Assembly (NCBI RefSeq): GCF_026151205.1 | Contig: NC_087074.1 | Span: 10,077,226 to 10,141,225, forward strand | Reading direction: 5' to 3' | DNA: 64,000 nucleotides | Source of the DNA: Bolinopsis microptera | Taxonomy: Eukaryota > Ctenophora > Tentaculata > Lobata > Bolinopsidae | In this document: positions 1 to 64,000 of the stretch, in pieces | Layout of the letters: each line of letters opens with the position of its first letter | Position numbering within the stretch: the stretch's first letter is position 1 | The notes under the pieces: generated by a model | Databases searched by the model: none | What the model saw: only the letters and a program-made list of their open reading frames with translations | What the model was told of the DNA's origin: nothing | Made by a program: the position numbers and the translations under genes

Positions 1-49
1 AAACTGACTTATCCCGCTATCCAGCGCTTGCTGTCGCCTGCGTCAGATG

Positions 50-465
50 TCGTTGCGACAGATGTCGTCAGATGACGTCAGATATCGCTAGATGGCGTCA
101 GATAGCGTCAGATGTCGCGGCAACATATGACGCTAGATGACGCTAGATGTCGTCCCTAGAATTTTTATGAAAATAGCGCTATCTGTCGCCTGGCGTCAGT
201 GCTGCGTGCTTAGCGTCATCTAGCGTCATCTAGCGTCATCTAGCGTCATATAGCGTCATATAGCGCTAGATAGCGCTAGATAGCGCTAGATAGCGCTAGA
301 TAGCGCTAGATAGCGACATTCGAAAGGTGCCGTGCACTTAGCGACAATGTCGCTAATTGGCGTCATCTAGCGTCATCTAGCGTCATCTAGCGTCATCTAT
401 CATCATCTGGCGATATTTCACGCTAGATGACGCTAGATGACGCTAGATGACGTCATATGTCGAAT
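50..465. repeat. 10-bp satellite present in both orientations
   Basis: Runs of the decamer TAGCGTCATC (about 211-260 and 360-400) alternate with its reverse complement GATGACGCTA (about 125-150 and 420-450) and with a self-complementary variant TAGCGCTAGA (about 261-310). Because the same unit switches strand several times, the block can fold into long hairpins. No coding potential is visible. The block is probably cut by the left edge of the window. Confidence 0.85.
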
Positions 466-470
466 TTCAA

Positions 471-1689
471 CTATCAGTAAAGGTCCCAAAAAGCTTTATA
501 GTTCTTGGAAGCCAAGTTCGGTGAACAAAATTGAAAGATCTCTCTTATCTCTCTTTCTGTCTGTAAATTTTGGAGGGGTTTTTTGAAATATACGACAGGT
601 TATTGTTTAATAATTCAGAAGCTTTCAAACGACAATAGTAATTCGTTTTCAATTGGGGATGGTGTAGAAGTGGTTAAATTTGAAGTTTAGGTTTAATTGT
701 TATGAACTGTTATCCTTTGCATTGCTGTGTGGGCTGAAGAATGTCTTCTCACATAATTCTAACAAGTATTTTAAACCGAGATTTCTTGTATCATACCAAC
801 ACACTCCAGATATAAGTAAACAACATAATTAAATAGTTTCTATATAAATCACAAAGTGGACATAATCAAGCTAGATCTCCAATAAGGTATCACCTGTCCG
901 TGCACTAAATGGCTTCTCCATCTTTACTTCACCTGTACACTGTATGCTCATTTGCCTACTTGGTGTTGAGAGTTCGGCTGCGTTCACTCCTGCTCAGATT
1001 CCTTTGGTAGTTTTAAAATATTTTCCGAAAATTGTACATCAGTAAACGCAGCTACTGCTGTACATAATACATGTTAGCCAGCCAGCTTTGTATTTTTGTT
1101 GTTCTTGCTTGTCAAACAGTGACTTACTCGCCCTTACTTCACTACTCGCCGGCTTAGTACTTAGTGAGTACTGTAAGAGACGATCAGCTTGACTTGTAAT
1201 CTTTGGTTTGAGGCGGTAGAAATGCGATAATCACGATAGTTATGCAGTGCTTTATCATCATAGCTTAATTATTAACCGTTAGATAAGAGGTTATGTTATA
1301 AATGATTTGAGATTCATTGTTCACATTGAATTGCAACATCTTTGTAATGAACCGATTTACTTTATCATTGGTACTTTATTGTCCACGAACATACTCCGAA
1401 GTTAAATAGACATCATTTAATCAAAAATATTACCAGGTTACAATTTGTAACGTAAAATCGTTTTGTAATTTTCTCAGGAGGTGTGGAACACACAAAAAAT
1501 TAGAAATATTTCGTAAAAGCAAGCTGTGATTTTTGAAGTTTCCATAATCAATAATCAGCTTTCCTCTTGGAATCCTTTTATTTATTTTGTTTGAATAATT
1601 TTGTATTTCAATCGTGATCTGACTCATGAAATAAAGATCTTTCTAGTATCTAATTTTTAATTTCTGCATTTTATCTAGACACTTATTTT
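471..1689. other. AT-rich intergenic sequence, nothing recognised
   Basis: No open frame with coding character, no RNA gene and no repeat beyond simple AT-rich sequence was seen here. Confidence 0.5.
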
Positions 1690-2020
1690 ACTTCGGTGTA
1701 TTCCAACAGCCACAATGTTACACAAGTGCAACCAGCCAATTACAGGAAGCCGAAGGATCTTTTTGGCCAGTGACGGTTAAGGTAGTGTGTACCATACTTT
1801 CTTCGTCCGAGACTTTGCTGCAATGTGCAGCTCCTCATTTAACCCTCACACCCGATTTCTCGAGTATTCGGCTGAGTAGACCGGGGGGCTGCATAGACCA
1901 CTCATGATCCTTAGCTGAACGTCGACGACGCTCACCCCACGACCAGGCAGTCAGTGGGTTTCGAACTCGCAACCTAACGATTGTAAGACAGGCGTTCTAA
2001 CCAACTGCGCTACCTGGCCG
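1690..2020 (-). mobile_element. tRNA-derived SINE-like element
   Basis: Read on the minus strand from 2020, the first roughly 75 bases have a tRNA-like head: an acceptor-like GGCCAGG, an A-box-like TAGCGCAGTTGG and a B-box-like GAGTTCGAAACC. The B box departs slightly from the GGTTCGANNCC consensus and the anticodon stem pairs poorly, so this is not a working tRNA. A tRNA-unrelated body of about 250 bases follows. This head plus body is the layout of a tRNA-derived SINE with an internal Pol III promoter. The exact 3' end and any target duplication were not resolved, and I do not recognise the body family. Confidence 0.7.
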
Positions 2021-2688
2021 TTCATACTAGCAAAATCCAATAAAAATCACATCCATCCCTTTTGTGGTAAACCAAAATCAGAACATTCTCATCGCCAAAA
2101 CTACCTGCCAAGAGAGAACACACTCCACTGAGGCAGAGACTGAAGAGTGTCACTATACAGTATACACTCCTGTGAGCACCACTAGGCTAATAACTGTTAT
2201 ACCGACTTATCAACTATACACGCATGGCTTGCTGGTTGTTGCACTGTACACAGTGTTCCATGTTTTCCTCATTTCACCTTGTGTTTCACTTGTTGTACTT
2301 GTGCGGCGACCTGTTGTTTGAGATCGACAACTTTGTTATCGGTCTGAAAACTCTGTGTCTCCAGGTTTGGTATATCGGCAGTAGATGTCTGATCATAGAA
2401 CTTATAGTTTTAATCTTTTGTAAATAGTTATACTTTTGTCACTACTTGGGAACATGAGTTCTAGATCCCAAGCTTTTGGAGGTCATTAGAAATAATGTTG
2501 CTTCGTCGCCATCTCTATTAATCATGGCGTGAATATGTATAATATAAATATTTGTAACATAAACTTGTTTTTTAATATCCAGTATTGCAGTGGGGCGGAG
2601 CGCATTTGGAGTGAAATTGCATATTTTAATTTCGACTAGAATCTATCTACATGGTGTAGATATTTCTAGTTACATGCACTATATATAC

Positions 2689-2750
2689 TAGGCATATACT
2701 AGGCATATACTAGGCATATACAAGGCATATACAAGGCACTATACTATACT
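2689..2750. repeat. 11-bp tandem repeat, about 5 copies
   Basis: Consecutive units of TAGGCATATAC, drifting to AAGGCATATAC and AAGGCACTATA at the right end. Confidence 0.8.
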
Positions 2751-5700
2751 AGCCATAGTGCTACCTTTAAAGCTTGTAAGATCTGAAAGATATTGCTGTG
2801 AATTAAACATTTAAATGAGTAAATGGTATAAGATTTGGTGATTTGTTGATTGCTTTGTTCGACAAACCGTATTGAAATACAAAATACAGCTGTGCAAAGT
2901 GATTGGTTTTAGACATTGATCCACAATTTGTGATAAGTTAGGGTTTTCTTGTACTACAAAGTTCGATATGTCAAGGTTAAATACATATTGTTTCAAAAGA
3001 ACGAATCTCGCGATTAGAACAAATTTGGTAATCTCTTCATCAAAGCCCAATAATATAGTAAAATGAAACGTCTCTTAGTCTTGGCAGTATTCCATTTTTG
3101 CTGACAAAATATAAAAGAAACTATATAGAATTAATGCAAATTACGGTCCCAAAATTATTTCGCGAATATATTTAAAATCGGTCGCTCGCTTTTAATATGT
3201 CTTTGTAACGGTGATACATCAAATGAACTGATTTTTGAATGATAATCTTTTATTTACTGGTCTTCCAGTTCCACTTATTTTCCCCCGAACCTTGATTTTA
3301 CTACTTCCGTTATCCTACTACTTTAATTTTACTACTTAACTTTTTTAAATACGTCAGAATGGCTATATAACGCCATTACTCCCACCAGCAACCGTTTAAC
3401 CTTAAAGCCACTCGGAACGTCTCCACTACTAAGCTAAGCATATATGAATTGCATACAGTCAAACTTCTTCCCCTGTTAAAGTACGGGACGGGCATAATAT
3501 AGTTACAATTTTTCCAATTCTGCGTCGGGTAAATCGGTTGAAGATTTACTCTAACCAATAAAAATATATCGGTTATGTAATGAGTATGGCTCAGAAGTCA
3601 GAACTTCTCACGTTTTGAACGTTATATGTGACAACTATTACCTAATCTATTGAGATATGCATCTTCACCCTCAAAACTCGATATGAGATTGTCCACGAAG
3701 TATTACAATTACATAGGCTACTGCACTTGTGAAAGTTGTGATCGTGAATTTCTCTCTCGAACTTGAATTTTCAAGTTCAGTTGATTATTGTAAATTTATG
3801 GTTGGCTTCCTTATTCACACGAATAATAGTACACATTAATGTATAAAACCAGTCCATGTACGCCCATTTTGGGGATTACTATAATAAACCTAATTGGTTA
3901 AACTTAGTTGTCTTCCTTGTGATCCTTATTTACAGCAGTCTGCCAAGCTGCATCATGAGTGCCAAATGTGACAACATCCAGACAGTGGCGGTGCTTTCTG
4001 CAAATAATTTTTGATTCTTTATTTCTAATTTGACAGCTTTACTGATTCATTTATGATTTATAAGTACTGCTGAGCGATTTGTTAGTAGGTGTTCGTCGTT
4101 CATTCATTCAGAAACATAGACCCCTCCACCACAACTATATATATAACAGTACCAATATAACGCGTTACTTAAGTTGCTTTGTATATTTACTTTAAGTTCA
4201 TAATTTTGTAATTTAAGTTCATTAATAATAATGGCTGCAGTCATTTTAGATTATTGTGATTTGTATTTATTATACTTATGGTTATAACTGTTGGTTTCAA
4301 TTCTGTAGAAAACTTTCAAGCAGGCACTGAAGCTACTACTTACTGACTGTCATGTTAAGGAATCTTTGTCATAATTTCGACCGGAAAACAGAAAACCTGT
4401 TCCATTTATGGTTCAATTGTACAAAATATTTTTTTCTAATACTAATGAAAATAAATGCACCTTCGTCCATTAGTACTTTTTGACACATTAACCGACTTAA
4501 CCCGGAAACTATACGGTTAAGTTGGTAAGTAAAATAATTGCGAGACACGCGTCACTCCAAACGCGTCACATTGTTGTAAATTACATTTACGCCGTTTTTA
4601 CAATTTACATTGTAAATGGTCACTTTCATTTGCACTCCACCCGGTAAATTAGCTGTTCAGATTTCATTTTAACCTATGAGATTACAGATACTGCAGCAAC
4701 ATTAGAATATTCGAAGATTTCAATCAATCAGCACTTCGAGAGATTTCCCATTCCAATATATATATTTTCCATTCCGATTAAAGGGTAAATGCAAGCTTAT
4801 TTACTATGATAACGTGCCACGATCGTGCACCTCTAATCGAAAGGAAAGTTCACAAATGGCGTCTATCAGCTGTCGTATTAGCGATAGTCTAATTGGGCAG
4901 CCATAGCTCGTGCTTGGTGCAGAAGTGCCAATTGGAAACGTTTTGTGTCCGGCTCGGTAAAATATTAAAATTCTATAACCAAGTTTAACATAACGAATAT
5001 TAATTTAGTAACTTAGAATAGATAGATTGCTTTAGTTAGTCATTTGTTCATGTTCCTGTCAGTCGTTGTAAATTTCTTGTTTGTGACAAACCCACTAATT
5101 CAGGAGCCTAACCCGCACAGAATCTTGCAGGGGATACCACCACCGGCCACCCATAAATATAATTACTCATTAACAATCAATTAGGATGACTTTTTTCGAT
5201 ATTAGATTCACTGCTTTTCGGTTCCAGCCTTAGAATCAATTATAACTAACTTACAATTCGACATTTTGGAGTTCTTTTGGGATTCCCTATAATCATATGC
5301 CAGCAAACGATTTTTAATCTATTAGATAATCGACTGTTTGGGTCGTTTGGGTCAAATGCTAGCGTACTTCAACTTTGTCAATAGTATTATATTCATGACA
5401 CTTATATTATAATATTACACAAGGTGAAGGTTGTATAGCTCCAAGCTGGCCAGGCCCAGGTGCTGTATGATGACTTGACTAATGAAAACTTTTAATAATT
5501 AAAGAGCCTATACATACCTTATAATAAGAAAATATCCTAAGACGACATGATGCCTATTGACTTATAGCGTTGTTATAGTTATATTGAATTTCATCGCCAA
5601 TAATTCAATAATTTAAGCTGAGCTTGTTTGTTGTTTCGTCAAAACCTCTTTAAATTATTAACTTATAGACCAGTCAACAGCTAATTTACTCCTTAAAGTT

Positions 5701-5817
5701 ATTATCATAAGTCTAACCTGCGGCTTCTTGAATAGAAAAGTTTGCGAAGACCTTCAAAGTTCAAACTATTGTTCCTTACAATTATTTAAATGTTTAAATC
5801 ACATTTTATTCAGCGCC
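2751..5817. other. Intergenic sequence upstream of the actin-like gene
   Basis: About 3 kb with no exon I can support. Short open frames exist on both strands but show no conserved motif, no codon bias and no splice sites in phase. It ends at the start codon of the actin-related gene, and no clear promoter element was identified. Confidence 0.45.
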
Positions 5818-7207
5818 ATGGTTAGACTTGGCTCAACTCCGGTGTTGGATTTTGGATCGTTTTCAGTGAAAGCAGGATTTGCTGGAGAATCCTACCCGAT
5901 CTTTGTTTTTACTAAAGAGCAGTTCTATCCTGAACCCTGGCCAATTGTCAGGGGTAAGATTGAGGATTGGAAGGTTATTGAACAGGTGAAGTAATACTCA
6001 TACTACTATAACTGTCTACAACTAGACAGTAGTTATTTACTACTACTGCTAGTATAGTTATTTACACTTATTCCGAATTTTGACACTGCTGTTTTAAGAG
6101 CTAAAAATTTACAGTAAAACGGGCATATTATTCCTCCACAAAAGCTATTCATCAAATTGCCTTTCGTCTCACACCAGTTTTCATCTGGGACAAAACTTCT
6201 AAAACCAGTTACTTACAGGTGATTCAATTTATTTGGAGCAAACTCAGAGTAGATCCATCAGAGGAGGAGGTTATCCTCGTGGAACATACCGGAACAACCC
6301 CTGAAGAGCACCGAAAGATGGAAATTCTCATGTTCGAGAAATTTAAAGTCCGCTATTTGACCTTTTTACCGGCCGCCCTTTGTGTCAGCCAAGCTTCAGG
6401 TGTCCCGACTGGTAATGACAAATAATTTGATTCAAATTTATTGGTAAATTTATATGGGCTAAAATCCTTGAAAACATTAAACGAACTGATGTCTGATATC
6501 ACGAAATGTTAACCGTTTAGAATACCATAAACATAATTGTCTAACATTACAGGAATCATGGTAAATTTCGGGCACGGAGTAACCAGAATCTCAGCAGTGA
6601 TAGACAACCTGACTACAAAGGAAATTCAAGTACCACTTGGAGGACAAGACTCAACAGCTCACCTCGCATCTTCTCTCCAATTAGATACCCGGAGCAACAG
6701 AATCTCGATGTTCATACACGTGAGATTAAAGAAAGACATTCTTTTGCTTCCCTCAACCCCGACTATGAAACTGCAGCTGTGGGAAGCTCTGCTAAGTCGT
6801 TCCAGAGGATCTACACAATGCCAAACGAGACACAGATTGTTTTAGATTGTGAACGAGCTAGCTGTATAGAGCCTATTTTTAGTACAGCCAAGGGAGACAA
6901 TGATGAGAGCGAAACTATTGCAAGTCTGATAAAACAGTTGATAAAATCATCTCCCGAAAAGTCAGTGGACCTCGCCCAAAACATTGTCATATGTGGTGGT
7001 CCCACGGAGTGTACAAACTTCAACTACAGACTTCTGTCAGAACTTTACAAGTGTAAAGCTGAGAAGATTGTTAGAATATTTTGTCCGCCCGAAAGACGTT
7101 TCACGTGTTGGGTTGGCGCGTCTGTTATTTACTTTGACGATGATTATGTCGACCAGGGGATGTCATTTAACGAATACAACTTCAAATATCTCCCGGCAGA
7201 ACAGTAG
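5818..7207 (+). CDS. Divergent actin-related protein, 3 exons, apparent frameshift in exon 3
   Basis: Actin fold ATPase family. Exons are 5818-5985, 6219-6411 and 6553-7207, all with GT-AG borders in matching phase. The start has a good context (GCCATGG). Exon 1 carries the phosphate-1 loop (DFGSFSVKAGFAGE, compare actin DNGSGLVKAGFAGD). Exon 2 matches the actin stretch around RVxPEEHPV (here RVDPSEEEVILVEHTG). Exon 3 has phosphate-2 GHGVTRIS, the LGGQDSTAHL counterpart of actin LAGRDLTDYL, then IVICGGPT and CPPERRFTCWVGASV. Total is about 338 residues against 375 in actin; the missing part is mainly subdomain 2 (DNase-I loop) after FAGE. In exon 3 the conserved frame switches near 6680: upstream homology ends at HLASSLQ and downstream homology (YPEQQNLDVHTREIKERH, then SFASLNPDYE) lies in another frame. 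This could be an assembly indel or a decaying gene. It may be an Arp10-like or orphan Arp; I cannot say which. Confidence 0.8.
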
Positions 7208-8611
7208 GTGCCAGTGCATAACATAAGCACAGTTTTATGTCAGAGCAAAATTACAGCAGTGTTGTAATTTTTACCTCGTATAATTCATGACAGCTCGAGA
7301 ATGTGCTTATACGACACCCAGTTTAGACGAAAAAATATTAATATATACAACAGGCTGGGATTTGTGTACCCAGGTTAACATTAAAACCCATCAATTCGAA
7401 TGATTAAACTTGTCTATAAATTGATTTTGTAATATTTTGATCAGCACTACTTCTGGCTGGCTAATCCAAGGTGTATAGGTTGTTCGACCATTAGAGAAGG
7501 CCTATAATTACAAGTGAGAACTATTTTCTCTGGAGTGTTTACTAAATAAGGAGCCGAGACTGAGGCCAAACTAATGCCGATGATCTACTACCCAGACATG
7601 CTGGATTTAAATGCAACCACATGGTTCAACGAGAAACGCGGCTCAATGCGCGCGTTTCTTGCGCTAGGTCGCCAAACTTTTAACAATTACATGACAATTC
7701 TTCTTGCGCGTTCCATACAAGAGAGCGACTAATAATTGGTCTACTGGAATTAGATTTCTTGATTATGCAAAACAGACCGGCCCTTTCAGAGCTACTTCAT
7801 GGAACCGAGGTCCGAGTTTTCTGCCACAAATTAAATTAAAACTCAGGTCTAACTTGAATAAAATTATCTTCTGGGTAAAGTGAACAAATATTATTCTTCT
7901 AATACGGTATTTAAAAAAATAAAATCCCGACGACTGTCATTTATACGAAAATATCGGACTAAGAACTTTACAATAATGAATAACTAAAACTAATCATCAA
8001 GAAAATACATGTCGACCTGGTTGAAACGTTTAAATCTCTACATCGGGTAAATGATCTTTATTACCTTGGGATCCCTGTATCATTTTCAACCGCAGATTAC
8101 TACTCGCTAGCGAGTACAGGCTAACTGTTGGATAAAACTTTTGTTCTACATAATATATGGGAGCGTCGTATCGTTTACTGCAGAAAAAAGTTTTAACAAT
8201 TCATTCAATTCGCTCTATACATGAGTAATTTTTATGTGAATAATATTTAAAAGTTTTGCCCGCAGTGACTTTCACAGAATTACATAAAGAAGAACGGCCC
8301 GACTTTACGACTGAGAGGGGTAACTTCATGAACACTTCCAGGCTAGCCAGATAAGCATGTGAAGGCGTGCATGTGATACGAACTGCGAGCATATTGTACT
8401 ATGGATTTGTAAACATGTAGTATAATGCTATCAATCCTATATCACAACAAACTTTCATGATGCAACTTTGGATGATTAAGAAACCTGGCCTACTATAACA
8501 CCCTAAAATTTACCCCGAGAAACCCATTTCGTAAGCACGTGCACGATGTTTTAAATTTTAAAATGGCATGATATTTCAAAGCGGGAAATCTTTTCTATTA
8601 TAGTATTCGTA
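7208..8611. other. Downstream intergenic sequence
   Basis: No coding exon, RNA gene or organised repeat was seen between the actin-like stop codon and the hairpin beginning near 8614. Confidence 0.4.
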
Positions 8612-8613
8612 AT

Positions 8614-8681
8614 AAAGTGGTGCTTATCATGAAGAATTTCGCCGTGTTACACGATGAAATTCTTCATGATAAGGACCGCTA
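8614..8681. repeat. Near-perfect 68-nt hairpin
   Basis: An 18-bp perfect inverted repeat (8623-8640 and 8656-8673, CTTATCATGAAGAATTTC and its complement) surrounds a 15-nt loop. The stem continues for about 8 more positions with two mismatches or wobble pairs. Size and shape resemble a microRNA precursor, but a remnant of a palindromic transposable element is equally possible. Confidence 0.6.
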
Positions 8682-9410
8682 TATTTTTGTCCTGTAGAAC
8701 AAAATGTTCATACTTCTGAGAGTTTTGGTGACAATTTAACTATTTAAGTCTAGAAATTATTTTTAAACAGTGAACGTGAACGGTTCAGTCATCGTCGATA
8801 CATACATACATCAAAACGGTTGCAGTTTATATCGAAAAATATAAATTTTAATTCATCAGTACAATTCCGGAGCTCGCAATATATATATACTCTGCTTAAA
8901 ATAATCTTCAAAAATAATTTAACATTAAAAGTTTCTTCTTCTTCTTCCTCCTCAAAATTCGCTCGACTTCTCACACCATGTCAAACAATCGACAACACAC
9001 AACAAACAAATTGACTACATGGCAGTCACAGCATCCGGTCCCCGCTTTTTCTGTGTCCCGACCGGAAATATATAAATCCACACTCCCAACACATGCGCAG
9101 TGTATGTGACGCGCAACATGCACAAACCCTGCACAGCACGTGCAGGAGGTTCGGGCCGGACAACATCTGGTGCGCCAGATCTGCTCTCAACACATCTGAG
9201 AGATCTGATCTCCTTCTTCACATCATTATCACGTGATCTTCTACTTCACATTATCACGTGATACTAATTAGATGTGCGACAAACCGTCTGATAAGCACTT
9301 CACTCCGTGCCCGTTTGCCCCTCCGTTTGACAGAAGATTGTTCGTTTCAGGCTGGGACCGGGATGTTAGAGACGTACTGTGTAGGTTGAGGCGTCTCTTG
9401 TGCCAGAGCA

Positions 9411-9535
9411 GGATTATAAACGCTGAAATAGGGAACGGTTAGTAAACAGTACAATTACAAACGTTGAAATAAAAGAAAGTTTAGTTAATGATAAAATTAT
9501 AAACGCTGAAATAAGGGCACGATTCAGTAAAGAAT
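9411..9535. repeat. Degenerate tandem repeat, 3 units of about 42-50 bp
   Basis: Three imperfect units share the core TATAAACGCTGAAATA (second unit TACAAACGTTGAAATA) followed by a variable stretch ending in AGTAAA or AGTTAA. Non-coding. Confidence 0.6.
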
Positions 9536-12500
9536 ATGACTTCATTTGAAGATAAAGACTTTAGGAGAAGCCATCAGATGAAATGATGAAAGGAGCCGGG
9601 GCGTGATGATGTGCAAATGTGATGTGAAGTTAGGCTGTTTAGTGAAGTTAGACACAGTTTAGCTTAGTTGAGTGAGTACGCAACTAACTGCGCGCACCCT
9701 CCTAACTGAACCCTTCTGAGAGACATTACACTGCACGTGGGCATATCAAAGCGAACATCTGTCAGAACTACTGAAGCTTTATTAAATCCTATTAGGCTAT
9801 GTGCAGGATTTGTTGCCTCTACGTTGCAAGATAACTGATGGTAATATACCGTACTGCACTGTGATATCTTATTAAACTGTACCCATTTACTGACACCCTG
9901 TTTAAGAGAAGGAACTGTAACATGTAACTGTAACAACCTGTTACACGTGTAACAACTTGTTACAGGTGTAACAAGTTCTGTTACACGGGTTACCATCTGT
10001 TACAGCTCTCTTTTACACGGGTTACCAACCCTATCTCCAGTACACGCTTCACCAAGCTCTGTTAGCTCTCTAACGAGCAGAGAGAGAGAGAGAGAAACCA
10101 TGAGCTTACTAATAACATTACGTTACAATCGTCTTCAGCTCTCATCCTCAGTCAACTGTCAGTCTTTGTTGTCTACAAATACTCCAATCATAGTCTACTA
10201 CAAACAGCTATTAGTCTAGTACAGAAACTGTAGTTATTAAAACTTAAGAGCGTTCTTTTGAAGAAACAATCGTTTGTTGGTTGGAAGGATGACAAACAAT
10301 AAATTTGATGAGGTGTATTTTTCTTTGTTTCCGGAAAACCAAGCAATTAATGAGATCTCACAAGAACGTTTTGTATGGTGACCAATGGCTGCCTAATGGG
10401 AACATGACCAGCCTGAACAACGTCGGATTTACGTCCTATTTACGTTTCTTTCGTGTTACTTTTGAGTCGTAAAAACGTCGCCAAAGCTTATTAAATTGTT
10501 CACCGTTTTAAAGTTTATTAAAGATGTTATGCGTAGAACAAAGGAGTTGTTGGAACATGCTCACTTGCGGGGTGGCAGGAAAATATCAGTTCAATTGTTA
10601 TTCTAATAATCTGATCAAAAAATTTGAAGACTGCCAATATTGACTGCCGAGGCACTTTCTCTAAAGATTTTAATTAAACACCCTCAAAAGTACAATTGAT
10701 TAATTGAATGACTGAGTGTTGCCACAATAATATGTCGGCATATTTTTAAGGTATTTGAGTTGAGTCTTTTTTGTGTGGGAGGGTACAACAAAAAAACAAG
10801 TGCCACCAATACTGTCATTAAATCACCGTATGATGTTGATGGATTTTTTGAGAAACTATTTTGATATTTTGAACTATTTTGATATTTTGACAGCTGACAC
10901 GATAATTCGAATTATCAATTAAAAATGATTTATCTAAACATATGGCGACAGAAACTCCCATCAACTGTTCAAAATTGCGACACTCCTTGAATTGAACTAA
11001 ACGGGATGATACCCTAAAAGTGATCACCGGCTCACCAATTTTACCAGGAGGGTATAAGAGTCTGGGGTTTTTTACAACCACAGAAAACTCAAATTCCGAC
11101 CAGTTTAATAAAAAGATATCACGGTGAACGGTCTCAGAGGAGAGACCTAGAACTTGAAGGCGCTGTGATGACGTGCTGAAACTAGTTTACACAATATTGT
11201 GGTCGGTCTTTCGGGCATTTTAAGGCATTTTAGGGCAGAGCGTTGACAAGTTTTAGAACACTGTAAAAATGTTTAGCGTGTGTCTCGAAGCAGCTGTCTT
11301 TTGGAGAGGTAATTTTTTGAAATCGCATTTCTATGAGCCAAAATCATTAAATTTTTCTCTTAGTAACCGTTTTCATGCATGATACTCTTAAGATATATTT
11401 AGTACCAGAAAAGATGCAAAAAGGAAGATGTAAGGATGAAGAATATAAAATCTAACATACATATTATATTGTTTATTTATCAAAAAGGCAAAGTTTAGAA
11501 ACACCATAAAAATATTTCAAGTGAACCGGAAAGTACCTGAGAAGTCAGATCAGCTGACAAACCAAGGTATGCGATCATCACTACTTATCTACCAGTCGAA
11601 AAACTTAAAAACTCAACCGTTTTAAATACCCGTTAATCATGCATATTAGGCATGAGTCATATTTAAAGTGCTGATCATAAGTCCTTGCAAAGTTTAAAGA
11701 GGCTATTGCTTATCAGGTTTTGGAGATCTAATAGATAAATAATAAAACTAATCCAGTTTTCAACTTTCAGTCAAACTTTCGTATTTTATTATAGACTCTT
11801 CAATTCTGACTGGTAAGACTGTGGTTGAACAATGAACATTCCAGAATATGTACCACCCTTAATAATTCCGTATAATTCGGTATCAGTTGAAGACGGAGGT
11901 TTTCATATTAAGAGAAAGACGAAACATGGAACGTAATCTCGAGGCAGCTTAGTTTCCGTATATTATTCACTGTCCGCAATGTTTACATTATCCTGTACCT
12001 AGCCTCAGTTAAACTCTCGTTAAGTCTAATTACGTCACGAGCTAAATAATATGAAGGTCTAAACGATCCTAATAACAGCTAATTTAAGCCCGGATATGAG
12101 CAAAAGCAGAACAATATTGATTTAGATAGATATTTATGGATAAAATATGCAATAAAGATTCCTTGTATTCACATAAAAATGTTTAAATCATGAATTGTTC
12201 ATAACCTAAAGAGGTAATTAAAGTACTTATCGCACTCCAACAGGAACTATTAAGCACTTGAAGGCTCTTAACGGCACACCTAGACTTCTTAAAGGATCTT
12301 GTAGACTGTAGACACCACTTTTTGCTCTGTAGTTAACTTAACGCTCGTGCCGTTCGCTTAGGATAATTTTTAGTAACAGCCTGACCTTACGCACGAAGGC
12401 ATCGACTATCGAATACTTTCGACCAGCGTCATAATTGGGCCATCATTTTTTAACATGCCTTTTTCAAAGCTACACCATCATTCAAGCTTAAGACTAATTA

Positions 12501-12919
12501 TTATTAACAGTCGAAAACAGATAAGAGATAATTGGATATAATGGATATGAAATCACTGTCAGGAGGAAGGGAGATGTACTCCATAACGTTCTACATATTT
12601 TCTAGCATAGCTCATAGGTTGTAAAAAAGTTTCGACATCACTGTTTCTTCATTACATTGCCGTGAGATGTTGATAGGTAGCTCATTTGATCCATAACATA
12701 CACAATACAAGATTCTAGCTTCCTGAGAAAATGTTACCACATTTTCTCATGATATAATCTGTACGTTGAACCATGTTTTGAGAGTGCACGGGTTAGTCTT
12801 TTAAGGCTTGATTTGACACCTTTTCGAAAGTTACACGAGCGTCATTGAATACAATCGGCAAACGAATAACGATGTAGAGTTATATCGGAACATTCCTTCT
12901 CGCGAGATTAGTCACACGA
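9536..12919. other. Intergenic sequence with a TGTTACA palindrome cluster
   Basis: At 9917-10010 the heptamer TGTAACA and its complement TGTTACA recur about eight times in both orientations, forming overlapping small hairpins. The rest is AT-rich with no exon I can support. A minus-strand open frame over the cluster (9664-9996) is low in complexity and is not called. Confidence 0.4.
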
Positions 12920-13153
12920 TTACCTTTGTGGCTCCGTGAAAAAATGTGAAATAATGTTTGCAATATTTCCATTGTTGAATTGTTTCATTTTTGCAATTAA
13001 CGATGTTCCTGGTCCGATTGGGCGGTTTTGTACAATTAAATATTCCATGTGGCCGGTGATTGCTTTTAAAAGTTCATTGAGTACATTTTCTCCAACTACT
13101 ACTATGGTTGCAATTTCTTTCCCGTTTACCTCATTTGTTACCTTTTGAACGTT
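12920..13153 (-). pseudogene. Unrecognised 77-codon open segment, possible exon or gene relic
   Basis: On the minus strand an open frame runs from a stop at 13154-13156 to a TAA at 12920-12922 and reads like real protein, with motifs such as GKEIATIVVVGENVLNELL and HMEYLIVQNRPIGPGTSL. There is no initiating ATG before an internal one. A possible acceptor (TTCAAAAG before GTAACAAATG) and a possible donor (CAAAG before GTAATC) flank it, so it could be an internal exon or a fragment of a mobile element. No family was recognised. The opposite strand is also open over much of it, so confidence is low. Confidence 0.35.
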
Positions 13154-13236
13154 TTAATGGAATTGTTCTATAATTACCATGGCCTGGTAAACCTGAAGGT
13201 TTTCAGTAATTATTGATCAACCATTCAGCCAGTTGC

Positions 13237-13258
13237 TCCCCCCCCCCCCCCCCCCCCC
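13237..13258. repeat. Poly-C tract of about 22 bases
   Basis: Uninterrupted run of C about 170 bases upstream of the MFS start codon. Its length may be unreliable in an assembly. Confidence 0.9.
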
Positions 13259-13427
13259 TTCTCACTAAAAGCATCAAATGCAAAACTTAATTTAGTGATT
13301 TATTTTAATCATCCTTTGCAGACTCATTTCATCATTTTATCCCATTTTTCTAGAAAGTTGTGATATTTTATCTATTTTAAATCGAACACGAGGTCAGACC
13401 TGATAAGACATTCCTCAGATACAGGTC

Positions 13428-16400
13428 ATGAATAACCGAGCCCTACTCGAGCTATTCCTCTGCATGTTGGGAGGCCACGGCTGCAACATCATTGCTTTCT
13501 CCTACGGTGTAATCCAAGTGTACATCTACTCCTACATGTACCAACACGACCCTACACTCACCATTAAACAGTGCCACCTGCACGTCCCTCTAATATTTGG
13601 AATAGCAGCGTGCACTGGCTGGTTACAGGGCTACCTAACACGCTGGATCAGCGCGCGGCTCCTCCACTGTGCCAACACGTGCGCCATGTGTGGGTGGTGT
13701 TTAGTGCTGTTCTGTGGTTGTCAGAGTTATGTGGTGGTTACTGTGTGCATGGCTGGTATTGGTCTTAGTTATGGAATGCTGCATGTTTATTTTCTCTCGA
13801 CTGTCGTGAATAGAGTAAGCAGGTACAGACGAACCTTTTATTTTTGTTATAAATCATTTTACTGGAGATTTAATTTATAAGGCCAAATGTGCTTTCCTCT
13901 GACTTTGATGAGTTAAATCTAATCTCAATTATAAGGGTCTTATGACATAAGGCACTTATAATTGAGATTCGATTTAACTTATGAAAGTAAAAGGGAAACA
14001 AATTTTGCTTAATAACAAAAAATTTATAACGTTAAACGACTAGCTATAATATTCTACCATTTTAGTTACAATTACTGTCGCAGAAATAGAATACTCTAGA
14101 AAGTTTAATATTTTACATATTAAAGTTATAAAGTTATAAACGAAAGTGGAAAATTTACCATATTGTTGACAGTCTATAAAAGTGTCCTATCTTCTGCAGG
14201 TACCCCTCATTGGCAAGTGGGATATACGGACTATTCTTTGGAATGTCCGGAATATGGGGCAACATTCTGGGCAGCACATTCCTTAATCCCCGGAACATTG
14301 AGAAACAAAACATTAACAATAGTAATGGTATGTGATGCATCCATCCCCACCGCTTTTTTGGTTATTTGGTTATTCACAAACCACATATTTACTAACGACT
14401 GCCCAACTTATATATCCCAGAATATGTTATAGACGTTTGTCGTTTAACCAAAAACCATCCCAATACTACTTACGTCATCAGAAATGGCATCTCACAAATT
14501 TCAAGCTAGCTTTTCAATAAACTAACGACATACAGTAGTTTATAGTATACATAATACACGGTTACCACGCAGCTCCCTACAAATAGCAGCAGCAGCAGTT
14601 GATGATGATGTGGCCCAACCTCTCTGACATACACACCGCACACATGCAAGCTGGCTATTATCTTCCACAATTCATTAGCGGTCCAATTATTCGCACGCTT
14701 CTTCTAGGTGCCTCCTAACTACAGACGAGTGATTGTAGACTGTCAGGCAGTTGGTTTACATCATTACCATAGAGATAAATATATCCTAACATATCTTCTA
14801 GCGCGCGGGGTGAAGCTGTATTAGATCGGGTTTGGCTGCCTCAATATATAGAGACTCAATATATAGAGACTCAGTAGGTTATAGGGGGGGGGGCCTCCAG
14901 GCGCTACTTACTTTTGTGTAGGTTATGGCGAATAGACATGATTATAATATTCAAAACACGACCACAGCGTATAATTCAGGATTCCCATTGTCAATCGATC
15001 ACACTGACTTGGTAATTCCGTCTCAAACCCTAAACCAGGATGAGGATTTGCATTTGAACAATGGCTCAAACCCCCAACCCTCAAATACGGCATACCTTAA
15101 ATCCCAGCTCTGCATTCTATAATCTCGGTCTTTTGTCTCCGAAACTCCAAAATAATCGGCCTAATTAGTTCTCTACGTAGCGCCTCAAAATTAGAGACAC
15201 AAACCAGACATGTCACCCGTCCATTGACTCCTTTATAAAATACGTCGTGGCATTGTCTAACTAACCTACCCACATGTCGTCAAGTCGGCATATATTTTAT
15301 TATTATATATAAATATATATAATATACACACTGGGTGTACATAATATTACACAGCTATACCACAGAGCTGCATGTTATTATGATATTAATATATTAGTAA
15401 TAATGCCCGAGAGAGAGAGGCATATAACGAAACCCTAATCGGGAGCTCAATGACATGTCCGTACTGTTTCAGGTGACTATATTTTTACGGACAGCAGCGT
15501 TCTGGAGAGAGTCCCGTACGTCTGGCTCCTGTTGGCAGGCATGGTCTTTATACTCCTGCTACCAGGCTTAATTTTCATCAAGACAGAGGAAGAAACGAGT
15601 GAGGAAGATTTGGATCATGCTACTAAAAAGAGTGAACTGAGCATGAGAGCTGATGATGATTACGAAGAGCTGATGCCATGGCAGGACTATAAAACAGCCA
15701 CCCCTATCTGCGTCTTAGGTAAGCATGACCTACAAAAGCTTTAAAAGTGTGTGTTTAGGACTGTACCGCAGTCGTAGTAACTCTGGCTTGTTGACGCCAT
15801 CCGGGCTACGATTTAACTGTTAGATCATGCAAAACATAAAATATGCAAAAAACAACAGTTTCCTAACACATCTCTCAGTTTAAACTGCTTCCCTTACAGC
15901 GGTGCTATTATTCCTGAGTGGAATAACGATAGGACTCACTACTCTCTGTGCATTTGATCTCTACAAAGACTTCGCCCTAAAACTACCCACCTACAACCAC
16001 AGTGACATCTTCCTCAACAACTTCGGGGTTGCTCTGCCAATCATAGGGGCTCTAGGGAGACTAGCATGGGGGATAGCAGGGGATCTTCTCCCAGTTTGGA
16101 TGCTCCTGGTTATAGGAGATGGAATGGCGGCATTCCTCCAGGTAATGATGTACGTGACTCGGCCCACTCGGGAGGTGTACGTAGTGGTATGTGGTTTACT
16201 GGCCATCAGTACAGGCATGACTAACATGATGCCTCCTGTCATAAAGCGGGTTATGGGACCTGAAAACATGGCCCTTAACTTTGGGTTTGTGTTCGGTGGA
16301 GAGGCTATCGGTTGTGTGTGGTATGTTATCTTTATTTCTCTGGTGGGAGGGATTCCTGATGCGGTGGTTGTTTGGATAGTGTCCATACCTGCTCTTGTTG

Positions 16401-16438
16401 CTTTGACAGCTGCTGTACTTTTGGTAGGTAGATACTAG
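13428..16438 (+). CDS. MFS transporter, monocarboxylate/oxalate-formate antiporter-like, 4 exons
   Basis: Twelve-helix secondary transporter of the major facilitator superfamily, expected in a membrane; substrate unknown. Exons are 13428-13822, 14200-14327, 15473-15718 and 15900-16438, all GT-AG and in phase (2, 1, 1), giving 435 residues, a normal MFS length. The first half shows successive hydrophobic segments (from LLELFLCMLGGHGCN to GIGLSYGMLHVYFLSTVV), then YPSLASGIYGLFFGMSG across the exon 1-2 junction. The loop before helix 7 is strongly acidic (TEEETSEEDLDH, RADDDYEE). In the second half ALGRLAWGIAGDLLP is the cytoplasmic GRLxWGxxSD-type motif of the MCT/OFA branch. The last codon lies just past a potential donor (TTGGTAGGTA), so a further 3' exon is possible. 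Exon 3, the loop exon, follows a long intron. The neighbour to the right is convergent. Confidence 0.85.
13882..14006. repeat. Large imperfect palindrome in MFS intron 1
   Basis: The arms 13911-13935 and 13955-13979 match with one mismatch in 25 bases. The pairing continues outward with more mismatches to about 13885 and 14003, and inward through CTTATGACATAAG. This looks like a small foldback or MITE-type insertion. It lies wholly within the intron. Confidence 0.65.
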
Positions 16439-17955
16439 ACATTTCTATAACAGTTTTAATAGAGCTGCTGCTGCAGAGGAGCTAATCTTAATTTACAGTA
16501 ATCGCTTATTTCATGAGGTTGTAACGTTTGAAAGGACTTGGTTCTTGGAGCGCTGCCAGCCAGCGAGCTAGTTGACACAAGTGGACTGTAAATAATTTAC
16601 TATGGATTGTTTTGTTGCTTCGAGTTTTTGTGACCATACGGTGGAGTACTCAACTATTGTTTTATTTGAACTCTAAAACCTGATTGTAGGTAGATAGTTT
16701 GAGACTATACCATCCAATATCCCTCCACACTCCACAGGAACCAGTAAGTAACCAGGAACCAGTCTAAATCTACACACACATTCTTTCTTTTTTATCTACG
16801 CCAGCACAGTTTGAACTGTATCTGATGTGGATGTGAAATAACCCTACTTTCATATTATCCTTCAATGGAGACATTACAGCGAACTATCCCACGATAGCCC
16901 ACTGGTAAATCTCTCCCAATCGCTGCTAACCCACGCTTTACTGACTCATTACGGAGGGTGAAATTGTTCGGCAAAAAGTTTCGAAATTGTGGCGGAGTTA
17001 AACGAAATCACCAAGTACTGTACGGCGTCTGGCAAGCCAATAAGGCCAAACGATTATTTCTAAATTTTCAGCGTTTAAAGCATTAGCCCAGAGTTAGAAT
17101 GACTCTATCGCAAGGACATTAGCTATAAGGCTAACTGCAGTGCCAGTAGCCTAAAGGAGCGACTCTGTGGGAATTGAGAATAGTACTAGGTCTGAGGAAT
17201 TTTAAACAAGTAACAACTTCTGTGAGCTGACTCGACATAGGCTCCGAACTGGCTCCACAGTGGAGCTATCGGAATTTTGTGAAATGTACATCTTAGCAAC
17301 TTCAGATTAGATACAATTATTAACAATTCTCCCGTATTTCTGCTACTTGTTTTATATCAACTTCGTCACGTAGTATATAGATATACTAGCTGTGCACAAC
17401 AAGATTTTAACAATTTTTGACACGGTAATTTTATAGATCCGAACTTCTTTCACTTCATACTCATGCTTCTATCACGAACTCTAAGTTTTCTCGCTAGTCT
17501 AAGTTTTCACAGTTAACATTGCTGTATTAATAATACCAAGTAACTATCAAAGTGGTACAGACGCCGAAGTGCAGGTGGATTGTTTGAAAAGCACATACAT
17601 GTAAAAACATTTTAGAACTCAGTCAAGAAGTCGGTCAGTAGTTAGTGTGGAGCCAGTTTGGAGCCAATTTGAAGTCTGTCAAGACTCAAAGGTCAGTCAG
17701 GGGGCCAGCCAAGAGTCTATCAATAGCCAGCCAAGAGTCTACCAAGAGCCAGTTAAAAATCAATCTTCATCGAACTCATTAAAACTAAAGAGTCTGCAGT
17801 GAACCCAATGGTTCTCCCAGTAAATCCCGGTGTTGACGGTCGTGGGATCCAGATAACCGGACCGGAGAGAGATAGAGAGAGACAACCTCCAATAATTAGA
17901 GGTACAACACGTGCATCCTGACTACTTGAGGGCCTTCACCGTCTAGTTCACTCCA
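16439..17955. other. Convergent intergenic region
   Basis: Between the MFS stop and the presumed 3' end of the minus-strand receptor gene. No exon is supported. A loose tandem pattern of GCCAGCCAAGAGTCTA occurs near 17700-17755. Confidence 0.4.
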
Positions 17956-18089
17956 TTATAACATATGAACAACGCCTCTCCTACAGAGTGTCAAACGTTT
18001 TAATGTCCGGCTTATCGGAGTCCATACATGAGGTGATGGGGGTCTTCTTGAATATGGTGGGGTTGTTGAGCTCGTATTGTTACAATGTT
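17956..18089 (-). CDS. Candidate last exon (cytoplasmic tail) of the plexin-domain receptor
   Basis: Downstream of the membrane-span exon an AG at 18091-18090 opens a phase-compatible frame of 43 codons ending at TAA 17956-17958, with a Pro/Arg-rich tail (TTPPYSRRPPSPHVW). A competing reading in another frame of the same stretch (ending at TAG 17991-17993, with FKKTPITSCMDSDKPDIK) has better codon character but the wrong phase unless a small exon intervenes. The acceptor is weak in both cases. Recorded so the tail can be tested; transcript data would decide. Confidence 0.3.
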
Positions 18090-18444
18090 CTATTGTAGCA
18101 ATTTTATTAGGGAGTATAATTGAAGATCAATAGATTCATTAGATGGACGTATTAAAAATTACCATTTATTATATCTATGCAGGATAAACGGAAGGGTGAA
18201 TGGTATGTGAACGAATTTTATATTGTTACATCTTTGGAGAGTTCCATTGTGATATTTGAATATGTAAATTTAATATGAATGAAAGATGTTATCGTATTAA
18301 TGAAAGATATCAATACATAATAGAAATATATGCTGATTAGATATAAAGTGGCACACAGAAAGTAACACAATCGTAACATTCTTTATGTATTCAATCTTGA
18401 TGTACATTGTATATAATTGATGAAGATAAAAAAGATCGTCTCAC

Positions 18445-38068
<19,624 letters not shown>

Positions 38069-39360
38069 AATTACATTTCATACAAGTTCATTAAATCAGC
38101 AGCTTGTAGAAAATAATTGGTGTATGGCTTTTCCGGCTTTTGAAAGTCTCAAAACATAATCTTGCTGAAGTCATAGATTGTACATTATATTATTATTTTA
38201 ATTAGGTACAAGTCATAAAATTGGATTTGAAGACTTAGTATTTCTCAGATCAAAGCTCTTACACCCGGTACTTGTTGGCGCATGGTTACACGAGGAACAA
38301 ATTTATTGTGCTGTTAGTCGTTCCTCATTTGGAGTTGTTTTCGGTGTTATGGTCAGGCTCAAATTGAGTGAAGCCAGCCTGTTCTACCTCTGTATTAAAA
38401 TGGCTAAAGACTCAAACAATTTTACTTCGACAAGTCATTTATGTCAGGTAATCTCCACATATTTATAAATATGTATGTATATTAAAAAGTTGGAAGGAAT
38501 TATACCAATGTCCAAGCAGTCTACGCTGAGGCCACTGAAAGGCCAACGTAAAACCGTATAAAGAAAAATCAAAGGAAACATTTGTACTTTGAAGTCTTAA
38601 TAAAATATCAACAATAAATGCAACATAATGAAATGATAAGATACAAAAAATCAGTTGAAGTACAACCAAAAGCTTAAACCAAACGGTAAAATCAAACCTA
38701 ATTACATATTACAATATATGCATTCAGGTGCTCTAATGTTGCTGTTCGTTTGTTATTCCCAGATTTTGAAAACATGCGATCATAGACTGGAAGAAATTTG
38801 CGCAGACATGTAAATATGTATGAAAAGAACTAGCCTAAAGACTACAAACTAACAAATATAAGAAGATTAGATTGCCAATGTTTGATACTATTGACCTCAA
38901 TTGCAACTTGCAACGTTAGTAAAACAAATCTTTTTGTAAGAAAATACATTTTTAACTAAGCACATAGCCGAATGATATCTTCAAAGGAATTAATTTCGTT
39001 AGGGATAGTTGACTCAAGCGCCCCTCAGCTCCTGTACTTTATTATTAGGTAAACTTATTGGGTAAACTGACTCTTTGACAGGGCTGGGACTAGTCTTTAA
39101 CAATTTGATTTCCATGAACCTAGAATAATGCTCAGTGCAGTGTAGCGGAAAAGTTAATAAAAAAGATACCAATGAAGGAAAAATAGACAAAACAATTGAC
39201 TTAAAAGAAGTCAAAACCAGAATCAATGTTCAACAAAAATAGACAAAATTAGGAAAATGAAGATGCTTCATATTATGTCAGAGTTGTGCTAAAAACGTCT
39301 AAAAAATCAAAGCAGAAGCAATAGGACGTTATAAGAAAAGCTGCAACAACGGACAGAGCT
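38069..39360. other. Sequence upstream of the receptor gene
   Basis: AT-rich sequence between the receptor start codon and a decayed LINE fragment. No exon or clear promoter motif was recognised. Confidence 0.4.
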
Positions 39361-39834
39361 ATGGAAGGAACAAAAAATAAGTCGACTATACAAAAGAAAA
39401 ATGATCAAGCCACATGCACTGACTGTGATGCTATTGTGAATCACATAACCACATGACTCAAGTGTGAAGGATGCTTTTTCTTACTTCAAGTGAGTGACAA
39501 AAAGGAATTAAATATATTTAAGAACACATTCGATAACGATAAATTATGGAAACGCTTTTGATTCATCACTGATCTCCGTAAGAGAAAGCTTCAAAGTGAT
39601 GCCAAAATAAATATCCAGCACCATGAGTTGTACAGGGAGTCGTCCGGTTGGCAAAGAACAGTTTCCTAATGAAAAAGACTTGAACAATTGTATGTTGTAG
39701 ACGTTGTCCAGTATGCAGTAACTTAATCTTTCGAAGTGACTTCATTTGAAAAACATGTAAATAGCTTGCTTCATACATTCTCAAACTTAACTGAACGGAA
39801 AATAGAACAATTGTTAAATGCTCTGCCACACGAA
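39361..39834 (+). pseudogene. Decayed ORF1-like relic of a non-LTR retrotransposon
   Basis: From ATG 39361 one reading frame can be followed to a TGA at 39832-39834 across four internal stop sites (five stop codons). It starts MEGTKNKSTIQKKND. It then shows a damaged zinc-finger-like pattern (CTDCDAIVNH, stop, LKCEGC) with the C-x2-C spacing seen in the PHD-type ORF1 of the LINE at 54.2-54.8 kb. It ends in an amphipathic stretch (VTSFEKHVNSLLHTFSNL). The layout, finger then coiled coil, suggests an ORF1 of a CR1/L2-like element. No reverse transcriptase follows. Assignment is by pattern only. Confidence 0.4.
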
Positions 39835-40189
39835 TGATAAAAATATTAAAAGTTCAAAATCAAAAATATGACACAGGACATATCCACAAAAACTAGCATT
39901 AGAATAATAAAAGGTCGATACAAGGGGGAGACACAAAACGTTATGAGTATTTTCAAAGTTGTGCATGGACTTGATTGACGTTGCTAATCATTAATAGCTC
40001 GTAGCTCTGGTACGATCCCGAAAAGCAGCAAGCATGATAATGCGCGCGGCGCTTTGAAACGTCAACGTCCTCCGATAAAAAATAACTTGAACAAAATAAA
40101 TATTAACAGTCGGCCAGGTAAATACACGACAAATAGAAGTACACGGGATAATTCTTAAATTTCTATATAACATATCAAAAATACGCGAG

Positions 40190-40705
40190 CGTGCTAAATC
40201 ATTTTACACTCGATCTTCGAGATTTTTCTACAAAGGCCTCCGACATAACTTCGAATTGACATACGTTGCATGCCACTTTTCGCGCGCGAAGCGCGCGCCG
40301 CCGAAGGCGGAATAATATCTCTGATATTTGTGATACGTAACATGTATCAAACTTCGAACTATTTTGGACGCTGATTCCGAATCACCCCCAAGACACATGG
40401 TTAAAATGCTCCCCTGGCAAAATATTGCCGAAAAACTGTTTTGATCACGTAGGCGTACGTGATAAGACCGTATAAGGAAGTTGGTATAATTTTTATTATA
40501 TTAGTGTTTGTTATATTAGGGTTAGGGTTTCAGCAAATAAAATGCTTTTCTTAGTATTGGGATTGGGTTAAGGTTTGGATCAAATTAGCTAGGGTCGGGT
40601 TAGGGTTTTGTACAGTCGTTCAGGGTACTCAGCTAGAAAACGGGTTGAAAAAGTTACGTTGTACGTGACAGTTGTGAGTTGAGTGTAGTTTGATTAATCA
40701 TCATC
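40190..40705 (+). repeat. Direct duplication, copy 1 (uninterrupted by the 5-kb transposon)
   Basis: Shares, in the same order, several stretches with 41140-41345 and 46351-47068: GTGCTAAATCA, TCGATCTTCGAGATTT, GGACGCTGATTCCGAATCAC, GACCGTATAAGGAAGTT, TTAGGGTTAGGG-like sequence, AACGGGTTGA and GATTAATCATCATCC. It lacks the 5-kb transposon that splits copy 2 and the 391-bp element at 46588, but has its own miniature insertion at 40256-40350. Confidence 0.75.
40256..40350. mobile_element. Miniature TTG...CAA element, 95 bp, 8-bp TSD ACTTCGAA
   Basis: Begins TTGACATACGTTGCATG and ends CATGTATCAA. Perfect duplications ACTTCGAA lie at 40248-40255 and 40351-40358. The interior holds GC-rich hairpins (TTCGCGCGCGAA, then GCGCGC, then CCGCCGAAGGCGG). 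No coding capacity, so it must depend on a transposase supplied elsewhere. It is closely related to the inverted copy at 47880-47982. Confidence 0.85.
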
Positions 40706-40734
40706 CAAAATATACATTAAATGCACGACTAAAA

Positions 40735-41123
40735 TTGTAGCGCGATGCGTTACTGTGCCGCGCCGCGCACTCAATAAGGCTTCTCTCGCTGGCTAGATCG
40801 GCGAGATGCGCTACTGTGCCGCGCCGAGCTGCCATGAATTGACATCGTCAATTAAGACTAAAAACATTGTTTATAATTTAAACAAATATTGAAATATTCG
40901 TAATGTGATATGGAAGACGTCGCGTCGGTTATTCGACTTGAAGAATGTTACTCGTCTAAATTTCTTCAAATTAGCGCGCGCCGCTTTCTTTTCGAAAATG
41001 GAAATGCAATTAATTGACGATGTCAATTCATCTCAGCTCGACGCGGCACAGTAGCGCATCTCGCCGATCTGTGAGAAGCCTCATTGAGTGCGCGGCGCAG
41101 CACAGTAACGCATCGCGCTACAA
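40735..41123. mobile_element. Foldback-type element, about 389 bp, arms of about 110 bp
   Basis: The left arm begins TTGTAGCGCGATGCGTTACT; the right arm ends in AGTAACGCATCGCGCTACAA. The arms pair over roughly 110 bp, with GCGAGATGCGCTACTGTGCC and AATTGACATCGTCAATT inside. Terminal TTGTAG/CTACAA resembles the TTG...CAA ends of the neighbouring miniature elements. I could not find a target duplication, so the exact ends are uncertain. Confidence 0.6.
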
Positions 41124-41139
41124 GAAAGGCAAGTGCTAC

Positions 41140-41345
41140 AAGTGTGCTAAATCACTCTACAGTCGATCTTCGAGATTTGGAGATTGTTCTAAAAGGGCCC
41201 AGGCCCCCGACAGTTGAAACCAACTACAATTGATGTACTTTCGGACGCTGATTCCGAATCACCCCCATGACATAAGTAATAGGGTTAAAATGCTTTGGCC
41301 CTTCACACAGCCATGTGTATACGCGTACTGCGTGACGCGCTTGTT
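41140..41345 (+). repeat. Direct duplication, copy 2, left portion
   Basis: Counterpart of 40190-40420; the copy is broken at 41345 by the 4997-bp transposon and resumes at 46351. It lacks the 95-bp miniature element of copy 1. Confidence 0.7.
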
Positions 41346-41828
41346 TAGGGACTACGGGTGGAAGATGAATAATTGATATTCCAACAGCATCTTGTTCCCT
41401 GCATTGTGCTGATCCCGGGAAGCATTTTGTTTACGCTCTCATCATTCTGTAGGATGAGATATCGTTCATTTAAAATTGGGTAATTATAAGCCTGTCAAGG
41501 ATTTCAGCCTAATTAAGAGCTGATCAATTGCAGCTAGTTGTGCCATATAAGGGATAACTGAGGTCACGTGACATTCAGTCCTATCACGTGACCGCTAATC
41601 CTATCACGTGACCTTGATTCGTAAAGCCTCGGGCACGTGATCACATTCGTAACGTGTCGTATGCCGACTAGAAGATTTTGTGACGTCACCAGAGCTGAAG
41701 CTACTTGATCAGGCCTTATATGGAATAATATCGTGTATCGGGTGTAATTGGACCCAATTAGAGCAGCTGAGCGCTCAATTATAGCAGCATCTGGTACCAC
41801 CTTCTGAAACCCAGCAGACAGCTGGCCC

Positions 41829-41910
41829 TTGTATCACGTTGCGACCCCCAACTGACGATACAGGGGGAGCCGCGCACTTCGTGCGCGGCGGGTCATACAA
41901 CGTATGACAA
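41829..41910. mobile_element. Miniature TTG...CAA element, 82 bp, inside the left arm; TSD GCTGGCCC
   Basis: Starts TTGTATCACGTTGCG and ends ACGTATGACAA. Perfect GCTGGCCC duplications lie at 41821-41828 and 41911-41918. The matching place in the right arm (45856-45863, GGGCCAGC once) is the uninterrupted site. The interior hairpin is CCGCGCAC, TTC-type loop, GTGCGCGG. Same family as 46588 and 47772 in the opposite orientation. Confidence 0.92.
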
Positions 41911-42700
41911 GCTGGCCCAGAGAATCGAAATTAGAAGGATTTTTTATTGATGGAAATCGAAGCGGAAACCTTGTAACCCTATGTTTTCGATGACGCCGAA
42001 CAAGATTAAACAGGTTATAATTGTCCTACTCTCGTGTAAATTGCTCTAAAACGTGATTGAAATTGTAATGATGCTATCAATTGTAATACAGTTTTTACAT
42101 TAAGCTGAACGGCTGGCATTCCTGGGCCGCACTCATCCCAGATTGTCATTCCGCCGCAGCTTCAATTTTTCTGAATATTACAGCCTGGGGTCCCCAGGTA
42201 ACGACTGGAACCACTATATCTGCCTAATCTCAGTTATTGTCAATAACGAAGCCTGTGATCCGCACATCAGTCATTGAATGGGCTTGAATTGAACGTCGTG
42301 TTATTACTTATTACTATAAAAAATATCATAGTATCGGGTAAATTTTTTCAAAATGCACTTGAATGTCATCAATTTGATTAAGTTATCATAAGTTGAATAG
42401 CTGGCGCATTTACAGTGCTACGTTTTCAATTATTCTACGAACACTTGGAATTAAAATCTATTTATATATATATTGCATTGTTTAATACTTATAATCAAGA
42501 TTGCTAAGTTCAGTGTGTGGATGAAGTATAGCGATGGAATCACTAACATATTTATGACTGTTTGATATTTCTTCGCTGCAGTCGCATATCATCCAGAGAA
42601 AGCTAATTTTAAAGAAGTAGTCTCGAAATTTTCGGGAATAAACTCAATATTGTGAAACATCATACAAAATATTATATAACGAGTGTTCTCTTTTAATAAA

Positions 42701-43723
42701 TCATTTCATTAGTTTTTTGAACTTCCTCTGCTTTCCTGGATTTTGTTGCCTCTCCTCAGAGACAACAATGTGGTGTCCTGCTTTCATGTCTTTGTTAGCA
42801 CACTTCAGCTTTGATTCTGTCATCAGTGCCACCGCTCTTTCGACTGCTTGCTGGTGGCAGGGATATTTCGTCACCAAAGGTGATTCTATGAACCTGTCGA
42901 ATTGATCAGGATCAGAGGGATGCACCCTTACTACCGATGGAATAGTGACTGCAGCCCACTTCAGCTCTTCTGAAATATAACTTGTTATCATAAACTTTCC
43001 TTTTTAAATTCAATACCATCCGTATTGTTTTCACTTTGACCTTATAGCTTTGAATACAAACGTATGTCAATCACTTTATAAATACAATAATATAATATTA
43101 ATAGTTACGTCATAGTAAATACAATTTGAAATGAACTTACTGCACGCAGTTCTGTAACAGAGACCAAATAAATGGTACGGTTTGAAAGACTTAGTCTTTC
43201 TCACCGGATCTTTATCCTCGATGTCAGTGTTGTAAATGACAAGGTCAAGGTACGATTTTGCATTTCTGTTAATCTCTGGCTTGCAAAATATCCGCGGTTT
43301 TCCATTCGGGCGTATTGTCCGGTTCATGCCCTTCTGCTCAAGTTCTATAAGCTGCCTGCAGAGAGCCACGCCTTTTTCCCGAACAGCTCTATCTGCGTCA
43401 CCTTGAGGAGTATTTTCATTCACATTTATTTAAAGGAACAGAACCAAAAGCGGGGACAAAGGTGAACAATTTAAATAACTAAACTGTAACAAGAGCTTCG
43501 TGACAACAAATATCCACTAAAATAAAACATGTACTAATTTCTCACCGAGACTGCAAACAATAATTGCTTCAGGATGAGCGAAGTAACTATTGTTACAAAC
43601 TTTCTTCAAAACTGCTGTTCGTTCTTTTGGCGAAAGTTGTATGTCATTATTGAGTGTGAGGCTTGTAAAAACATGATAAGCCCCATCCTCAATAAGAGGA
43701 CGCAGTTTGATCTGAGCGTGCAT
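42701..43723 (-). CDS. Transposon-encoded protein, 3 exons, probably truncated at its N-terminus
   Basis: Exons 43723-43546, 43401-43141 and 42969-42701 join in phase (1, 1) with GT-AG borders to give 235 residues from the first ATG. That ATG is immediately preceded by a good acceptor (AAATTTCAG), so the true protein probably extends into an upstream exon. Upstream there is only the pyrimidine-rich tract, so the 5' part seems lost. Motifs: NNSYFAHPEAIIVCSLGDAD in exons 1-2, then VREKGVALCRQLIEL; in exon 3 YPCHQQAVERAVALMTES. From memory, FAHPE plus CHxQxVERxVKxVTE patterns occur together in uncharacterised invertebrate proteins of mobile-element type; the HxQ/VER block might be part of an RNase-H-like transposase core. 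It lies between the long inverted repeats and is the only candidate transposase. Confidence 0.6.
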
Positions 43724-43780
43724 CTGAAATTTGAATGCTTGAGTAATGGTTTTCCTTGTGGCTCAAAAGAAAACTCAGTC

Positions 43781-44868
43781 CTCCTCCTCCTGGGTCCTCC
43801 TCCTCTTCTTCATCCTCTTCCTCCTCGGTCCTCAGTCCTCCTCCTCAGTCCTCCTCCTCATCCTTCTCATCAGTCCTCCTCCTCCTCAGTCCTCTCCCAG
43901 TCCCCCTCCTTCTCCTCCTCCTATTCAGTCCTCCTCCTCAGTTCTCCTCAGTCCTCCTTCTCATTTCTCCTAAGTCCTCCTCCTGAGTCCTCCTCCTCCT
44001 CTTCCTCCTGAGTCCTCCTCCTGAGTCCTCCTCCTCCTCCCTCTCAGCCATCCTCCTCAGCCATCCTCCTCAGCCATCCTCCTCAGTACTCCTCAGTCCT
44101 CCTCCTTCTCAGTCATCGTCAGTCCTCCTCCTCCTCCTCCTGGGTCCTCCTCCTGGGTCTTCCTGATCCTCCCCAGTCCTCTTCCTCCTCCCCTCCTCAG
44201 TCCTCCTCCTACTCCTCCTCCGTCCTCAACAGTCCTCCTCCTCCCCAGTCTTCCTCCTCCTCCTGGGTCCTCCTCCTCCTGGGTCCTCCTCCTCCTGGGT
44301 CCTCCTTCTCCTCCTCAGTCCTTCTCCTCCTCATCCTCAGTCCTCTTCCTCCTCTTCCTCCTCTTCCTCCTCCTCCTCCCTCTCAGTCATCCTCCTCAGC
44401 CATCCTCCTCAGCCATCCTCCTCAGTCCTCCTTCTCAGTCCTCCTCCTCAGTCCTCCTCCTCCTCAGTCATCCTCCTCAGTTCTCCTCCTCCTCCTCCTC
44501 CTAGGTCCTCCTTCTGGGTTCTCCTCCTCCTCCTCCTGGGTCTTCCTGATCCTCCTCCTCCCTCTCAGTCATCCTCCTCAGTCATCCTCCTCAGTCATCC
44601 TCCTCAGCCATCCTCCTCAGTCATCCTCCTCAGCCATCCTCCTCAGTACTCTTCAGTACTCTTCAGTCCTCCTCCTTCTCAGTCCTCCTCAGTCCTCCTC
44701 CTCCTCCTCCTGGGTCCTCCTCCTGGGTCTTCCTGATCCTCCCCAGTCCTCTTCCTCCTCCCCTCCTCAGTCCTCCTCCTACTCCTCCTCCTCGTCCTCA
44801 GTCCTCCTCATCAGTCCTCAACAGTCCTCCTCCTCCCCAGTCCTCCTCCTCCTGGGGCCTTTTCCTGG
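43781..44868. repeat. CCTCCT-rich pyrimidine tract, about 1.1 kb
   Basis: Strongly asymmetric plus-strand pyrimidine tract built of TCCTCC with recurrent CAGTCCTCCTCC, CTGGGTCCTCC and CAGCCATCC units; larger blocks recur (compare about 44090-44220 with 44670-44800). It occupies the place where upstream exons of the transposon gene would be expected. Open frames across it are low-complexity artefacts. Confidence 0.9.
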
Positions 44869-44986
44869 GTCCCTATATAATTTGATATAATAAGTTAAAG
44901 CTATTAATAGCTTTAGTGTGATTAATAAGTCGTTTGTTTTGTACAAAATTATAATACATAGAAGTTGCGAAAAATTCTCAAAATGT

Positions 44987-45132
44987 TTGTCCGCTAATGT
45001 CCACCAATGTCCGCTAATGTCCACCAATGTCCGTCTGAGTCCGCCAATGTCCGTCCGGGTCCGCAAATGTCCGTCCGAGTCCGCCGATGTCCGTCCGAGT
45101 CCGCCAATGTCCGTCCGTGTCCGCCAATGTCC
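44987..45132. repeat. 10/20-bp minisatellite
   Basis: Alternating decamers GTCCGCCAAT and GTCCGTCCGA, with an irregular left end of GTCCGCTAAT and GTCCACCAAT. Inside the 5-kb transposon. Confidence 0.85.
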
Positions 45133-45203
45133 CAAAAAACACGTCCGTTGTCTCATAGAATCCAAAAAGGACAGGACATAGGCGGACATAGACGGACGTG
45201 ACA

Positions 45204-45221
45204 CCCCCCCCCCCCCCCCCC
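45204..45221. repeat. Poly-C tract of 18 bases
   Basis: Run of C between the minisatellite and the right inverted-repeat arm. Confidence 0.9.
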
Positions 45222-46587
45222 TACATTGATTTTAGTTACGTTGCAATTTTACTCGACTCTTATCAGTTCACTTCTTATCAGCGCGATCGCAGTAAGTTTT
45301 ACTGTGTGCAACAGTTACATAACTGTATAATACACATAACATTAACTCTGTAATGCACTTCAAACTGCAGTATAAAGAGTACGCACTTCGCACAAATGAC
45401 AAGAAGGTAATCTAGTAATACGATTTTTGGTATTAATATCTTTAATATTAATAACACGGCTTGTTCGATTCAAGCCCGTTCAATGTGGTCAATACCTGAT
45501 GTGCGGATCACAGGCTTCGTTATTTACAATAGCTGAGATTAGGCAGATATAGCGGTTCCAGTCGTTACCTGGGGACCCCAGGCTGTAATATCCAGATAAA
45601 TTGAAGCTGCGGCGGAATGACAATCTGGGATGAGTGCGGCCCAGGAATGCCAGCCGTTACGCCGCTCAGCTTAATGTAAAAACTGTATTACAATTGATAG
45701 CATCATTACAATTTCAATCACGTTTTAGAGCAATTTACACGAAAGTAGGACAATTATAACCTGTTTAATCTTGTTCGGCGTCATCGAAAACATAGGGTTA
45801 CAAGGTTTCCGCTTCGATTTCCATCAATAAAAAATCCTTCTAATTTCGATTCTCTGGGCCAGCTGTCTGCTGGGTTTCAGAAGGTGGTACCAGATGCTGC
45901 TATAATTGAGCGCTCAGCTGCTCTAATTGGGTCCAATTACACCCGATACACGATATTATTCCATATAAGGCCTGATCAAGTAGCTTCAGCTCTGGTGACG
46001 TCACAAAATCTCCTAGTCGGCATACGACACGTTACGAATGTGATCACGTGCCCGAGGCTTTACGAATCAAGGTCACGTGATAGGATTAGCGGTCACGTGA
46101 TAGGACTGAATGTCACGTGACCTCAGTTATCCCTTATATGGCACAACTAGCTGCAATTGATCAGCTCTTAATTAGGCCGAAATCCTTGACAGGCCTATAA
46201 TTACCCAATTTTAAATGAACGATATCTCATCGATCCTACAGAATGATGAGAGCGTAAACAAAATGCTTCCCGGAATCAGCACAATGCAGGGAACAAGATG
46301 CTGTTGGAATATCAATTATTCATCTTCCACCCGTAGTCCCTACGCTTGTTTCACAAGTAGAATATACTTTCGGCGGTCGCGTGCTACTGCAAGCGAGAGG
46401 GCTCTAGTTAGAGCAACTATGGCCCTGACGAGATATTGGCGAAAATTGTCTCGATCAAGTGATATGACCGTATAAGGAAGTTAGTCTAATTTCTCGTGAA
46501 GGTTAAGGTTTCAGCATATGATTTTGTTAAGGCTAAGGATTGGGTTAGGGTTAGGGTTGGGATCAAATTAAAGGATTAGGGTTTCGA

Positions 46588-46978
46588 TTGTCATACGTTG
46601 TATGACCCGCCGTGCACGAGTGCGCGGCTCCCCTGTATCGCAGGAACTCTACTATAGTGTTGACCATTGTTAATGATCAGGCCCGGCGTGCGCTACTTCC
46701 TAGCACTTGCTTGGAGGACTTCGCCGCTTCGACGCGCCGCGCGAACTAGCATTCTTGCTTACTAGCATTCTTGCAACTAGCATTCTTGCATTCTTGCTTA
46801 CGACGATCGTTGCTCTGCTTCGCAGAGCAACGATCTCGACGGATTGACATCGTCAATCAAAGCACTTGCCATCGGGCCATTTCGAGAAGAAAGCGGCGCG
46901 CGCTACTTCAAAGAAATTTAGATGAGTAACATCCGTCAACTATAGTGAAGCGACAGTGGGAGTCACCACGTGATACAA
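46588..46978. mobile_element. Miniature TTG...CAA element, 391 bp including a nested copy; TSD GGTTTCGA
   Basis: Begins TTGTCATACGTTGTATGA and ends CCACGTGATACAA. Perfect GGTTTCGA duplications lie at 46580-46587 and 46979-46986. Without the nested 280-bp element and its duplicated 8 bases it would be 103 bp, close to the 100-bp copy at 47772-47871. Contains the CCGCCGTGCACGAGTGCGCG hairpin region. Confidence 0.9.
46660..46939. mobile_element. Nested miniature element, 280 bp; TSD CTATAGTG
   Basis: Inserted inside the 391-bp element. Starts TTGACCATTGTTA, ends TAACATCCGTCAA. Perfect CTATAGTG duplications lie at 46652-46659 and 46940-46947. The interior includes a perfect palindrome (about 46804-46834, GATCGTTGCTCTGC and its complement around TTC), repeated CTAGCATTCTTGC units and GATTGACATCGTCAATC. 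Confidence 0.88.
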
Positions 46979-47069
46979 GGTTTCGAATAATCGTTCAGGA
47001 CCAGCTAGAGAACGGGTTGAGAAAGTCACGTGACAGTCGAGTGTAGAGTGATTAATCATCATCCCAAGT

Positions 47070-47763
47070 GCTACGAAGTAGCGCGCGCCAGGTTGGTCCA
47101 TTAACAATAGTTAATGATTTGTCATTATTCGTCGTACCGCAGATTATTAATATGGGGCGCTATTATGTATTACAAATTATATATATATAACTTAAAATCT
47201 TTGGTCACAAGAGCAACTGCCTAAACGTGCAGAAGTGAAAACAAATAAATAAAAATATACTAGCAGTCCTTAATACAGTCCCTAATACTCGTAATATAAT
47301 AAATAGATTCATTCAATGTCATAAAACTCTTAACCATACACGTGACCAGTAAAATAATTTAATTGGTCTATTATATAGACTACTGTGTAAAATTCTCAAT
47401 ATAAACTTTTTTAACAATAATGAATAATAAATTAATTTAAAAAACACACCAACCTTTGGTGTGTAAGAATGATTAAACAACCTTTATTTGACATAAAATA
47501 TCTTTCAGAATATTATATTAGTATATGCTATAATATTAAAACTGTTTATCAGAGTTCAGGTAATAGAATTTAACTGTAATGGCACCTTTACAGTATTATC
47601 CATTGTTGAGACAAATTAGATGTTGACCGTTCTGTATACATGCTTGCACGTGTTTTTTATGAGTAAGCTGTGAAATTGTAATAGTAAGCTATACCAATTG
47701 TGTATTTAGACGCTGACTTTCGAATAAAATATATTACATAGCATGAAAATAATTTCTTGGCGA
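47070..47763. other. AT-rich spacer, nothing recognised
   Basis: No coding segment, target duplication or organised repeat was seen between the duplicated block and the next miniature elements. Confidence 0.4.
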
Positions 47764-47771
47764 GTTATGAT

Positions 47772-47871
47772 TTGTCATACGTTGTATGACCCGCCGCGCA
47801 CGAGTGCGCGGCTCCCCTGTATCGTAGAAACTCTCTAGTGAAACGACGATGGGGATCACGACGTGATACAA
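47772..47871. mobile_element. Miniature TTG...CAA element, 100 bp; TSD GTTATGAT/GTTATGAG
   Basis: Starts TTGTCATACGTTGTATGACC and ends CACGACGTGATACAA. The flanking octamers (47764-47771 and 47872-47879) differ at one base. The right octamer is shared with the next element, which begins at 47880. Confidence 0.85.
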
Positions 47872-47879
47872 GTTATGAG

Positions 47880-47982
47880 TTGATACATGTTTCGTATCCA
47901 AATATCAGAGATATTATTATTATTTTTCCGCCTTCGGCGGCGCGCGCTTCGCGCGCGAAAAGTGGCATGCACCGTATGTCAA
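47880..47982. mobile_element. Miniature TTG...CAA element, 103 bp; TSD GTTATGAG
   Basis: Starts TTGATACATGTTTCGTATCC and ends GCACCGTATGTCAA. Perfect GTTATGAG duplications lie at 47872-47879 and 47983-47990. It is the inverted relative of 40256-40350, with the same GCGCGC and CCGCCTTCGGCGG hairpins. Back to back with the 100-bp element, sharing its target octamer. Confidence 0.9.
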
Positions 47983-48575
47983 GTTATGAGCATGTTTGAT
48001 GTTGGATGTTTGAGAAAATAATCATTTTGTTAGACGCGCGCAAGTGACAAGCTTGTAAAATTATATTTGAGCTGTTTATGCTTTAAGATTCGAATTAGTT
48101 TTGGTTTCAAAGTAATTGTGAAGATTATACAAAGATTTGAAGTACAAAGTTGTGCACCTTAACTTTAAATACTTGTACTTACCATTAAAATCGAAATCAG
48201 CATTTACAAGTTTCCTGTGCCGCCTTCGGTGGTGCGTTCTAATGCAAGCGGAACGGCTTTGGTACGGTTGAGCAAGCTTTTTTCTGTTTCTTTTGAAATT
48301 AAATTTATCATTTATAGTTGTTTCTAATAGAGAAATTATCGTCCTTTTAAATTTTTAGGATATGTTCCAGGATAATTCGCAATTCGGGTGATACTCGTAA
48401 AATATGGGTTTCAACTCAGCGCGAGTTTTGGTAGGTTATAAATCTTCAAGTTCTAGGAATTATTTAGAATAGATCAATCAAGGCGAATTGCGAGATAGCC
48501 CCAAAATGCAAAAGCAGCTGATAAACATCACTCCTATGATCTTTATTGAGCAAAAATAACTGTAAGGCCTTTAAC

Positions 48576-48826
48576 CTGGGGTCTCCAGGCTATTATGTTC
48601 ATAGATTCGGCGGAATGACAGGCTGAGCGCCGCCCAGTAAAAGGCCTTCTACTGTTTATCACAAACAACTGTAAAGTCAATTTGGAGAAAATTCTCGTGA
48701 AGACCCCCAGCCCCTATTTAACTTTATTTGGGGCTTCTTATTACTGGGCCGCGCTCAGCCTGTCATTCCGCCTAATCTCTATTCTATGTTTACCAACATT
48801 AAAGCCTGGGGTCCTCAGGTAAGCTT
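48576..48826. repeat. Foldback sequence related to the inner arm of the 5-kb transposon
   Basis: Inverted arms (about 48576-48656 and 48742-48826) share CCTGGGGTC, GGCGGAATGACAGGCTGAGC and GCCCAGTAA around a spacer of about 85 bp. The order CTGGGCCGC...GTCATTCCGCC...GCCTGGGGTCCCCAGG also occurs at 42138-42205 in the large transposon, so the two are probably related modules. Confidence 0.7.
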
Positions 48827-48850
48827 CTTATTGATTCCGTTTTTCTTACG

Positions 48851-49040
48851 AGAAATTTTATTTCGCCACTTACGCCACTTTTTTTTCGCCACTGCTTCTT
48901 GACCTCTCATCTATAGGGGGCATCATTATTCACATCCTTCAAATTTTATTTCGCCACTTACGCCACTTTTTATTTCGCCACTGCTTCTTGACCTTTCATC
49001 TACTAGGGGGCATCGTTATTCACCTCCCTCAAATTTTCAG
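48851..49040. repeat. Tandem duplication of about 95 bp
   Basis: Two copies of a unit beginning AAATTTTATTTCGCCACTTA and containing GCTTCTTGACCT and GGGGGCATC, differing by a few bases; a third AAATTTT closes the block. Confidence 0.85.
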
Positions 49041-49402
49041 CATCTAATTGCACGATGACCCTGAGCAATTATGTCTCGTGTGCACTCATGTCTCCGTTTG
49101 TATCTTCATTGCTTCAGGGACACTGGGCAACATGTTAATATGTGCTTTAAGTCTAACTGCTGGCGTCTGCACAGTGGACAGTTGTTCGATAGCTAATTCC
49201 TATTTTTTCTTCAGCTCTTGTGCTACCCATATTAAAGTCACCAATTTTAGATGAACGTTAGCCTTGAAGCTTATCTAGCAGGAACCCGTCTAACCCTAAA
49301 GTGGTGTCAAACCTCAAGAGACTAAAATAATTATTACCTATTCAATTCGCGTTTTTGACACCACTTGGGAGTCTTAATTTTGAGCACTACAATCCTTATT
49401 CC

Positions 49403-49437
49403 TTGACATACGTTGCATGCCACTTTTCGCGCGCCAA
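49403..49437. mobile_element. 35-bp TTG...CAA element; TSD CTTATTCC
   Basis: Only TTGACATACGTTGCATG, a CCACTTTTCGCGCG core and a terminal CCAA remain, yet it is flanked by perfect CTTATTCC duplications (49395-49402, 49438-49445). It looks like an extreme deletion form of the 95-103 bp elements, and abuts the 3' tail of the LINE. Confidence 0.75.
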
Positions 49438-49445
49438 CTTATTCC

Positions 49446-49478
49446 TTAGATTAGATTAGATTAGATTAGATTAGATTA
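49446..49478. repeat. (TTAGA)n tail of the LINE
   Basis: About six pentamers on the plus strand marking the 3' terminus of the minus-strand LINE. Confidence 0.85.
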
Positions 49479-49681
49479 AGAATAATGACATAAACATCAT
49501 CACTAGTTTTAAACATTCTTTCTGATTTCCTCATTATCAGAACTGTGAACATTTCACAGCCTTCGTCATTAAAAAACAAACAAATTCTATAACTAACATA
49601 ATTGTCATAATTTATTTACATATAAAAAAAGTTTAAAAAGTTAAAAACCGTTAATTTAGAAATAAATAAATAAAAACAAAT

Positions 49682-52199
49682 TCATGAGATATTTATTCCC
49701 TTTCTCTTGGCAACACGAGGATTTTTATATAAATATTGGACTTGTTGCTTCTTCTTTTCGATATAATTTACACCCTCTATTTTTGCTAAAACTATATTTG
49801 ACACTTCCCAAAAGTTGCCTGTGTCTACTAAATTATTAGTCTTTTTAAATTCTTCTAGATTAATTTTAAAATCAATAACAGACATTGAATTTCTAACAAA
49901 AGATGGCAATTTATTCCAAAAGCTGATAACACGCTCTGATAAAAAATTATTAGACAAGGTTTTAATATTTCTATCAATATTGTTAGATTTAGTGCTAACA
50001 ATTTTATTTCCTGATCTACTTAAATTGAAAATATCTTTTCCATACTCAACCAATCCATTTACAATTTTGTAGGCTTCAATCAAATCTCCTCTAACCCGTC
50101 TCTCTGCGAGTGTTGTAATCTGTAAGGCATCCAACCTTTCACTGTAAGGAAGTGTTCCAATATCATCAATAAGGCGTGTGAACCTTCTCTGGACATTTTC
50201 CAGTTCAATGATAGTAGCCCAATTCCCATGGCAGGCAGGTGGAGACCACAACTGAGCACAATACTCCAAGTGGGGTCTTATTATAGTTTTATAAACATTT
50301 CTCATAACATTAATTTCTCTTATAATGAGATTCCTTGTAACCCATGCAATCATACTGTTTGCTTTACTAATACAACTTTTAATATGTTTCGACCATTTCA
50401 AATCTGAAGAAGTTAAAACTCCAAGATCTTTCTCTGCTTCAATACATTCAAGTGTAACACCACTAAATACATATTCTTGAAGGGGATTTTCATTAAATGG
50501 AACATGCATTATTTTGCATTTGCTAGGATTAAACTTTAACAGCCACACATTTTGCCAGTTTTGCAAGCTTTCTAACATATTGAAAGTGCTTTCAGTGTCG
50601 TTGGCATCCATAATAACTTTAAGATCATCTGCAAACAGTTTTGATATACCATTAATACAATCAGGCAAGTCATTGATAAAAATGACAAACAATAAAGGAC
50701 CTAAAACAGACCCTTGTGGGACGCCTGATAAAACATCACGAAGGTAGGAATATGCTCCACCAACAAATGTCTTAAATCTTCTTCCAGATAAAAAGTCTTT
50801 CACAATATCTAAAGTGTTACCACTTATACCCAAATTTCTCATTTTTGTAAGTAGTCTATGATGTGGAACACTATCAAATGCTTTACAAAAATCTAAGTAA
50901 AACACATCTACGGGTGCACCATCTTCTAATAGTTCGATGATACATTCTACACTCTCTAATAGATTAGATAAACAAGATTTACCTTCTACAAATCCATGCT
51001 GGTTTGGATTTATTTTCTTACTAACAAAACTCATAATATGCCTCCTTACTAATTTTTCATATAATTTACATAAAATGCATGTAAGTGACACTGGCCTGTA
51101 ATTTAGGGCATCTTTCCGACTACCCTTTTTATAAAGAGATGTAACATTTGCTGTCTTCCACTGTTCTGGAATTTTTCCACTTGAAGCACATGTTTGAAAT
51201 AATTTAGTCACAGCAGAAACAAAACTTGAATTATGTTCAAGTTCTTTTAATAATTTAGGATGAATGCCATCTGGCCCTTTACTTTTACTAATATTAATTC
51301 TTTTCAGTTCTCTGCCAACATCATCCATTGTTATCTCAATATTTTCAATGTGTAACTCATCCGCAATAAAATAACATTCTCTGTTCAAAGGTCCATCTGG
51401 TTCTTTGACAAAAACTGAAGCAAAAGCATCAGCCAATACTTCGGCAGTTTCAAAATTACTTTTGGTCAAAGATCCGTCCGGTTTTTCCAGGGATGATACA
51501 CAACTTTTTAACACTCTTTTCCCTCTTAAATATGCATAAAATGGCTTCGTATTATATTTCATACACTGTGTAATTTTTCTTTCATAATTAACTTTACACT
51601 TAAATGACTTACTATCAAACTGTCCTTGTTGGTTCAGTGCAACATTAAGATTTTCAGAAGAAGGATTATTATCAAAGATATACCAACATTTATCTGTCTT
51701 TTTCCTGCATCTTTTTAAGGATGAATTTGCCCAAGGCTCACATTTAAAGTTCTTTTCCGTCGGAACTATATCAGATACTAAGTTAAGCTTTGAGTGTAAC
51801 TCACTCCACATATCTTCAGAAGTTAAAGTACCCTCACTAAAAGACCAGTCAATTTCAGCTGATCTGTGTAACAATTCTTTGCCAGAGACTTTTCCCCATA
51901 ACTTTCTAGACTCCTTTGCAGCCTCATCATCTTGCTTACTGTTACTAAGACTTAGATTTAATTCTACATTAAAACAAACATGATCGCTCTTCCCCAAGGG
52001 GGAGACAATCATTACTTCATTGACAATAGCTTCGTTTGTAGAGAGAACCTGATCTAGTGTACTCTCTTGAAGTTTACCGCTGACAACTCTACGTCTGGTA
52101 ACTTCATCTGTGATATACCAAACCAAGCCATTGTCTTGTACACATTCCATAAAATTCTTTTCTATAATTAAACCCTTATTACTTGTTCCTGAAGGAGCA
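49682..52199 (-). CDS. LINE ORF2, end of endonuclease, reverse transcriptase and C-terminal region
   Basis: An open frame of about 840 codons. The last catalytic block of the APE endonuclease (LGKSDHVCFNVEL, the SDH motif) is near its start. The reverse transcriptase follows: GPDGIHPKLLKEL, NYRPVSLTCILCKLYEKL, HGFVEGKSCLSNL, VFYLDFCKAFDSVPH (first catalytic Asp), SGVPQGSVLGPLLFVIFIND, and KLFADDLKV (FADD catalytic pair). Then a thumb region (AEKDLGVLTSSDLKW) and a C-terminal domain (NVYKTIIRPHLEYCAQLWSP, LPSFVRNSMSV) as in CR1/L2 elements. It is the second half of ORF2, separated from the first half by the 827-bp insertion. It encodes the enzyme for target-primed reverse transcription. No internal stops. 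Confidence 0.93.
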
Positions 52200-52203
52200 T
52201 TAA

Positions 52204-53030
52204 GGCCACAGGGGGGGGTCCGAGGTCAATTTTGAGATTTTGAGATATGTTGTAGAGCTCGATCTAAATTTTCAAATGCTTTTGTCCTTACTGAAAACAA
52301 AGTTTCCTATTTGAAGATATCGCGCGTTGAATTTTGAGGTTTACCTGTAATTCTATTGTAAATGAAAACTTTAAATGCAATTGTGTTCAAAATCTATCTT
52401 CTTTTTTAGTTTATGACTTAGAACCTTGTAACTTGCCAACAATGTTCTTAAAGGTATTTTGAGTTTTTGTTATGTAACGATTTATGATATCTTGCTCCAA
52501 AGCTGAGATATGAGGTTAACCATGAGTGAGAATTACAAAATTTACAAAATTTAAAATGGTTAACCTCATAAAAAGAGTTAGGAGCAAAATTACAACAATC
52601 GTTACATAACAAACTTTTAAATTTATGTCAGGAACATAAGTTCCAAATTTGAGGTGAAATGGATAAAAGCTCTAGGAGAAGATAGGTTTTTGAGGTGGTA
52701 AATAAATTGTTCAGGAGAGTCAAAAGACCATGATTCTGAGAAAATATGTTAACCTCAATTTTCCAACAAATAAAGGACATATTTAATAGTTCTGTTCACA
52801 TTGGATGGCCAATTGATACCCATTAATAAGTTTAACTTGTGACGAGAGCAACAAAATGTTAAGAACTGGTTATTTGTGAGGTTAACTGATTAAAAAGGCA
52901 ATAGTTAACCTCAATTTTACGACAAACTAGGCGCTCTGGGGGGCTAAGGGTGGTGTGCAAGCGTCAGATAGTACGTGGTCTGCCAACTGGCAAAAGACTT
53001 TTTTTCGACCTCGGACCCCCCCCTGTGGCC
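52204..53030. mobile_element. 827-bp non-autonomous DNA transposon, TTAA target, 24-bp perfect TIR
   Basis: Perfect 24-bp inverted ends start GGCCACAGGGGGGGGTCCGA and lie directly inside TTAA duplications (52200-52203, 53031-53034). A TTAA target suggests the piggyBac or Sola3 superfamilies; the ends alone do not decide. The interior is non-coding, with about five copies of GAGGTTAAC in both orientations and an inverted pair around TTGTTATGTAACGAT (about 52466-52503 and 52580-52617). Taking it out leaves the LINE frame continuous. No transposase is encoded. Confidence 0.92.
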
Positions 53031-53034
53031 TTAA

Positions 53035-53529
53035 CAGTTCCACTAAGCCAAGATACATTTGGTAAATTTAAATCTCCAACTAGGATTGATTCAACATTAA
53101 AAACAGCTAGTTTTGCAATCATTTTGGTCATCGCATTGTTCTGCGCTTTAGAAAGAGACATTGATCTATAAATACATGCAATATTTACCCTACCAATGTT
53201 GCTATCGAATTCAACAGCAATCGAATCAGTGACCCTAAACCAATCTATAACAACTGGGTTCAAAGAGTCTTTAATATAAATAATACAGCCTCCACCACTA
53301 CTAACAGAACTTTCTCCTACTTCTTCATTAACTGTAAAATCTCTATCTTTTCTAAATATTTTGAAACCAGGTATGCTAATTTCAGCATCAATAATTTCAT
53401 TGTTAAAATGAGTTTCATTTATGCAAACAATGTCAGACTGGTACAGCGAAACAGCATTTCTCAATTCACAAAACTTATTATATAAACTATTACTGTTACT
53501 ATAAAACAATTTAAGGTTTAGGCATTCTA
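53035..53529 (-). CDS. LINE ORF2, first part: APE-type endonuclease
   Basis: Shows the early catalytic blocks of the APE fold: SNSLYNKFCELR, the Glu of DIVCINETHF, SGGGCIIYIKDS, and VGDLNLPNVSW (GDLN). The remaining SDH block lies beyond the 827-bp insertion. The frame starts within or next to the ORF1 stop codon and I see no ATG in this frame before the conserved region, so ORF2 may be translated by reinitiation or another non-standard route, or the ATG has been lost. Confidence 0.85.
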
Positions 53530-53853
53530 TAGCTTTGCTTTCTCTGCAAGTCGCTTTCTCCGTTCCTGTCTCACAAAAAATTGGACGTCTCTGTCAGCTC
53601 TGTTCAGATCCTGATTGATCCAATAAACTTCTTTCTTCGTTTTCTCAGAATCCACTTCTATCTTCCAACCTTTCCCATAGTTACTCCAATACAATGCAGC
53701 CTCTTTTGATTTTAGTTTTACAATCAGCGGTCTAGGTTGATGTTCCCTGCTTTCACCAGATTCAGTTGATTTACCTGCCCGAAAACAGGACACAATCACG
53801 TCTTCTTCCATGCCACAAATTTCATGTAAAAACTTGAGATCATTGCTTTGCAT
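53527..53853 (-). CDS. LINE ORF1, C-terminal part
   Basis: Continues ORF1 after the inserted sequence. It begins at a Met codon (MQSNDLKFLHEICG), has IVSCFRAGK and RPLIVKLKSKEAALYWS and ends in a basic segment (RQERRKRLAEKAKL) at a TAG that overlaps the beginning of ORF2. The central part resembles the RNA-binding/transposase-22-type C-terminal region of LINE ORF1 proteins, expected to bind the element's RNA. It joins in frame with 54218-54795 if the insertion is removed. Confidence 0.75.
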   Translation of the reverse strand: MQSNDLKFLHEICGMEEDVIVSCFRAGKSTESGESREHQPRPLIVKLKSKEAALYWSNYGKGWKIEVDSEKTKKEVYWINQDLNRADRDVQFFVRQERRKRLAEKAKL

Positions 53854-53856
53854 TTA

Positions 53857-54210
53857 TTAACTTATTGTAAATAGCAAGTTTGACAAAGGGATTACGTTTA
53901 TTTTACCCGGAGTTCGTTTAAGTTTAGTATTGTAAATAGTAATTTGACGAAGGGAATACGTCTATTTTACCCTGAGTTATGTTTTAGTTCAATCTTGACA
54001 CAATTTTAAAATTATAATTTAATTATTTTATAAATATGTATTGTCCATAACTAGGGTGGCCTGCTAACAGAACCATGATCTGCCTTGATTCATCCTTCAG
54101 CACAGAGAAAAGCTCCTTTTTTTATACATTATGATTACAGAGGATCTGATATTTAGATATATATTGCTGTGCTGTAAAAATTGACTTTATTTATATTTAT
54201 TTATTTATTT
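53857..54210. mobile_element. Insertion of about 345 bp within LINE ORF1
   Basis: AT-rich sequence splitting ORF1 between INK and MQSNDLK. One end is TTATTTATATTTATTTATTT. Near the other end is a two-copy tandem repeat of about 60 bp (shared GGGTAAAATA, ATCCCTT and CTATTTACAATA on the minus strand). ATTTATT at both junctions may be the target duplication, but the low complexity hides the exact ends. The family is unknown; it could be a SINE or a MITE. Confidence 0.6.
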
Positions 54211-54795
54211 GAGATCTGTTCTCTTTGATAGCCATTTCGGGAACGTGTCTAATGATCACATTACATTCTCTTTTGATCCGTTCGATCTTGTCAGCATCAA
54301 TCTGTTGGACTGTTGCCTTCACTAATTGAGTTGGTGGCTTGTCACTAATAGTTGCCTGGAGGTCAACCTTCGCTGCATCAACGTAGCTCTTCACTTTTGA
54401 AGATGATTCATTGACTATATCTTTTTTGACAGCAGCCATTGCTGTTGGTAACTCGTTCTGCAGACTGTTTTTAACAGCATTGGTAATCGTTTCATTGATG
54501 GTTTCACTCAACTTGATCAGCATTGTTGTCGCATTGACAATGCAGTGTGGACACTTATATTGTTTGATCAAAGGCACCTGAGTCTCGTCAAGTCCTGTCA
54601 GTCCAACACAATCAAGATGACACCATTTGATGCAGCAATCACATCTGATCCATAGAGAATCTTCAATGTGTTCCTTGCAGAAACAATCTTCTTCAGGTTT
54701 AGTACTTTCTTCTTCAGCTTGTTCATTCGTCTCTACATGTTCTCTACTGGCTGGGGCACTATCAGTGTGCCCCATTTGCCCGTCATTGTTTTCCA
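54211..54795 (-). CDS. LINE ORF1, N-terminal part with PHD-type zinc finger
   Basis: From ATG 54795 (MENNDGQMGH). After an acidic lead (EQAEEESTKPEED) comes a PHD-type Cys/His pattern: CFCKEHIEDSLWIRCDCC, WCHLDC and YKCPHC. A long helical stretch follows (IKLSETINETITNAVK to YVDAAKVDLQ), probably a coiled coil, then IKRECNVIIRHVPEM, the usual entry to the C-terminal domain. PHD-bearing ORF1 proteins are known in CR1-like elements, where the finger may help to bind chromatin or RNA. The frame runs into the inserted sequence and stops there. Confidence 0.88.
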
Positions 54796-54830
54796 TCCCT
54801 GAACTCAAATTATTTGTTATATAGTAGTGT

Positions 54831-55200
54831 TGAAAGTATTAAAATTAGCCAATTTTTAATTTTTTTTGTGCTGATTTGAAGGACATAACTGCATTTGAAC
54901 CATTCTAAAAAGTTGAAGTTGTATAAATTCAACTTATTTCAGCAATGGCCAATTGGCTGACTACAAGGTCATGGCCTGAACAAACAATTTTTTTAAATAG
55001 TCAAGTGATGCTAAAGCAGAGCACAAATGTGTAATAAGTTAATAGATTAAAACTGATTCATGTGATGCATTACCCAGAGCACGATAAAAATACTGATTTA
55101 ATGATTAAAATTATAGCTGCGGGTGTCAATAAATTACTGTGTCATAAAAAAGGAACGATGTACACGTGATCTGAGATACCAATATCTCAATATCAAAAAG
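54831..55200. other. Spacer between the LINE and the next ORF fragment
   Basis: AT-rich. The 5' end of the LINE probably falls in here, but no boundary or target duplication is visible. Confidence 0.35.
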
Positions 55201-55208
55201 GATAGTGT

Positions 55209-55800
55209 CTAGAAACATTCATAGTCCATGGTGGCAGGTATCGAGTTAAACGAAGTTGCATTGACTGGCAATGTATACGATTGCCGTCTCCCTCTCTCAC
55301 CCCTGACCGCTATCAGGGTGCTCCTGAGGATTGAGAATCTAATCCTGGTGCACATGTAACACATAATAGCCGCATAGTCTTCTCCTCTCTTCTGGGATAG
55401 TTTTTCAGCGAGTCTCTTGTGGTATCTTGTGGCTTGTGGACCCCATCCGCCATTTGTTGAGTAAATAAGTGGGGTAAAGGTGCCTTTTTCCACCTGAATG
55501 ATTCTGTTGTTGTACTTTTTCATTTTCCTCATTTCATGGGGTTCATGAGCTTTATAGATCTGTTCCATATCTTTTTTGTCATATGTGGATGAGTTGGGGT
55601 GGGTAACACAGACATCAAAGAATGTTCGTTCAAATGTGCTCCAGAGACCTCGTGAGGATACATCAGGTGCAGCTCTATCAGCATTGGTACCAACAATTTC
55701 TTCATTATCAAGGGGTACCAATGCTGGCTCAGTCACTACATCTCTGCATACTTCACGCTGCAGCTCTGCATTTAGATCACGGATGTTGTTGTCTCATAAA
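55209..55800 (-). pseudogene. Fragment of an uncharacterised mobile-element ORF
   Basis: An open frame from about 55800 to a stop at 55209 with no proper start; it begins in mid-domain (DLNAELQREVCRDV). Signature stretches are DRAAPDVSSRGLWSTFERTF, FFDVCVTHPNSS, HEMRKMKKYNNRIIQVEKGT and FTPLIYSTNGGWG. From memory, proteins with this D-V-R-V...Y-N-x-R-V-x-x-V-E-x-G-x-F-T-P-L layout are common in cnidarian and other invertebrate genomes as the C-terminal part of RT-bearing or other mobile-element polyproteins; the spaced D and E-x-G residues may be a nuclease fold, which is inference. The N-terminal portion is absent. Confidence 0.6.
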
Positions 55801-58425
55801 AACATAGCCACCTTTCTTGCATATAAGTGTGTGATTCACATCATAATTCAACTTGTTTGACTGGTTAAGATATTTCTTAAACGGTTTTTGCGGAAAGTCG
55901 TGTCAAAGTTTATGCCGTGGTGTCAGTAAAATGGTACGGATAAACACACATATATATAGTAAGACGGAGGCATACTCCATAAGAAAGTTAGTTTGTCACC
56001 TCTGCCAGCGATACATGGATCATTTAATAAAATAATCCCGGAAAGGTCATTCAAACAGCATCGTGTACATCAAATTACATCAAGTGATGTAGTTGGCAGA
56101 GTACAATCATAAATCATGAGCAATTTGTTTCATATCTATCCCTCGTAGCTGTTCTCCTCAAGGATCAGGTTGCAGGATACACGGATCTGCTGCTGATGCG
56201 ATCTGCTCTAAACATTTTTAATGCGAGGTTTTCATGGTCGACATTCTGAGTTGTTCCTACTGCTTCAGCTCAGTAGCAGCATAGGCCCTGGTTTCCTGCC
56301 ACATTGGTACATCTGAAAGTACAGAAAGGTGGTGGATTTCGGGGTCCAGGACCTTCCTTCTTTATTCTTTAAAGTGGTATCATTTCTCTGAGATGTTTGC
56401 AGAGTCTTCATTTTATTATATTATACTAAAGTTGTGATCCAAGGTTGATAGTTAAATGATTTCTTGTGAGACCGTTTAATTTAAAATTAAATTATTCAAT
56501 ATTCAGCTGTCTAGATCTTAACCTGTGTTGTACCCTAATAGGAAGTTTTTCTTGTCTAGGAGCAGCCCACTGTTCTTGATCTTAGTGATTACACCGAGTA
56601 TCTTAGACTCTTTGCTGTTACTTAAGTGTTGCATAGGACAGGCGCTTTGACATCGGCTATCTTTATTTTTATTTTTATTTGGATTGTTGATATAAGGGAT
56701 AAAAATGCTTTATTTCATTTCATAGCGGGGGATAGCAGATTCGTTTCAATAGTGTCAATCCAGACCTTCTGTTAATAGCTGATTATGTTGGACTGTGTGT
56801 AATGGGCGAGAACTTTGTAATGTGGTTTTGTTAGATCTATCATTCTGGTTCCATGAGACTTATCTTCTTTCCAGAGTAAGTATTTTTTGAGTGACATGGT
56901 CAAGGCATGAAAGCTTGTTATTCTGCTTTCGTCAACTTGGTAGAGGGTAGCTTAGAGAAGCTTAGAGATTGTCACCTTGTGTGAGTACTTTGCACAAGAA
57001 TTTATCCAAAAGTGCTTCGAGGTGCACATCCAGTGGTGGGAGGTGGAGAGCAAGTTCAGTTAATTCCCTTTGTGGGACAGAGATAGTTCAACCGTTGCAT
57101 ACCTGCTAACATGTACTGAAACCCCTTTGTTTCTCCCGCCCTGGGTCCTTGTCTGCTTCTCCATTTTAACGCGAAGCCTAATTTCTAGTTTTTATAAATA
57201 CAATGCAAGCGCATGTTTACTAATCTTAATCTACCTAACAACTCAATTGCCCAAGTCACCATACCCGTAGTATATTCCTTAGTAATAAAAGAACTTAAAA
57301 GTTTTTCAAATTGTTGCTATAATTGATTTAAATAAAAATTTGTTGTTTTCTTGAAAAAATTTGTTGTTTTCTTGTCGTCTAAACAATTTAAATCAAACCA
57401 AATAACAATGACACAAACATAATCCCACATTGACAAGAATAACAAAAATTTATACCCAGTATAACTATAATTGGGCCCATAATTAGATGCTTTAAGATTT
57501 TCATCATCATTTCCACTACTATGTAAGTTACAGCAACGATTTACATCTGCGTTGTGTTCCTCTGGTTGCCATCCCATTCAAACAGTAATTTTCTAAATAC
57601 CTTCCTTGCTAACTCGATTTCAACTTTATTTGGTTTGCCTGCTCAGGCTGCGTGTGGCTGTAAATTCTCTCTTGCTACCCCGTATCAGCCAAACTTGAAA
57701 CCTTGATCTTTCAAATTGCAAGTGTTCAGGAAATTTCTCTAGCTTGAGTGGTTCATGAATAGTGTAACACTAAGGTTTAAGCAGGGGTTGACAGTACATG
57801 ATTAATAATACTGACTTGACAAGTGTCTCTCCCACTGTCTCCCTCTTTGATCTGTAACGGGTACAGTTCTTGGAGGATTCCTGAAAAGGCATCTTGATGA
57901 TATTCTTTTACAATTTTTATGTGTCTGAAATCTTTCACACAAACCTTTTGTAGTAGTATGAAACCAACTTCCTCAGTCCAGATTTTTAAAAGATGCTCTC
58001 ACAGGAGGAATGGTACCAAGTTATTCAACACAACCTTTCTTGGGAGATATAATTACTTAAGTTACAGATAACATCTTGTTTGCCGTGGCAAGGGTTTTGA
58101 GTACAAAATTGTTTACATTGTTCATCACAGTAAATTCCTGATTTACCGCAAACCCCTATTTACTTCAATGGTCATTTCCTTCTCTAAAATAAAGCTTAAC
58201 ATGCATATTGCAGCTTAATATTGTCAAACAAAACCCCTATTTACTGCAAATGGTTCCTTCCCACTCTAACCTTTTCTGAAGTAAATGTAGGATCGTTGGT
58301 TCACTTCGAGTCCTGAACTGCAACTGATGCAATGGACTGGCTACATGGTTTGGGGCTTTGTCAATATTGGGCACTTTCAAAAACATCTGTCACGGAAAAA
58401 ATGTTAAAATTTGCCAAAAATCAGT
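55801..58425. other. Intergenic sequence, nothing recognised
   Basis: No exon with splice sites and coding character was found. A short direct duplication (AATTTGTTGTTTTCTTG) is present near 57338-57374. Confidence 0.4.
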
Positions 58426-60275
58426 TTTTGTGGCATAATTTGGTGGATAATCTTTGGAACGGGATGAAACTCCAGGATATGGTGTGCTATACCCTAACCT
58501 TTACTATCTGCCACTTTTTGTTTCGATTTAGGGCTAAATCTGGTGGATAAAAGTGAAACAGACCAATCCACTTCAGGTGGCCTTTAAAAATATTTAATTC
58601 CATCTAAACTCCTAAAATATGATTGAGACTTAACAATAATCGTTATAACTTCATAATTTCATAAGTAGGGCCGGGATTTTTCTTAAGGGCCAAATTTGGT
58701 GGATATATTTTTTTACCTCTTTTTTAAGACTGTTATTTGTTAGCTAACATCAATTTACTGGTCTTAAAATGATGCAAAGGCAATGTTAAATCTATGGCAT
58801 CAACTATGAAGTACAAGATTCAAGTTAAAAGGCTATTTTTGGTGGATATAAGTCAATATTAATTAGTTAAACACGTAAATGTTACCAAAATATCAATAAA
58901 TAAGACATCATCATGATTAGAAACAGTTGAAAAAGATGAAATATAAGATGTTGAACATTTATGCATAAGGTACTATGGCATTTTAAGCATTCAGGGCCAA
59001 TTTGGTGGATAATTAACTCAAAAATACTTAAAATATCGACCTGGATATTTTGATATCCATCAATTTTGGCCTTAAAAGTCGGCTTGAGCTTATCACATTT
59101 TGTGCTGAACAAGAAAAAGGTCTAAACAAACCAATATCAGTGTATGATTTCATAATCGAGCAAATCTAAGGCCAGAAATAGTGGATAAAAAAGCAAATTT
59201 AACCGTTTTTAAGCTAATTTCTTAGGCATTTATCCACCAAAAACGGCCCTAAATGGAGAATGTTTGGAACGTTTACTTGAAACTATAGCCCTTCTTTTCA
59301 ACCTCAGAGCAATGATTTTCAGCTCTTTCGACCTTAAGATATAATTATTGGGCGTTGAAAGTGGATCACATACGTTATCAGTCAAGAAATCGTTATTTCA
59401 ATCACTGAGGTAGGTTATTCACATTTAATATCCACCAATTTTAACCTTAAAAGTCGTCTTGGACTGAAAATTCTTTTGAACTGACTCAGCAAAGGGGATT
59501 TTCTATCTAGAAACAGTTGTAGTTTCATGATAGAACACATCTAGGGCCAAAAATAGTGGATACAAAAGCAAATTTTCCCGTTTTAGTACTTTTATCCACC
59601 AAAAACAGCTCTAAAGGCTGAAAGGAAACAGTTTGTTAAGTTCGTATGAAACTATATCCATTCATTATGGCCCTAGAGCAATAATTGTATACATTTTCAG
59701 CTTCTAGACGAGATAATTGGGGTCTAACAATGGATAACCTGCATTATTGACTCAGAAATTGACTTAAAATTAAATCAATCTTGAAGCTCAAATATATCCA
59801 CCAAAAATGGCCTAAAAATTAAATCTTCTATGCTATCATAAACTTGAAACGATTTCCAACCTGATCCGTTCACTGAGTAAAGCTGGTGAACTTGTTGACC
59901 AATATAATTTTTTCAGTTGAAAATTTTCGGTATTGAATTTTATTTCATCGTTTTATTATCCACCATATCTAGCCTTAAAATTGAAATCTTTCTTTATTTT
60001 CGCCTTTTATCATAGAGGCATATCGATTTGCTACAATTCTATCTTTAAATAATCACCATAAATTAACCACACGTAAAGTTACAGGCCAACAAATGATATA
60101 TCCACCAAACCCCTCTGAAAAGTATATCCACCATTATTAGCCCTGATTTAAATGCGTGTATCTCTGTTCATAGACATAGTAGACATTTTATTCTTTTTGT
60201 AAAAGTTGAACTATCGCAAATCCTATGCTGAAAAAAAGTTTAATCAAAATATTGAGTTTATCCACCAAATGAGAG
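58426..60275. repeat. Decayed satellite of about 370 bp with a TATCCACCA box in both orientations
   Basis: At least 14 copies of TATCCACCA(AAA) or its complement TTTGGTGGATA occur, often followed or preceded by GGCC(C/T)TAAA. Longer similarity shows a period: TATCCATCAATTTTGGCC near 59053 against TATCCACCAATTTTAACC near 59430, and AAATAGTGGATAAAAAAGC near 59168 against AAATAGTGGATACAAAAGC near 59543, both about 376 bp apart; ATCCACCAAAAACGGCCC near 59230 recurs near 59590 and 59783. No coding potential. Confidence 0.7.
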
Positions 60276-60580
60276 CTTCTAGAAGTTGAAATTTTTCCCG
60301 TGACAGATTCGTTAACATAGTTTTTGAAAGTGCCCTATTCTAAGATGCTTTTAATGAGGATAATTCTGTACTTCTATTTATTTATATTCCAATTCTGTAC
60401 GCTGAGCTAGTGTACCAACACAATGATAAACCTTTCATCCTCATGATCCCTACCCCCCCTAGCTTTATGATCAGTTGCTGAAGGAAACCGAAGGTCTCAT
60501 GAGAATAAAATGAAAATATTAACAAGCTTACATAGAATCCGATGATTGAATCTTAGTCTCAAATCTGAAGGGACAGGACT
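60276..60580. other. Presumed promoter and 5' UTR side of COG7
   Basis: About 300 bp between the satellite and the COG7 start codon. No TATA box or other element I would defend. Confidence 0.3.
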
Positions 60581-63408
60581 ATGGTATGTTTAGATACTTC
60601 CTTTACTTTTAAAAAAATTGACAATGGAGCATGATGAAATATTTACAATCGATGACCGTCTATACTAGTAAAGTTCGTTTGATTTTCAATAAATATTTTA
60701 TCGTCCTAATGACTAACCTCCTATGTGTTTTCAGGACTATTCCAAGTTCAATGATGATGATTTCGACCTAAAGAAGTGGGTAAATGGTGCATTAAAGTCA
60801 GAACAAAATCCCAACACCCTTGTCATGAAGCTGCAGCTGTTAATGCAGGCAAGTTACTTAGTTACTTGGTTGTAAGTATAAAGGTATAATACATAATTAT
60901 ATCGTACTACCTTACTAACGTTTGTAGAACTGTTTAAGATCTAGAAAAGGATAGTAACCTAACATGATATCGATTGGCTCAGCCATCAATACAATGACAA
61001 ATAGTTAAAAAAGGATGACACGAGTATTTTGCTTTCATTGCGGCCTTAAACTGTCCAGCAAGGCAACCTACCTCAATGTCACACAGCCTTTTAGTGTACC
61101 ACCGATCGCGATATGTGGTTCAGCCAATTAACAACATTTGTAATTCTCCGTGTAACCATGACTCTGCCACAGGAGGTTAATGGCTCACTAGAAGAGTCCA
61201 CTGCTAACTTGCTGTCAGACATACCACGTGTTGTAACAGAGATACAGGGTCTTAACAACGAGGCTGTCTTGCTTCGTAACCAGATGAACCTTGTTAAAAG
61301 TGATATCAGCAAGGTTTTTAGCCATTTCTTATTTTTTATTCTTGCTGCAAGTTTCCCATTTTAATGTGAAATGCATTATAGTGTATGTGTTTATTGAAGT
61401 AATCAAAATGTTTAAGTAATCACATTTGTTGTCATCTTTGTTATCGCCATCTATAATTGTTACATTATATATAATGCTCTTTTTAAAAAAATGTCTCTAT
61501 TTTTCTAACGTCAACACAATGTTCTGCAGGTTCAACAAGATACAGTAGAATCCATGTCAACAGTCGTAGAACTGGACAAGATAAAAGACAGGATGTTAGT
61601 GACAGAAAAGAAGCTAAAACAGGCAGACAACTGGTGTGTTCTGAACGACCAGATAGACCTCCTCTTTGAAGAGCAGGATCTAGAGGGGATATCAGAGAAG
61701 CTGGGGGAGATGAGAGACGCTCTAGCGGGACTTGTGAACTTACCAGACTATTCTGATAGATGTGATAGACTTAACAATCTTTCAAACAGACTGGAAGCTA
61801 TTCTTAGTCCTAAACTTATATCCACTTTCAACAAGTAAGAATTTATTGTAACTTCAATCGAAAACCTTCCCGTTATAAATAAATAAATTTTGAATTACGT
61901 CTATGATTATAGAAATGGAGTCTCGTTCGTCTGATTACAATGACGATAATTCCTAACATATTATGAGACTAATTGCAATGTGTTATATCCACTTGAAAGT
62001 ATTAATAAGACGAATTGATTGTTAATACTAACAAATATTTCAGTGACAAATCAGAAGACGCCCGCTTGTACTACAAGATATTCAGCGACATGGGACGGCA
62101 GGGTGAACTGTACAACTACTATCACCGAACACACAAGACAAACTCACAGAAACAGTTCAACATGTTGAGAACTAGTGGTAGTGTTGATACCTGGTTACAT
62201 GGCTTTTATTCCTCTGTTTTGGAGCTCTTTCACGCCCAGGTCAGTGCTCAATTGCAATTCAATCTAACTCTACTGAGCTGAGGTGACTAGTTTGGTGTGA
62301 CGGCTAAAAACGGCTAAAACCATCAGCATTTTGCCAGAATGAAGTCTGGTATCCTCGTGGCTCGTCAGATTTCAGGTTAATTTCCGCGAAGCAACCTGAT
62401 CGTGTTTTTGTGTAACTCGCTCTAACCCTAATGACTTCAGTTATCGTGGACGAGTGGGATATACACAAACCACACAGCGGTGGTGTTATCTCTGGTAACA
62501 CTTTGTTTAGATAACACTGATCTACAACACGAGATCAGTAACTTCCTGTCTGACTCTCAAACTCCAGTACTCGCTCTCACTACCTTACTCGATATTGTGT
62601 ACAGGTTTGTGCAGTCTTAAAATATTTTATACTCTTATATTTTATTCCACTTAGGAGAATGGCGCGAGTTTTGGCCCTGATAAAACTAATTGGCACTGCG
62701 GACGCCGGTCGGGACTATCATTGTCATGAATGTTGTAACTAAGAATTCCCTGCTATTGTATTTCAATAAACCGTATCAAATAATAATTATAAAAGTATTT
62801 ATCTTCAATCTTACCTGAGTTTCCCCAACATCAGATTTGCCAACTCCTTAGGACGTGAACTAACAGAGGTTGATAACGAAATAACAGAAAAACTAGGAAG
62901 ATCCATCATATCTCCTTACATCAGACATTTAACTTCTCTTGGTGACAAAGTAAAGTCATCCCTGTTGCGAGATGTGCACTCTCTAGCGATGGTACGGTCA
63001 ATTATCTTTATCAGTCTTATTGGTCTTTATCAGTCTTATTGGTCTTTATAAGTCTTATTGGTCTTTATCAGTCTTCTTTCGCACCCGTTCTCCAAGATAA
63101 CTTACAATTTCTTTATTTTTGGTAGTTCCTATTACTTGAAACGGCCAAGATTTTTCGAAACTTTATTTTTACTAATATTCATTCGTTTAGGTTATAATTT
63201 TCAAATAGGAATAATTTCAGAGGGTAAAGCGAACAAGCTCAGATTCAGTCTCAGAATTACACTCTAGTACTAAACGTGTAGTGGCACATGTTAAAGATTG
63301 CATACCCCAATGTTTGAATCTGACCAATGGTTACACTCTTGTAGATGTGGTGTCAGCTATTGAGTTCTACTTCGATCTACTCGTGGAAAAAATAAACAGT
63401 TTCATCAG
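60581..63408 (+). CDS. COG7: Conserved oligomeric Golgi complex subunit 7, N-terminal half (8 exons)
   Basis: COG7 is a lobe-B subunit of the COG tethering complex, which acts at the Golgi in retrograde transport of glycosylation enzymes. Exons: 60581-60583 (ATG only of coding), 60735-60848, 61173-61313, 61530-61834, 62044-62239, 62441-62604, 62835-62991, 63221-63408; all phases agree. Family matches in order: MDYSKFNDDDFDLKKWVNGA against human MDFSKFLADDFDVKEW; TLVMKLQLLMQEVN; LLRNQMNLVKSDISK; TVVELDKIKDRM; NLPDYSDRCDRLNNLSNRLE; LYYKIFSDMG. Exon 2 ends in a GC donor (CAG before GCAAGT), a GC-AG intron; exon 3 uses the weak donor GTTTTT. About 390 residues are encoded here; human COG7 is 770, so the rest lies to the right. 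The region between exons 7 and 8 is shorter than in human. Confidence 0.92.
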
Positions 63409-64000
63409 GTTTGTCAGATAATTCTAAGCGATGTTATCTATTTTATATTACCCACTCTGCGAAAATTCTAAGCAAAATCTTTATTGAAACCTAAAAATAA
63501 GGTCGCGCGGGTATTTAGGAGTTGACCGCACTCCATGGATCATCAGCCGGGTAAGATCCGCGGCAGTGGGACCCTTCTTTCTGTGGGATCCTGTTACTTC
63601 AAAGGATCGAACAGAGAGAAGGGCTGGCACGAAGAACAGATAGTGAAACTATTTGTTCCCCCCACTGAGGCGCAAGCAAGGGTTGTTGCCTGGCCTTTTT
63701 TAAAATCCTCAACGTGGTAGATAAAATCCAAGTCTTGGTTGCTAAAATCGTGATAAAAATCTTGAGCTAAAACCTCAGATTACAGGATGAGATCCGATAA
63801 ATCGGAGGCTCATGCTCCTAACTTCGATCGGTTGCACATTAATGATGCAGGGCAGTGATACCGACTGCGTTGGCTTGGGTGCAGGCGGAGCTGCAGTGAG
63901 GAGTTCTGGTTTCGCCAGGATCACTTCTTTGTTAACAGGTTGGACCACTTGAGCAGATTGCAACTCATCTGTTTGAGTCCTGGTATCCGCTGTCTGCAGC
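63409..64000. other. Last COG7 intron in window, with an unassigned open frame
   Basis: Presumably intronic. An open minus-strand frame enters from the right edge and stops at 63775 (ADTRTQTDELQSAQVVQPV, then APPAPKPTQSVSLPC, LRFIGSHPVI). It might be the end of a mobile-element polyprotein, but nothing in it is diagnostic. A plus-strand frame at 63535-63720 is likewise unassigned. Confidence 0.3.

Follow-up and report, generated by a model that had tools for sequence, protein, structure and literature searches.

Families of miniature elements with TT-palindrome ends and 8- or 9-bp target duplications in a 64-kb window

The window, a 64-kb stretch of DNA that was analysed as a whole, is rich in tiny gene-less mobile pieces, mostly 35–130 bases long and belonging to several families. 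Those lying between 40 and 49 kb are listed in Table 1, together with a 5-kb inverted-repeat element that forms part of their context. A sequence-only reading of this cluster had recognized seven elements of the form TTG...CAA and had grouped them as one family with 8-bp duplications. All seven are present where they had been placed, and their description as miniature transposable elements with target duplications is borne out; six are flanked by perfect octamer duplications, and the flanks of the seventh (47772–47871) agree at seven of eight positions. The seven are, however, members of three families (A, B and C), and four complete elements of the cluster (40735–40855, 41010–41123, 48572–48640 and 48741–48822) had been missed. 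The copy of 391 bp is real but owes its size to a nested insert, the A element itself having 103 bp. Nesting in this copy reaches three levels, with E inside C and C inside A, and each host is complete once its insert is removed.

Table 1. Elements of the 40–49 kb cluster (positions in the whole 64-kb window).
Element	Length (bp)	Position	Strand	Target duplication	Remarks
B	95	40256..40350	+	ACTTCGAA (8)	ends B1 + B2 exact
D	121	40735..40855	+	GACTAAAA (8)	
D	114	41010..41123	-	GAAATGCAA/GAAAGGCAA (9, one mismatch)	
5-kb inverted-repeat element (context)		41346..46342	.	CGCTTGTT	minisatellite centre; different ends, TAGGGACTACGGG
A	82	41829..41910	-	GCTGGCCC (8)	empty site in other arm of 5-kb element
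A	391 with insert, 103 without	46588..46978	+	GGTTTCGA (8)	
C	280 with insert, 121 without	46660..46939	+	CTATAGTG (8)	inside A element
E	150	46711..46860	-	AGCACTTGC (9)	inside C element; also in sampled locus L001
A	100	47772..47871	+	GTTATGAT/GTTATGAG (8, one mismatch)	
B	103	47880..47982	-	GTTATGAG (8)	adjoins A element 47772–47871, same target octamer
G	69	48572..48640	-	AAGGCCTT (8)	
G	82	48741..48822	+	GCTTCTTA (8)	
B-derived	35	49403..49437	+	CTTATTCC (8)	one intact palindromic end, right end just CAA

A scan of the window for TTG...CAA segments of 30–400 bp with exact flanking octamers gave seven matches (six of the listed elements and 17658–17745), and the same scan gave none or one in each of 50 Markov shuffles. 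The sampled loci, a non-random set, lie mostly on chromosome C1 near A or B ends, with the window added. From their ends alone, the duplication being ignored in selection, 149 end pairs were picked: exact duplications measure 8 bp in 62 pairs, 9 bp in 24 and 5 bp in one, and none measures 6, 7, 10 or 11 bp. The 8-bp duplication first described is thus common, but 9 bp also occurs. By family, the 8- and 9-bp cases number 28 and 2 in A, 6 and 0 in B, 5 and 3 in C, 4 and 8 in D, 4 and 6 in E, 10 and 2 in G, and 5 and 3 in H. The other 62 pairs have no exact duplication of 5–11 bp; some may be ends of different insertions, and some old copies. It could be argued from these pairs, and from the wealth of further palindromes with short loops in the elements, that the octamers belong to the repeats, or that the repeats are immobile hairpins or structural sequences. 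Such an explanation has next to no credibility and is refuted by these data. Constant octamers, the outcome that the sequence-only reading had named as one that would overturn it, are not what is seen: 79 exact-octamer entries comprise 75 distinct octamers (strand-symmetrised), and three recur, CCGCCGAA because overlapping loci show one copy more than once, GGAACTGT because it flanks a near-identical copy at each of two places, and GGGACCTC because two adjacent elements have it. The right arm of the 5-kb element has a single uninterrupted GCTGGCCC where the left arm carries the A element, i.e. an empty site, and both the restriction of exact duplications to 8 and 9 bp within the 6–11 bp range and the three-level nesting in hosts complete without their inserts speak against immobility.

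At least seven end-pair types can be distinguished, A, B and C being joined by D, E, G and H from the sampled loci. All 13 end types start with TT, and in 12 of them this is followed by a 17-bp imperfect palindrome of 7-3-7 form, centred on base 11, in which at least five of the seven arm positions pair. Mean arm complementarity is 0.79 at centre 11 as against 0.13–0.37 at the other centres tested, and did not exceed 0.49 in 2,000 shuffles (maximum over centres 10–15.5). Types H1 and H2 give no independent support to the palindrome because they were discovered with a palindrome filter; among those first found without it, 10 of 11 carry the palindrome. In a control of 72 TT..AA pairs with exact 8- or 9-bp repeats and no known end, none reached six centre-11 pairs and one had five; as possible further TT..AA families in the sampled DNA, these pairs show no palindrome excess. 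There are counterpoints to a uniform architecture, namely E2, without the palindrome (two of seven pairs), and the 35-bp copy, with a single palindromic end. Families D and E have one end type in common (D2 and E1 differ by 2 mismatches in 19). The terminal inverted repeats are short and imperfect, 6–8 of the 11 positions after TTG agreeing for the majority of copies of A, B and C, with 11 of 11 in one long D copy and 4 of 11 in E. Folding is better than that of shuffles for A (z -3.9), B (z -2.9) and H (z -3.1) and no better for G (z -0.7; 46 of 200 shuffles equally good), and no RNA family was found in the window at gathering thresholds.

These ends are present in thousands of copies. Genome-wide, 3,520 A1/B1 left ends (at most one mismatch) and 446 exact B2 ends were counted, the respective controls (a reversed pattern for A1/B1) giving none; within the window, CATACGTTG occurs five times with 0.30 expected. 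Most elements are very short: 79 of the 93 under 450 bp measure at most 150 bp, and the smallest with exact duplications have 35 and 44 bp. In family A the ends are conserved and the centres variable. Among 30 distinct copies, pairwise identity is 96% over the first 30 nucleotides and 83% over the last 30, with 30 different centres of 21–126 bp. The A1 13-mer is absent from the literature searched, and no matching family was found among the matches listed, Repbase and most subscription papers being outside the scope of that search. In collections other than eukaryotic genomes, exact A1 and B1 patterns are absent from viral contigs and the exact G2 pattern from prokaryote genome contigs.

With target duplications, terminal inverted repeats and a short, non-coding, high-copy form, the elements show three of the features that mark miniature inverted-repeat transposable elements (MITEs). 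They are probably non-autonomous cut-and-paste DNA transposons of several families that have one end architecture in common (TT plus the 7-3-7 palindrome centred on base 11) and are presumably mobilised in trans. Since the ends of the 5-kb element differ, as had been pointed out, another transposase is implied. No autonomous member was found by genome searches for P, KDZ, hAT, MULE and Merlin domains or among the long B-ended candidates; the long coding member that the sequence-only reading had proposed to look for did not appear, and the long B-ended members that were read have no recognizable transposase of their own. The P-type (PF12017) and KDZ/Zisupton (PF18758) domains gave no match in the genome, the control genomes being silent as well. 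One candidate, L040, has 4,777 bp, B ends, the duplication CTAAAATT and inverted arms of 331-bp tandem repeats, with no transposase-like frame visible by eye. Another, L055 (1,280 bp), is matched over bases 1–1073 at 11 other places (90–98%) and partly at more; its larger relative L067 (3,512 bp, B-ended, duplication GCGCGATG) contains 4.3 copies of a 91-bp tandem unit, and its interior is matched at 11 other places (1,261–1,293 bp of genome, 96–100% identity). This group carries a broken hAT-like gene, and four other frames of L067 have no Pfam match. The B-ended element at C1:3619097–3624427 (L074; 5,331 bp by its end coordinates) showed a 61-bp tandem unit (3.0 copies) and no coding in the 451 bp read, and the candidate at C4:8012580 was a coincidence, being a 105-bp A element. 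All three of the longest B-ended elements examined (L040, L067 and L074) have tandem arrays.

The hAT-like pieces of the L067 group were assigned to no hAT family by Pfam, nor by PDB in three pieces; they are recognized as hAT because they match, in collinear order, the hAT gene of another locus (L060), which has a PF05699 domain; for the longest three of these matches the amino-acid identity is 68–85%. Such pieces are held by L067 and the 11 other places, and hAT transposition leaves duplications of about 8 bp, according to PMC3706591; the families could therefore be hAT MITEs driven by the hAT transposases of the genome, with the large B-ended element as autonomous member. This is unlikely. 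L060 has, on the one side examined, an end of the classical hAT type (CAAGGGTCGACCGAG) and no TT-palindrome, and in the three hAT groups whose ends could be read, a minority of the 150 hAT matches listed, the ends are of CA type (CAGTAA, CAGTGG and CAGGGG/CAAGGG; CAGTAAWCGACCGG, CAGTGGCGTAACG with one end seen, and CAGGGGTCGACCG/CAAGGGTCGACCG). The B-ended copy appears to switch frame, and the dimerisation region of L060 is unmatched in L067–L069. Duplications of 9 bp are not known to be typical of hAT elements, and here they make up 24 of the 86 exact 8- or 9-bp cases, 62 being of 8 bp. For these reasons the hAT gene in the B-ended elements may well be a captured remnant.

Merlin (IS1595-like) MITEs would account for the mixture of lengths, Merlin duplications being of 8 or 9 bp (PMC8101967), and the genome contains 58 matches to the Merlin transposase domain; these fall into several groups of equal score, and in many of them the open frame is 295–337 aa long. 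Merlin termini nevertheless start with GG in the families described in PMC8101967 and, per that paper, in all other Merlins, while all end types here start with TT; a Merlin origin is accordingly improbable, and both hAT and Merlin are poor fits because the ends differ. The likeliest sources are two, a Mutator-like (MULE) enzyme and an undescribed superfamily, each of which is a tentative possibility when taken singly. Non-autonomous MULEs with large foldback or minisatellite relatives would agree with the duplications, those of MULEs being 8–11 bp (PMC6446971), and with the tandem arrays of the three longest B-ended elements, comparable to the minisatellite of Rehavkus elements (PMC6446971). 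MULE domains are matched 88 times in the genome, and several of these matches have open frames of close to 500 aa. On the other hand, none of the TT-palindrome end pairs was found to enclose a MULE gene; on C1, the interval from 4.58 to 5.92 Mb, in which a MULE match and a B1 end are 6.7 kb apart, has no exact B2 end listed. The transposase of the undescribed superfamily would recognise a complete dimer site at each end (7-3-7, at fixed spacing from TT) and make a stagger of 8 or 9 bp; elements of 35–60 bp, consisting of hardly more than two such sites or even of one, could then still be mobile.

Whichever enzyme is involved, the MITE families would be served in trans by one group of related DDE/D transposases, which would bind each end as a dimer on its palindrome, excise the element and insert it at a target site cut with a stagger of 8 or 9 bp. 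Repair of the gap left by excision may stop short and rejoin within the element, so that the centre would be shortened or rearranged and both ends kept; copies could shrink to 35–60 bp because such incomplete repair spares both ends. If this is true, MITE families that could hardly be joined by sequence comparison alone would be united by a single end architecture in which the palindrome sequence is interchangeable, and this architecture would itself be a rule for finding the transposase. Naturally minimal transposons of 35 and 44 bp would inform on the minimum of DNA that a eukaryotic transposase needs, and the mosaic of nested short palindromes in this part of the window would be explained.

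Among known systems, the MITEs designated 'DNA8' in the style of Repbase, which are assigned to no superfamily, are like the elements described here in being short, non-coding and numerous, with inverted ends and duplications of 8 bp. The present elements differ from that description in that several families with differing ends have in common a 7-3-7 palindrome whose distance from the terminus is fixed, and in that 8- and 9-bp duplications are mixed. The coral CMITEs, as characterized in PMC2872659, are similar in size (about 100 bp), in high copy number and in forming several families with different ends; in CMITEs, however, the target duplication is TTAA, the ends resemble those of piggyBac and it is the centre that is conserved, in contrast to the 8- or 9-bp duplications of varied sequence, TT-palindromes and variable centres found here. 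Likeness to Merlin/IS1595 is confined to the duplications, the termini being GG there and TT here (PMC8101967), and the Mutator-like elements, including Rehavkus with its minisatellite, have a similar duplication range, with no MULE gene linked to the ends here (PMC6446971). The 4,777-bp B-ended element resembles the Tetris foldback element of Drosophila virilis, complete copies of which have 8–9 bp duplications and tandem repeats in inverted arms, its transposase not having been found (PMC4079207); the likeness lies in these features, and the account of Tetris drawn on here mentions no small families with palindromic ends.

All seven miniature TTG...CAA elements that the sequence-only reading had reported in the window are there, and six are flanked by identical octamers, as it had claimed, the flanks of the seventh agreeing at 7 of 8 bases. 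They had been taken for one family; their ends sort them into three, A, B and C. Searched from end to end for TTG...CAA bounded by identical octamers, the window returns 7 places, six of them already reported, and each of 50 Markov shuffles of it yields 0 or 1. The 82-bp A copy lies within the 5-kb inverted-repeat element and splits its left arm; the right arm provides an empty site inside the window, a single unbroken GCTGGCCC opposite the copy. The centre of the 5-kb element is a CT-rich minisatellite (~43770-44890), and each arm holds a copy resembling family G (42119-42201 and 45565-45647), which therefore probably predates the arm duplication.

Features of the window and large relatives elsewhere in the genome (window positions unless a contig is named)
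Feature	Position	Strand	Duplication	Remarks
Family A element	41829-41910			82 bp
Family A element	46588		GGTTTCGA (8 bp)	103 bp without insert
Family A element	47772-47871			
Family B element	40256			
Family B element	47880-47982			
Family B element	49403			
Family C element	46660		CTATAGTG (8 bp)	Inside A element; 121 bp without insert
Family E element	46711-46860		AGCACTTGC (9 bp)	Inside C element
5-kb inverted-repeat element	41346-46342		CGCTTGTT (8 bp)	Ends TAGGGACTACGGG
Reverse transcriptase frame	49682-52150	-		822 aa, PF00078; just right of element cluster
Exo_endo_phos match	52967-53509	-		Upstream of reverse transcriptase frame
Large B-ended relatives of L067	C2:5780740, C13:3002126, C3:12982250(-), C10:10658778(-), others			91-bp array and broken hAT-like gene

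Between 40256 and 48822 there are 11 complete elements whose duplications are perfect or differ at a single base, a count that leaves out one further candidate spanning two elements; the 35-bp copy is additional. Three of them form a three-level nest, E inside C inside A, and the insert-free sizes of the nested A and C elements fall within their family ranges. The A and B copies that adjoin at 47871/47880 have the octamer GTTATGAG in common, and at another locus of the genome (L057, 882-1184) A and D elements lie side by side at one common octamer, GGGACCTC; in both pairs it is as if one element's target duplication had been reused as the other's target. The reverse transcriptase frame, with the Exo_endo_phos match upstream on the same strand, is probably a non-LTR retrotransposon. 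The window also holds an actin match (6779-7204) and a tandem array, ATTTCAACTCCCTGC..., with a unit of ~49 bp by eye (~21715-22790), which mimics direct repeats in scans.

The genome to which the window belongs (C3:10077226-10141225) comprises 264.65 Mb in 232 contigs. A pattern search for the left end of A and B (A1/B1) gives 3,520 matches with at most one mismatch, coordinates being listed for 100 of them, and the reversed control pattern gives none genome-wide. In 13 of 30 loci from the start of C1 (L009-L038) the exact octamer recurs no more than 1.5 kb on, following an ...AA end, and these octamers differ from one another save in one pair of near-identical copies; the remaining loci show one mismatch, a 9-bp repeat (L031) or no partner. 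Scanning of sampled loci without a palindrome criterion revealed end types D, E and G, and a scan using that criterion revealed H. D and E are related, since D2 and E1 differ by 2 mismatches in 19. Among 93 elements shorter than 450 bp, 79 are no longer than 150 bp and 77 no longer than 130 bp. Exact octamers flank 79 of the 93, at least two of these entries being one copy counted again where sampled loci overlap; 77 octamers are distinct as read and 75 after strand symmetrisation, so that the flanks vary between copies, as had been proposed.

Duplications had been described as 8 bp long, and this is indeed the commonest length, but 9 bp also occurs. When family-specific ends are paired with their nearest partner (30-450 bp apart, at most 3 mismatches), which avoids selecting on the duplication, the 149 pairs include 62 exact duplications of 8 bp, 24 of 9 bp and one of 5 bp; none is of 6, 7, 10 or 11 bp, and 62 pairs lack an exact duplication at any length from 5 to 11 bp. 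In these pairs families A and B show almost only 8 bp, and 9 bp is commoner in D (8 of 12 exact cases) and E (6 of 10). Target preference, judged on exact 8-bp cases only, is weak and symmetric, with A five bases and Y three bases outside the duplication.

The end sequences vary by family, and nearly all consist of TT, seven bases, three bases and an imperfect complement of the seven. Mean arm complementarity over 13 end types is 0.79 when centred on base 11, against 0.13-0.37 at other tested centres and 0.49 in the best of 2,000 shuffles; the types are partly non-independent, as a GTT or GAT spacer recurs in many and those of one family may be related. At least five of seven arm positions pair in 12 of the 13 types (E2 has two), or in 10 of 11 without H1 and H2, which were found via the palindrome criterion. 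With two minisatellite stretches of the window masked, a known end is present in 112 of 184 TT..AA pairs; the other 72, which have exact 8- or 9-bp repeats and no known end, serve as control and show no excess at centre 11 (six or more arm pairs in none, five in one).

Centres are variable where ends are constant. Thirty distinct A copies have 30 different centres of 21-126 bp, with pairwise identities of 96% over the first 30 bases and 83% over the last 30. Ten B elements below 450 bp measure 35-172 bp; the short ones have no centre, and the 172-bp one contains another end type. Interiors are rich in palindromes, loops of 2-4 bases occurring in 29 of 49 distinct palindromes with arms of at least 6, some of these palindromes being the termini of nested elements; among three-base loops in 20 genome regions, GAA is the most frequent (6 of 30). 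Folded as single strands, A (a composite of several copies), B and H elements do better than their own shuffles, and G does not. The proposed origin of these variable centres is interrupted gap repair with foldback joining.

Pairing of exact B1 and B2 coordinates over 0-7.2 Mb of C1, with duplications checked in part of the pairs, gives short spans of 49, 57, 57, 58, 71, 71, 84, 87, 97 and 102 bp and long ones of 1,280, 3,512, 4,777 and 5,331 bp. A search for a long transposase-coding member had been suggested, and in the four long B-ended elements inspected, of these same lengths, no native transposase was recognised. The 4,777-bp element (L040, 95-4871) is a foldback with inverted arms of 331-bp tandem units and the duplication CTAAAATT, in which no transposase-like frame was seen by eye; the 5,331-bp element carries a 61-bp tandem repeat (451 bp read). 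The remaining two, L055 (1,280 bp) and L067 (3,512 bp), belong to one group. Bases 1-1073 of L055 are matched at 90-98% in 11 other places, with further partial matches; L067 has 4.3 copies of a 91-bp tandem unit found at many places in the genome, and ~1.26-1.29 kb of its interior is matched at 96-100% in 11 other places, so that L067-type elements probably amplified recently.

Larger copies of the L055/L067 group contain pieces of a hAT-like transposase gene, collinear with a gene carrying PF05699 at another locus (L060) and 84% identical to it in a 69-aa piece. This could be taken for the decayed remnant of a native gene, as it may be; a passenger is the probable reading, because one end of L060 is CAAGGG, classical for hAT, the reading frame changes within the B-ended copy, and nothing in L067-L069 matches the L060 dimerisation region. 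Ends are classical in all three hAT groups read. Small hAT-derived elements of ~0.9-1.5 kb (L062-L066) also occur, with ends CAGGGGTCGACCG/CAAGGGTCGACCG, 8-bp duplications and a retained C-terminal hAT domain. Domain matches in the genome number 88 for MULE and 58 for Merlin.

The elements are genuine mobile elements, MITEs of an ordinary general kind. What is unusual in them, besides a transposase source not found in the elements inspected, is the consistent end design, the mixture of 8- and 9-bp duplications and the extreme shortness; the boldest reading would assign them to a new superfamily. No published family with these ends is among the literature matches listed, a weak negative, as Repbase and most subscription papers lay outside its scope. 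According to the cited papers, hAT and P elements make duplications of ~8 bp (PMC3706591), MULEs make 8-11 bp and their member Rehavkus carries a minisatellite (PMC6446971), and the coral CMITEs are of piggyBac type, with TTAA (PMC2872659). Merlin, with its 8- or 9-bp duplications, is alike in that respect, but its termini start with GG (PMC8101967) and those described here with TT. Tetris, a Drosophila foldback element without known transposase, has 8-9-bp duplications in complete copies and tandem repeats (PMC4079207).
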